A stretch of 46,784 nucleotides of DNA, taken from contig CASGEP010000019.1 of NCBI GenBank assembly GCA_949300515.1, positions 1 to 46,784 of the forward strand, read 5' to 3'. The translations under genes and the position numbers were made by a program. Numbering within the stretch: position 1 is the stretch's first letter; each line of letters opens with the position of its first letter. The notes beneath the pieces were generated by a model. The model was not told the DNA's origin. It worked only from the letters and a program-made list of their open reading frames with translations, and did no database searches. Shown one piece after another: positions 1 to 46,784 of this stretch. Origin of the DNA: an uncultured bacterium (GTDB lineage: Bacteria > Cyanobacteriota > Vampirovibrionia > Gastranaerophilales > Gastranaerophilaceae).

Positions 1-118
1 TCATGAAAACTTCGACGGTAAACAAAACGACATAATGACCCAAGAAGGCGCAACATTTGTCGTTAACGGCGAAGAACACGAGTACGCCGATATCTGGCAC
101 GCTAAAAAAGATGAATAA
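1..118 (+). CDS. 3' end of a tandem EF-hand/coiled-coil protein (paralogue 0, partial)
   Basis: Only the last 38 or so codons lie in the window, in frame from base 2 (cat) to the TAA at 116-118. The reading is almost identical to the C-termini of the paralogues ending at 3777 and 5536: the segment with NFDGKQNDIMTQEG, then VVNGEEHEYADIW and the final KKDE. This shows that the tandem array extends leftwards beyond the window, so at least four copies exist. It is followed after 27 bases by the next copy, with the same AAAGGAG ribosome-binding site. The function is unknown; see the complete copies. Confidence 0.85.
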   Translation, partial: HENFDGKQNDIMTQEGATFVVNGEEHEYADIWHAKKDE

Positions 119-145
119 TATTACAAAAGTATAAAGGAGTATAAA

Positions 146-1834
146 ATGTCATCGATTAACAACAACTATCTGTTAAACCTGATAAACTCAGGACAACAAG
201 ACCTCACCGGTGTGCAAAAATCTCTCGAAACGGCACAAAACAATCTGTTCGGACTCAACTCGATAACTGCGGGTGGCGACAGCTTTATAAGCACAACCGA
301 AGCAGGCAGCGCATTTTTGGCAAATGCTGCTCAGGCACAGAGCAAACAGGAAACACAATTAACGGGAACAAAAGACAGTAACGGATTTTTCGTTGCAACA
401 GGCAGCTACGCAAACCAAATTCAGCAATACCAACAATATATATCCCAGCTGGAAGAACAAATTAAAGAATACGAACAACTGCTGGAACAATACAACACCC
501 AGCTTGAAACAGAAAAAGCAAACCTTGAAGCTACAAATCAAAAAATAGCGGCGACCGAGAAAGAACTTGAAAATCTTGAAAATCAAAAAGCAGCTAAAGA
601 AGCACAGTACAACAGCGTTTTAGCTCAGCTTAATCAGGCAAAAGCAAATAACGAAGACGGCAAACAAGACACCGTTATAAGCAGCCTGACTTCAAAATTA
701 AACGGACTCTCGACTGAAATAACCACTCTAAATACAAATATAACCGTAAAAACGGGTCAACTCCAAAACTATCAGGCACAAGCCTGCACAATTCAGGCAA
801 CAATTGCCGATTTGGAAGAAAAAATCGATACAACGGAAACCCTTAAAACAACCGCAGAAGTTCAAAAAGCCGATGCTCAGGAAAAACTCTGCGCGGCACA
901 AAAGGCAAAAGCAGCAGAAGATGCAAGAAAAGCTGCACAGGCTCAAGCACAGGCTCAAGCACAGGCTCAAGCACAGGCTGAAGCAAAAAAAGAAACTCAG
1001 GAAAAAGCCAACATAACGGACGGCGAATCTCTCATGTCGCAGCTTTCTGATGAAACAAAAGGCTACATAAAAGATAATAATATTGACCTAACGGAAACTT
1101 ACGAAAACGGAAATGCTAAATATGCAATAGCCCCCGGTGATACTGACGGCGAATATCACGTCTATGAAATGGACGAAAACGGTACAAGAGGAAGCAGCAT
1201 TACGCAAGCAGAATTTGGTAACAATAATTTGTATAATATGCAAGACTGCGATGATGGCGTAAATGTATACACCGTAACAGATGCAAACGATGATTTATCA
1301 GACTGTGACTACGAATGCAGCACTAAATCATACAACACGGCTTCCCCCCTATCCTTTGACCTTGAAGGCGACGGCATAAAGACATCCGATGAATTAATAC
1401 AATACGATATCGACGGCGACGGCGACTTAGATACTATTAACGACTCAGCAGACGCTATCCTTGTCTTTGATGCTGACGGTGACGGTATCTCAGGTGAAGA
1501 CGGCTCCGAATGCTTCGGCGATAACACAGACTTAGACGGCGACGGCGTTGCAGACGGCTACAAAGACGGCTTTGAAGCCTTAAAAGCACTTGCCAATAAA
1601 GAAGGTCTTGTAAACGGCAAAGACGATAATAAACTGGACGAAAACGACCTTAAGATATTAGAAGAAAAATACGGTTTACAAATCAAAACCGACGGTTATA
1701 ATTCCGAAGGCTCATCATTGTTTGATGCAGGTATTACAGAAATTAACCTTGCAACGACAGATGAAACAACACTTCATGAAAACTTCGACGGTAAACAAAA
1801 CGACATAATGACCCAAGAAGGCGCATGTCGTTAA
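146..1834 (+). CDS. Tandem calcium-binding coiled-coil protein, copy A (C-terminally frameshifted)
   Basis: A 562-residue protein of unknown function. Residues 1-50 form a conserved N-terminus (SSINNN..., LFGL.SITAGGDSFIST) without a signal peptide or membrane segment. About residues 88-285 are Gln/Glu/Ala-rich heptads predicted as coiled coil, ending in an AQ repeat tract. About residue 400 onward is the shared cassette: SPLSFDLEGDGIKT, then acidic DxDxDG loops (DIDGDGDLD, DADGDG, DLDGDG), GSECFGDNT and DGFEALKAL. This order resembles the calcium-binding module near the C-terminus of type I-secreted RTX proteins (GSELFGDNT, DGFAAL); that match is from memory of the family. Relative to its sisters, 5 bases are missing after 1823 or so, so the protein ends in GACR and loses the conserved last 22 residues. 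AAAGGAG at 133-139 supports the start. An extracellular or surface structural role is inference. Confidence 0.85.
   Translation: MSSINNNYLLNLINSGQQDLTGVQKSLETAQNNLFGLNSITAGGDSFISTTEAGSAFLANAAQAQSKQETQLTGTKDSNGFFVATGSYANQIQQYQQYISQLEEQIKEYEQLLEQYNTQLETEKANLEATNQKIAATEKELENLENQKAAKEAQYNSVLAQLNQAKANNEDGKQDTVISSLTSKLNGLSTEITTLNTNITVKTGQLQNYQAQACTIQATIADLEEKIDTTETLKTTAEVQKADAQEKLCAAQKAKAAEDARKAAQAQAQAQAQAQAQAEAKKETQEKANITDGESLMSQLSDETKGYIKDNNIDLTETYENGNAKYAIAPGDTDGEYHVYEMDENGTRGSSITQAEFGNNNLYNMQDCDDGVNVYTVTDANDDLSDCDYECSTKSYNTASPLSFDLEGDGIKTSDELIQYDIDGDGDLDTINDSADAILVFDADGDGISGEDGSECFGDNTDLDGDGVADGYKDGFEALKALANKEGLVNGKDDNKLDENDLKILEEKYGLQIKTDGYNSEGSSLFDAGITEINLATTDETTLHENFDGKQNDIMTQEGACR
938..985 (+). 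repeat. Four 12-bp tandem units coding Gln-Ala-Gln-Ala
   Basis: The unit CAGGCTCAAGCA occurs at 938-949, 950-961 and 962-973, with a one-base variant (CAGGCTGAAGCA) at 974-985. It encodes an alternating Ala/Gln run at the end of the coiled coil of copy A. The sister copies have Ala/Lys-rich or no such tract here, so the repeat probably expanded by slippage and is likely to vary in number between strains. Confidence 0.85.
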
Positions 1835-1886
1835 CGGCGAAGAACACGAGTACGCCGATATCTGGCATGCTAAAAAAGATGAATAA
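1835..1886 (+). other. Out-of-frame remnant of the copy A C-terminal tail
   Basis: After the premature TAA at 1832-1834 the DNA still carries the coding sequence of the conserved tail (VNGEEHEYADIW, then HAKKDE and a TAA at 1884-1886) in another frame. Compared with the paralogues, five bases (ACATT) are missing at the GCGCA|TGTCG junction near 1823-1825. Because the remnant is still unmutated, the deletion is recent, or else a sequencing or assembly error. Confidence 0.8.
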
Positions 1887-1932
1887 AAATATACGGTGAA
1901 ATTAATACTACAAAAACATAAAGGAGTATAAG
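1887..1932 (+). repeat. 46-bp inter-paralogue leader, copy 1
   Basis: The 46 bases between the stop of copy A's tail remnant and the ATG of copy B match the 46 bases before copy C (3778-3823) at all but one position. The block contains the AAAGGAG ribosome-binding site (1920-1926) six bases before the ATG. It has neither a terminator hairpin nor a clear promoter, which suggests that the array is co-transcribed. Confidence 0.85.
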
Positions 1933-3777
1933 ATGTCATCAATTAACAACGATTTTTTGACAAACAAAATCAGTCAAAGCACATCAGGCTTAACAAATGC
2001 GCAAAACGCACTTGAGGGCGCAAAAAAAGACTTGTTCGGTCTGAGTTCAATAACAGCAGGCGGCGACAGCTTTATAAGCACAACCGATGCGGCAGGCGCA
2101 ACAACAGGCACTTCGCAAAGCCAATTGCCAAATACAACCGACAGCAACGGAAACTTTGTTGCAACAGGAAGCTACGCAAGCCAAATTCAACAGTATCAAC
2201 AGTACATATCCCAGCTTGAACAACAAATTCAGGAATATGAACAACAAATACAACAGTACAACACCCAGCTTGAGGCTGAAAAAGCGGAACTTGAGGCTAC
2301 AAACCAAAAAATAGCGGCAACAGAGCAGGAGCTGCAAAACTATGAAAACCAAAAAGCCGCAAAAGAAGCCCAGTACGAAAACGTTCTTGCCCAGATTGAT
2401 CAGGCGGAAGCAAACAACGAAGACGGCGAACAGGATGTTGTAATAAACAGTCTCACATCAAAATTAAATACTTTATCGACGGAAATCACTCTGCTTGGCA
2501 TAAATATATCAAGCAAGAGCGCCGAACTTGAAACATATAAAGAGCAAGCAAGCGCTTCGCAGGCAACAATTGCCGACCTGGAAGAAAAAATCAGCTCGAC
2601 CGAAACACTTAAAACAACGGCAGAACTGCAAAAAACCGATGCTCAGGAAAAACTCTGCGCGGCACAAGAGGCAAAAGCAGCAGAAGATGCGGCAAAAGCA
2701 GCTGCTGCAAAAGCAGCTGCGGAAGCGGCGAAAAAGGCGGCTGAATGCGAGTCTGACAGCGACGACAGCGACAGCTCAACTTCTTCTTCATCCTCATCCT
2801 CAACTTCAAACAAAACTGTTGACGGAAATTCAATTATGTCAATGGTTTCAGACGAAGAAAAAGCAATCATCGAAGAAGAAGGCATTGACCTGACAGAAAA
2901 GAACTCTGACGGCTCGGCAAAATACATAATCGCTCAGGGCGGCACAAGCAGCACCGATTACCACGTTTACGAAGTGGACAGCAGCGGCAACGGAAGCTCG
3001 CTTGCAAGGAAATACGCCGAAGATGAAGGCTACGACATTGTAGAAGAAGGCTACGGCAACATTTACGATGCAAGCAATGAAGATTATGACGACTGCTACT
3101 ATGCTGAGCGCGAAGTTTACAACGTAACGGGCGTGTGCGAAGATACGGGCGATGTTACGATGGAATGCAGCACAAAAGACTACGCAACGGCTTCCCCTCT
3201 ATCCTTCGACCTTGAAGGCGACGGCATAAAGACATCCGATGAATTAATACAATACGATATCGACGGCGACGGCGACTTAGATACTATTAACGACTCCGCG
3301 GACGCTATACTTGTATTTGACGCAGATGGTGATGGTATATCAGGTGAAGACGGCTCCGAATGCTTTGGAAACAATACAGACCTTGACGGCGACGGAAAAG
3401 CCGACGGATATAAAGACGGATTTGAAGCCCTGAAAGCATTAGCAGATCAAGAGGGTCTTGTTGACGGTGTTTATGACACTACGCTTGATGAAGAAGACCT
3501 GAAAGTACTTGAAGAAAAATACGGTCTGCAAATCAAAACCGACGGTTATAATTCCGAAGGCTCATCATTGTTTGAAGCAGGTATTACAGAAATTAACCTT
3601 GCAACGACAGATGAAACAACACTTCATATTAACCTTGCAACGACAGATGAAACAACACTTCATGAAAACTTCGACGGCAAGAGCAATGACATAATGACCC
3701 AAGAAGGCGCAACATTTGTCGTTAACGGCGAAGAACGCGAGTACGCCGACATCTGGCATGCTATGAAAGATGAATAA
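1933..3777 (+). CDS. Tandem calcium-binding coiled-coil protein, copy B
   Basis: A 614-residue paralogue of unknown function. The N-terminus (SSINNDFLTNKISQSTSG, DLFGLSSITAGGDSF) matches copy C closely. A long coiled coil spans about residues 75-250, followed by an Ala/Lys stretch and a Ser/Asp-rich flexible linker (about 258-285). A variable middle domain contains a YDDCYY segment. The shared acidic cassette starts near residue 421 with SPLSFDLEGDGIKT and includes DIDGDGDLD, DADGDG, GSECFGNNT and DLDGDG. A duplicated 12-residue block (INLATTDETTLH) lies near the end. The full conserved tail ending WHAMKDE is present. There is no signal peptide and no transmembrane helix. Calcium binding is suggested by the DxDxDG loops; secretion by a type I or flagellar route is inference. 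AAAGGAG at 1920 fixes the start. Confidence 0.88.
   Translation: MSSINNDFLTNKISQSTSGLTNAQNALEGAKKDLFGLSSITAGGDSFISTTDAAGATTGTSQSQLPNTTDSNGNFVATGSYASQIQQYQQYISQLEQQIQEYEQQIQQYNTQLEAEKAELEATNQKIAATEQELQNYENQKAAKEAQYENVLAQIDQAEANNEDGEQDVVINSLTSKLNTLSTEITLLGINISSKSAELETYKEQASASQATIADLEEKISSTETLKTTAELQKTDAQEKLCAAQEAKAAEDAAKAAAAKAAAEAAKKAAECESDSDDSDSSTSSSSSSSTSNKTVDGNSIMSMVSDEEKAIIEEEGIDLTEKNSDGSAKYIIAQGGTSSTDYHVYEVDSSGNGSSLARKYAEDEGYDIVEEGYGNIYDASNEDYDDCYYAEREVYNVTGVCEDTGDVTMECSTKDYATASPLSFDLEGDGIKTSDELIQYDIDGDGDLDTINDSADAILVFDADGDGISGEDGSECFGNNTDLDGDGKADGYKDGFEALKALADQEGLVDGVYDTTLDEEDLKVLEEKYGLQIKTDGYNSEGSSLFEAGITEINLATTDETTLHINLATTDETTLHENFDGKSNDIMTQEGATFVVNGEEREYADIWHAMKDE
3592..3663 (+). repeat. 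Perfect 36-bp tandem duplication in copy B
   Basis: Bases 3592-3627 and 3628-3663 are identical and each encode INLATTDETTLH. Copies A and C have a single unit at the equivalent place. The duplication is in frame, so the downstream tail is still translated. Confidence 0.9.
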
Positions 3778-3823
3778 AAATATACGGTGAAATTAATATT
3801 ACAAAAACATAAAGGAGTATAAG
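3778..3823 (+). repeat. 46-bp inter-paralogue leader, copy 2
   Basis: This second copy of the 46-base leader differs from 1887-1932 at one base (T for C). It carries AAAGGAG at 3811-3817, six bases before the copy C ATG. Its conservation indicates that duplication units run from leader to stop codon. Confidence 0.85.
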
Positions 3824-5536
3824 ATGTCCTCAATTAACAGTAACTTTCTCACAAACAAAATCAGCGCAAGCACATCAGGCTTGACAAATGCACAAAATAC
3901 GCTTGAGAGCGCAAAAGACGGCTTATTTGATTTAAGCTCCGTAACCTCGGGCGGCGACAGCTTTGTAAGTACGACAAAAGAAGCGGATACCTCATCTCTT
4001 GCCGGCACTGCAACATCTTCCACCGCTCAAACCGATATTGATAAGCAAATTGAACAGTATGAAGCCCAAATTGCAAAACTGGAACAACAAATACAGGAAT
4101 ATGAAGCTCAGCTTGAAAACTTGAACGCTCAACTCGAAGCGGAACAGGCTAATTTTGAACAAATTACTCAAGACTTAGAAACTTCTCAGGCGGAACTTGA
4201 AGAACTTCAGGCCCAATACAGCGCAAAAGAAGCAGAATACGCCCAAATTAACGCAGCTATAGAACAGGCAACAAACGAAGCGGAAGCAGAAGCCGCACAA
4301 AAACAACAGGCTGCAATATTTGAAGCTATGGCAAACTATAACGAAGAAGAAGACGGCGACTATAACACATACATGCAAGAAGCCTTGCAAGGTGTAATGT
4401 CTGATAGCTCAATAAGTACATTACTAACAGGTCTTGCCTCCGAATCAAAATCCCTTGCCGCAGAGCTTGGCAACCTTAAATTAAACATATCATCAAAAAC
4501 GGCCGAAGTACAAAATTTCCAATCCCTTCAAGCAGCTTCACAGGCAAATATCTCCTCTCTTGAAGGTCAAATAAGCAGTGTAGAAACACTGAAAGCTACC
4601 GCCGAGGTTGAAAAAACGGAAACTCAGGACAAAATAAGCGATGTTCTTGTTTCTCAGTTATCGGAAGGCGAAAAAGACCTTATCGAACAATATGACATTG
4701 ATTTGACCGAAAAACTGGAGGACGGCTCGCCAAGGTACATCTTTGCAAAAGCGGCAGACGGCAAGTATCACGTATACGATATGGTTCCAACCGACGGATA
4801 CTATAAGTCGCTGGCAAGAAAATATCTGGGATACAGTGATGAAAGTTACGATATAATCCCCTGCGGCAGCGGTGAAATGTATACAGACCAGTATAATGAA
4901 ATCACAAGCGGCGAAGGCGGTCAAAAAGTGTATTATATGAACGATTGCGGCGATATAGGCTCTAAACAGGCATGCTACCAAACATGCTCTCCCCTATCCT
5001 TCGACCTTGAAGGCGACGGCGTAAAAACATCGGATGAGCTCATCCGCTACGATATCGACGGCGACGGCGAATTGGATACAATCAACGACTCAGCAGACGC
5101 TATCCTTGTCTTTGATGCTGACGGTGACGGTATCTCAGGTGAAGACGGCTCGGAATGCTTCGGCGATAACACAGACTTAGACGGCGACGGCGTTGCAGAC
5201 GGCTACAAAGACGGCTTTGAAGCCTTAAAAGCACTTGCCAACAAAGAAGGTCTTGTCGACGGTGTAAATGACAACACGCTTGATGTAGACGACCTTAAGA
5301 TATTAGAAGAAAAATACGGTCTGCAAATCAAAACCGACGGTTACAACTCGGAAGCTTCATCCCTGTTTGATGCAGGTATTACTGAAATTAACCTTGCAAC
5401 GACAGATGAAACAACACTTCACAAAAACTATGACGGCAAGAGCAACGACCTTATGACACAAGAAGGCGCAACATTTGTCGTTAACGGCGAAGAACGCGAG
5501 TACGCCGATATCTGGCACGCTAAAAAAGATGAATAA
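3824..5536 (+). CDS. Tandem calcium-binding coiled-coil protein, copy C
   Basis: A 570-residue paralogue, last of the visible array. It has the N-terminal SSINSNFLTNKISASTSG block and LFDLSSVTSGGDSF, then Gln/Glu-rich heptads over about residues 65-145 and again about 200-270. A divergent middle part (about 275-385) includes paired cysteines near YYMNDCGD and CYQTCSPL. The acidic cassette starts near residue 389: DIDGDGELD, DADGDG, GSECFGDNT, DLDGDG, then DGFEALKAL, and the conserved tail ending WHAKKDE. The coiled coil differs strongly from copies A and B while the cassette is nearly the same, so the C-terminal part is kept uniform. There is no signal peptide. A terminator follows 27 bases after the stop. 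Function unknown; a calcium-stabilised secreted fibre or adhesin is one possibility, not shown. Confidence 0.88.
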   Translation: MSSINSNFLTNKISASTSGLTNAQNTLESAKDGLFDLSSVTSGGDSFVSTTKEADTSSLAGTATSSTAQTDIDKQIEQYEAQIAKLEQQIQEYEAQLENLNAQLEAEQANFEQITQDLETSQAELEELQAQYSAKEAEYAQINAAIEQATNEAEAEAAQKQQAAIFEAMANYNEEEDGDYNTYMQEALQGVMSDSSISTLLTGLASESKSLAAELGNLKLNISSKTAEVQNFQSLQAASQANISSLEGQISSVETLKATAEVEKTETQDKISDVLVSQLSEGEKDLIEQYDIDLTEKLEDGSPRYIFAKAADGKYHVYDMVPTDGYYKSLARKYLGYSDESYDIIPCGSGEMYTDQYNEITSGEGGQKVYYMNDCGDIGSKQACYQTCSPLSFDLEGDGVKTSDELIRYDIDGDGELDTINDSADAILVFDADGDGISGEDGSECFGDNTDLDGDGVADGYKDGFEALKALANKEGLVDGVNDNTLDVDDLKILEEKYGLQIKTDGYNSEASSLFDAGITEINLATTDETTLHKNYDGKSNDLMTQEGATFVVNGEEREYADIWHAKKDE

Positions 5537-5562
5537 TTGAACACAGTTAAGCTATAGTCCAC

Positions 5563-5600
5563 AAAACTAAGGTCGAGCACAACGCCTGACCTTAGTTTTT
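5563..5600 (+). terminator. Rho-independent terminator of the paralogue array
   Basis: A perfect 12-bp inverted repeat, AAAACTAAGGTC (5563-5574) and GACCTTAGTTTT (5588-5599), encloses a 13-base loop and ends in a T run. It lies 27 bases after the stop of copy C and is the first terminator seen in the array. Confidence 0.85.
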
Positions 5601-5639
5601 GCTTGTTGCTGACATAGCATGTACACAACCCCGCGCCAC

Positions 5640-5841
5640 TGTCACCCTGAATTTATTTGACAAAGCGAACCAAAATTTTTACTTTAAAAATTTTGTGTGA
5701 GCCTGTCCTTGCGAAGCGCAGGGTCTTATTAACGTTGTATGCGTACTTTAAACGTGGCAAAGATCCTGAACCACCAAGTAGGGGCGCAAAATCACGTTTC
5801 GGCTTTGCCTCAACGGATTTTCCGGCCAGTTCAGGATGACA
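5640..5841. repeat. Candidate MITE-like intergenic repeat with terminal inverted repeats
   Basis: The roughly 200-base stretch begins with TGTCACCCTGAA (5640-5651) and ends with TTCAGGATGACA (5830-5841), which are inverted copies matching at 11 of 12 positions. Inside is a perfect AT-rich hairpin, CAAAATTTTTA (5671-5681) and TAAAAATTTTG (5685-5695) with a 3-base loop. No gene with a ribosome-binding site is present, and the short ORFs here look non-coding. Dispersed bacterial repeats with TGTCATCCTGAA ends are common in general; whether this one recurs in the genome cannot be seen from one copy. No target-site duplication is obvious. Confidence 0.5.
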
Positions 5842-5877
5842 ACACGTTAAATTCAGGATGGCAGTACATTAGGCCCC

Positions 5878-5929
5878 TGCGGCGGCGTGTGAACAAATCT
5901 AACGCGCAGCTTCGCCTTTGCGGCGGCGT
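5878..5929. repeat. GC-rich spacer with 11-bp direct repeats
   Basis: TGCGGCGGCGT occurs at 5878-5888 and again at 5919-5929, in a spacer (5842-5953) clearly richer in G and C than its surroundings. No gene is apparent between the MITE-like repeat and the XRE gene. It may be part of a larger composite intergenic repeat. Confidence 0.45.
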
Positions 5930-5953
5930 TAAAGTCCGGGGCGGCGGGTGAGA

Positions 5954-6178
5954 TTACCTTATACCCTTAAAAAGTTCGTTAATATTTATTTTTAGTACTT
6001 TTGCTATATCATAGACCAAAAAGACGGAAGGAGTTTGCAGCCCTCTTTCTATAAGACTTATGGTGCCTTCGCTCACGTTAATTTTTTCCGCAAGTTCAAA
6101 CTGCGAAAGGTCTTTCCTGTGTCTTTCGGCTTTTATATTCAACGCAAGAATTTTATTCCTTGAATCCTTCATAATCAT
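5954..6178 (-). CDS. Small XRE-family transcriptional regulator
   Basis: A compact regulator of about 74 residues made almost entirely of one helix-turn-helix domain of the Cro/CI (XRE) type: KAERHRKDLSQFELAEKI, then VSEGTISLIERG, ending KININELFKGIR. I start it at the ATG at 6178 (MIMKDS); an earlier in-frame start at 6232 would place coding sequence over the operator palindromes and adds an unrelated Cys/Tyr-rich stretch. A start at 6172 is equally possible; none has a good ribosome-binding site. It is divergent from the pyruvyl transferase gene. Two palindromes in the shared gap make it a likely repressor of its neighbour and perhaps of itself (inference). Size and paired operators recall restriction-modification controller proteins, but no restriction genes are near. 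Confidence 0.85.
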   Translation of the reverse strand: MIMKDSRNKILALNIKAERHRKDLSQFELAEKINVSEGTISLIERGLQTPSVFLVYDIAKVLKININELFKGIR

Positions 6179-6191
6179 GTGATTATTGCAA

Positions 6192-6220
6192 TTGACAAAT
6201 ATATAACAAGATAGTATGCT
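6192..6220 (+). promoter_or_regulatory. Sigma-70 type promoter of the pyruvyl transferase gene
   Basis: A perfect -35 TTGACA (6192-6197), a 17-base spacer and a -10 TATGCT (6215-6220) point rightwards. The -10 lies inside the first palindrome (6211-6222), so a protein bound there would block RNA polymerase. Transcription would start near 6227. Confidence 0.7.
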
Positions 6221-6243
6221 ATGTTTCAGCAATAGTATACTAT
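6211..6243. promoter_or_regulatory. Paired palindromic operators, probably for the XRE regulator
   Basis: ATAGTATGCTAT (6211-6222) and ATAGTATACTAT (6232-6243) are two 12-bp dyads, the second a perfect palindrome, both followed by GTTT. Their centres are 21 bp apart, two helical turns, as expected for cooperative binding of two repressor dimers on the same face. They cover the -10 element and the early transcribed region of the rightward promoter. Assignment to the adjacent XRE protein is inference from position. Confidence 0.7.
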
Positions 6244-6265
6244 GTTTTAAAAGGAGAATTTTATC

Positions 6266-7342
6266 ATAAAAAAAGTATTGTGCATTATAGGCAAAACCCG
6301 CTCACAAAAGGGATTTTACTCGGGAAATACAGGCAATTTTTTATTCAATCTCGCACTTGAAAAATTTTTAGATAATGCGGGAGCAGATGTTGTATACAAT
6401 GAAAAGATTTTTGAAAACAAATTTACTCCCGAATACATCAATGAAAACTTTGATTTAGCTCTTTTTTCAAGTGCAAATTTTATAAATCCGAAATGCAAAG
6501 AATGGCTTTTATTCCTTGCAAAAAATATTAAAAAACTTAAAATTCCGGTATTTTTTGTGGGTATCGGGCTGCAAAGCCCGATAAATGACGTTTCACACGA
6601 TTTTATAAACTCTTTTAAATTTGAATGCGGCGAGTTTTTAAACGCCGTTTGTGAATGCGGGGGAAGTTTTTCGCTTCGCGGGTACAAAACGGCGGAAGTA
6701 TTTGAAAAACTGGGCTGTAAAAACTACAGTGTAACGGGCTGCCCGTCCGTTTTTCTTTTCGGGAAAGATTTTCAAGTAAATTTTAAAAAAGTAGAAAAAG
6801 AGCTTTTAAAGCCTGTAATAAACGGAACAGGCTGCCTTCGGGATAAAAAAATAAATAAAATTTTTAAAACATATCCCAAAAGCGTTTTTATCTGTCAGGA
6901 CAGATTTTATAAAATATTAAAATTGAACTATCAAAAAATTCATCCCGTAAAATATGGGAAAGTTGCATTAATGCTGCGTTATGGGAAAATTACACCCGAG
7001 CTTTTAAAGCAAAATAGAATTATGCTTTTTGAAGATATTCCCGACTGGATGAACTATATAAAAAATGAAGGGTTTAATTTTTCTTTCGGCACAAGAATTC
7101 ACGGGAATTTGATTAATATTTTATGCAATGTGCCCGCGCTTATATACGCGCGGGATACAAGGGTGCTTGAACTGGCGGAGTTTTTTAAAATACCGCACAT
7201 AAAAACTCTGCCTTATGATTTTGATTTGTATAAGATGTATGAAAATGTTGACTATTTTGAATTTAACAAAAACTACACCGAAAAAGCGGCAAAATTCCAG
7301 AATTTTTTTGACAAATTTGAAATCCCCTGCAAAATTTTTTAA
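6266..7342 (+). CDS. Polysaccharide pyruvyl transferase family protein
   Basis: A protein of about 358 residues of the pyruvyl-transferase family (CsaB/WcaK-like, PF04230), which adds ketal pyruvate to cell-surface glycans. Support: an N-terminal nucleotide-binding-like fold (VLCIIGKTR, FSSANF), FFVGIGLQSP, SLRGYKTAEVFEKLGC, VTGCPSVFL, and the typical late block FGTRIHGNLINILCNVPALI followed by RVLELAEFF. The start is unusual. AAGGAG at 6251-6256 is well placed only for AUA at 6266 (or AUC at 6263), giving a (M)KKVLCIIGKT N-terminus, whereas the first usual start codon, TTG at 6278, lies 21 bases from it. The promoter and operators upstream suggest repression by the divergent XRE protein. No other glycan genes adjoin. 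It converges on typA with 16 bases between stops and no terminator. Confidence 0.8.
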   Translation: MKKVLCIIGKTRSQKGFYSGNTGNFLFNLALEKFLDNAGADVVYNEKIFENKFTPEYINENFDLALFSSANFINPKCKEWLLFLAKNIKKLKIPVFFVGIGLQSPINDVSHDFINSFKFECGEFLNAVCECGGSFSLRGYKTAEVFEKLGCKNYSVTGCPSVFLFGKDFQVNFKKVEKELLKPVINGTGCLRDKKINKIFKTYPKSVFICQDRFYKILKLNYQKIHPVKYGKVALMLRYGKITPELLKQNRIMLFEDIPDWMNYIKNEGFNFSFGTRIHGNLINILCNVPALIYARDTRVLELAEFFKIPHIKTLPYDFDLYKMYENVDYFEFNKNYTEKAAKFQNFFDKFEIPCKIF

Positions 7343-7358
7343 AAATTTAAAACAGGAT

Positions 7359-9146
7359 TTATCTTTTAAAATTAAGGTTTGCTTTTCTCATTCTCACGTT
7401 TTTGGGCGTGACTTCAACAAGTTCATCATCCGCGATGTATTCAAGGCAGTCCTCAAGAGTCATAATTTTTGGCGCTTGCAGAGTAACCATAACATCAGCA
7501 GTCGCCGAGCGCATGTTTGTGAGTTTTTTCGTTTTGCAGATGTTAACCGCCAAATCCTGCGGGCGGTTGCACTCGCCGATTATCATGCCCCTGTAGACTT
7601 TTGTTTTTGGCGTGATAAAAAACACTCCGCGGTCTTCAAACTGGTGCAGCGCGTAGGGAATAGCCTCCCCGTCCTCAAAAGCAATGAGCGAGCCTGTTCT
7701 CTGGCGTGCGATTTCGCCTGCGTATTCGCCATAGTGCGAAAAAGTATGATACATAATGCCTTCGCCCTTGGTCATTCTTATGAAATCAGACCTGAAGCCT
7801 ATTAAACCTCTTGCAGGTATTAAAAAATCAATATTTGTGCGCTTTTCGCCCGTTTCCATATTTTGCATCTGGGCTTTTCTTGAGGATAATTTCTCAATTA
7901 CTCCTCCCGCATACTCCTGCGGCACGTCAACAATGAGATTTTCATAAGGCTCAAGGGTGTGTCCGTCCTCTTTTTTAAAGATTACCTCGGGTTTTGATAC
8001 CGCAAACTCGTAGCCTTCGCGGCGCATTGTTTCAATTAATATGCTAAGGTGCAGTTCACCTCTGCCCGATACTCTGAAAACATCGGTGGAGTCCGTGTCT
8101 TCAACTCTGAGTGAAACATTTTTTTCCAATTCAAAATAGAGCCTTTTTCTGAGCTGGCGGCTTGTGACGAATTTGCCCTCTTGACCCGCAAAAGGTGAAG
8201 TATTAACGGAAAAATTCATTTGCAGGGTGGGTTCGTCTATGTGAATTAAAGGCAGGGCGATGGGGTTTGTAAGACTTGAAATTGTTTCCCCTATTTGAAT
8301 GTCGCTAAAGCCTGCAACGGCAACTATGTCGCCTGACTCTGCCTGTTCGATTTCAACCCTTCCTAAGTCCCTGAATCCGAAAAGTTTTATTATTTTGCCC
8401 TTCTGCATTGAGCCGTCGGCTTTTATGAGCGTAACCTGTTCGCCCGCGTGCAAAATGCCGTTTTTAATTCTGCCTATTGCAATTCTTCCCACATAGTCGT
8501 TGTAGTCCAGTGTTGTTACCTGAAATTGAAGTGTTAAATCATCATCCGCAACGGGAGGCTGAATGTTTTCCAAAATACAATCCAAAAGCGGCGTAATGTC
8601 TTTTTCTTTGTCCTCAAGCTCTTTTTTGGCAAATTTGTGCAGGGAACTTGCATAAATTATCGGAAAATCGATTAAATCTTCTCTGTCCGTTAATTCGGTA
8701 AACAGGTCAAAAACCTTGTCCACAGTACCGTTTGGGTCGGCGCCCGGTTTGTCGATTTTATTAATGACAACAATTATTTTAATACCCAGTTCAAGCGCTT
8801 TTGAGAGCACAAAACGCGTTTGCGGCATCGGGCCTTCCTGAGCATCCACAATTAAAAGAGCACCGTCAACCATGCCTAAAACACGCTCCACTTCTCCGCC
8901 GAAGTCCGCGTGCCCGGGGGTGTCAACCACGTTTATTTTTGTACCTTTGTAGTTAACCGAAATATTTTTTGAAAGTATTGTAATGCCGCGCTCGCGCTCG
9001 ATGTCGTTATTATCAAGCACGCGCTCTCCCGCCTCCTGATGTTCTTTAAAAACGCCCGTCTGCTGCAACATACAGTCGACAAGAGTGGTCTTGCCATGGT
9101 CAACGTGCGCAATTATGGCTATATTTCTTATGTTTTTCTTTTTCAT
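7359..9146 (-). CDS. typA: Ribosome-associated GTPase TypA/BipA
   Basis: A 595-residue translational GTPase of the TypA/BipA family, full family length. G motifs are visible: AHVDHGKTT (G1), RGIT (G2), DTPGHADFG (G3) and NKID (G4). The elongation-factor-like domains follow, then the BipA C-terminal part ([46 protein letters not shown]). It binds the ribosome and helps large-subunit assembly and growth under stress or cold. I start it at the ATG at 9146 (MKKKNIRN), nine bases after AAGGA; a TTG at 9155 would overlap the spacing. It is divergent from glyA. Confidence 0.95.
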
Positions 9147-9174
9147 TGTTGTCAATCCTTCTTATGTAAATTAT

Positions 9175-9202
9175 TTTACAACAAACATTTTTAAGGTAAA
9201 AT
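9175..9202 (+). promoter_or_regulatory. Promoter of the glyA operon
   Basis: TTTACA (9175-9180), 16 bases, TAAAAT (9197-9202) lies 27 bases before the glyA ATG. The -35 is one arm of a short dyad, TGTAAA (9165-9170) and TTTACA (9175-9180), which might be an operator. Confidence 0.5.
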
Positions 9203-9229
9203 AAGTTTTGTAAAAAGGGAGTTTTTGAA

Positions 9230-10477
9230 ATGGAATTGAATATAATCAAAAAACAAGATCCGCAGGTAGCACAATATATTGAAAATGAACTTGAACGCCA
9301 GCAAAACACTATCGAGCTTATTGCAAGTGAAAATTTCACCTCTGAGGCTGTTATGGCAGCACAAGGAAGTGTTTTAACAAATAAATATGCCGAAGGAAAG
9401 CCCTATAAAAGATTTTACAACGGCTGTGAAAATGTGGACAAAATTGAAGAATTGGCGGTTGAAAGGTGTAAGGAGCTTTTTGGAGTTGACCACGCAAATG
9501 TTCAACCCCACAGCGGTGCACAGGCTAATATGGCAGTATTCTTGTATGCTCTTAAACCCGGCGACACTATTATGGGTATGGATCTTTCAAACGGCGGACA
9601 TTTAACCCACGGTTCACCCGTTAACTTCTCGGGTCTGTACTTTAACGTCGTAAGCTATGGAGTCAATGACAACGGCGAAATTGACTACGAGGACGTTAAA
9701 AATAAAGCGCTTGAACATAAACCGAAGTTAATTATTGCAGGCGCAAGCAACTATTCAAAAATTATTGACTTTAAAAAGTTCAGGGAAATTTCGGACTTGG
9801 TCGGTGCTTATTTAATGGTTGATATAGCACACATTGCAGCTCTTGTTGCAACGGGTTATCACTCTTCCCCCGCACCTTATGCCGATTTTGTGACCACAAC
9901 GACTCATAAAACCCTGAGAGGCCCCAGAGGCGGCATTGTTATGTGCAGACAGGAGCACGCACAAGGCATTGATAAAGCGGTATTCCCGGGTGTTCAGGGC
10001 GGACCCTTGGAGCATGTTATCGCGGCGAAAGCGGTGGCGCTAAAAGAAGCCCTGAGCGATGAATTTAAACAATACGGCAAAAATATTATCGAAAATTCAA
10101 AAGCTCTATCCAAGGCGCTTATGGATGAAGGAATTGATATTGTGGGCGGTGAGAGTGAAAACCACCTTATGACGATTGATTTAAGAAAATTAAACAAAAC
10201 GGGCAAGGATGTTGCAAATATGCTGGAGAGAATCGGTATTACGGCTAATAAAAACACTGTTCCGAATGACCCGCAAAGTCCTTTTGTAACATCAGGAGTA
10301 AGGATTGGCGTTCCTGCGGTTACTACAAGAGGTTTTAGAGCGGACGATATGAAAACTCTTGCCAAAATCATAGCGGATGGCATTTTAGAGCGCGAGAACG
10401 AGCAGGTATTAAGGCAAAAAAGCCTTGAACTTTGCAAAAAATATCCGCTCTATGCCGATATGAAATGCGGAGTGTAG
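9230..10477 (+). CDS. glyA: Serine hydroxymethyltransferase
   Basis: A 415-residue PLP enzyme that interconverts serine and glycine and loads one-carbon units on tetrahydrofolate. Visible motifs: [20 protein letters not shown] near the N-terminus, [11 protein letters not shown], and the PLP-lysine block [15 protein letters not shown]. Near the end come [15 protein letters not shown] and [12 protein letters not shown]. Length is normal for bacterial GlyA. GGGAG lies nine bases before the ATG. The wecA-like gene starts 3 bases after its stop, so the two are co-transcribed. Confidence 0.96.
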
Positions 10478-10480
10478 AAA

Positions 10481-11533
10481 ATGATTAAACTCACGCAGGC
10501 TCATATAATAGGCGCCATAATAGCTTATCTGTTGGGGATTTTTATAGTCCCCCTTGTGATATATTTTTCTAAAAAAGCAGGGCTTGTTGATGTTCCAAAC
10601 GAGAGAAAAATCCACCACGGACCTATTTCGCGCCTCGGCGGGATAGCAATTTGGGTGTCTGTTATGCTTACTTTTCTCTTTTTGGTGCTTTTAAGCTATT
10701 ATCCTAACGGTGTCGGTTTATCGGGCATTATCGTGGGCGGCTCGCTGATGTTCCTTCTGGGGCTTGTGGATGACATTTTCTGTCTTAATGCAAAATTTAA
10801 ACTTTTTATACAAATTGCAATTGCAACAATGGTTATACTTCTGGGTATCAGGATTGACGAACTCTGGGTGCCGTGGTCAAATTCGCCGCTTGAGCTTGGT
10901 ATATGGGCGTATCCTGTTAGCCTGCTTTGGATTGTCGGGATATCAAATGCCACGAACTTTATTGACGGGGTAGACGGACTTGCAGGCTCAATAGTTACAA
11001 TAGGCTGCATTGCTATAGGCATTGTGTCGTTTGTTGTGACTCCGCCTTCGCCGATTTCGGCGCTTGTGGCGTTTATTTTGATGGGTGCAATGCTTGCGTT
11101 TTTAACTTTTAACTACAATCCCGCAAAAATTTTTATGGGCGATTCGGGCGCTCTGTATGCGGGTTTTCTGTTATCTACCCTCTCGATTAAGGGAATTATG
11201 AACAATGCGCAAAGTCCCGTTATGTACCTTCCTTTTATAATTCTGGCGCTGCCCATTTTAGATGTTGCGTTTTCAAGCATAAGAAGAATTATGAAAGGCT
11301 CGAGCCCTTTTGTGGCGGACAGCGAACACATACACCATAAACTTTTGCACCATGGCTGTTCACAGGATACGGTGGTTTTGATACTTTCGACTTTTGCATT
11401 TGCATGTGCGATAATATCAATATTGATAGCAGGCTCATTCAGCAGGTATTACATATACGCGGTAATGCTTGTGGCGGTGCTTTTGATATTGAATATGATT
11501 TCAAAAACCATAAAAAAGACAGACAATAAATGA
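10481..11533 (+). CDS. WecA/TagO-type undecaprenyl-phosphate sugar-1-phosphate transferase
   Basis: A 350-residue polytopic membrane protein (about ten to eleven hydrophobic segments) of the MraY/WecA/TagO family. It would move a sugar-1-phosphate, most likely GlcNAc-1-P, from a UDP-sugar to undecaprenyl phosphate and so start O-antigen, enterobacterial-common-antigen-like or teichoic-type glycan synthesis. Motifs: NERKIHHGPISRLGG, the Mg-binding GLVDD, NATNFIDGVDGLAG, FMGDSG, and DSEHIHHKLLHHG, the His-rich loop typical of WecA/TagO rather than MraY. Its TGA overlaps the next ATG (ATGA at 11530-11533), indicating translational coupling. The exact sugar is not readable from the sequence. Confidence 0.88.
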   Translation: MIKLTQAHIIGAIIAYLLGIFIVPLVIYFSKKAGLVDVPNERKIHHGPISRLGGIAIWVSVMLTFLFLVLLSYYPNGVGLSGIIVGGSLMFLLGLVDDIFCLNAKFKLFIQIAIATMVILLGIRIDELWVPWSNSPLELGIWAYPVSLLWIVGISNATNFIDGVDGLAGSIVTIGCIAIGIVSFVVTPPSPISALVAFILMGAMLAFLTFNYNPAKIFMGDSGALYAGFLLSTLSIKGIMNNAQSPVMYLPFIILALPILDVAFSSIRRIMKGSSPFVADSEHIHHKLLHHGCSQDTVVLILSTFAFACAIISILIAGSFSRYYIYAVMLVAVLLILNMISKTIKKTDNK

Positions 11534-11838
11534 GTAACGAGATAATTAAAAACAAAAGATGGTATGATTCAGACCCTGTTGTTAAGCTTGCCGTTGATAT
11601 GCTCGAAAAAGCGCCCGAACAAATACAGCTGAAGCTTGCGGATTTTATAATCGAAGAAGCAAAAAACAGAGGCGCGATAATAAAATTTAACAATAAAGAG
11701 GAGTTCAATTACGTCTGGAAACGCTGGCAGGACAAGGACGAGAAGCTGTTTGAAGCAATGGAGTATCTTAAGATAATTGACTTTGACACAAAAAAACAGT
11801 TATCATTGGAAATAATTGATTTTATCAGAAAACATTAA
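11530..11838 (+). CDS. Small helical protein of unknown function
   Basis: A 102-residue soluble, mostly alpha-helical protein that I do not recognise. Features: an early WYDSDPVVKLAVDMLEKAP segment, LKLADFIIEEAKNRG, an aromatic FNYVWKRWQDKDEK stretch and a C-terminal IIDFIRKH. There is no signal peptide or membrane helix. It overlaps the wecA-like gene by 4 bases, so the two are translated together, which is the only hint of function; a partner or regulator of the transferase is possible but unproven. Confidence 0.7.
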   Translation: MSNEIIKNKRWYDSDPVVKLAVDMLEKAPEQIQLKLADFIIEEAKNRGAIIKFNNKEEFNYVWKRWQDKDEKLFEAMEYLKIIDFDTKKQLSLEIIDFIRKH

Positions 11839-11903
11839 AATTATTTGAATTTTTAATGTGTTTACTTGATGACTATACGAGGGGAGTTTAATAGAATAAT
11901 TTT

Positions 11904-12782
11904 ATGACAAGGTTTTTTGTAAATTTTGCTTTGCTTTTGACACTTGTACTAATGAGTGCCGCTCCGTCCTTTGCGATTAAAATCGGGCTGGACGACGGGG
12001 TAAGACAGACTTATATCGGCTCATCAAAACAAAGTGTCGTTGTTGACGGAAAAACGGGCAAGGTACTCTATACGCTGAATTCTTTTGTTCCCTATACGAT
12101 AAGAGCGTATAATAACCTTATAGTCATTAAAATAGACGGTAAATACTATAGTTTCGGAACAAACTACATAAAAGTAAAACCAAAAGAGAAAAAATGTTTC
12201 CTTGCAACAAAGAGAAAGTGGTACAGAGGCGAGCTTATCGTGTATAACATCAATAAAAAGCTCGTTGTTATAAACGATTTGCCTATTGAAGAATATCTTT
12301 TGGGTGTTGTACCCTCTGAAATGCCTGCCAAATGGAATATAGAGGCGCATAAAGCGCAGGCAATCGCCGCAAGAAGCTACGCAATAGCTAATCTTGGCAA
12401 GAGGAAACACAGCGGATACGATTTGAAAGACACACCGCTTGATCAGGCATACGGCGGCGCAAGCGCGGAAACTCCGCAGACGTCGCGGGCTGTTATGCAG
12501 ACAAGGGGTATTGTCCTGACTTACGGCGGAAAAGTTATCCCCGCATACTACCATGCTTCCTCGGGCGGCAAAACGGTGTCCTCGGGTGCGGTGTGGGCGC
12601 GTGATTTGCCCTATATAAAATCTGTTCCAGCTTATGATGAAGGAATAAGGAAAAACGGGCATGGGGTCGGCATGAGCCAGCATGGCGCCAATAATCTTGC
12701 AAATAAAGGCTATAACGCATATCAGATTTTAAATTATTTTTACAAAAACGTAAAATTTTCTGTTGTTAAAACACAGCTGTAA
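11904..12782 (+). CDS. SpoIID/LytB-domain protein (amidase enhancer or peptidoglycan-binding), secreted
   Basis: A 292-residue exported protein. Residues 1-24 are a signal peptide (hydrophobic FVNFALLLTLVLM, cleavage near PSFA). The rest is a SpoIID domain: LPIEEYLLGVVPSEMPAKW, HKAQAIAARSYAIAN, DLKDTPLDQAYGG, YHASSGGKTV, and HGVGMSQHGANNLANKG at the end. SpoIID proteins cleave denuded glycan strands in sporulators; in non-sporulating bacteria the role is cell-wall remodelling of unclear detail. No sporulation genes are seen here. The GGGGAG at 11881 lies 17 bases before the ATG, longer than usual, and no better start exists because an in-frame TAG lies at 11892. Confidence 0.88.
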   Translation: MTRFFVNFALLLTLVLMSAAPSFAIKIGLDDGVRQTYIGSSKQSVVVDGKTGKVLYTLNSFVPYTIRAYNNLIVIKIDGKYYSFGTNYIKVKPKEKKCFLATKRKWYRGELIVYNINKKLVVINDLPIEEYLLGVVPSEMPAKWNIEAHKAQAIAARSYAIANLGKRKHSGYDLKDTPLDQAYGGASAETPQTSRAVMQTRGIVLTYGGKVIPAYYHASSGGKTVSSGAVWARDLPYIKSVPAYDEGIRKNGHGVGMSQHGANNLANKGYNAYQILNYFYKNVKFSVVKTQL

Positions 12783-12844
12783 TAAGCTTTTTCAGCTTTA
12801 CTCAGGCAAAAAACCAGACATTTTGCATATTTTTAAAAAAATGC

Positions 12845-12872
12845 TTGCCAAATGCCTATAAATAGGTATAAT
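12845..12872 (+). promoter_or_regulatory. Promoter of the HU gene
   Basis: TTGCCA (12845-12850), 16 bases, then a consensus -10 TATAAT (12867-12872) lies 30 bases before the HU ATG, in keeping with an abundant product. Confidence 0.65.
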
Positions 12873-12902
12873 AAAGGGGTAAATATGGAAAGGGGTTCAT
12901 AA

Positions 12903-13175
12903 ATGAACAAAGAAGAATTAGTAAAAGCGGTTGCAGAAAAAGCTAAACTTTCACAAAAACAAACATCAGAAGTTGTAGCTTCTATTCTTGAAACTGTACA
13001 AAAAACAGTTGCTAAAGGTAAGAAAGTTACATTAGTGGGCTTTGGTACTTTTGAAGCAAGAAAAAGAGCAGCAAGAGTAGGTCGCAACCCTCAAACAGGA
13101 AAAGAAATTAAAATTGCCGCAAAAACAGTTCCGGCATTTTCAGCCGGCAAAAAATTCAAAGAATTAGTAAAATAG
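12903..13175 (+). CDS. hup: HU family nucleoid DNA-binding protein
   Basis: A 90-residue HU/IHF-fold protein. It starts NKEELVKAVAEKAKLSQK, has VTLVGFGTFEARKR, the DNA-binding arm RAARVGRNPQTGKEI with the tip proline that intercalates into DNA, and ends AGKKFKELVK. The length equals the HU family norm. HU bends DNA and compacts the nucleoid as a dimer. GGGG upstream serves as ribosome-binding site. It is monocistronic between its own promoter and a hairpin downstream. Confidence 0.96.
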   Translation: MNKEELVKAVAEKAKLSQKQTSEVVASILETVQKTVAKGKKVTLVGFGTFEARKRAARVGRNPQTGKEIKIAAKTVPAFSAGKKFKELVK

Positions 13176-13203
13176 GTTATGCCTGCTTTGAATTAAAAGT
13201 TTA

Positions 13204-13237
13204 AAACCGGCTCATCCACAGTGTGGCGAGTCGGTTT
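13204..13237 (+). terminator. Weak terminator-like hairpin after HU
   Basis: AAACCGGCTC (13204-13213) pairs with GAGTCGGTTT (13228-13237) with one G-T wobble and a 14-base loop. Only a three-T tail follows, so termination strength is uncertain. Confidence 0.5.
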
Positions 13238-13298
13238 ATGCAAAAAATAAAATTTGTGATAAGATTTAAAAGTTAGCAGATAATAAGGAGATACAACA

Positions 13299-13829
13299 AT
13301 TAACAAAGAAATCAAGGCTCAAAAAGAACTTGTCAATGAAAAAATCAGAGCAAAGGAAGTAAGACTCATTGACGCTGACGGTACAAATTGCGGGCTGGTT
13401 GCCACAAGTAAAGCACTCGAGATGGCGCGCGACAAAGATTTAGACTTGGTTGTTGTATCCCCTAATCAATCCCCGCCGGTTGCAAAGATAATGGACTGGG
13501 GCAAATATAAGTACGAAACCGAAAAACGTGCAAAAGAAGCGCGTAAAAAACAGCATACTATTGAGATTAAAGAAGTAAAAATGCGCTATAAAATAGATAC
13601 CCATGACTATGAGGTGCGTCTTAAAAGTGCGAAGAAGTTTATTTTATCGGGTAACAAAGTAAAAGTCGTCGTAATGCTCAGAGGGCGCGAAATGCAGCAC
13701 AACAAGCTTGCGCTTGACCTTGCAAATAAATTCTTATCGGAATTTGAGGAAGGTACATACACCCTTGAAAAGGCACCTTCGCTTGAAGGAAGAAACGTTG
13801 TTGCCGTCCTTGCTCCCGCAGGAAAGTAA
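13299..13829 (+). CDS. infC: Translation initiation factor IF-3 (AUU start)
   Basis: A 176-residue IF-3 when begun at the ATT at 13299. From there the reading is the full family N-terminus: NKEIKAQKELVNEKIRAKEV, then RLIDADGTNCGLV, then the linker and C-domain (PPVAKIMDWGKYKYE, EIKEVKMRYKIDTHDYEVRL, VMLRGREMQHNKLA). The first ATG, at 13422, would remove the whole N-terminal domain. AAGGAG (13285-13290) lies eight bases before the ATT, the ideal distance, and has nothing comparable near the ATG. AUU initiation of infC is a known autoregulatory device: IF-3 itself discriminates against AUU. The usual downstream rpmI and rplT are absent; instead a convergent flagellar operon follows. Confidence 0.93.
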   Translation: MNKEIKAQKELVNEKIRAKEVRLIDADGTNCGLVATSKALEMARDKDLDLVVVSPNQSPPVAKIMDWGKYKYETEKRAKEARKKQHTIEIKEVKMRYKIDTHDYEVRLKSAKKFILSGNKVKVVVMLRGREMQHNKLALDLANKFLSEFEEGTYTLEKAPSLEGRNVVAVLAPAGK

Positions 13830-13960
13830 CAAATACAGCCGCACAGACTTTCTATGGTGTTTAAAAGCATTTTGGCTGATGTTTTGTTATGTTTTTATGC
13901 AAAAGTCCGGCGCGGTATTTTATGAGTATTTAGCGCGCACCAAAGTATTATTTCAAAATA

Positions 13961-13990
13961 AAAAAAACCTTTTGTCTCGGCAAAAGGTTT
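13961..13990 (-). terminator. Terminator of the flagellar operon
   Basis: AAACCTTTTG (13965-13974) and CAAAAGGTTT (13981-13990) form a perfect 10-bp stem with a 6-base loop. On the minus strand it is followed by a run of Ts (As at 13961 onward). It lies 25 bases beyond the flgL stop. The rest of the 186-base gap to infC holds nothing recognisable. Confidence 0.8.
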
Positions 13991-14015
13991 AAAAATGGTA
14001 AGTTTATATTTTAAG

Positions 14016-14930
14016 TTAAATGTAGTTTAGCAGTGTTGCCTGTTGCATAATTGTTGCACCTGCCTGAAGTGAAGCTTGAAGCGCCGTTTGATACATTGCA
14101 AGCTGGGTTGCCGCCTCTGCCATATCCGTATCTTCGATGTTAGATTTCATCTGGGTTAAGCCTAGCGTTACATTATCGTTTATTGTGCCTGTTGCATCAA
14201 GCCTTTGCACCCTGCTTGAAATAACAGCCTGCGCGCTTGTAATGTTTTTTATGCCCTCCTGAATGGGGTCAAGACAGTCGCTTATGGCTTTTATATCCAT
14301 ATCCGGATTGCTTAGCGCGTCATTTAACTCTTTAAGAGTTGCAAATATTCCTGCCGTTTCGTCGCCAAAAATTTCTTCACCGTTTATGTTGAGCGGCATG
14401 GTAACTCCTTCGGATATTTCGATGTTTCTTTCCCAATTGCCGTCCTGTGCGGTTCCTGAATATGTTACATTTAAGTCATCATCAAGCGCATATGGTATTG
14501 TTGCCGTGTTGGAGCCTGCAAATATGTATTTGTCCTGATATTTTGTGTTTGCAAGCTGGGCGATTGTCCTTGTCCTTTGCTCGACTTCGCTCCTTATGGC
14601 TTCAAGGCTGTCGCTTGAGTTAAAAGAGTTTGCAGCCTGCATTGTAAGTTCGTTTATTCTTTGCAGGTTTTCCTGAATGAGTCCTAAAGTATCGTAAGAT
14701 TGCCCGAGTTCGTCTTTTGCTGTTTCAATGTTTTTTGACCAGTCGTCAAGTTGTCCCAATTGTTTATTGTATTTCATAAGCTTTGTACCTTCGGAAGGGT
14801 TTTGTCCTACCGAGGTGAGCTTTTTGCCTGATGAAATCTGTTCGTAAGTGTTGTAAATATTGGACAGATTTTTGTTCATTGTATTTAACATCAAATTAGA
14901 TGTCATTTGTGTTGTAATTCTTATACCCAT
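14016..14930 (-). CDS. flgL: Flagellar hook-filament junction protein FlgL
   Basis: A 304-residue FlgL (HAP3), the second of two junction proteins between hook and filament, exported by the flagellar type III system. The N-terminus is flagellin-like: MGIRITTQMTSNLMLNTMN, then YEQISSGKKLTSVGQNPSEG. The C-terminus carries the matching D0 helix (AAATQLAMYQTALQASLQAG, then IMQQATLLNYI). I start it at the ATG at 14930, after AGGA and ten bases beyond the flgK stop; an upstream in-frame start would overlap flgK. It is the last gene of the operon, followed by a terminator. Confidence 0.93.
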   Translation of the reverse strand: MGIRITTQMTSNLMLNTMNKNLSNIYNTYEQISSGKKLTSVGQNPSEGTKLMKYNKQLGQLDDWSKNIETAKDELGQSYDTLGLIQENLQRINELTMQAANSFNSSDSLEAIRSEVEQRTRTIAQLANTKYQDKYIFAGSNTATIPYALDDDLNVTYSGTAQDGNWERNIEISEGVTMPLNINGEEIFGDETAGIFATLKELNDALSNPDMDIKAISDCLDPIQEGIKNITSAQAVISSRVQRLDATGTINDNVTLGLTQMKSNIEDTDMAEAATQLAMYQTALQASLQAGATIMQQATLLNYI

Positions 14931-14940
14931 AGCTTTTGTC

Positions 14941-16498
14941 CTATTCTCCAAGTGTTACGAGTAATTGATATATTTCGTTTGCAGTGTTAAATACCCTTGC
15001 GGATGCTTCATAACCGCGCTGGTATTTAATCATATCGGCAAGTTCTTCATCCAAATTTACCCCTGTTATGCTCTGTAAATTTGTCTGCTGCGACTCGTTA
15101 AGAGCGTTTGCCGTATCAAATTTTCCGCTTATATCGCTCTGCTGCAGCCCTACCTGACCTGCAAAGTATGTCAAAAATCCTTCAAAAGTTACGTTATCGG
15201 CTCCGCCGAATGTACTCATTGTTATTTTATCTCTTAGTTGTGCAGTTTCAACGATGTTGTCGGTGTTTCCGACGTTTTTCTCCCAACCGTCAACGGCGGT
15301 GTCTACCCTTGCCGTTGCAATAAGGTTAGGGTCATTTACCACGTTTTGGTTAACACTTATGCTGCTTGCCGTTATCGGGTTTCCAAGGTTAAAAATAGGC
15401 TCTGTTGAAGGAACAAGTATCTGTTCACCCGTTATCGGGTCAGTTCCAAGCCGTTTGTATAGGTTTGGGTATCGTTGACTTCCTGTGCAAAGGTGTTTGC
15501 AAGTTCGTCAATTTTGCTTCTCATGCCGCTTATTGTAATAAAACCGTCGTCCGAGGTGTTTACAATGTCAAGTATGGCGCCGATTTGCCCGCCTGATACC
15601 TCGGAGTTTGCATTTGACAATACAAGTGTTCCGTCCATGTTTTCTACCTGAACAATGGCGGGTGTTGCGGCATCTCCTGTTGTAACATTCAGCCTGTATT
15701 GCTGCTGCGCGCCCGAAACAAGCTTCATATCGCCCATTTTTACATCTACGGAGCCGTTTTTGTTGTATTCAACATTTATGTCCACGTATGACGATAAGCT
15801 GTTTAAAATATTTTCTCTTTCGACGATAAGCTGTTTAAAATATTTTCTCTTTCGTTAATGAGCCCTGTTGAGTTGTTCGCGCCTTGGATAACTATTTGTT
15901 TGTTTAGTTCTGCAAGTCTTTCAAGATTTTGGTTAAAATCTTGTACGCTCATGTAAATTTCACTGTTTTCAATTGTTGCACTTTGTTGCCAGTTACCGAC
16001 AAGCTCCTCTTGCAGTCCGTCAAGAGAGCCTGCAATTGAGTTAAATTTCATAGCGACACTTTGTGCGCTTTCAATATAAATTCTTCTTGCAGAAGGGTCG
16101 GTAGGATTTGCACTAAGGTTTTGTGCTGCCGAAAAGAATTTTTCAAAACTTGCCTGCAGCCCGTTTTCGCCCAACTCGTCGGTAATTTCTCCAAGCCTGT
16201 CCATTAAAGAGTTGAGAGTGTAGTAGTATTGTGCACCCGAGTTTGCTTCCCTCGCTGAGTTTGCGGCAGCGTTGTTTGCATAACTTGTAATTTGAGAAAT
16301 GCAAGCTCCGTTAAGCCCTCTTATATTTGCATATACGTTGTTTCCGTAGCTGTATGTCGGATTTGTCGCAAAATCCGCACGCAGTTTTATATATCCGTCG
16401 ACATTCATATTGGAAATGTTTTGTGACACGACGGCAAGTGCGTGTTGGTAATTATTCATGGACTCTCTGCTAATATTCATCGACTGTCCGATTGTCAT
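14941..16498 (-). pseudogene. flgK: Flagellar hook-associated protein FlgK, disrupted by two frameshifts
   Basis: The FlgK (HAP1) coding sequence is split over three frames. The N-terminal part (16498 to about 15803, starting TIGQSMNISRESMNNYQ, with VVSQNISNMNVDGY) runs into a perfect 32-bp tandem duplication (15790-15853) and stops. Removing one unit joins NERENILNSLSS to YVDINVEYNKNGSV, as expected for FlgK. The middle part (about 15785-15432, QEVNDTQTYTNGLEL) then ends in TR-stop because one base is missing near 15440; restoring it gives LELDPITGEQI and connects to the C-terminal part (DELADMIKYQRGYEASARVF, ending LLVTLGE). Without FlgK, flagellin cannot polymerise on the hook, so this strain would be filament-less unless the indels are reversible or sequence errors. 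Confidence 0.88.
15790..15853. repeat. Perfect 32-bp tandem duplication inside flgK
   Basis: Bases 15790-15821 and 15822-15853 are identical. Because 32 is not a multiple of three, the duplication shifts the flgK frame. Precise loss of one unit would restore it. Confidence 0.92.
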
Positions 16499-16525
16499 AA
16501 AAAAACTCCTTTTTTGTGTACCTTT

Positions 16526-16927
16526 TCAGGCTTCTTCCGTGATTGAAGAAATATCAAGTCCGCTGTCTTGATTTTTCTTACCCAAATGATTATAGTCCGC
16601 ATTTTTTGCGGATGTTATGTTTAAAATTCCCTCAAATATTTTGTTTATAACATTTAGTGAGTGAGTAATTAACACTTCGTTATTTTTTTGTAAATGTCCG
16701 ATTTGTGCCGTTATTTCATTTAATTGTTTTTTTTGCTCGTCGCTGAGCGTGAATTTGTCCTTGTTTTCGTAGATATTTTTTACTTCATTGTAAGCACATA
16801 TTAAGTTTTCATCACAACTTGCAAGCATTTCTAAATCTTTCTTAATCAATGCCTGTTGTTTTTTTTCAAGAAGATTTTTGATTGTTAAATATATTTCAAG
16901 TATTTTTTCAAATGTTATTTTTTCCAC
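16526..16927 (-). CDS. flgN: FlgN-like flagellar export chaperone
   Basis: A 133-residue, almost wholly helical, charged protein immediately before flgK, the classical place of FlgN, the chaperone that holds FlgK and FlgL before export. Visible: an N-terminal FEKILEIYLTIKNLLEKKQ helix, a Lys/Glu-rich middle and a hydrophobic-heptad helix HSLNVINKIFEGILN. Sequence conservation in FlgN is low, so the assignment rests on size, helix pattern and position. No signal peptide. Confidence 0.65.
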   Translation of the reverse strand: MEKITFEKILEIYLTIKNLLEKKQQALIKKDLEMLASCDENLICAYNEVKNIYENKDKFTLSDEQKKQLNEITAQIGHLQKNNEVLITHSLNVINKIFEGILNITSAKNADYNHLGKKNQDSGLDISSITEEA

Positions 16928-16939
16928 GATTTACCTACC

Positions 16940-17224
16940 CTATGCGCTGTAGTCGGCAAGAACGCTTCTGCCGTATGTAAGTCCGTATTTAATATCTTCT
17001 TCGGTTATTTCTTCTCCTATTGATTGCGCTGATTTTTTTATGTCGTCTATGTCTACCCCTTTAAAAACGTCATTTTCTATCAGTTTAATGTCGTCTTCTT
17101 TTGTGTTTGTATTTCTTGTTTGATTTGTGTTTTGAATGTTTTGTGAAGCTTTTAGCGCATAATTATAAAAAATGCGATTAAGCGCTTGAGAATCTGCTAT
17201 TTGATTAGTGTTTGATATATTCAT
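16940..17224 (-). CDS. Small protein at the FlgM position of the flagellar operon (unknown)
   Basis: A 94-residue protein between flgJ and flgN. Residues 1-50 are Asn/Gln/Thr-rich and probably disordered; residues 51-94 look helical (DIDDIKKSAQSIGEEI, then IKYGLTYGRSVLADYSA). In many genomes this slot holds FlgM, the anti-sigma-28 factor, which has the same size and a disordered N-terminus with helical C-terminus. I cannot see a convincing FlgM motif, so this is a positional suggestion only. Confidence 0.55.
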   Translation of the reverse strand: MNISNTNQIADSQALNRIFYNYALKASQNIQNTNQTRNTNTKEDDIKLIENDVFKGVDIDDIKKSAQSIGEEITEEDIKYGLTYGRSVLADYSA

Positions 17225-17231
17225 TCTAATT

Positions 17232-17615
17232 CTACCCTGCCATATCGGTTGTGTGCTCTGTTATGTCGCCTGCTTCAAGCGGCACTGATTTTTCCATTTG
17301 CGCGTACAGCTGTTTTGCAAAGCCTATGTTTGATGTTGGTGAATTTGCGACATCTCTGCCTATTTGATTGAAAAATATTGACTTAAAATTATCCATATAT
17401 TTTGACTCACCAAACATAGAATTTTCCCTGTCAACGGTTTTATCCATCTGAGTCAGCATTTTTGAAACAAGTATTGCCTCAAATTCTTTTGCGACCTTTT
17501 TTAACTGCTCTCTTTGGGTGCCTGATGACCTTACTGTGTTAATAAAGTCATAATCTCCGCCTTGCGAGTAACTTTGTGGTATATAGTTTTGTGTGGAATA
17601 AAAATTTTCGCTCAT
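17232..17615 (-). CDS. flgJ: Rod-binding protein FlgJ, N-terminal domain only
   Basis: A 127-residue protein equal to the rod-binding domain of FlgJ, the rod cap. Motifs: LKKVAKEFEAILVSKMLTQM, then the conserved MFGESKYMDNF and FNQIGRDVANS. The peptidoglycan hydrolase domain found in enterobacterial FlgJ is missing; a separate transglycosylase gene lies at the head of the operon. I prefer the ATG at 17615 (five bases after AAGG) to the GTG at 17621. It follows flgI by only a few bases. Confidence 0.88.
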   Translation of the reverse strand: MSENFYSTQNYIPQSYSQGGDYDFINTVRSSGTQREQLKKVAKEFEAILVSKMLTQMDKTVDRENSMFGESKYMDNFKSIFFNQIGRDVANSPTSNIGFAKQLYAQMEKSVPLEAGDITEHTTDMAG

Positions 17616-17622
17616 TTTCACC

Positions 17623-18744
17623 TTAAATTATTTGCAATTCAGCCTGTAAGCTGCCCGACATTCTGAGTGCCTGCAGAATTGCTATTAAATCCGTAGGTGT
17701 TACACCTATTGAGTTAAGTGCACTTACAAGCTCGCCCAGAGTTGAGTTTGCCTTCATTTCAATCAGGCTTCCTTCTTTCTTTTCTATGTTTATTTCAGAA
17801 TTTGTCACGCCGACTGTTTGACCTTGCGAAAAGGGTGCAGGCTGTGATACGTCATTGTATGCCTGTATTGTAACAGTTATGCCACCATGAGCCACTGCAG
17901 CAGGCATAAGTTTTGCATCAGCTCCGATTACGACCGTTCCCGTTCTTTCATTTATTATAACCTTAGCGCGTTCTCTTGGGGCGCTTACCCTTATATTTTC
18001 AAGAATTGAAATAAAAGCAATTCTGTCACTTAAATATCTTTGCGGAATTGTAACTTTTATGCTGCTGCCGTCAAGGGCGATGGCTTCAGAGACATTTCTT
18101 GAGATTATATTTGCAATTTGTGCCGCCATTGTATAGTCTGCTTGATCTAAAATAAGAGTAAGCGAGTTTTCATCTCCAATGGCACTTATGATATCTCTTT
18201 CAACTATTGCGCCGCCGGGGACTCTGCCTGTTGTTGTAATTGCCGTTCTTGAGCTTGAACCTGCCGCTTTTGCACTTGCTCCGCCAACGGAGAGCGGACC
18301 CTGCGCTACAGCTACAATCTCACCGTTTGGCGCTCTCAGCTGAGTTTGTACAAGTACGCCGCCTTCAAGGCTTTTGGCGTCCGCCATGGCGGATACTACA
18401 ACATCAACCCTGTCGCCGTTTTTTGCAAAAGGCGGAATGGTTGCCGTTACGATAACGGCGGCTGAGGCGCCTTTTTGGATGTAGTTTGACTGGTCAATAA
18501 CCGTGCCCAGATTTTGCAGTAAAAGTTGGTTTGTCATCTGAGTGTGACGGGAGTTATCACCCGTATTTTGCAGACCGACAACAAGCCCGTAGCCTACTAC
18601 CTGGTTATCTCTGACGCCCTTTATGTGGGTTATGTCTTTAATTCTCACGCTCTGCGCGCTTATTGCAGCTGCACTGCCGCAGAAAGAAAGACAAAGCAGA
18701 AATATTAAAGCTGTTGAAAATAATTTTTTAAACAATTTTGTCAT
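17623..18744 (-). CDS. flgI: Flagellar P-ring protein FlgI
   Basis: A 373-residue FlgI, full length, forming the periplasmic ring around the flagellar rod in the peptidoglycan layer. Residues 1-28 are a Sec signal peptide (FSTALIFLLCLSFCGSAAA). Then come VRIKDITHIKGVRDNQVVGY and GLVVGLQNTGDNS, GTVIDQSNYIQKG, the ERAKVIINERTGTVVIG block, and the C-terminal VSALNSIGVTPTDLIAILQA. Presence of a P-ring marks a diderm envelope. It lies between flgH and flgJ with spacing of a few bases. Confidence 0.95.
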   Translation of the reverse strand: MTKLFKKLFSTALIFLLCLSFCGSAAAISAQSVRIKDITHIKGVRDNQVVGYGLVVGLQNTGDNSRHTQMTNQLLLQNLGTVIDQSNYIQKGASAAVIVTATIPPFAKNGDRVDVVVSAMADAKSLEGGVLVQTQLRAPNGEIVAVAQGPLSVGGASAKAAGSSSRTAITTTGRVPGGAIVERDIISAIGDENSLTLILDQADYTMAAQIANIISRNVSEAIALDGSSIKVTIPQRYLSDRIAFISILENIRVSAPRERAKVIINERTGTVVIGADAKLMPAAVAHGGITVTIQAYNDVSQPAPFSQGQTVGVTNSEINIEKKEGSLIEMKANSTLGELVSALNSIGVTPTDLIAILQALRMSGSLQAELQII

Positions 18745-18749
18745 CCTTA

Positions 18750-19364
18750 CTAGAAAATATATCTCATGAAACGATACAGTATACCTTCGTTTTGACCTCT
18801 TGAAACCGTACCTGCTCCGCTCATTGCAAATTGCAGATTAGCAACCTGATTTGAGCTTATTTCGCCCTGCTGGTCAATCCATCTCGGGTCAACAATGCCG
18901 GATACAAGCAAGTCTACACGCTCATTAGCATTTACAAGGGTCTTTTTACCCTGTACAAGGAGATTTCCGTTTGGCAGAAGCTGTATAACCTGTACTGCGA
19001 CTCTGTCTTGAATACCAAGGCTCCTTTGGGTGTTTGTGCTGCCTGAAACGGAGATTGTTCCGCTTGTGTTGTTAAGAGCACCTTTTAAATTTGTCTTAAA
19101 TATTGTATTTATCGCCCCTGTTAAGTTTTCAAGAATGCTTGACGTTTTTTCCGTTTCATAAACACCCGAGTCCGTCAGGGTCGGCACTTCATCTATTACA
19201 ATTGTTACAAGGTCGCCGACATTCCTTGCGCGCACCGAACTGTAGAGCGGTCTTGGCTCAATAAAGCTTGACTGCGTTGCATTTAGCGAAAAAAGGCTCT
19301 CTGCCTGTGCACAGGCACAAAACATGCTTATAAAACAAAATGTAACTGCTAACTTTTTTATCAT
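18750..19364 (-). CDS. flgH: Flagellar L-ring protein FlgH
   Basis: A 204-residue FlgH, which forms the outer-membrane ring of the flagellum. A signal peptide covers residues 1-21 (LAVTFCFISMFCACAQA); FCAC could serve as a degenerate lipobox, since FlgH is normally a lipoprotein, but cleavage after AQA is also possible. Family motifs: VGDLVTIVIDE, LPNGNLLVQGKK, VSGIVDPRWIDQQGEISSN and a C-terminal GILYRFMRYIF. It is 5 bases upstream of flgI. Confidence 0.93.
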   Translation of the reverse strand: MIKKLAVTFCFISMFCACAQAESLFSLNATQSSFIEPRPLYSSVRARNVGDLVTIVIDEVPTLTDSGVYETEKTSSILENLTGAINTIFKTNLKGALNNTSGTISVSGSTNTQRSLGIQDRVAVQVIQLLPNGNLLVQGKKTLVNANERVDLLVSGIVDPRWIDQQGEISSNQVANLQFAMSGAGTVSRGQNEGILYRFMRYIF

Positions 19365-19376
19365 CCTTTTATCCTT

Positions 19377-20096
19377 TTAAATTTTTACCGTTGCTTCGTT
19401 TTTGTTGCTTACAACAGCGCGATAGACTTTGTTGTATTTTGAACTTTTAACTAAAATATTATCTCCGATACTGCCTTCTTTCAAGGCTTTTCCGTCTATT
19501 GTTATCCTTAAATTTCCCATTGATTCAAAAACTATGTTAATTGTCGAATCTTTAAGGACATCAGGTTTTGATTTTACATAGTTTTTCAACACGGGCGAGC
19601 CTTTCGGGATATTCCTTGAGGCGACAAGCGCGCTTTTTGGATTTGTGTCTATTGTTTGCCCTATATATTCCCCGATTTGCGCTCTTTTTATTGCGGTGTT
19701 TGAGCGGCTTATGTTCTGTTCTCTTGTAATCGGATTAATTGCACACAAGACATCTTTATACACAAGAGTATTTACACTTATCGGAAAAGACTTAACAAAA
19801 GTTTCGCCGTCGTAAATGCTCACTCTTTTTAAATCTCTGCTCAAAAAACTGTTTGTGTTTGACTCTACTTTTATTAAAGCTTCATTTTTTGTCGTGATGT
19901 CACCCTGCGGCATATTTAAAATTTTAACCTCAATTTCTCCGCCGCCAAGAGGCTCAATTTGTTTTTGGGTTAAAACTTTTATCTGTTCAATAATTTGCGC
20001 TTCAATTTCTTCCCTGCTAAGCGTCTGCGAAAATACGGGCGCACTCAGCGCAAGGAATAAAAAGAGTATTAAAATTTTAGAGTAAAAGTTTTTCAT
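19377..20096 (-). CDS. flgA: Flagellar P-ring assembly chaperone FlgA
   Basis: A 239-residue periplasmic protein with a signal peptide (residues 1-23, LILFLFLALSAPVFS). The C-terminal half is an SAF-type domain: SALVASRNIPKGSPVLKNYV, then IDGKALKEGSIGDNILVKSS and YRAVVSNKNEATVKI. FlgA helps FlgI assemble into the P-ring. The position directly before flgH and flgI fits. Confidence 0.9.
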   Translation of the reverse strand: MKNFYSKILILFLFLALSAPVFSQTLSREEIEAQIIEQIKVLTQKQIEPLGGGEIEVKILNMPQGDITTKNEALIKVESNTNSFLSRDLKRVSIYDGETFVKSFPISVNTLVYKDVLCAINPITREQNISRSNTAIKRAQIGEYIGQTIDTNPKSALVASRNIPKGSPVLKNYVKSKPDVLKDSTINIVFESMGNLRITIDGKALKEGSIGDNILVKSSKYNKVYRAVVSNKNEATVKI

Positions 20097-20099
20097 AAA

Positions 20100-20885
20100 T
20101 TATTGCAGATTGTTTGTTACCTGTAGAATGTTTGAAGCTGATGTTATGATTTTTGAATTTGATTCAAATGCGCGCTCAGCCTTGATGAGTGCTATCATTT
20201 CTTCAACCGTTTGCACGTTTGAACCTTCAACGAAATACTGTTGAATTGTTCCGTAGCCGTCCTGACCCGCAATACCGGGAACAGGTACGCCCGAGGCGGG
20301 TGTTTCAAGGTAGAGATTGTGCCCGACGGCTGCAAGACCGGAGTTGTTTTGGAATTTTACTATCTGGAGCTGTCCGACTTGTGTTTGTTCGGGCTGGGCG
20401 CCGACTTTAACGGATACCATGCCCTGCGGGGTTATGGTTATTTCTTTTGTGTTTTGCGGAATCTGCACGGGCGGCATAAGCTGATAGCCGTCTGTTGTTG
20501 TTAAAGAGCCGTTTGCATCCATTTTAAAAGAACCGTCACGGGTGTAGGCAATTGTACCGTCGTCAAGAGTTATTTGAAAAAAGCCGTCGCCTTCTATTGC
20601 CACATCAAGGTTTCTGCCTGTTGATTGCATAATACCCGTTGTAAAAATTCTCGATGTTGCGGCAGTTTTGACACCAAGACCGATTTCAACGCCGACGGGC
20701 TGATAAGTTCCCTGCCCCATTTGAGCGCCCGAAGCTTTTTCAACCTGGTAAATTAAATCCTGAAATTCGGCACGAACTTTTTTGTATCCGTAAGTGTTGA
20801 CGTTTGCCATATTGTTGGCTATAACGTCAAGATTGGTTTGTTCCGCTATCATGCCTGTTGCGGCTGTGTGTAATGACCTTAGCAT
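20100..20885 (-). CDS. flgG: Flagellar distal rod protein FlgG
   Basis: A 261-residue FlgG, normal length, forming the distal rod. N-terminal rod signature: LRSLHTAATGMIAEQTNLD, VIANNMANVNTYGYKK. Then AEFQDLIYQVEKASG, DVAIEGDGFFQI, YTRDGSFKMDANGSL, and at the C-terminus YFVEGSNVQTVEEMIALIKA, RAFESNSKII. It has no cleaved signal; export is by the flagellar type III apparatus. Confidence 0.96.
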   Translation of the reverse strand: MLRSLHTAATGMIAEQTNLDVIANNMANVNTYGYKKVRAEFQDLIYQVEKASGAQMGQGTYQPVGVEIGLGVKTAATSRIFTTGIMQSTGRNLDVAIEGDGFFQITLDDGTIAYTRDGSFKMDANGSLTTTDGYQLMPPVQIPQNTKEITITPQGMVSVKVGAQPEQTQVGQLQIVKFQNNSGLAAVGHNLYLETPASGVPVPGIAGQDGYGTIQQYFVEGSNVQTVEEMIALIKAERAFESNSKIITSASNILQVTNNLQ

Positions 20886-20901
20886 TTATTTAATTCTCCT
20901 C

Positions 20902-21780
20902 CTAGCGGTTTACCACACCGAGATTTATTGCTCTTGATACGGTATCGCCCTGTGTTCTTACTACTTTTGCCATAGCTTCATACGAGCGTGTGACGGTTAT
21001 TGTATTTATCATTTCATAGACTGTATTTGTATTTGAACCCTCGAGCATGCCCTGCTGCAGCCTTGCGGTTTGGTTGCTTTGCCGCATGCCCGCGTCAATT
21101 CCTTCCTGCTGGACATATTTGCTCTCACCCAATTGGGCGCTTAAAAGTTCTTTATGGTCAAAATCAACAATTTGAATTTGCTGCAGTGTCCGCGGGGTAT
21201 CGGGGTTTGTAATTTGGATTACTCCGTTTTCCCCGATGTTTATGTCTTTTAGCGAGTCTATTCTGTTGTTCGGGTTGTTGTTCGGGTCTTCGGGGTTAAG
21301 AACTATTCTTATCCTTCTGTTTTGAGTATCCATAACCCAGTCGCCTTCTTTTGTTACAAGATAGTAATCATCAGTCATCTGGAAATTTCCGGCGCGGGTG
21401 TAGTAATAATTTGACTCGTCATAAGGGACGTTATCGGGCACATTTTGGTGTCTTATCTTAAAAAATCCTTTGCCCTGAATGCCAATATCAAGCTTGTTTC
21501 CCGTTGTAATTAAGCCGCCCTGTGAATAATCAATATAGGTTCTATCCGCACTGTTCCCGAGGCTCAGGCTGCCGACCCTTATAAACTGTGTGTCTTTTGG
21601 ATTATTTGTAACGGGCACCTGTTTTACTTCCACATCAGCCTGCATTAAGTCTTTAAATGTTATATTTGTTTTTTTAAAACCTACGGTATTTACGTTTGCA
21701 AGGTTGTTCGCGTTTACATCTTCTTGTTTTAAAAGCGACATCATGCCTTTTGTTGCGGCTTCAAGACCTCTTGTAATCAT
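20902..21780 (-). CDS. flgF: Flagellar proximal rod protein FlgF (FlgG-like)
   Basis: A 292-residue hook-basal-body rod protein preceding flgG, as flgF does. Motifs: GLEAATKGMMSLLKQEDVNA, NNLANVNTVGFKK, DIGIQGKGFFKI, YYTRAGNFQMT, and the C-terminal GSNTNTVYEMINTITVTRSY. A family-specific insertion rich in Asn/Pro (NPEDPNNNPNNRID) lies near residue 165. The start overlaps the end of the transglycosylase gene by 4 bases (ATGA). Confidence 0.88.
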   Translation of the reverse strand: MITRGLEAATKGMMSLLKQEDVNANNLANVNTVGFKKTNITFKDLMQADVEVKQVPVTNNPKDTQFIRVGSLSLGNSADRTYIDYSQGGLITTGNKLDIGIQGKGFFKIRHQNVPDNVPYDESNYYYTRAGNFQMTDDYYLVTKEGDWVMDTQNRRIRIVLNPEDPNNNPNNRIDSLKDINIGENGVIQITNPDTPRTLQQIQIVDFDHKELLSAQLGESKYVQQEGIDAGMRQSNQTARLQQGMLEGSNTNTVYEMINTITVTRSYEAMAKVVRTQGDTVSRAINLGVVNR

Positions 21781-22394
21781 ACTCTGCCCCCTTTCATTGC
21801 TTCATAGGAGGCTAAAATATTTTTTACATAGTTTTGTGTTTCACGATACGGAGGAACATCGCCGTATTTTTGAACTGCTCCCGGCCCTGCATTATAGGCT
21901 GCAAGCGCAAGTTTTGGGTCATTGTTAAAGCGGTTTAACATGCTCTTTAAATATTTAACTCCACCCTCGATATTTTGCTCGGGATCATAGGCATTAGTAA
22001 CGCCCAAGCCCTTTGCGGTGTTTGGCATAAGCTGCATTAAGCCCATAGCGCCGCATTTTGATGTGGCGTCAGGATTAAAGCCCGATTCTTGTTTTACTAC
22101 GGCTTTTATAAAATCGGGGTCAAGGTTATTTTTTTGGGCGTATTTTTCAATCAGCCCTTCTATATTTTCTCTTGAATTTTTAAAAGAAGCTTTCTCAACA
22201 GGTAATGCATTTTGATTTTGGGGTTTATCCGCCGCGATTTTTTCATCGAGTATACTCTTAAATTCTTTTGCGGCAGAGCTTTTTTGCGCATTTGAGATGT
22301 TTTCATCCGGCCCCAAAATGCGGTTGATGCTGTTTTCAATCGTATTTAACCTTCTTAAGGTTAAATCAAGCCCTGTGATTAAGCCCTCACTCAT
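21777..22394 (-). CDS. Lytic transglycosylase (SLT domain) of the flagellar operon
   Basis: A 205-residue protein whose C-terminal part (about residues 80-200) is an SLT/GH23 lytic transglycosylase domain: FIKAVVKQESGFNPDATS with the catalytic glutamate in ESGF, GAMGLMQLMPNTAKGLGV, NIEGGVKYL, LALAAYNAGPGAV, Y...TQNYVKNIL. The N-terminal 80 residues are charged and lack a Sec signal peptide, so export through the flagellar type III apparatus is likely (inference). It probably opens the peptidoglycan for the rod, taking over the job of the missing FlgJ hydrolase domain. It is the first gene of the operon; AGGTAGG lies upstream of the ATG. Confidence 0.92.
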   Translation of the reverse strand: MSEGLITGLDLTLRRLNTIENSINRILGPDENISNAQKSSAAKEFKSILDEKIAADKPQNQNALPVEKASFKNSRENIEGLIEKYAQKNNLDPDFIKAVVKQESGFNPDATSKCGAMGLMQLMPNTAKGLGVTNAYDPEQNIEGGVKYLKSMLNRFNNDPKLALAAYNAGPGAVQKYGDVPPYRETQNYVKNILASYEAMKGGRV

Positions 22395-22538
22395 TTTATA
22401 TAAACCTACCTCTTACCATTTTGGCGCAGTTTTGCGCTTACAATATAAATATACTCTCTATCCGTTTATATTCTCATCAATCAAATGATGGAAATTTTTT
22501 AAAAAAATAAGTCTTTGGATTGAAATTTTAATGAGCAT
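22395..22538. other. Upstream region of the flagellar operon
   Basis: This AT-rich gap must hold the leftward promoter of the flagellar operon. I looked for a sigma-28 type (TAAA, 15 bases, GCCGATAA) and a sigma-70 type promoter and found only weak candidates, so the controlling sigma factor cannot be named from sequence alone. Confidence 0.4.
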
Positions 22539-22563
22539 TAAAAAACCGGACTTGTGCCGGTTT
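22539..22563 (-). terminator. Terminator of the 79-residue gene
   Basis: AAACCGG (22543-22549) pairs with CCGGTTT (22557-22563) over a 7-base loop; on the minus strand a run of six Ts follows (22545-22540). It lies 7 bases beyond the stop of the minus-strand gene at 22570. Confidence 0.75.
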
Positions 22564-22569
22564 GATTTT

Positions 22570-22809
22570 TTATAAAACTTTTGATATGAAACAGACTGCA
22601 TCGACAAATATGTCTTTCAGAAAGTCTTTTGCCACTTTGTTTAAGGGTCTGTTGTCCAGATTTTCAAATGCAAGTATAATCGGATCCCTTGTTTTGCTGA
22701 AAGAGTGAATAATATTTCTTGAGTCAATGTTGTCAAATCTTGATTTCAGTTGTTCGCTGCCCTCGATATCCACATCCTGCGCGTGCGGATCAAATATATT
22801 GTTTACCAT
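22570..22809 (-). CDS. Small protein of unknown function
   Basis: A 79-residue protein that I do not recognise. It opens with NNIFDPHAQDVDIEGSEQL and contains RPLNKVAKDFLKDIFVDAV. The C-terminal third looks like one or two amphipathic helices; there is no signal peptide. GAGGAA seven bases before the ATG and a good terminator after the stop argue that it is a real gene. It stands alone between the flagellar operon and a rightward unknown gene. Confidence 0.6.
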   Translation of the reverse strand: MVNNIFDPHAQDVDIEGSEQLKSRFDNIDSRNIIHSFSKTRDPIILAFENLDNRPLNKVAKDFLKDIFVDAVCFISKVL

Positions 22810-22864
22810 ATCTATTCCTCTCGTAGTATATTGTATATATATAAAAAATATATCTTTTAAAAAA

Positions 22865-22894
22865 TTGCCTTTTTCTTAAAATTTATGTTAAAAT
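22865..22894 (+). promoter_or_regulatory. Candidate promoter of the 482-residue unknown gene
   Basis: TTGCCT (22865-22870), 18 bases, TAAAAT (22889-22894), about 97 bases before the ATG at 22991. The surrounding sequence is very AT-rich, so chance matches are likely. Confidence 0.35.
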
Positions 22895-22990
22895 TTCTTA
22901 ATCAAATCGGTATTAAATCACCATGGCAGTAGCAAAATATTTTATTTTCATGTTTTATTTTAACAGTGTTGTGATTAGACAGGGGAAAAA

Positions 22991-24439
22991 ATGAAAATCG
23001 GTGCAATTTCAGGTAGTTACAGGTCGCTAAATTTCGGAAGAAGCCTTAATAAAAGTGAGATGGACGGGGCGTATCAGGCAGCATTGGAGGCAAGGAATTT
23101 AATGGGCTTTCAAAATGCAAATCAGCTTTTAATTGTGCCTGCAGATAAACTTCCGAAAGCTCAGGAAGAGGGCTTTGGCGATAAATTAAAAAACTTTTTT
23201 GAAAGTGCAAAAAAACTTCTGGGTATAAATACTGTTGAAATCACAGGCATTTCAGACGAAGCGGCAAATGCTTCGGTTAAGTCGGCGCTGGAGCAAACAG
23301 GCATGAGGCGCATGGGCTATCTGGATGTTCCGGGCGATATGAATGAGTTGAAAGACACTGTCGAAAGGCTTGCGGGCGAGTATGACGGCTTGAGGATTAA
23401 CACCAATAAAGACGGCATAGGAAGCGAGCAAATACAGGCTATTGAGGATACTTTTAAAAGAGTTAAAGGAGATAAGTTTGACCCTGCCATGTTGATTTAT
23501 GAACACGGGCAAAGAGCATATGACTGGGGCAATCCGAACAAGATTTCAGGTATATACCAAGGTAAGACAATTCTTACATCAAGCAATAACTTGAACGATA
23601 ACGGCGTTTTGTGGGGTTCAAGAAGCTTTGTGACAGACAGAATGGGTGCTAAACAGGGCGAATTTATCCACGGGCTGAGAAATTCTTTTGAGAGTGATTT
23701 TGCTTCGCAAATTTCAAATAACGGTCAGATAGAGGCTGCGGAACATCTGCTTGAAACAGAGTTGAAGCTTCAGGATGACGAGCTTTTAGACCCGAGAAGG
23801 TTTGCTGCCGCAAAAAGGGCTGATGTGGTAAGTTCTAAACATTTTTATAAATATTTGCAGGATGTGGTGCCTAATTCGGATGTAAATATTGATAATTTTG
23901 ATGATGTTTATCAAAAAGCACTGCAAGATGGCATGGGGGACAATTATTTTGACTCTCTTGCAAAAGTTATGAAAGCAATGGGGCTGGATGAAAGCTCGGG
24001 CGAACTTTACGAAAAAATTTGCGGCTACAGAAATGCCCTTTACTCAAAAGGCGCTCTGTCGCTTGATGAACTTGCCAAAATGAGCGAAGAACAGCTTGCA
24101 GAGTCTTACAGGGACACTTCAAATGTTGTGCTGCAGGGCAGGGAGTTAAAAGCAAAAAGAATTGCCGCACAGCAGGAAGCCCAAAAACTTGCACAAGAAG
24201 CTCAAAAGCGTTTGGACGAGTTTTTATCTTCCGAAAATTTAAGGGTTGAAAACGGCAAGAAACTGCAGGAAGATATGAATTTGTTTGACCAGAGCAAGTT
24301 TGACAAATTTGTAAATTTTGTAAGAAGAAATAAAAAACAGGTTGCAGTGGCAGCTCTTGCTGCGACTGTGGCAGCGATCGGCGCTACAATGTACTCTTAC
24401 GGCAAAGAAATTTCACAAAAGGAACCGAAAATTAAATAG
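22991..24439 (+). CDS. Unknown protein with C-terminal membrane anchor
   Basis: A 482-residue protein that I do not recognise. The N-terminus (MKIGAISGSYRSLNFGRSLN) has no signal peptide. Residues about 30-380 look like a mixed alpha/beta soluble region with no motif I can name (ISDEAANASVKSALEQTGMR, AMLIYEHGQRAYDWGNP, SGIYQGKTIL). Residues about 380-430 are a charged Ala/Glu/Gln coiled coil. Near 450-470 lies one hydrophobic helix (VAVAALAATVAAIGATMYSY) preceded by RRNKK and followed by a short lysine-rich tail, typical of a C-terminally anchored protein with the bulk in the cytoplasm. GGGG stands before the ATG. It converges on the prepilin peptidase gene with an 8-base overlap at the 3' ends. 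Confidence 0.8.
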   Translation: MKIGAISGSYRSLNFGRSLNKSEMDGAYQAALEARNLMGFQNANQLLIVPADKLPKAQEEGFGDKLKNFFESAKKLLGINTVEITGISDEAANASVKSALEQTGMRRMGYLDVPGDMNELKDTVERLAGEYDGLRINTNKDGIGSEQIQAIEDTFKRVKGDKFDPAMLIYEHGQRAYDWGNPNKISGIYQGKTILTSSNNLNDNGVLWGSRSFVTDRMGAKQGEFIHGLRNSFESDFASQISNNGQIEAAEHLLETELKLQDDELLDPRRFAAAKRADVVSSKHFYKYLQDVVPNSDVNIDNFDDVYQKALQDGMGDNYFDSLAKVMKAMGLDESSGELYEKICGYRNALYSKGALSLDELAKMSEEQLAESYRDTSNVVLQGRELKAKRIAAQQEAQKLAQEAQKRLDEFLSSENLRVENGKKLQEDMNLFDQSKFDKFVNFVRRNKKQVAVAALAATVAAIGATMYSYGKEISQKEPKIK

Positions 24440-25385
24440 CTCTTGAGAGTGTTTGAAGAATTTGTTCCGAAAAGAATATCATAATAAGCGCGCCCGTGAC
24501 CATCGCCGGACCAAAAGGCATATAGAAGAAATCTTCGTTTTTGCTTTTGTTTTTGAGTGTTTTTAGCATTATAAACAGGCATAAAAGCAAGATCAAGCAA
24601 ATTGCCGAAATTAAAATCAAATAGTATTGTGAGGCGGGGTTTATGAGTTTTATGCAGATAGCGCACAAAACAATCGCTATAAGTGCTCCTGCGGCTTTGT
24701 AGTTTTTATTTTTAAAATATTTTACAAAAAGTGCGGGAAGTGCAAATATTGCCTGAATGACAATGCTTAAAAAAATTGTCACAATAAGCGCCTTTAGCCC
24801 GAAAAGTGCACCTAAACCCATTGCAATAAGGGTGTCGCCCTCTCCGAAAGCGCGGGTTTTTACAAAAAGTGTTCCCAAATGAGCCAGCAGTTCAAAAATC
24901 AAATACCCTGCAATTAAACCTATAAAACTTTGGGGTATTGATATTGAGCCTATGTGTAAAATGTTGTACAAAAGGGCAAGAGCCACTAGAATGTATGTGT
25001 GCAGGTCGATTACAACCTGTTCTTTAAAATCCGTTATGCAAATGAGGATAAAAATTGACGAAATCGCGCATAAAAACAGGGTTTTAAGACTATAGCCGAA
25101 GTTTAAAAACATTGTAAGGTATAATATTGCATTTGCAGCCTCGACAATCGGGTACTGCAGGGAAATCGGCTCTTTGCAGAACTGGCATTTGCCAAGCAAA
25201 AAAATGTAGGAAATTACGGGTATATTTGTGTACCAGTTTAATTTTTTGCCACATTTAGGGCACTTTGAGGGTGGAAATACAATGCTTTCCCCGCTAAGAC
25301 CTCTGAGTGCGACAACGTTTAAAAAGCTGCCTATGCAAAGCCCTATAACCGCCGCAAATATTGAGTAAAGCACATTAGCGCTCAT
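24432..25385 (-). CDS. Prepilin peptidase (type IV leader peptidase, A24 family)
   Basis: A 317-residue polytopic inner-membrane aspartic protease. It cuts and N-methylates type IV prepilins or pseudopilins. Evidence: N-terminal IGLCIGSFLNVVALRGL, a cytoplasmic zinc loop with two CxxC pairs (CPKCGKKL and CQFCKEP), YPIVEAANAILY, the first catalytic Asp in CITDFKEQVVID, and the second in the GEGD motif (AFGEGDTLIAMGLGALFG). The C-terminal tail has further membrane helices, including a YMPFGPAMVTGALI block close to the family ending. It overlaps the sigma-factor gene by 11 bases, so the two are co-translated. Confidence 0.92.
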   Translation of the reverse strand: MSANVLYSIFAAVIGLCIGSFLNVVALRGLSGESIVFPPSKCPKCGKKLNWYTNIPVISYIFLLGKCQFCKEPISLQYPIVEAANAILYLTMFLNFGYSLKTLFLCAISSIFILICITDFKEQVVIDLHTYILVALALLYNILHIGSISIPQSFIGLIAGYLIFELLAHLGTLFVKTRAFGEGDTLIAMGLGALFGLKALIVTIFLSIVIQAIFALPALFVKYFKNKNYKAAGALIAIVLCAICIKLINPASQYYLILISAICLILLLCLFIMLKTLKNKSKNEDFFYMPFGPAMVTGALIMIFFSEQILQTLSRAI

Positions 25386-26193
25386 ATTTATCCAAACCCT
25401 TTTTTGTAATGATATTAAAAAGCTTGTCCAGTGCTTTTTTTAGCTTTCTTGAAACCTGCATTTGTGACATTTCAAGCTTTTGGGATATTTCTCTCTGATT
25501 AAGCCCTTCAAAGTAATTAAGGATGATAAGCTGCTGCTCCTCGTAGTCGAGCTTTTTAATCGCATCGTGCAAAATCATCCTGTTTTCAAAGTCTGTTATA
25601 AGGTCTTTCTGGCTTTCATCCACGAGCCTGTCGCCCAGTGTCATATTACCGTTTTCTTCGTTTCCTAAAATTTGGTCGATAGAAATTGCCGTTGTGCGCC
25701 TGTCGAGTTCGTAAACTTCCTCTATTTTCTTCTCGCTCATCTGCAGAGCCTGTGCAAGCTCTTTGTCGGAAGGCGTTGTACCGAGTTTTTCCGTAAGTTC
25801 AAGAGTGATTTTGTGCACGCGGTAGGAAAGTTCTTTGATTTCGCGCGGAGCACGTATGATTGTGCTTTTATCCCTTAAATAATGCCTGATTTCACCTGTT
25901 ATAAGGTAAGTTGCATAGGTTTTGAAATTTGAACTAATCTCGGGCTTGAAAAGGTCAACAGCCTTGATGAGTCCGAGCGCACCGACCTGAGTAATGTCCT
26001 CGATAGGGTCGGTTGAACGCCTTGCAAGCGAGCGCGCGACTTTTTTTACAAGCGGCATATAGGTGAGCACTATAAGTTCGCGCAAATGGTGTTTTGTGGC
26101 TTCGTTTTGCGTTGCTTTGTACTCGCTAAGCCACTGGGTAACCCTGTTTTCGGGGTCTATTGAGTCGTTTGTATTTAAAAATTCCTGTGCCAT
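25375..26193 (-). CDS. Group 3 sigma-70 family factor (SigF/SigB/FliA-like)
   Basis: A 272-residue alternative sigma factor with regions 2, 3 and 4. Region 2: LIVLTYMPLVKKVARSLARR, EDITQVGALGLIKAVDLF, FKTYATYLITGEIRHYLRD. Region 3: APREIKELSYRVHKIT. Region 4: LNYFEGLNQREISQKLEMSQ, then VSRKLKKALDKLF. Region 1.1 is missing, as in group 3. The pattern is closest to SigF/SigB/SigG-like factors; in cyanobacteria SigF drives pilin and motility genes (known). The 11-base overlap with a prepilin peptidase suggests a link to type IV pili here too (inference); a flagellar FliA role is the alternative. It lies 13 bases after metG. Confidence 0.88.
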   Translation of the reverse strand: MAQEFLNTNDSIDPENRVTQWLSEYKATQNEATKHHLRELIVLTYMPLVKKVARSLARRSTDPIEDITQVGALGLIKAVDLFKPEISSNFKTYATYLITGEIRHYLRDKSTIIRAPREIKELSYRVHKITLELTEKLGTTPSDKELAQALQMSEKKIEEVYELDRRTTAISIDQILGNEENGNMTLGDRLVDESQKDLITDFENRMILHDAIKKLDYEEQQLIILNYFEGLNQREISQKLEMSQMQVSRKLKKALDKLFNIITKKGLDKYER

Positions 26194-26206
26194 ATAACTT
26201 CCCCGC

Positions 26207-27760
26207 TTATTTTTTTACCGCAAACTCAGAGTCTAGCCTTAAAAATACAGGTTGGATTTCTGATTTTTCTATAAGTTTGCCTGTTTTAATCATTTTCGGT
26301 TTGAGTTCGTCAAGCTTCATGTTAACATCTATTTTAAGCTGGCGAGCCATATTGGCCGCGATATTGGGGCAATAAGGATAAATTAAAACCGCAACTTTTG
26401 TCATTAAATCAAAAATTGAATACAGGACCTCGCCGCATTCTTGCATTTTGCCTTCTTTTGCAAGTGTCCAGGGTGCATTGTCGTTTACAAATTTATTTGC
26501 CTCATCCACGATATTTATAATTTCAGCGGCAGCTTCCGCAAGTTCCGCACGATTAAAGCGGTCTTTAACTTTTTCAATTGCACTCATTGATATTTCGCTC
26601 AGTTTATTTTCGCAGATATGTTCTTCTAAAATGTTTCCGTCAAAATATTTGCAGATCATATTAAGCGAACGGTTTAAAAGATTGCCCATATTGTTTGCCA
26701 AGTCTGCATTTACGCGCTCTTTAAAATCTTCATCCGAATAATTTCCGTCCTTGCCCGACGGTGCGCTCACGCACATAAAATAGCGAAAAGAATCGGGCTC
26801 TTTTAATTCAAAGGCGTCCATCACAGTCTTTGGCGAGATAACATTTCCGGTGGATTTTGACATTTTGTTTTTGTCAATTGTTATCCAGCCGTGCGCGTAT
26901 ATTGTTTTGGGCAGTTCAATGCCGAGCGCCATAAGGATTGCGCTCCAGTAAATGGCGTGGAATTTTAAAATATCTTTGCCTATTATCTGAAAATCTGCAG
27001 GCCAAAAAGTATTGAATTTTTCGCCGCTTTCACCGTTTGGATTGTAGCCGAGCGCTGTAATGTAGTTGCTTAGCGCATCAATCCACACATAAATTACCTG
27101 CGAAGGGTCTGATTTAACCTCAATGCCCCAGTTTACGTTTGTTTTTGCGCGCGAAACGGAAATGTCTTCAATATTTTCAAGCTGGTTTAAAACTTCATTT
27201 GCGCGAAAAGACGGCATGATAAAATCGGGATTTTCCTTAATATGCTTAATTATTGCGTCTTTGTACTTTGTTAATTTAAAAAAGTAATTTTCTTCGCTCA
27301 CGGGTTCGGGCTTTTTGCCATGAATAGGGCAATTGCCGTTTTCATCAAGGTCTTTCGGGCTTAAAAAGCTCTCGCATCCGCTGCAATAAAGTCCTTCGTA
27401 TTTGTGTTTGTAAATGTCGCCGTTCTGAAGGAGTTTTTCAAAAATCTCCTGTACGATTTTTTTGTGTTCGGTGTCTGTTGTTCTTATAAATTTATCGTAA
27501 TTAATGTCCAAAAGCACCCAGGAGTCTTTAAACTTTTGCGAATTTTCATCGCACAGTTCTTTTGGAGATATATTAAGCCCCGCCGCAGTTTTTTGAATTT
27601 TAATGCCGTGTTCGTCCGTGCCTGTTAAAAAAAACGTCTTGTCGCACCTTTGTTTAAAATGTCTGTATAAAACATCGGTTAATATTTTCTCAAAGGCATG
27701 ACCTATGTGCGGAGCGCCGTTTACATAGTCTATTGCCGTTGTTACCATAAATTTATTCAT
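26207..27760 (-). CDS. metG: Methionyl-tRNA synthetase
   Basis: A 517-residue class I synthetase that charges tRNA-Met. The HIGH motif is PHIGH near residue 17, with the zinc domain CSGCE and CPIHG around residues 125-150, WIDALSNYI, and the KMSKSTGN motif near residue 300. The C-terminal EMAP/Trbp-like dimerisation domain of longer MetG proteins is absent; this short form is common. It belongs to a minus-strand run after thymidine phosphorylase (41-base gap). Confidence 0.95.
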   Translation of the reverse strand: MNKFMVTTAIDYVNGAPHIGHAFEKILTDVLYRHFKQRCDKTFFLTGTDEHGIKIQKTAAGLNISPKELCDENSQKFKDSWVLLDINYDKFIRTTDTEHKKIVQEIFEKLLQNGDIYKHKYEGLYCSGCESFLSPKDLDENGNCPIHGKKPEPVSEENYFFKLTKYKDAIIKHIKENPDFIMPSFRANEVLNQLENIEDISVSRAKTNVNWGIEVKSDPSQVIYVWIDALSNYITALGYNPNGESGEKFNTFWPADFQIIGKDILKFHAIYWSAILMALGIELPKTIYAHGWITIDKNKMSKSTGNVISPKTVMDAFELKEPDSFRYFMCVSAPSGKDGNYSDEDFKERVNADLANNMGNLLNRSLNMICKYFDGNILEEHICENKLSEISMSAIEKVKDRFNRAELAEAAAEIINIVDEANKFVNDNAPWTLAKEGKMQECGEVLYSIFDLMTKVAVLIYPYCPNIAANMARQLKIDVNMKLDELKPKMIKTGKLIEKSEIQPVFLRLDSEFAVKK

Positions 27761-27801
27761 AATTTTATTCCCATTTTCCCTATAAAATTATACAATGAAC
27801 A

Positions 27802-29106
27802 TTAAAGTGCGTAAATAAGCTCCTTTGCGTATGGTTTTAAAGTGCTTATTTCAACCGCATCATCGGCTGAATTAATCGCTTCATCAAGCTTTTCTCTTTT
27901 TATATCGTTATAGTAAAGTGTCAAAACCGTTTCGCCGCACTTAACTTCATCACCTGATTTTTTGTTTAAAATGCAGCCTGCGGCAGGGTCTATATTATCT
28001 GTTTTTTTATCCCTGCCGGCACCAAGAAGCTTGCAGGCGCGGGCAACTTTAAGTGCGTCAATGTTTTCAATATAACCGTCTTTTTTCGCCTTTAGTTCAT
28101 AAGAATTTCCGGCTTTTTTAAATAAGGTGTAATTATCTGTTATATCAGGGTTTGCGCCTTGATAAGCTATAATTTTTTTAAATGTTTCAAGGGCTGCGCC
28201 CGATGAGATACTTTTGTCAAAAAGCTCCTTTGCTTCTTCTTTTGTTTTGCAAAAACCGCCTGCGATGAGCGTTTTTGCGGCTATTTCAAGCGTTACTTCA
28301 TAGAGGTCTTTTTGATAATTTCCCTTTAAAAACTCTATACTTTCAATTATTTCAAGGCTGTTGCCTATATGTGTGCCCAAAGGCTGCTCCATAGAGCTTA
28401 TTATGGCGGAAATTTTTCTGCCCAAAAGTGCGCCCGTTTCAAACATAAGCTCTGCAAGCTCCGCGGCTTCTTCTTTTGTTTTAATAAATGCGCCCGAGCC
28501 GTATTTGACGTCTAATACTATTGAATTTGCGCCGCTTGCGATTTTTTTGGACACAACCGAGGCGCAAATTAAAGATTTATTATCTACCGTTGCCGTAACG
28601 TCGCGAAGTGCGTATATTTTGCCGTCTGCGGGGGTTAAATTGGGGCTTTGGGAAGATATTGCGGCGTTTATCTCTTTAATTTGCTTCATAAACTCATCTT
28701 TTGAAAGCTCACAATTAAAGCCGGGGATTGATTCAAGCTTATCTACCGTGCCGCCCGTGTAGCCCAATCCTCTGCCCGAGAGTTTTGCACATGTTACGCC
28801 AAGGCTTGCCAAAATGGGGATTAGAACAATTGTTACCTTATCACCCACACCGCCTGTCGAGTGTTTATCCGCGACAAAAGAGCTTATGGAAGAAAAATCC
28901 AAAACTTCGCCCGAATCTACGAAAGCCTGAGTCATCCAGGCTGTTTCATCTTTATCCAGACCGCAAAAACACACCGCCATAAGCCATGCCGACATTTGAT
29001 AATCTTCAACTTTGCCCTTTGTGTAGCCTTCAATAAGAAAATAAATTTCTTCTTTTGTGTGTTTTTTGCCTTCTTTTTTCTTTTGTATTAAATCGACGGT
29101 TCTCAT
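27802..29106 (-). CDS. deoA: Thymidine/pyrimidine-nucleoside phosphorylase
   Basis: A 434-residue nucleoside phosphorylase of the DeoA/Pdp family that splits (deoxy)thymidine or uridine with phosphate to base and (deoxy)ribose-1-phosphate. Signature: FVADKHSTGGVGDK (phosphate loop), KLSGRGLGYTGGTVDKLESI, GKIYALRDVTATV, SKKIASGANSIVLDVKYGSG, and MEQPLGTHIGNSLEI. Length fits the family. AGGAG stands seven bases before the ATG. Whether it is thymidine-specific (deoA) or of the broader pdp type cannot be told from sequence by eye. Confidence 0.92.
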   Translation of the reverse strand: MRTVDLIQKKKEGKKHTKEEIYFLIEGYTKGKVEDYQMSAWLMAVCFCGLDKDETAWMTQAFVDSGEVLDFSSISSFVADKHSTGGVGDKVTIVLIPILASLGVTCAKLSGRGLGYTGGTVDKLESIPGFNCELSKDEFMKQIKEINAAISSQSPNLTPADGKIYALRDVTATVDNKSLICASVVSKKIASGANSIVLDVKYGSGAFIKTKEEAAELAELMFETGALLGRKISAIISSMEQPLGTHIGNSLEIIESIEFLKGNYQKDLYEVTLEIAAKTLIAGGFCKTKEEAKELFDKSISSGAALETFKKIIAYQGANPDITDNYTLFKKAGNSYELKAKKDGYIENIDALKVARACKLLGAGRDKKTDNIDPAAGCILNKKSGDEVKCGETVLTLYYNDIKREKLDEAINSADDAVEISTLKPYAKELIYAL

Positions 29107-29114
29107 TTTTGCTC

Positions 29115-29531
29115 CTATTTGTGGTAAGGTTCGTTGTTTAAAATTTTATGCGCCCTGTAAATTTGCTCTATAAGTATGAGGGCTGCCTCTTGATGAAGAA
29201 AGGTAAGTTTTGACATTGAAAATTTAAAATCCGACAAATTTCTCACCTTCCGGCTAAGGCCCTCCGAGCCGCCGATAAGAAAAAGAATTTCATTTGCACT
29301 GCCCGAAGTTTCAATTTCCCTTAACTTTTTTGCAAATTCAATGCTTGATAACATTTTACCCTCAATCTCAAGGATTATCACATAAGAATTTGTTTTATTT
29401 TTCAAATATTCGTATATGTCGCTTATTTCAAGAATTTCAACCTTGTTTAAAAGTCTTTTTTTATATTCTTCAATACCTAATTTAAAACAAGGTTCTTTTA
29501 TCTTGCCTTCAAGTACGATTTTGATATTCAT
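29115..29531 (-). CDS. rlmH: 23S rRNA (pseudouridine1915-N3)-methyltransferase RlmH
   Basis: A 138-residue SPOUT-fold methyltransferase that N3-methylates pseudouridine 1915 of 23S rRNA on the assembled 70S ribosome, using SAM. Motifs: YVIILEIEGKMLSSIEFAKK, FLIGGSEGL (SAM-knot glycine loop), and the near-invariant C-terminus EQIYRAHKILNNEPYHK. The ATG overlaps the TAA of the upstream transporter (TAATG), so the genes are translationally coupled. Confidence 0.95.
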   Translation of the reverse strand: MNIKIVLEGKIKEPCFKLGIEEYKKRLLNKVEILEISDIYEYLKNKTNSYVIILEIEGKMLSSIEFAKKLREIETSGSANEILFLIGGSEGLSRKVRNLSDFKFSMSKLTFLHQEAALILIEQIYRAHKILNNEPYHK

Positions 29532-30853
29532 TAAACTATTTCTTTATAACCGTCAGGATTGTTCAGAAGGTCATAATTTATTTCGTTTTCATTATCTGCA
29601 ATTATTGCCGCAACAACGGCATCTGACGCTACGTTAACCGTTGAGCGCAGCATATCCGCAAGACGTTCAAGCGCAAAGAGGAAGGAGAACCCTACAACAA
29701 GCTGATCGGGAGCAAGGCCGATACCGTTTAGTACAAGAGCAATAGTGATTAATCCTGCTCCGGGAATTCCCGCGGAAGTTGATGAAGCAATCATTGCAAG
29801 CACTGCAATTTGGATTATAAGACCTAAAGAAAGGTCAATACCGTATGCCTGTGTTAAAAATATTACCGCAACGGTCTGCACAAGGGCTGTTCCGTCCATA
29901 TTAAGCGTTGCACCCAGAGGAAGTACAAAAGAGCAGATTTTGTTTGAAATGCCGCGTTTTTCGCAGCAGGTAATAGTTAAAGGAAGCGTGGCAGAGCTTG
30001 AAGCGGTGCCGAATGCGACCATAATAGCTTCCGTGATTGCGGTGTAGAGTTTTCCGACGGGAACTTTCGAGAATATTTTCATTAGCAGCGGATAAACAAT
30101 GAAAAACTGAATTGCAAGTCCCAAAACGATTACAAGGAAATATTTCCATACTTCCCCGAACATTTCCATGCCAAAGCTTGCAACGGAGCTTGCGGTCAGT
30201 GCAAAAACACCGGGAGCCGCAAGGTACATAATCCAGTCCGTTACTTTCATTGTGGCTGCAAAAACGCTTTCAAAGAAAGACACAACAGGGCGGTTTATTT
30301 CACCCACTTTAGCTAAAGCAATTGCAAAAGTTAGAACAAAAATGATAATGGGTATCATATTTCCGCTTGCAAGGGAGCTAAAAGGATTTGAAGGAATCAT
30401 ATCCAAAATCATGCCCGACATATTTGCCTTTTGCTCGGCGATTGCGCCTGCAACATAGCCCTGCATTTGCGCCGCAACATCAGAGGAGATGAAGTCCTGT
30501 GCGCCCAGTCCGGGTTTGAAAATGAGAGCAAGGATTGCCCCGATTGCAACTGCGGCGGTCGTTATGATGAGGTAGTAGAAAATCATTTTTTTGCCGAATT
30601 TTGCAAGCTGTTTATTGTCGCCGATGTTTGAGACACCGATTACAATTGCGCTTATAACAAGGGGAATAACTACCATTTGAATAATATTAATAAAACCCTG
30701 TCCAAGGAAATTTAATACTTTGTTTATGGTCGGATAGCTGGATGAGGGGAATAAAATTCCGACAATTATACCTGCTATCAGTCCGAAGAATATATGCCAG
30801 TTTCTTTTTATGCCTAAAAGTATGGCTATTAAAATCTGCATGTGTATTCCCAT
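29531..30853 (-). CDS. Dicarboxylate/amino acid:cation symporter (DAACS family)
   Basis: A 440-residue inner-membrane transporter of the GltP/GltT/DctA family, driving uptake of glutamate, aspartate or C4-dicarboxylates with Na+ or H+. Evidence: eight or so hydrophobic segments, the serine-rich hairpin GTASSSATLPLTITCCEKRG, the cation-site motif LGATLNMDGTAL, and the second re-entrant loop SSTSAGIPGAGL. The substrate cannot be fixed by eye. I start it at the ATG at 30853, ten bases after AAGGA; a GTG at 30886 is also open. It heads a six-gene minus-strand run. Confidence 0.9.
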   Translation of the reverse strand: MGIHMQILIAILLGIKRNWHIFFGLIAGIIVGILFPSSSYPTINKVLNFLGQGFINIIQMVVIPLVISAIVIGVSNIGDNKQLAKFGKKMIFYYLIITTAAVAIGAILALIFKPGLGAQDFISSDVAAQMQGYVAGAIAEQKANMSGMILDMIPSNPFSSLASGNMIPIIIFVLTFAIALAKVGEINRPVVSFFESVFAATMKVTDWIMYLAAPGVFALTASSVASFGMEMFGEVWKYFLVIVLGLAIQFFIVYPLLMKIFSKVPVGKLYTAITEAIMVAFGTASSSATLPLTITCCEKRGISNKICSFVLPLGATLNMDGTALVQTVAVIFLTQAYGIDLSLGLIIQIAVLAMIASSTSAGIPGAGLITIALVLNGIGLAPDQLVVGFSFLFALERLADMLRSTVNVASDAVVAAIIADNENEINYDLLNNPDGYKEIV

Positions 30854-31077
30854 ATTAATATATTCCTTATCAAATTCCTTATCCACTCTTTGATTGATAA
30901 ATTAATCTTACAACTATTTTAAAACTCTGACAAGTTATTTTAGGCTCTTGAGGGTATTTTTGAAAGTTTATACAAAAATTCAACCTTTTGGATGATTTCT
31001 ATTGGTTTTAAATAAAGCAAAATTCATGTAACCCGTTAAATTAATTGTATATTTTTAAAGAAACCCGAAGGAACGCT

Positions 31078-32736
31078 ATGTTCATGCAAAAAATTCCGCA
31101 CAATTCTCACACTGATTCAAAAAATCAAGTTAACAGCTCTATGCAGCTTGCACAGGCGGCGCATCAGAGATACCTCTTGCACTTTTCAAGTGAGGATTTA
31201 ACAGCGGCAATTAATTATTATATTGAAGCCTTAAAGGCTGACCCCGACACCCCGAGCGCCTATTTCAGGCTTGCAAGCCTGCTTCATGATAACGGTCAAA
31301 TAGGTATAGAATCTGCCGTTGAACAGTGCAGAAGGGCTGTCGAGATTGACCCGGATAACGCCAATGCACATATGTATCTGGGGTATTTTCTTTCGTTGAA
31401 GGGTGAATTTAATGAGGCAGAAGAACAGTTTAAAACCGCAATTAAACTAAAACCGCTAAAATCGTCCAGAACAAGGCTTGTTCTGGCATTGACACTGTTA
31501 GAGAAGTCAAAAAACAAAAAGAGCTCCGTGGTTGATTTTTCTTCGGCGCTTTACTATATTTTCTCAGGCTCAATGCTGTTTTTGTTTGACAGTGCCAACA
31601 TAAAAATGTTTTGCAAAAATATTCTTGATGATATCAGCTTTATTAAATATCGTGCTTTTGGAGAGATTTTAGAGAAAACAAACAGGGATAAAAGTGCTTA
31701 TAACCTGTATGCCGATGCGCTTGACAAAACTAAAAACAAGTCAATTTTTTACGAGAAGATGGCAAATATTGCAAAAAAGAAAAAGCGCTATGACGTTGCA
31801 CTTGAATGTTACAGGAACGCTATTGCTTTAAGTGCGGCAAATCCGATGTCTGTTGTAAGCGCTATTGAATTCATCGAGGAATTTTATCCGGACAAAACGG
31901 ACGAACTTATTGACCTCTACACTGTTTTAATCGGTCAAAACCCTCATATGCCGCGCTGCTATTATGAACTCGGACATTTATACCTTAAAAAAGAGGATAA
32001 AATTAACGCCGTTAATGCGTTTAAGCTTGCACTCAACTATGAAAGCGAAAATCCTTTTTACTTAAATTCTCTTGCTTACGCTTATGTTCAACTCGAGCAG
32101 TACGACAGCGCAATTGAACTATACAGAAAAGCGCTGAGCATTAATCCCGATAATGAATGGTCTGCCGTTGTGGCACAGGCGCTTGCTGCTATTTATCATC
32201 AGATAAAAGGCAACTCTGATGCGGCAATTTCCGTTCTTGAAAATGCTCTGCTTTTGACAAAAAATAAATCCTCAATATATCAGGCTATTGCAGATATATA
32301 CTATGATACGGAGGACTTAGACAGGGCAATTGAGTATTATAATCACTCGCTCGATACGGACTGCAACAACCCGAAAGCCTACTCGCGCCTTGCTATGGCA
32401 TATTGGGAAAAAGATTATATAGAAAAAGCCATAATATATTATTCAAAAGCAATTGATTTAGACCCTGAATATGACATTGCATACAACAATTTAGGCGTGA
32501 TATTCCTGGACGGATTGGGCGATGCCAACCGTGCGCTTGCATATTTTGAAAATGCAATAGATATTAATCCCAATTACGTGCTCGCGCATTTTAACACGGC
32601 ACGCGCTTATCAGATGTTAGGGCAGAAGATTGATGCCGCAAAAAAATACCAGACAGCGCTGAACCTTAATAAAATCAACCCCGAAATAGATTCGCAAATG
32701 ATTGAAGATATGCTTTATAAACTCTTTGAAGCATAA
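31078..32736 (+). CDS. TPR-repeat protein (soluble)
   Basis: A 552-residue protein consisting mostly of tetratricopeptide repeats, about ten by eye, over nearly the whole length (examples: SAYFRLASLLHDNGQ, CYYELGHLYLKKEDKINAV, AYNNLGVIFLDGLGDANRAL). TPRs form helical scaffolds that hold protein partners. There is no signal peptide or membrane helix, so it is probably cytoplasmic. AAGGA lies five bases before the ATG at 31078. Eight bases separate it from the second TPR gene and it forms an operon with that gene and the diguanylate cyclase. No specific function is recognised. Confidence 0.88.
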   Translation: MFMQKIPHNSHTDSKNQVNSSMQLAQAAHQRYLLHFSSEDLTAAINYYIEALKADPDTPSAYFRLASLLHDNGQIGIESAVEQCRRAVEIDPDNANAHMYLGYFLSLKGEFNEAEEQFKTAIKLKPLKSSRTRLVLALTLLEKSKNKKSSVVDFSSALYYIFSGSMLFLFDSANIKMFCKNILDDISFIKYRAFGEILEKTNRDKSAYNLYADALDKTKNKSIFYEKMANIAKKKKRYDVALECYRNAIALSAANPMSVVSAIEFIEEFYPDKTDELIDLYTVLIGQNPHMPRCYYELGHLYLKKEDKINAVNAFKLALNYESENPFYLNSLAYAYVQLEQYDSAIELYRKALSINPDNEWSAVVAQALAAIYHQIKGNSDAAISVLENALLLTKNKSSIYQAIADIYYDTEDLDRAIEYYNHSLDTDCNNPKAYSRLAMAYWEKDYIEKAIIYYSKAIDLDPEYDIAYNNLGVIFLDGLGDANRALAYFENAIDINPNYVLAHFNTARAYQMLGQKIDAAKKYQTALNLNKINPEIDSQMIEDMLYKLFEA

Positions 32737-32744
32737 ATTGCCAT

Positions 32745-33821
32745 ATGAAAAAAAAGATTCTTGAATTCTTTAAAAACACCACCGTTAGGATTATAAGCTT
32801 AATGCTGCTTATGCTTTTTGCGCTGAGCGTATTTTTGTTTTACGACGTTTATGTTTATCAGGTTAAAAAGTGTGTGAGCTTTTACTGGGTTTACAGGGGA
32901 GATAAATATTACAAGAAAAACAAAACCCAGCTTGCCATTGACTGTTATAAAAAGGCCCTGACTTATTATCCCGAGCACTACAGGGCAAGGTATAACCTTG
33001 CAAATATATATGTCGTTTATGAAGATTATCAAAGTGCGCTTGAGGAGTATTCAAAGGCTCTTGAGGTAAAACCCGACTTTATGATTGCCCGCATTGACTA
33101 TGCTCTTGTTTTGTCAAGTGCCGCTTTTGACCATGACAAGGCAATTGCAGAGTATAAAAAAGCAATAGAAAAAAAGCCAAAGTGGGTGTATATTCCGTTT
33201 TTTATAAACAACAGGGAAACATACAAATACAACAGTGCGGTTGCTTATTATAATATGGGGATTGCCTATCGTGCAAAGTCGCTTCTTGTGGGCGAAAATA
33301 AATTCAGTGCAAAAGAATATCTGCGGCTTTCGGCCGAAGCATACAGAAACGCACTGAAAAATCTTAAAAACTATGAAATATACTATAACTTAGCCCTGAC
33401 CCACCAGCTTTTAAAAAACAACAAAGAAGCCGGCAGAAACTATTGCAAGGCTATTGAACTTGAGCCTTTAAAATATGAAGCACACTACAATCTTGCAATT
33501 TTGCTGCGCGATATGAAAATGTACAGGGACTCAATCGACGAGTTTAAAAAAGCCGGTCTGATACTTGATATAGACGGCGAGAGTATAAAAACACGCTATA
33601 TTTACGACGTATTGTCGGGCGTAACCCAAAAAATGGTCTTAAGCGGGGATTACGACTATCTTGCAAATAAAAGTGAAGATAATAAAAATGACAAATACGG
33701 CGACAACCTGACATACTCGGGCGGCAAACTTGTTTTTACGGGCGAATATGACCGCTCCGTAGCCAGAAGCTTCAGGATATGCGCGGCAAAAGAGTACTTT
33801 GAAAGCGAAGATAAGGAATAA
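32745..33821 (+). CDS. Membrane-anchored TPR protein
   Basis: A 358-residue protein with one N-terminal membrane helix (residues about 14-34, IISLMLLMLFALSVFLFYDV) with lysines before it, then at least five TPRs (YYKKNKTQLAIDCYKKALTY, YRARYNLANIYVVYEDYQSA, YYNLALTHQLLKNNKEAG, YEAHYNLAILLRDMKMY). The last 75 residues are non-repetitive, with SGDYDYL and TGEYDRS segments. The TPR domain would face the periplasm if the N-terminus is cytoplasmic (inference). The cyclase gene begins one base after the stop, so the two are tightly coupled. Confidence 0.87.
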   Translation: MKKKILEFFKNTTVRIISLMLLMLFALSVFLFYDVYVYQVKKCVSFYWVYRGDKYYKKNKTQLAIDCYKKALTYYPEHYRARYNLANIYVVYEDYQSALEEYSKALEVKPDFMIARIDYALVLSSAAFDHDKAIAEYKKAIEKKPKWVYIPFFINNRETYKYNSAVAYYNMGIAYRAKSLLVGENKFSAKEYLRLSAEAYRNALKNLKNYEIYYNLALTHQLLKNNKEAGRNYCKAIELEPLKYEAHYNLAILLRDMKMYRDSIDEFKKAGLILDIDGESIKTRYIYDVLSGVTQKMVLSGDYDYLANKSEDNKNDKYGDNLTYSGGKLVFTGEYDRSVARSFRICAAKEYFESEDKE

Positions 33822-33822
33822 T

Positions 33823-35205
33823 ATGGACTATAAAACACTTTATAATTTTATGCTGAAATTGACTTATGCTTTTGAAAAATCAAACAGCAGGGCTGATTTT
33901 ATTTTGCGTCTGGAAGGCGCTTTTTCAAAGGTTTTGCGCATTGACAGGATAAAAATTTATCTGCTTGATGATTTTTCTTACGTTTTAAAAGACTTTGAAA
34001 AGCCCTGGGAAAATCTTGCCGACGACGAGCAAAACCAAAAAGTGCAAAAAGTCTTAAACTCTTTTGTCGGCTCTAAAGACTCTGCAAAATCGGGCGAAGA
34101 TGCCCTTTATATGCCGATTTATGAGGATACGAAAATCGTCGGGCTGCTGGAGATAATTCTCGAGAGAAAAATCGAAGAAAGTGACGAGTTTTTTGAGATA
34201 GCTCCTCTTGTGCAAAGGCAGATTTCCTACGCCGTTTTAAATTTTAAATCGGGCGAGAAAATGAAGCTCAACACGAAATTTTATAAAACAATCAGAAACA
34301 TAGCAAAAATTATTGAAACACAGTATGAACTGAGCTACATTCTGCCGATTTTGGGCGAGATGATAGACAGTTTTATATACGAACATTTGATTTATATATT
34401 TATAAAAAATAAAAATAAAAAAGAATTCAAGCTTGTGTGGCCCGCAAATATTAAAGATACGAGGATTTATGAATATTTGGAACAACTTAATTCAAAATCG
34501 GGCGTTACTCTGCAAAGAGAAGGTAAAGTGGGGATTTTCCCTCTTGTAAGCGAGCAAAAGCTGCTCGGTGCGGTTGTTGCGTACAATCCCTTTGATAAAT
34601 TAAACGAAAATGAGATAAATTACCTTGATGAAATTTCAAAACAGGCATCAATTACCATAGAGCGGGCGCTTGAGTATATGAAAATCCTAAAAGATGCGAC
34701 ACTGGATGCTCTTACGGGGCTTAATAACCGCCACCAGTTTGCAATAAGGCTCAGAGAAGAAACGGCAAGTGCAAAAAGGCAAAATGCCCCGCTCTGCTGC
34801 ATTATGACAGATATCGATTTCTTTAAAAAAGTAAACGATACGTACGGACATGCAGTCGGGGACTGTGTTTTGAAAAATGTTGCAAAAACAATTAAAAAAG
34901 AGCTCCGCGAAAACGATATACCTTCAAGGTACGGCGGGGAAGAGTTTACAATACTTTTGCCGCATACAACGCTTGAGGAAGCTTCCCTTGTCGCCCAGAG
35001 GTTAAGGCGTGCAATCGAGAAGAAAAAAATTAATATAGAGGAGTACAACATTCAGGGTGTAAATCAGCTCAGTGTCACAATATCCGTCGGTGTAAGCGCT
35101 TACGATAAGTCTATGAAAGAACCGGAGCAGCTGTATCAAAATGCCGATAAAGCGCTCTACGAAGCGAAAAAAAACGGAAGAAACCAAGTTGTTGTTTTTG
35201 CATAA
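33823..35205 (+). CDS. Diguanylate cyclase with GAF-like sensor (GGDEF)
   Basis: A 460-residue protein ending in a complete GGDEF domain. It makes the second messenger cyclic di-GMP from two GTP. Active-site loop is RYGGEEF; upstream are DALTGLNNRHQF and ITDIDFFKKVNDTYGHAVGD. The product-inhibition I-site RxxD is present (RENDIPSRYGGEEF), so the enzyme should be feedback-controlled. The N-terminal 290 residues look like two GAF-type sensor regions (LEGAFSKVLRIDRIKIYLLD, then a second about 165-290 ending ISKQASITIERALEYMK). No membrane helix. Start at the ATG at 33823 after AAGGA; an earlier ATG at 33799 overlaps the TPR gene. The operon with two TPR genes suggests c-di-GMP output to a TPR scaffold (inference). 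Confidence 0.93.
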   Translation: MDYKTLYNFMLKLTYAFEKSNSRADFILRLEGAFSKVLRIDRIKIYLLDDFSYVLKDFEKPWENLADDEQNQKVQKVLNSFVGSKDSAKSGEDALYMPIYEDTKIVGLLEIILERKIEESDEFFEIAPLVQRQISYAVLNFKSGEKMKLNTKFYKTIRNIAKIIETQYELSYILPILGEMIDSFIYEHLIYIFIKNKNKKEFKLVWPANIKDTRIYEYLEQLNSKSGVTLQREGKVGIFPLVSEQKLLGAVVAYNPFDKLNENEINYLDEISKQASITIERALEYMKILKDATLDALTGLNNRHQFAIRLREETASAKRQNAPLCCIMTDIDFFKKVNDTYGHAVGDCVLKNVAKTIKKELRENDIPSRYGGEEFTILLPHTTLEEASLVAQRLRRAIEKKKINIEEYNIQGVNQLSVTISVGVSAYDKSMKEPEQLYQNADKALYEAKKNGRNQVVVFA

Positions 35206-35295
35206 GTTCCAAACCCTTGCTATGAGCTTATCTGTTAACATAATGTAACAATATAATTTATACATAATAAGAATTTTATACGGAAAATTAACCCG

Positions 35296-35320
35296 CCAAA
35301 AAGCCTTTTTGGATTGAGTT
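35296..35320 (+). terminator. Possible terminator after the cyclase operon
   Basis: CCAAAAA (35296-35302) and TTTTTGG (35306-35312) form a 7-bp stem with a 3-base loop, followed after five bases by TTTTTT. It lies about 90 bases after the cyclase stop. The AT-only stem makes its strength doubtful. The rest of 35206-35416 is AT-rich without a recognised feature. Confidence 0.4.
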
Positions 35321-35416
35321 TTTTAACTTTTATTTTTTTCGTGCTTATTAAGTTTTGTAAAAAAATAATAAAAAAGTAAGCTCGGAAAATACATTAAAGT
35401 TATTTTTAATAATTAT

Positions 35417-35436
35417 ATTACAATTATAATTGTAAT
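35417..35436. promoter_or_regulatory. 20-bp perfect palindrome over a -10 element
   Basis: Positions 35417-35436 read ATTACAATTATAATTGTAAT, a perfect 10+10 dyad. It contains the consensus -10 TATAAT (35425-35430), 26 bases before the ATG at 35456; the -35 region is poor. A repressor bound here would block transcription of the small gene. The form resembles Fur/PerR-family boxes (TTA..AT..TAA arms), but the regulator is not identifiable. Confidence 0.55.
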
Positions 35437-35455
35437 GTTAAAGGGCTGAATAATA

Positions 35456-35689
35456 ATGTCTGTAAGGATATTGCGGGAGTCTTTAGTGAAAAAGCCGGTT
35501 GTAGTCAAATACCATGGTAAGCTCTATTACATCAACAGAGGCAAATTAAACAATACTCTAAACAGAATGGGTATGTGTGCAAAATTTGATTTTGTTGATG
35601 AAAATATGAGAGATTTTCTCGTGCAAAATAAACTTTTATACACGGAATTTTTGGAATTTATAAGCGATTATTGCGAAATTTGCAGATAG
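35456..35689 (+). CDS. Small protein of unknown function, probably repressor-controlled
   Basis: A 77-residue protein that I do not recognise. It starts SVRILRESLVKKPVVVKYHG, with a basic beta-like N-terminal half (KLYYINRGKLNNTLNR) and an acidic helical C-terminal half ending in a YCEICR motif with two cysteines three apart. A Cys also lies at position 42 or so. It might bind a metal, which would fit the Fur/PerR-like palindrome upstream, but this is speculation. AGGG lies ten bases before the ATG. Confidence 0.6.
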   Translation: MSVRILRESLVKKPVVVKYHGKLYYINRGKLNNTLNRMGMCAKFDFVDENMRDFLVQNKLLYTEFLEFISDYCEICR

Positions 35690-36076
35690 TTTTTTAAAAA
35701 AATAAACGCGATTTAATTATTTAAACAGCCAAGAGAGTATTTTAGAAGCCGCCAAGCGTATTGATACGGTTATTTTGAGATGTCAAAATATTTTTAGAAA
35801 GGTAATTCATTTACGTTTTATCCAAAATGCTTCCATGGTGCAAAATCCTTTTGGGTGCTGCATTGCAGCCTTGCTGTGTTAAAATAGATATCATCCTAAT
35901 ATATTAAGTTTTGTTTCAAAAATCTCATACATGGTGTTAGAAAATTAATTTTTGAATATAATGGTAGGGCAAAATTAATTAGTACTTTAGGATTATTTTT
36001 TTATAAATAAGGATTTAAAAGTATCTTTGTGCTAAGATTTTGCATGTATGGTAGTAAGTATTAAAGGATTTCAAAA
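35690..36076. other. 387-bp non-coding gap upstream of the GT35 gene
   Basis: No ORF with a ribosome-binding site and no tRNA-like structure is visible. A -10-like TATAAT (35957-35962, following TTTTGAA) could be the promoter of the GT35 gene, with a long untranslated leader of about 100 bases. A short CTGCATTGCAG hairpin occurs near 35858. AAAGGA at 36063 or so precedes the ATG at 36077. The gap could hide a small RNA or leader regulation, but nothing proves it. Confidence 0.35.
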
Positions 36077-37774
36077 ATGGCTTTACCAAATGTCGCATAT
36101 TTCTCAATGGAAATAGCATTAGACCAATCATTAGCAACTTATTCGGGCGGTTTAGGCTTTTTAGCCGGTGCGCACATGCAATCTGCAGGATACCTTCAAA
36201 TGCCGATGGTTGGTGTTACAATGTTGTGGTCATTCGGTTACTATGACCAACGTATCAACGAAAACGGAGAAGTTGAAGTTGCCTATATCAGAAAGCATTA
36301 TGACTTTTTAACCGACTTAAATGTATACACTACGGTAAGAGTGTTTAACGAGGATGTAAAAGTAAAAGCATTCAGAGTAGAAGGCGACCTTTTCGGTTCT
36401 TGCCCCGTTTATCTTTTGACAACGGATATTGACGGAAACTCCGAATGGGCAAGAAGAATTTCTCATAAACTCTATGACGGTGATGAAAAAGTCCGTATAG
36501 CTCAAGAAACAATTCTTGGTGTGGGCGGTGTGAGAATTCTTCAGGAAGTAGGCTATCCTTTTGATGTAATCCATATGAACGAAGGTCACGCGCTTCCCGC
36601 CGCATTTGAACTTTTAAGACAATACAATGGCGATTTGAACGCTGTTAAAAAGAAAACGGTATTCACAACTCACACACCCGTTGCCGCAGGTAACGAAGTT
36701 CACTGGGTTGATACATTAATGGAAGGCGGATTCTTTGCAGGCTGCTCGCGTGAAAGAGCTATTGAACTGGGCGGAGAAAACTTCTCCCTGACGGTTGCCG
36801 CTCTTAGAATGTCAAGAGTTGCAAACGCCGTATCACAGCTCCATGGTCTTGTTGCAAATAAAATGTGGGATTGGGTTCAAGGCAGATGTCCCATCCGTGC
36901 TATTACAAACGCAGTTAACCAGCACTACTGGCAAGACCCGAGAATTGCTTCCGCTGAAACATTCCAGGAATTACTGGATGCTAAAAAAGAAATGAAAAAG
37001 GACTTGTTCCAATACATTTCAGATACTCAGGGTAAAAGATTTGACCCGAGTGTTTTAACGATTACCTGGGCAAGAAGATTTGCGGATTATAAACGTGCAT
37101 GGCTTATTTTGATGGATAAACCGCGTATTGAAAAACTTTTGAACGAAAACAAAGTTCAGTTGATTTTTGCGGGCAAATTCCACCCCGATGATGCTATGGG
37201 CAAAGAAATGTTCAATAAAATCTTAAAAGAATCTTACAATATGAAAAATATTGTTGTTCTTCCGGGATACGAACTTGCACTCAGTGCAAAACTTAAAAAA
37301 GGTTCTGATATCTGGTTAAATACTCCTCTAAGACCTTTTGAAGCTTCGGGAACTTCAGGCATGTCAGCTAACTTAAACGGCGCGCTGCACTTCTCGACTT
37401 ATGACGGCTGGACGGTGGAGGGTACATTCCCCGGAATTAACGGCTACACTGTTGAATACCCCGGTCTTGATGATGATATTCCCTGGGAAGAAAGACACTG
37501 GAAGGATCACCAATGTGTAATGAATACATTGGAAAATGAAATTATTCCTACTTACTACAACAATCCTGACGAGTGGGCAAGGTTAATGCGCCAGGCAAAA
37601 AGAACTGCAGAAGCATACTTTAACTCTGACCGCATGGTTATTGAATACTATAACCGCGTGTACAAACCCATAGCTCACGGCGGTTCTCAAGCAGGTCAAG
37701 ACGACGATAAATCGGATGCAAAAATTGCGGAAAATCCGAACCTTGATGCTTGGACATTCTCTAACATAAAATAG
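36077..37774 (+). CDS. GT35 alpha-glucan phosphorylase-like protein with PLP lysine replaced by serine
   Basis: A 565-residue member of glycosyltransferase family 35 (short bacterial/archaeal glucan phosphorylase type). Family blocks: VAYFSMEIALDQSLATYSGG, MNEGHALPA (about residue 168), FTTHTPVAAGNEVHW, TITWARRFADYKRA, FAGKFHPDDAMGKEMF, and FEASGTSGM followed by SANLNGALHFSTYDGW. In genuine phosphorylases the residue after that Met is the lysine that carries pyridoxal phosphate (SGTSGMKA... or GTGNMK...). Here the codon at 37364-37366 is TCA, so residue 430 is serine. Also, the usual GVLAGD is GFLAGA. A phosphorolysis reaction through PLP is therefore doubtful; a different glycosyl transfer, a glycan-binding or a regulatory role is possible. 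Usual annotation would be glgP or malP. Confidence 0.85.
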   Translation: MALPNVAYFSMEIALDQSLATYSGGLGFLAGAHMQSAGYLQMPMVGVTMLWSFGYYDQRINENGEVEVAYIRKHYDFLTDLNVYTTVRVFNEDVKVKAFRVEGDLFGSCPVYLLTTDIDGNSEWARRISHKLYDGDEKVRIAQETILGVGGVRILQEVGYPFDVIHMNEGHALPAAFELLRQYNGDLNAVKKKTVFTTHTPVAAGNEVHWVDTLMEGGFFAGCSRERAIELGGENFSLTVAALRMSRVANAVSQLHGLVANKMWDWVQGRCPIRAITNAVNQHYWQDPRIASAETFQELLDAKKEMKKDLFQYISDTQGKRFDPSVLTITWARRFADYKRAWLILMDKPRIEKLLNENKVQLIFAGKFHPDDAMGKEMFNKILKESYNMKNIVVLPGYELALSAKLKKGSDIWLNTPLRPFEASGTSGMSANLNGALHFSTYDGWTVEGTFPGINGYTVEYPGLDDDIPWEERHWKDHQCVMNTLENEIIPTYYNNPDEWARLMRQAKRTAEAYFNSDRMVIEYYNRVYKPIAHGGSQAGQDDDKSDAKIAENPNLDAWTFSNIK

Positions 37775-37788
37775 TCTGAAAATTTCAT

Positions 37789-37827
37789 AAAATGGCGGAC
37801 AGGGTGAAAACCCTGCTCGCCATTTTT
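37789..37827 (+). terminator. Terminator after the GT35 gene
   Basis: An outer stem AAAATGGCG (37789-37797) / CGCCATTTT (37818-37826) encloses an inner stem CAGGGT / ACCCTG with a GAAA tetraloop (37806-37809); Ts follow. It lies 15 bases after the stop and separates the gene from lysS. Confidence 0.88.
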
Positions 37828-37875
37828 GTTTGTGATAAAATTTTTATATGAAGTAATAAACCAATGGAGACAGAA

Positions 37876-39363
37876 ATGGAAGCTACCAATAACAGCACTA
37901 TATCAAGCATTCGTGAGAACAGAATTCAAAAACTCAACGACCTTACGGACAGGGGAATTAATCCTTATCCCTATTCTTATGACAAAAATATAAGCGCTGC
38001 TGAGCTGCAAAAAAAATATAAAGACCTTGCGGCAGGCGAGGAAACAACCGACAGTTACAACGTTGCGGGGCGTATTATGGCAATTCGCAACACAGGCATG
38101 TTTATTGACCTTATGGACCCTTCGGGCAAAATTCAAATATTCTCGCACAAGGAAAATTTAGACCCCGACAAAATGGCTATAATTAAAATGCTCGATGTCG
38201 GTGATATAGTCGGTTTTTCGGGCGATGTAAGAAGAACGCCCAGAGGCGAGCTGAGCATAAAAGCACGCGATGTCAAATTGCTCTCAAAATCACTTTTGCC
38301 CCTGCCCGAAAAATTCCACGGTTTAACAGACGTTGAAATTCGCTATCGTCAGCGATATGTGGATATGATTATGAATCCTGAAGTACGCGACACCTTTAGA
38401 AAACGTTCTTTGATAATTCAAAAAATCAGAGAATATCTGTGCAATCAGGGATTTTTGGAAGTTGAAACACCAATGCTTCACACTCAAGCGGGCGGCGCTA
38501 CGGCAAGACCTTTTGAAACGTACCACAATGCCCTTGATATGCACATGTATTTAAGGATTGCACCCGAGTTGCACTTAAAAAGGCTCCTTGTGGGCGGGGT
38601 GAGCGAAAAGATTTTTGAAATGAACAGAAATTTCAGAAACGAAGGCATAGACACCCGCCACAACCCCGAGTTTACAATGATAGAGCTTTATCAGGCATAT
38701 GTTGATTACAACGATATGATGGTGCTTCTTGAAAATATGGTGTCAAGCGTTGCAAAAGACGTCCTGGGTACTATGGTAATTGAGTATCAGGGCAAAAAAA
38801 TTGACCTTACCCCTCCATGGGACAGAAAAACCATGCTCGGCGCGATAAAAGAGTTTACAGGTATTGATTTTAGTGAATATTTAACTGTCGATGAAGCCGC
38901 AAAACAGGCACAAAAACTCGGCATTGAGGTAGAAGACACAGACAGCTGGGGCAAAATTTTGGATAAAATTTTTGAAGTCCATGTTGAGCCTAAGCTCCTT
39001 CAGCCCACCCATATTCTTGACTATCCGCGCGATATCTCCCCGCTTGCAAAAGTTCACAGAGATAATCCGCGCCTGACAGAGCGCTTTGAAACGCGTATTA
39101 ATGGCTGGGAAATCTCAAATGCTTTCTCCGAGCTTACAGACCCGATTGACCAGAGAAACCGTTTTGAAGCTCAGGCAAGGGAAAAAGCAATGGGGGATGA
39201 AGAAGCCTGTGATATCGATGAAGATTTTATCTGTGCGCTTGAGCACGGTATGCCCCCAGCAGGCGGAATGGGCATCGGTATTGACCGTTTGGTTATGCTG
39301 CTTACGGACTCTCCTTCAATAAGGGATGTTATAGCGTTCCCTACCATGCGTCCGAGAGCCTAG
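37876..39363 (+). CDS. lysS: Lysyl-tRNA synthetase (class II)
   Basis: A 495-residue class II LysRS. The N-terminal OB-fold anticodon domain contains YNVAGRIMAIRNTGMFIDLM; then LTDVEIRYRQRYVDMIMN (motif 1 region), FRNEGIDTRHNPEFTMIELY (motif 2), and GGMGIGIDRLVMLLTD (motif 3). Length is standard. I start at the ATG at 37876, six bases after GGAG; the ATG at 37864 has no ribosome-binding site, as that GGAG lies inside its reading. It is bounded by terminators on both sides, so it is a single-gene unit. Confidence 0.95.
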   Translation: MEATNNSTISSIRENRIQKLNDLTDRGINPYPYSYDKNISAAELQKKYKDLAAGEETTDSYNVAGRIMAIRNTGMFIDLMDPSGKIQIFSHKENLDPDKMAIIKMLDVGDIVGFSGDVRRTPRGELSIKARDVKLLSKSLLPLPEKFHGLTDVEIRYRQRYVDMIMNPEVRDTFRKRSLIIQKIREYLCNQGFLEVETPMLHTQAGGATARPFETYHNALDMHMYLRIAPELHLKRLLVGGVSEKIFEMNRNFRNEGIDTRHNPEFTMIELYQAYVDYNDMMVLLENMVSSVAKDVLGTMVIEYQGKKIDLTPPWDRKTMLGAIKEFTGIDFSEYLTVDEAAKQAQKLGIEVEDTDSWGKILDKIFEVHVEPKLLQPTHILDYPRDISPLAKVHRDNPRLTERFETRINGWEISNAFSELTDPIDQRNRFEAQAREKAMGDEEACDIDEDFICALEHGMPPAGGMGIGIDRLVMLLTDSPSIRDVIAFPTMRPRA

Positions 39364-39380
39364 ATTAATATTTCTTAATA

Positions 39381-39417
39381 ATTGCGGTTAATTTTTTGCA
39401 CTAACCGCAATTTTTTT
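39381..39417 (+). terminator. Terminator after lysS
   Basis: ATTGCGGTTA (39381-39390) and TAACCGCAAT (39402-39411) form a perfect 10-bp stem, followed by a run of Ts. It lies 17 bases after the lysS stop. Confidence 0.9.
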
Positions 39418-39461
39418 GCTTCAACGGTTTTGTAAGTGCAGTAGCAAGGTTAGGTTAAAAT

Positions 39462-41072
39462 ATGACTCAGATGATACCTGTAAATAATAATCCTTTTGCG
39501 GCTTTTGATGTTCCGAAATTTGCCAAACAGCCCGATGTGTCCGCAAATTCAAACTATTATGCAGAAGATACACTTGAGCTGAACAACAATGCAGGAGTAA
39601 AAAGCACCGCTGCACCGGCACAGGACGATAATAAAACTTCATTTACCGATAAAATTAAAAAAATGAATCCCAAATTTGCAGCCGCCGCAGCTGCCGTTGC
39701 GGCTTTAGTCGTCGGCGCGGGTGTTTTTGCAATTAAAAGAAAAAAACCTGACACTGATACTGTTTTAAAAATCGTAGATTTTGCTCAGGACACGGCTAAA
39801 GGCGGCGCGGACTCTCTGTCAAAAACTGCGGATGAAGCGGCAGAACCGCTGAGAGAAGCACTTGGAGCTGCTGCAAAAAAAGCGGCTGATGAGATGACGG
39901 ATAAGCCGGCACAAGAAGCCGTAAAGATTGCGGCGGAAGCTGTGACGGCGGCTGTGGATGATGTAACGGTTAAACCCGCTGCAAAAATAATTGATACCGT
40001 GGTGCCCGATGCGCCTCAAGCTGCGGAGGCTGCCGATAAAGCGGTTCAGGAAGCTGCTCAGGAAGTCCTAAAGACTGCCGAGGGCGTTACGGCGGCAGAT
40101 GAGATAGCGAATAAGGCTGCAGATGTGACTAATAAGGCAGCTGATACGGTAAACGGTGCAGTATCCGATACCAAAAAAACTAATGCCGATGTAAACCTCG
40201 TACTCGCCGCTTTTGGAGTAGGGCTTTTCGCGCGCGCTTTCAGAGAGATTAAAAGCACCGATGATGCTCAGGCAATAGAACTGAAGAAAAAAATGCTTGA
40301 GAGCGAGCCATACATTAAACGTATTGAAATCCCTTATATCACAAGGGAAGCGCAGGAGTGCTACGAAAATTACAAAAACGAATTCACACAGGCGCTTGAT
40401 TATCTGAAAAAACCGTTTATGATAATGGAGCAAATGTATATAAGTTCGCAAAAAGCGTTTAGCGAGCTAAAAGAAGGCAGCTACAGCGAATTTTATGAAG
40501 GCACGGACATTGTAAAACGTGAAGTTGCAAGAGGCGCACATGGCAGTGTTACGCTTAAAAATTATGATAAAAACGGCGAACTGTTCAGTGTTGCCGACTA
40601 CTCCGAAAACGGCACCGCACGCGAAATAAGCTTGTATCAAGACGGAAAAATGAGAGCACGCGCGGAATACAAAATGTCTGATGTCAATAAACCTTATATT
40701 TCAAAGCTTTTTGTGTATACAAAAGGCTCTAAACAGGCACATACCGTGTCTTATGACGAAAATTCAAACCCTAAATCTTATCTTACAAGGAATTCCTTAG
40801 GACGCTTTACAAAATGTTTTAATTTAAACAGTGCCACAGGCGAACTTGAGAGCGTATTTTTACCCGAAAGGAAGGGTGTACACAGCGGCAAATGTGCAAA
40901 GAAATATTTCTACAAGCCCGACGGCGAATTGGATAAGGTTGTAATTATGCCTTCAAATGACTTGCCTCTGAGAAAATACAATTACGAGGACGGCGTGCTG
41001 ACCGGTATGGATTTATACGACAAGGAAGGCGATACACCTTTACTACATGTGCCTTTTGACACTCTAAATTAG
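39462..41072 (+). CDS. Unknown Ala-rich protein with one membrane helix and a repeat-like C-terminal domain
   Basis: A 536-residue protein that I do not recognise. Residues 1-60 are polar (NNNPFAAFDVPKF). About 67-88 is one hydrophobic helix (FAAAAAAVAALVVGAGVFAI) with KKMNPK before and KRKKP after. Residues about 95-245 are Ala/Asp/Lys/Val-rich amphipathic repeats of the AAKKAADEMTDKPAQEAVK kind, like apolipoprotein- or LEA-type helices. Residues about 330-536 look like beta-strand repeats recalling MORN-like or YD-like hairpins (VTLKNYDKNGELFSVADYSE, then ISLYQDGKMRARAEY and FYKPDGELDKVVIMP). No enzyme motif is visible. The signal-like helix is internal, not a cleavable peptide. It meets xerC/D tail to tail with a 4-base overlap. 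A structural envelope role is a guess. Confidence 0.8.
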   Translation: MTQMIPVNNNPFAAFDVPKFAKQPDVSANSNYYAEDTLELNNNAGVKSTAAPAQDDNKTSFTDKIKKMNPKFAAAAAAVAALVVGAGVFAIKRKKPDTDTVLKIVDFAQDTAKGGADSLSKTADEAAEPLREALGAAAKKAADEMTDKPAQEAVKIAAEAVTAAVDDVTVKPAAKIIDTVVPDAPQAAEAADKAVQEAAQEVLKTAEGVTAADEIANKAADVTNKAADTVNGAVSDTKKTNADVNLVLAAFGVGLFARAFREIKSTDDAQAIELKKKMLESEPYIKRIEIPYITREAQECYENYKNEFTQALDYLKKPFMIMEQMYISSQKAFSELKEGSYSEFYEGTDIVKREVARGAHGSVTLKNYDKNGELFSVADYSENGTAREISLYQDGKMRARAEYKMSDVNKPYISKLFVYTKGSKQAHTVSYDENSNPKSYLTRNSLGRFTKCFNLNSATGELESVFLPERKGVHSGKCAKKYFYKPDGELDKVVIMPSNDLPLRKYNYEDGVLTGMDLYDKEGDTPLLHVPFDTLN

Positions 41073-41950
41073 TCTGAATTTATTGAAAAATAAACTTCTC
41101 TCAGGCGTTTTTTGCTTATATGGGTGTAAAGTTGTGTTGTTACAATGCTCGAGTGCCCGAGAAGCTCTTGCACTACCCTTAAATCCGCGCCGTTTTCAAG
41201 CAGATGGGTTGCAAAAGAGTGGCGGATGGTGTGCGGCGAGATGTCCTTTTGAATTTTTTTGCCTAAATTATGGACAAAAGTATACACGTATTGCCTTGTA
41301 ATTCTCTTGCCGTCCGGCTTTAAAAATACATACTTTTGGTTTCTTCTGCCTTCATCAGTTGTTAAAACCGTGATTTCTCTTTCCTTAAAATAAACTTTAA
41401 GCGCGGCTTTTGCTTTTGTACCGATAGGAATAATGCGTTCTTTTGAGCCTTTACCCATTGTCCTTATGATATTTGTTTTTAAGTCCGTATTTTTATATTC
41501 AAGATTTACAAGCTCGGATACCCTCAGCCCCGTTGCGTAAAAAAGCTCAAACAGCGCCTTTTGCATAATATTCAGATGTGCGGCGAGCAGTTTTTCAATT
41601 TCCTGTACACTGATTACCTTTGGAAGCTTTTTTGTGATTTTCGGGCTTGAGAGCGCAAGCGCGGGATTTTTTTTGAGTTTATCGTTAACACATAAGTATC
41701 TGAAAAAACCTTTAATAGAGGCGATTTTTCTTACAATGCTTACGGGGCTTATTCCGCATGAGGCAAGATGTCTGTTGTAGGCGCTTATGTGGGTTCTTTT
41801 TATAGAGTCAATTTCGTCTATTTTAAAATTACCGCTGACAAATTCAAAAAAAGCAAAAATGTCGTGCCCGTAGGCTTCTATTGTGTTTTTTGAAAGTGCA
41901 CGCTCGTACTCTAAATAATTCAGATAGTCCGTTACCAATTCCGTAAGCAT
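41069..41950 (-). CDS. xerD: Site-specific tyrosine recombinase (XerC/XerD type)
   Basis: A 293-residue tyrosine recombinase of Xer length, which resolves chromosome dimers at dif. The N-terminal SAM-like domain has YLEYERALSKNTIEAYGHDI. The catalytic domain shows all key residues: Arg in ATGLRVSELVNL, Lys in GKGSKERIIPIG, HTIRHSFATHLLENGADLR, LLGHSSIVTTQLYTH with the nucleophile Tyr. No phage or integron context is seen, which argues for housekeeping Xer rather than an integrase. XerC and XerD cannot be told apart by eye, so the symbol is provisional. Confidence 0.9.
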   Translation of the reverse strand: MLTELVTDYLNYLEYERALSKNTIEAYGHDIFAFFEFVSGNFKIDEIDSIKRTHISAYNRHLASCGISPVSIVRKIASIKGFFRYLCVNDKLKKNPALALSSPKITKKLPKVISVQEIEKLLAAHLNIMQKALFELFYATGLRVSELVNLEYKNTDLKTNIIRTMGKGSKERIIPIGTKAKAALKVYFKEREITVLTTDEGRRNQKYVFLKPDGKRITRQYVYTFVHNLGKKIQKDISPHTIRHSFATHLLENGADLRVVQELLGHSSIVTTQLYTHISKKRLREVYFSINSD

Positions 41951-41976
41951 AGAGTTATTTTAGCATTTTTTGCACA

Positions 41977-42008
41977 AAAAAGCCTCCTTAATAAGAAGGA
42001 GGCTTTTT
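41977..42008 (-). terminator. Bidirectional-looking terminator between ftsZ and xerD
   Basis: AAAAAGCCTCCTT (41977-41989) and AAGGAGGCTTTTT (41996-42008) form a perfect 13-bp stem with a 6-base loop. On the minus strand it follows the ftsZ stop by 13 bases and ends with Ts, so it separates ftsZ from xerD. Confidence 0.9.
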
Positions 42009-42021
42009 ATAATTTTATGAT

Positions 42022-43215
42022 TTACAGTCTGTTTTTAGGGTTTAAAAATTCGGGAATATCAAGCAGACTGCTTGCTGCAGCTTCGTGGCTTTGAGTATCT
42101 TGTGATGTTGAAGCGGATGAGTGAGTAGAGCCAAGGCTGCCAAAGTTCAGCGCGCTTGTGCTTGTACCGCCAAAGAAGCTTGCGGCAGAGAGTTTAAGAT
42201 CGTCTTTAGTGTTTACGGTATCGCCGTTTTTAAGTTCAAAACCTGTTGCGATAATTGTAATCATAATTTCGCCTTGAATTCTGTCGTCAATAACAGAACC
42301 GAAAATAACCTCTGCATCGTCTGAAACGGCATCGTGGATAACGCTTGCCGCTTCATTAACTTCATGAAGTGTCATATCGGGTCCGCCGGTTACGTTCATT
42401 ATAATACCTGTCGCACCGTTGATTGAAGTTTCAAGAAGTTTAGAGTTAATTGCAAGTTTAGCGGCTTCCATTGCTCTGCCTTCGCCCGAGGACTTACCGA
42501 TACCCATAAGTGCGGAGCCTGAGGACTGCATAATTGTTTTAACATCGGCAAAGTCAACGTTAATTAAGCCCGGTACCGTGATGATATCCGAGATACCCTG
42601 AACACCGCAGAGCAGAACTTCATCAACAACACTGAACGCATCACGCATTGTTGTTCTTCTCTCAACTACTTCGATTAATTTGTCGTTTGGTATAACAATT
42701 AGTGCGTCAACATTTTCTTTTAATTTTTCCAATCCTTGAAGTGCTTGTGTCATGCGGCGTTTGCCTTCAAATTGGAAGGGTTTTGTAACAACGCCGATAG
42801 TAAGAGCGCCGAGTTCTTTAGCTATTTTTGCAACAACGGGCGCTGCACCTGTTCCGGTTCCGCCGCCCATACCTGCCGTTACAAAGACCATGTCCGAACC
42901 GTCAAGCGCAACAAGTAAATCTTCTCTTGATTCTTCGGCAGCTTTTTCACCGATTGAAGGATTGCCGCCTGCGCCAAGACCTGCGGTTAACTTTGCGCCG
43001 AGTTGAATTTTTTTAGAGGCTGACGACATTTCAAGAACCTGAGCATCTGTGTTCATTGCCCAAAATTCAACGCCGGATAACCCCGCTTTAATCATTCGGT
43101 TTACCGCGTTACCGCCGCCGCCGCCAACGCCTATAACTTTTATATTAGCCTGCGAAGCATACCTGCTGTAGTCAGATGCTTGTCTGTCGTAATTGTCTAA
43201 TTTAAACTTTTCCAC
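42022..43215 (-). CDS. ftsZ: Cell division protein FtsZ
   Basis: A 397-residue tubulin-like GTPase that forms the division ring. Motifs: [43 protein letters not shown], the tubulin signature [34 protein letters not shown], and the C-terminal tail [13 protein letters not shown] that binds FtsA/ZipA-type partners. A Ser-rich linker (residues about 345-385) precedes the tail. Start is GTG at 43215, nine bases after GGGGG. It is not in the usual dcw cluster here; neither ftsA nor ftsQ is adjacent, as in cyanobacteria and relatives. It has its own promoter (43251-43279) and terminator. Confidence 0.97.
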
Positions 43216-43250
43216 TTAAATGGCCCCCATTATTTTTTCATTTTAATTTT

Positions 43251-43279
43251 ACTATATTTTAAAAGCGTTTATATGTAAA
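43251..43279 (-). promoter_or_regulatory. Promoter of ftsZ
   Basis: Reading the minus strand: TTTACA (43279-43274), 17 bases, TATAGT (43256-43251), about 35 bases before the GTG start. Spacing and hexamers are close to the sigma-70 consensus. Confidence 0.65.
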
Positions 43280-43427
43280 GCTTTCCTGATGAAATTATCA
43301 CTCAAAATTAACATAAATTCAATTAAACTTTACACAATTTTAATTTCGCCATTTTTTTGAGTTTAAAATTTGCGAATATATTCTTAATATTTTGCAACAA
43401 TGTAATAACTTTAATTTTGTTTTATTG

Positions 43428-43433
43428 TATATT
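43428..43433 (+). promoter_or_regulatory. Candidate -10 element of the fucose synthase gene
   Basis: TATATT (43428-43433) preceded by TG lies just 8 bases before the ATG at 43442. If used, transcription would begin at about the start codon. No good -35 at 17 bases is visible. The rest of the 226-base gap to ftsZ is AT-rich and has only the ftsZ promoter. Confidence 0.4.
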
Positions 43434-43441
43434 TTTTAATT

Positions 43442-44380
43442 ATGGATAAGAAAATTTTTGTATCTGGACACAGAGGTTTAGTAGGAAGTGCAATCTTAAG
43501 AGAGCTTAAGAGAAAGGGTTATAAAAATTTTGCCCTTAGGACTCACGATGAGCTTGACCTTGAAAATGCGGCAGCGGTTGACGATTTTTTTAATAAAGAA
43601 AGACCGGACTGGGTGTTTCTGGCTGCTGCAAAAGTCGGCGGGATTTATGCAAATAACACTTACCCCGTTGATTTTCTGCTTAAAAACTTAAAAATTCAAA
43701 ACAATGTTTTTGAGAGTTCTTTTAAATACAATGTTAAAAAGTTTATGTTTCTGGGCTCCTCCTGCATTTATCCAAAAAATGCGCCCCAGCCCATAAAAGA
43801 GGAATATTTGCTCTCCTCAAAACTTGAGCCTACAAACGAGCCTTATGCCCTTGCAAAAATTTGCGGGATAAAGCTTGCAAATGCGTACAACAGACAGTAC
43901 GGCACAAATTATGTTTCTGTTATGCCCTGCAATTTGTACGGTATCGGGGATAATTATCACAGCGAAAACGCCCATGTTATTCCTATGCTCATAAGAAGAT
44001 TTCACGAAGCAAAACTCAGAGGCGATAAAACTGTGTGCGCCTGGGGAAGCGGTACTCCTTTAAGGGAGTTTTTGTTTTCGGATGACCTTGCGAGAGCGTG
44101 CGTTTATTTAATGGAAAACAAAGATGCAAAAGAGATAGGAGAGTTTATAAATATCGGTTCGGGCAAGGAGCACACAATCAGAGAAATTGTTGAACTTATC
44201 AAAAAAACAGTAGGCTACAAGGGCGAAGTTGTCTGGGATAATACAAAGCCCGACGGCACCCCGAGAAAGCTTATGGATGTATCAAAGATTAACGCTCTTG
44301 GCTTCAGTGCGCAGGTTGAACTGGAGGAAGGTTTAAAAATCGCCTATGAAGATTTTCTTAAAAGATATGAAAGCCTGTAA
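43442..44380 (+). CDS. fcl: GDP-L-fucose synthase (NAD-dependent epimerase family)
   Basis: A 312-residue short-chain dehydrogenase/epimerase that turns GDP-4-keto-6-deoxymannose into GDP-L-fucose with NADPH, for surface glycans. Evidence: glycine-rich FVSGHRGLVGSAI, AAAKVGGIYANNTYPVDF (typical of Fcl), FLGSSCIYP, the YALAK catalytic Tyr-Lys, MPCNLYGIGDNYHSENAHVI, GSGTPLREFLFSDDLA. The partner gmd is not in the window. There is no ribosome-binding site before the ATG and a -10-like element sits 8 bases upstream, so the mRNA may be leaderless. Confidence 0.93.
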   Translation: MDKKIFVSGHRGLVGSAILRELKRKGYKNFALRTHDELDLENAAAVDDFFNKERPDWVFLAAAKVGGIYANNTYPVDFLLKNLKIQNNVFESSFKYNVKKFMFLGSSCIYPKNAPQPIKEEYLLSSKLEPTNEPYALAKICGIKLANAYNRQYGTNYVSVMPCNLYGIGDNYHSENAHVIPMLIRRFHEAKLRGDKTVCAWGSGTPLREFLFSDDLARACVYLMENKDAKEIGEFINIGSGKEHTIREIVELIKKTVGYKGEVVWDNTKPDGTPRKLMDVSKINALGFSAQVELEEGLKIAYEDFLKRYESL

Positions 44381-44405
44381 GCTTATAAAGATTTTATAAA
44401 TTTCT

Positions 44406-44434
44406 TTGACTATTTAAGAAAAACATTGCATAAT
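44406..44434 (+). promoter_or_regulatory. Promoter of glnA
   Basis: TTGACT (44406-44411), 17 bases, CATAAT (44429-44434), followed by a 37-base leader to the ATG. No sigma-54 site (GG-N10-GC) is visible in this region. Confidence 0.65.
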
Positions 44435-44477
44435 AAGCTCATTATTTGTTGCGTACATTAAAATAGGAGTGAAGGTA

Positions 44478-45824
44478 ATGTGTTACATACCGGAGCATGG
44501 AAAAACCCTCAGTAAGGAAGAAATTAAAAAAATTATCTGTGAAAATGACATTCATTTAATCAGATTGCAGTTTGTAGACATTAACGGAAATGTTAAAAAT
44601 CTTTGTGTCCCGTCATCTCAAATCGACAAAGTGCTCAATAACGAGTGCATGCTTGACGGTTCATCCATTAAAGGATTTAGAAGTATTGAAACGTCGGATA
44701 TGTATTTTTATCCCGACCTTGCGACTTTTGCGGTGCTTCCGTGGAAAGATGCCGAAAGCAGCAACGTTGCAAGAATAATTTGCGATATCCATAATGCTGA
44801 CGGTACACCTTTTGAAGGCTGCCCGAGGTGCAATTTAAAAAGAGTCGTAAAAGAAGCTCTTGAAATGGGTTACAGTCTGAATGCCGGACCTGAGGCGGAG
44901 TTTTTCCTCTTTAAAAAAGATGAAAACGGTATGCCGACTATGGAAACACACGATGAGGGCTGTTATTATGATGTTGCGCCAAATGATAAGGGCGAGTCAA
45001 TAAGGGCGCAAATGGTTGACGCGCTTCAAAAAATGGGCTTTGAGATTGAAGCAAGCCACCACGAGGTAGCACAGGGTCAGCACGAAATAGATTTTAAATA
45101 CGCAGATGCAATTACAACGGCTGATAATGTCGTTACTTTTAAATACACGGTTAAAGCAATTGCCGACAAACACAATCTGCATGCTACTTTTATGCCCAAA
45201 CCCATTTTTGGTATAAACGGTTCGGGTATGCACTGCAACGTTTCGCTGTTTAAAGACGGTAAAAACGCTTTTTATGATGAAAATGCGCCTTATCAGCTCT
45301 CTGACGTTGCAATATATACAATAGGCTCTTTTTTAAAACACGTACAGGAATTTACCGCCGTTTGCAACCCGCTTGTAAACAGCTATAAAAGGCTTGTGCC
45401 GGGGTATGAAGCGCCTGTTTATCTTGCGTGGTCTTTAGCAAACCGCTCGGCGCTTATAAGGGTGCCTGCTAAGCGCGGCAATGCAACAAGGATAGAGCTT
45501 CGCTCGCCCGATCCTTCCTGCAACCCTTATCTTGTTTTTGCGGTTTTGTTAACTGCGGCTCTTGAAGGTATTAAGAATAAAATCGAGCCTCCGAAGCAAA
45601 GAGAGGAAAATATTTATGAAATGAGTGAAGCGCAAAAGAAAGAAAAAGGTATATTGGCGCTTCCGGGCAGCTTGAACGAAGCTCTTTATCTGATGAAGGA
45701 ATCCGAGCTTGTTAAAAAAGCGCTTGGCGAACACATATTTAACGAGTTTTTATCTTCAAAAGAAAAAGAATGGGATAATTACCGAATTCGCGTAACAGAT
45801 TGGGAACTGCAGCATTATATGTAG
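44478..45824 (+). CDS. glnA: Type I glutamine synthetase (GSI-alpha type)
   Basis: A 448-residue dodecameric-type glutamine synthetase: ATP + glutamate + ammonia to glutamine. Motifs: QFVDINGNVKNLCVP, MLDGSSIKGFRSIETSDMY, the metal/glutamate site AGPEAEFFLF, HHEVAQGQHEIDFKY, NGSGMHCNVSLF, the ATP site KRGNATRIELRSPDPSCNPY. Near 400 the region reads NIYEMS rather than the NLYDLPP adenylylation site, and the length is about 450, both marks of GSI-alpha; control by adenylylation is unlikely. The C-terminus (EWDNYRIRVTDWELQHYM) is Bacillus-like. Start is the ATG at 44478, eight bases after AGGAG. A terminator follows 3 bases after the stop. Confidence 0.95.
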   Translation: MCYIPEHGKTLSKEEIKKIICENDIHLIRLQFVDINGNVKNLCVPSSQIDKVLNNECMLDGSSIKGFRSIETSDMYFYPDLATFAVLPWKDAESSNVARIICDIHNADGTPFEGCPRCNLKRVVKEALEMGYSLNAGPEAEFFLFKKDENGMPTMETHDEGCYYDVAPNDKGESIRAQMVDALQKMGFEIEASHHEVAQGQHEIDFKYADAITTADNVVTFKYTVKAIADKHNLHATFMPKPIFGINGSGMHCNVSLFKDGKNAFYDENAPYQLSDVAIYTIGSFLKHVQEFTAVCNPLVNSYKRLVPGYEAPVYLAWSLANRSALIRVPAKRGNATRIELRSPDPSCNPYLVFAVLLTAALEGIKNKIEPPKQREENIYEMSEAQKKEKGILALPGSLNEALYLMKESELVKKALGEHIFNEFLSSKEKEWDNYRIRVTDWELQHYM

Positions 45825-45826
45825 TT

Positions 45827-45853
45827 AAAAGCCCCGCATTGCGGGGCTTTTTT
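45827..45853 (+). terminator. Terminator between glnA and atpG
   Basis: AAAAGCCCCGC (45827-45837) and GCGGGGCTTTT (45841-45851) form a perfect 11-bp stem with a 3-base loop and a T run. It lies between two converging genes and looks able to work on both strands. Confidence 0.92.
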
Positions 45854-45875
45854 AATATTGTTGTTAATTTTATTT

Positions 45876-46784
45876 TTATTTCAGAGCGTCCGCGCCTGAC
45901 ACAACTTCGTTTAATTCCTGTGTAATCTGTGCCTGACGGGCTTTGTTGTAGTCTATGGTTAATACTCTTATCATTTCCTGAGCGTTATTTGTAGCGGCAG
46001 ACATAGCGGTCATTCTGGATGCGAGTTCCGATGCTTGAGCCTCTAAAAATGCCTGAAATATGATGTTTGTGATATACATAGGTACAACTTTTTGCAAAAT
46101 AGAGCATAAATCAGGCTCAAACTCCGTCAGAGGGTCGATTTTATGCGAGCTTTCATTGTGGCGCACGTTGTGTTCTTCGTCAAATTCCTTTTTATGGAAT
46201 TCTTTTACCTCAAGAACGGGCAAGAGTGTCCATTTTTCGACTTTGTAGGTCATCATATTCTGATACCTTGTCGTTATAAGCTCGATTGAATCGATTTCGC
46301 CGTTTACGTACTCTGCTGCCAAATCCTCCGCAAGGACAAGCGAGCTTGCGGAGTCGGGGTTGTCCATTATTGTCGAATATACCGATTTTATTTCATAATC
46401 CAGACTATGCGTGGCGTTTCTCAGTGCAGGATAAGCCTTTTGACCGGCAAGGTAGAGTTTTACTTTTTTACCCTCGCCAAGCGCTTTTTTAACTTCGTTC
46501 AGGGTAAATCTTACTATATTTGCGCTGTACGCCCCTGCAAGCCCTTTGTTTGAGGACATTACCACAAAGCCGACGGTGTTAATTTCCCTTTTCTCAAGGA
46601 GTTTAGGGTAATTATCAATTGCGCGTTCCGTATTAACAGGTTCAAAAGTGCCTTTTGAAACGGCTTTGAACACTTTAGAAAACATTTTATATAGTTCAAA
46701 TGTAAACGGACGCGACATTTTAACCGAGTTCTCGGCTTTTTTTACTTTTGCCGCAGCAACCATTTTCATCGCACGCGTGATTTT
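45876..46784 (-). CDS. atpG: ATP synthase F1 gamma subunit (partial, 5' end outside window)
   Basis: About 302 residues of the F1 gamma subunit, the rotating shaft of ATP synthase. The frame is open to the window edge and reads KITRAMKMVAAAKVKKAE, the known N-terminal region, so the true start lies a few codons beyond 46784. Other blocks: GFVVMSSNKGLAGAYSANIV, and the C-terminal helix ASELASRMTAMSAATNNAQE, then YNKARQAQITQELNEVVSGA. By context the other atp genes should lie to the right. Confidence 0.95.
   Translation of the reverse strand, partial: KITRAMKMVAAAKVKKAENSVKMSRPFTFELYKMFSKVFKAVSKGTFEPVNTERAIDNYPKLLEKREINTVGFVVMSSNKGLAGAYSANIVRFTLNEVKKALGEGKKVKLYLAGQKAYPALRNATHSLDYEIKSVYSTIMDNPDSASSLVLAEDLAAEYVNGEIDSIELITTRYQNMMTYKVEKWTLLPVLEVKEFHKKEFDEEHNVRHNESSHKIDPLTEFEPDLCSILQKVVPMYITNIIFQAFLEAQASELASRMTAMSAATNNAQEMIRVLTIDYNKARQAQITQELNEVVSGADALK

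What the first reader, a model, noticed from the sequence alone, without database searches (positions are those of the whole stretch)
1..5536. Tandem array of at least four paralogues with uniform C-terminal cassette and divergent coiled coils
Copies A, B and C plus the tail of a fourth share a near-identical acidic cassette and tail, while the coiled-coil and middle parts differ greatly. The nucleotide pattern in copy A is mosaic. From about 1340 to 1445 it matches copy B (taaagacatccgatgaatta) against copy C; from about 1445 to 1600 it matches copy C (gctatccttgtctttgatgc) against copy B; near 1690-1730 it matches B again. The switch lies around the shared AACGACTC. This is what repeated gene conversion leaves behind. 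An array with a fixed module and interchangeable variable regions could generate surface variation.
Basis: seen in the sequence. Interest (0 to 1): 0.72.

Follow-up and report, generated by a model that had tools for sequence, protein, structure and literature searches.

The report
Part-swapping gene array in gut bacterium
An uncultured gut bacterium carries a row of related genes, probably for exported proteins, whose parts have been reshuffled between neighbouring copies and between two bacterial species, while their shared end resembles a known calcium-binding, self-cutting protein domain but lacks the amino acid needed for cutting.

Summary
The array is real: copies A, B, C and the tail of a fourth cut off by the contig's start (window = G000:C19:1-46784). 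Mosaicism is real: in copy A's cassette the silent sites switch from B to C to B (18 B, 27 C of 54 variable silent codons; clustering reached in 0 of 5000 permutations). The deeper finding shifts the emphasis: the variable part moves. Copy B's coil plus middle (2077-3200) has 5 differences, all silent, from a copy in another species of the genus, whereas leader, cassette and six other genes are far apart (dS 0.021 against 0.53-1.93). Nearest neighbours change from module to module; trees partly conflict. [quoted passage not shown]) but has Ser-Pro where FrpC has the cleaved Asp-Pro (27 of 30 cassettes), so it should not clip-and-link. Best reading: an operon of probably exported, Ca-binding coiled-coil proteins that evolves by recombination of four modules within and between species. 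Export and surface role are inferred. New variant of a known kind.

The parts
1..118 (+). tail of a fourth copy (end of cassette, stop at 116-118), cut by the contig start
146..1834 (+). copy A, 562 aa; reading frame broken near 1825, remnant of the tail continues out of frame to 1886
1933..3777 (+). copy B, 614 aa
3824..5536 (+). copy C, 570 aa
146..298 (+). leader of A (51 aa, rich in S/T/N/Q/I, no hydrophobic segment)
1933..2085 (+). leader of B
3824..3976 (+). leader of C; first 90 bases nearly identical to a G008 copy (dS 0.054) while the next 670 bases are not (dS 2.2)
2077..3200 (+). coil plus middle of copy B: 1124 bases with 5 silent differences from a copy in species G008
4037..4654 (+). 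long helical hairpin (coiled coil) of copy C, residues 72-277 in the model
1031..1345 (+). middle domain of A (96% DNA identity to G008 copy A)
2833..3195 (+). middle domain of B
4646..4990 (+). middle domain of C (predicted small alpha/beta domain, no significant match in PDB)
1343..1825 (+). SPM-like cassette of A (truncated by the frameshift), mosaic of B-like and C-like stretches
3193..3777 (+). SPM-like cassette of B, with 36-base duplication
4988..5536 (+). SPM-like cassette of C
3592..3663 (+). perfect 2 x 36-base tandem duplication, in frame, in cassette B
133..139 (+). AAAGGAG, likely ribosome-binding site of A (same motif at 1920-1926 for B and 3811-3817 for C)
   Evidence: read from sequence
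5563..5599 (+). hairpin with T run behind copy C, likely terminator and end of the array
   Evidence: -18.7 kcal/mol, z -3.99, 1 of 200 shuffles as good

Best explanation
This is a probable operon of paralogous proteins built from four modules: a 51-residue leader, a long helical hairpin, a variable middle domain, and a C-terminal cassette homologous to the FrpC self-processing module but without its cleavable Asp-Pro. SHOWN: modules have different histories; the cassette is mosaic among copies; one 1.1-kb variable block is nearly identical in two otherwise diverged species of the genus, inside a different leader and cassette; one middle domain and one leader start show the same at lower identity. 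INFERRED: the block was exchanged recently by homologous recombination anchored in the conserved leader end and cassette start, with DNA from neighbours in the gut; the proteins leave the cell without a Sec signal, possibly by one of the FlhA-type export machines of these cells; the cassette folds on meeting Ca2+ outside and stays attached instead of cutting itself off; the variable block is the part under diversifying use (recognition of host, prey, phage or competitor).
For: Silent-site switching in cassette A, 0 of 5000 permutations. B block against G008: S=237 sites, 5 silent and 0 replacement differences, dS 0.021; leader dS 1.28, cassette 0.59; other genes typA 0.918, SHMT 0.642, GT4 1.02, SpoIID 1.93, IF3 0.86, FlgL 0.527; P(<=5) 6e-41 at 0.527 and 2e-25 at 0.333, the lowest G000-G008 value of any gene compared. 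Of 383 family genomes 82 have some match to the block at E<=0.001, but only own and G008 match over its whole length. A middle dS 0.054 with saturated coil; start of C leader dS 0.054. Nearest neighbours differ by module; {C, g8_A, g8_T2} is in the best cassette tree (support 77/91) but rejected by the middle domain, AU p 0.0006. G008's B copy lies beside a glycosyltransferase-, acetyltransferase- and efflux-like gene set; in G000 and G002 the acetyltransferase- and efflux-like genes follow a DUF47-like gene and an 868-aa gene, not typA. SPM homology: 6sjw E 1.3e-5 single sequence, 1.2e-13 profile, nearly whole domain. Ser-Pro in 27 of 30.
Against: Export, surface location, Ca binding and any function are untested. 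The genomes are fragmented assemblies (named relatives are metagenome bins); the arrays lie at contig ends, and two perfect tandem duplications plus frameshifts on this contig may be assembly errors. The near-identical block rests on one pair of species. Copy A is broken and one G008 copy lacks middle and cassette, so part of the family may be decaying. Not all trees conflict: the best cassette tree, like the middle, joins B with g8_B (83/96), and the cassette does not reject A+g8_A (p 0.279) or A+B+C (p 0.097); groups for the AU test were chosen after seeing the identity table. Two other cassette triples show no significant one-sided segment on silent sites (p 0.14, 0.30). ComEC occurs in 15 of 15 genomes but also in E. 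coli.
Confidence: 0.65

Rival explanations
1. Assembly or binning artefact: reads of two co-resident species or of repeats were joined, and the mosaics are not in any cell.
For: Contigs break inside the arrays; perfect 36- and 32-base tandem duplications and frameshifts on the window contig; at the block's 3' edge a stretch of 21 bases is common to window copy B, the G008 B copy and other G008 sequence I hold, which the smallest k-mers of an assembler could just bridge.
Against: At the 5' edge the longest such stretch is 12 bases, too short to bridge with the copies known to me; the flanks of G008's contig C67 are not G000-like (acetyltransferase-like gene 71.5%, efflux-like gene 90.5% DNA identity); mosaics recur in several modules and in both assemblies.
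Confidence: 0.12
2. No recombination: strong purifying selection keeps the block and the cassette alike, and rates merely vary along the gene.
For: The cassette is a conserved domain found across the order.
Against: Identity extends to silent sites (dS 0.021 against 0.33-2.3 in the other G000-G008 genes with a finite value, two saturated) and stops sharply at 2058-2076 and 3201; silent sites switch partner.
Confidence: 0.02
3. Polymorphic effectors or toxins aimed at neighbours or predators rather than a variable surface coat: the middle domain is the active part, leader and coil deliver it.
For: Middle domain of A has dN close to dS between species (0.042 against 0.054, from 11.5 and 3.5 differences); leaders resemble type III signals in composition (the resemblance is recalled).
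Against: No room for an immunity gene between copies (spacers of 27, 98 and 46 bases); no known toxin domain over its cut-off and no fold match of the middle domain (best E 1.2).
Confidence: 0.2
4. Dose array: tandem duplication for more of one structural protein; shuffling is a neutral by-product.
For: Copies share a ribosome-binding motif and one hairpin at the end; A and B have alike coils (72% DNA).
Against: Middle domains of the three copies are only 47-56% identical in DNA, far from dosage copies; the exchange keeps different middles.
Confidence: 0.15

Closest known systems
Self-processing module (SPM) of FrpC, Neisseria meningitidis (PDB 6sjw; Kuban 2020, PMC7078468)
   Same: Homologous over nearly the whole domain; starts exactly at the Pro that follows the cleaved Asp; DxDxDG-type loops; the two Asp that the paper places at the fifth Ca site (D478, D579) align with the Asp of FGDNT and of YADIWH in copy C (passages). 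Copy B has Asn at the first of them; copy A has lost the second through its frameshift.
   Different: Ser instead of the cleaved Asp in all three copies and 27 of 30 cassettes; in A-C the domain is C-terminal and no RTX repeats were found; the Trp of the 'narrow port' aligns with Ile in copy C; no HlyD adaptor over cut-off.
Modular, recombining surface-protein or effector families of bacteria (flagellins, polymorphic toxins, pilins; recalled)
   Same: Conserved ends, variable middles, mosaic genes, exchange between relatives.
   Different: Here the ends are an N-terminal leader and an SPM-like domain, copies sit in one probable operon with own start codons, and the exchange is between species at, by gene neighbours, different sites.
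Concerted evolution of tandem gene arrays by gene conversion (recalled)
   Same: Cassette alike among neighbours, mosaic silent sites.
   Different: Only the end module is homogenised; coils and middles of A, B and C stay at 47-72% DNA identity.

Membership tests
FrpC-type self-processing module (SPM) | full-length sequence homology to the FrpC SPM | tested here: met
   phmmer E 1.3e-5, profile E 1.2e-13 over positions 2-176 of 178
FrpC-type self-processing module (SPM) | scissile Asp-Pro bond at the domain start | tested here: not met
   Ser-Pro in A, B, C; 27 SP, 2 DP, 1 TP of 30 distinct complete cassettes picked by a pattern from the fetched loci
FrpC-type self-processing module (SPM) | Ca-binding EF-hand-like loops | tested here: inconclusive
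   four D-x-[ED]-G-D-G loops in copy C; binding not measured; EF-hand models of Pfam match at most 3 of 30 cassettes each at E<=0.1
FrpC-type self-processing module (SPM) | Ca-dependent clip-and-link activity | not testable with these tools
   needs purified protein
RTX exoproteins (type I secretion) | glycine-rich nonapeptide repeats | tested here: not met
   no RTX repeat family among the Pfam and NCBIfam matches listed for A, B, C at E<=1 (the list of C is at the limit of 25)
RTX exoproteins (type I secretion) | HlyD-type adaptor encoded | tested here: not met
   0 of 15 genus genomes over the TIGR01843 cut-off (weak matches in 15 of 15); control 1 of 14 over cut-off. ATPase model TIGR03375 0 of 15, but control also 0 of 14, so uninformative
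pilS/vls-type antigenic variation with silent donors | one expressed gene plus silent, start-less donor cassettes | tested here: not met
   each of A, B, C has its own ATG and AAAGGAG; the fourth copy's start is not held
pilS/vls-type antigenic variation with silent donors | variants arise within one strain's growth | not testable with these tools
   one assembly per species
Polymorphic toxin / CDI systems | conserved N-terminus, variable toxic C-terminus, immunity gene behind | tested here: not met
   variable part is internal, C-terminus conserved, no gene in the spacers
Type III (flagellar-type) export substrates | N-terminal unstructured S/T/N/I-rich signal, export through an FlhA machine | tested here: inconclusive
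   S+T+N+Q+I 0.40-0.72 in residues 2-26 of 10 related leaders against median 0.32 (highest 0.56) in 30 other window proteins; FlhA family in 15 of 15 and 47 of 47 genomes, so no discrimination

The most novel reading that the evidence does not exclude
Gut Gastranaerophilales carry a trans-species 'payload market': an operon whose conserved leader and Ser-Pro SPM-like cassette serve as fixed sockets (export signal and Ca-triggered folding anchor) and as recombination anchors, between which whole variable blocks are traded among copies, loci and species; the proteins are substrates of a non-flagellar FlhA/FliE/FliF/FliH-type export machine that genomes of the order keep even where flagellar-type FlhA is missing.
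Probability: 0.15. Interest if true: 0.85.

Novelty: new variant of a known kind. Interest (0 to 1): 0.6.

Why it matters
These are uncultured relatives of cyanobacteria in animal guts, and how they meet hosts and neighbours is little known (recalled). A modular gene array with recent between-species exchange points to proteins under pressure to vary, and gives a concrete set to test. The SPM-like domain with Ser in place of the cleaved Asp, found in several families of the order, gives a natural set for asking what this fold does besides clip-and-link. The case also shows how a conserved end can hide that the variable part is the mobile one.

Tried and rejected
Coiled-coil matches to SMC, FliJ, GAS, PspA and the like are below curated cut-offs and judged generic coil similarity. 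Structure of copy C: coil mostly confident, cassette pLDDT 30-55 with 9 sequences, so no fold comparison of the cassette was made; middle domain alone pLDDT 75, best PDB match E 1.2, no lead. Flagellar export as the required route was weakened: by score alone, 10 of the 18 strongly cassette-positive genomes tested lack the flagellar-type FlhA (E near 1e-260) and show the second type (E near 1e-215; split over two contigs in G252; G041 is 66% complete). Competence: ComEC in 15 of 15, but also in E. coli and 9 other controls of 14, not decisive. Of the 7 of 15 genus genomes with a match, G010 and G011 were dropped as coil-only, leaving 5. Nine of the 29 order genomes match only weakly (best E 1e-12 to 9e-6). 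Literature: searches listed no paper on this array or on SPM-like proteins of this order, judging by titles and abstract starts; several lists were capped (15 of 1,313; 10 of 18; 8 of 10,655; 10 of 16), only open-licence papers are searched, and of all listed papers I opened only PMC7078468 (abstract and passages) and PMC12538545 (passages).
Full report
WHERE IT IS. The window is a whole contig, G000:C19 (46,784 bases) of a 1.72-Mb assembly in 57 contigs. So the organism is a Gastranaerophilales (class Melainabacteria or Vampirovibrionia), presumably of the gut. Gene names below for typA, pyruvyl transferase, SHMT, GT4, SpoIID, IF3 and flagellar genes of the window come from Pfam (FlgL is my reading of a flagellin-family match); HTH, trmD, DUF47, phosphate permease, glycosyltransferase, acetyltransferase, efflux and enolase are my reading of translations, not family searches.

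THE OBSERVATION. Three open reading frames on the + strand, A 146-1834, B 1933-3777 and C 3824-5536, plus the tail of a fourth at 1-118 cut by the contig start. The start is 52 bases identical to copy A, so the break is very likely a repeat break of the assembly. All 10 matches in this genome are on this contig. Each complete copy has AAAGGAG before its ATG, and a strong hairpin with T run follows copy C at 5563-5599 (the stock scan, limited to loops of 3-8, does not list it). I read this as one operon. Copy A is frameshifted near 1825 and lacks the last part of the cassette; B has a perfect 36-base duplication.

MOSAIC TEST. In the aligned cassette (159 codons common to eight copies) 54 codons differ silently among A, B and C: 18 unite A with B, 27 A with C, 8 B with C, 1 all different. 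Their order is clustered: largest one-sided segment 18.8, reached in 0 of 5000 shuffles; 8 switches among 45 informative sites, so few in 0 of 5000. Uniform silent divergence is rejected. Not all of the seven triples tested show a one-sided segment: C/g8_T2/A and C/g8_T1/g8_T2 give p 0.14 and 0.30 on silent sites, although they too have fewer switches than shuffles (p 0.004 and 0.001).

THE VARIABLE PART MOVES BETWEEN SPECIES. Against a copy of G008 (L012:2045-3850), copy B is 69-71% identical in the first two 90-base windows, 97-100% in the windows that start between 2068 and 3103, and 80-99% over the cassette. The block 2077-3200 has 5 differences in 1124 bases, all silent (dS 0.021, dN 0); leader dS 1.28, cassette 0.59. 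Six other genes of the two genomes give dS 0.53 to 1.93. Genes beside the G008 arrays give 0.33 (efflux), 2.29 (permease) and saturated values (acetyltransferase, DUF47). Five or fewer silent differences in 237 sites has P 6e-41 at dS 0.527 and 2e-25 at 0.333. The flanks of the G008 contig are not G000-like, so it is no misbinned G000 contig. At the 5' edge of the block the longest stretch common to window copy B, the G008 B copy and other G008 sequence I hold is 12 bases, at the 3' edge 21; a k-mer chimera of the known copies is thus hard at the first edge and barely possible at the second. Of 383 family genomes, 82 have some match to the block, but only G000 and G008 over its whole length. 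Similar events at lower identity: middle of A against G008 copy A (dS 0.054, dN 0.042) between a saturated coil and a cassette of dS 0.44; first 90 bases of C against G008 N2 (dS 0.054) before a coil of dS 2.2.

FOUR MODULES, DIFFERENT HISTORIES. DNA identity per module: leaders pair C with g8_N2 (90%) and g8_B with g8_N3 (91%); coils pair B with g8_B (99%) and C with g8_N2 (77%); middles pair A with g8_A (96%), B with g8_B (100%), C with g8_T1 (80%), and g8_T2 with G006 (68%); cassettes pair C with g8_A (95%) and with g8_T2 (94%). Trees: the middle domain rejects {C, g8_A, g8_T2} (AU p 0.0006), a group of the best cassette tree (support 77/91, not strong); the cassette rejects C+g8_T1 (p 0.032), which the middle does not (p 0.243). 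Against this, B+g8_B is joined in both trees (cassette support 83/96), and the cassette does not reject A+g8_A (p 0.279) or A+B+C (p 0.097). The groups were chosen, which the test does not allow for.

CHROMOSOMAL SITES. In G002, the nearest relative by typA (99.3% protein), the order trmD, HTH, pyruvyl transferase, typA has no array; in G000 the array stands directly before HTH, pyruvyl transferase, typA; in G008 a copy lies next to typA. G008 has another site: DUF47, copy A, start of N2 on one contig; tail T1, a truncated copy, copy B, glycosyltransferase, acetyltransferase, efflux gene on another. In G000 and G002 DUF47, an 868-aa gene, acetyltransferase and efflux gene are contiguous, so the two G008 contigs probably flank one array. 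The near-identical block then sits at different sites in the two species (inference). Members occur in 5 of 15 genus genomes (G000, G004, G006, G008, G012, two coil-only genomes dropped); tandem copies are seen in G000 and G008; in G012 the copies sit at contig ends, so an array there cannot be excluded.

WHAT THE CASSETTE IS. The single cassette of C matches only the FrpC SPM in the PDB with significance (6sjw, E 1.3e-5); a profile of 30 cassettes gives 1.2e-13 over positions 2-176 of 178. It begins at the Pro after the FrpC cleavage site. From abstract and passages of PMC7078468: SPM folds on Ca2+, breaks Asp414-Pro415, and links the Asp to a lysine; D478 and D579 are thought to help bind a fifth Ca2+. 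In the alignment both Asp have counterparts in copy C (B has Asn at the first, A has lost the second), while the Asp before Pro is Ser in A, B and C and in 27 of 30 complete cassettes (2 Asp, 1 Thr). These 30 were picked by a pattern from fetched loci, and nine are from this genus. Since the proposed chemistry uses that Asp's carboxylate, clip-and-link should be absent; that is inference. In a sample of the order 29 of 286 genomes match the cassette, 20 of them strongly, with very different N-termini and in several cases C-terminal extensions.

EXPORT. No leader has a Sec-type hydrophobic segment; leaders are rich in S/T/N/Q/I (0.40-0.72 against median 0.32, highest 0.56, of 30 other proteins of the window; the 10 leaders are related, so no test was made). 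No HlyD over cut-off in 15 genomes. FlhA-family genes are in 15 of 15 genus genomes and 47 of 47 tested in the order. In G000 the second FlhA stands with FliE, FliF, FliH and a transglycosylase. By score, 27 of the 47 lack the flagellar-type FlhA, and these 27 all show the second type; G018 and G037 (75% and 82% complete) show only the flagellar type and the short one. Because FlhA is universal, it neither supports nor refutes this route.

JUDGEMENT. Recombination within the array: about 0.97. Between-species exchange of the B block: about 0.87 (slightly lowered after one search found 21 shared bases at the 3' edge), the rest being assembly error. SPM homology: 0.97; no clip-and-link: 0.8. Export: 0.55. 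Role in surface or effector variation: 0.35. The report rests on one assembly per species, and I could not read raw data.

Noticed in passing
window 14941-16498 (- strand): flgK is broken: a perfect 32-base tandem duplication at 15790-15854 and a further frameshift; the G008 orthologue is intact (ORF L013 8634-10229). Real loss or assembly error cannot be told.
   Followed up: partly
L101 4416-10411 (G000:C15), L102 7310-8767 (G000:C27): Besides a flagellar-type FlhA, the genus genomes hold a second ~697-aa FlhA, in G000 next to FliE, FliF, FliH and a transglycosylase, and a ~485-aa protein with only the C-terminal half of FlhA. By score, 27 of 47 genomes of the order lack the flagellar type and all 27 keep the second one: a possible order-wide non-flagellar export machine.
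   Followed up: partly
L097 3065-5668, L098 3190-5793, L099 490-3099: An 868-870-aa gene whose protein starts with a hydrophobic, signal-like segment (by eye) sits beside DUF47 in G000 and G002 and beside a family copy in G012, at the site where G008 has the array: possible hot spot for exported proteins.
   Followed up: partly
L029 841-2496 (G012): Same middle domain and cassette start on a quite different N-terminus; the contig ends within the cassette, as does G012:C68 (L020).
   Followed up: no
window 935-985: 12-base tandem repeat (4.2 copies, Gln-Ala rich) in the coil of copy A, a possible length-variable spot.
   Followed up: no
L012 1237-1977 (G008): A copy that ends after leader and coil without middle and cassette, lying between the tail of one copy and a full copy.
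   Followed up: no
L030, L075, L078, L080: Rare relatives in the order with Asp before the Pro of the domain start, i.e. the FrpC-like residue (L078 and L080 match only part of the domain).
   Followed up: no
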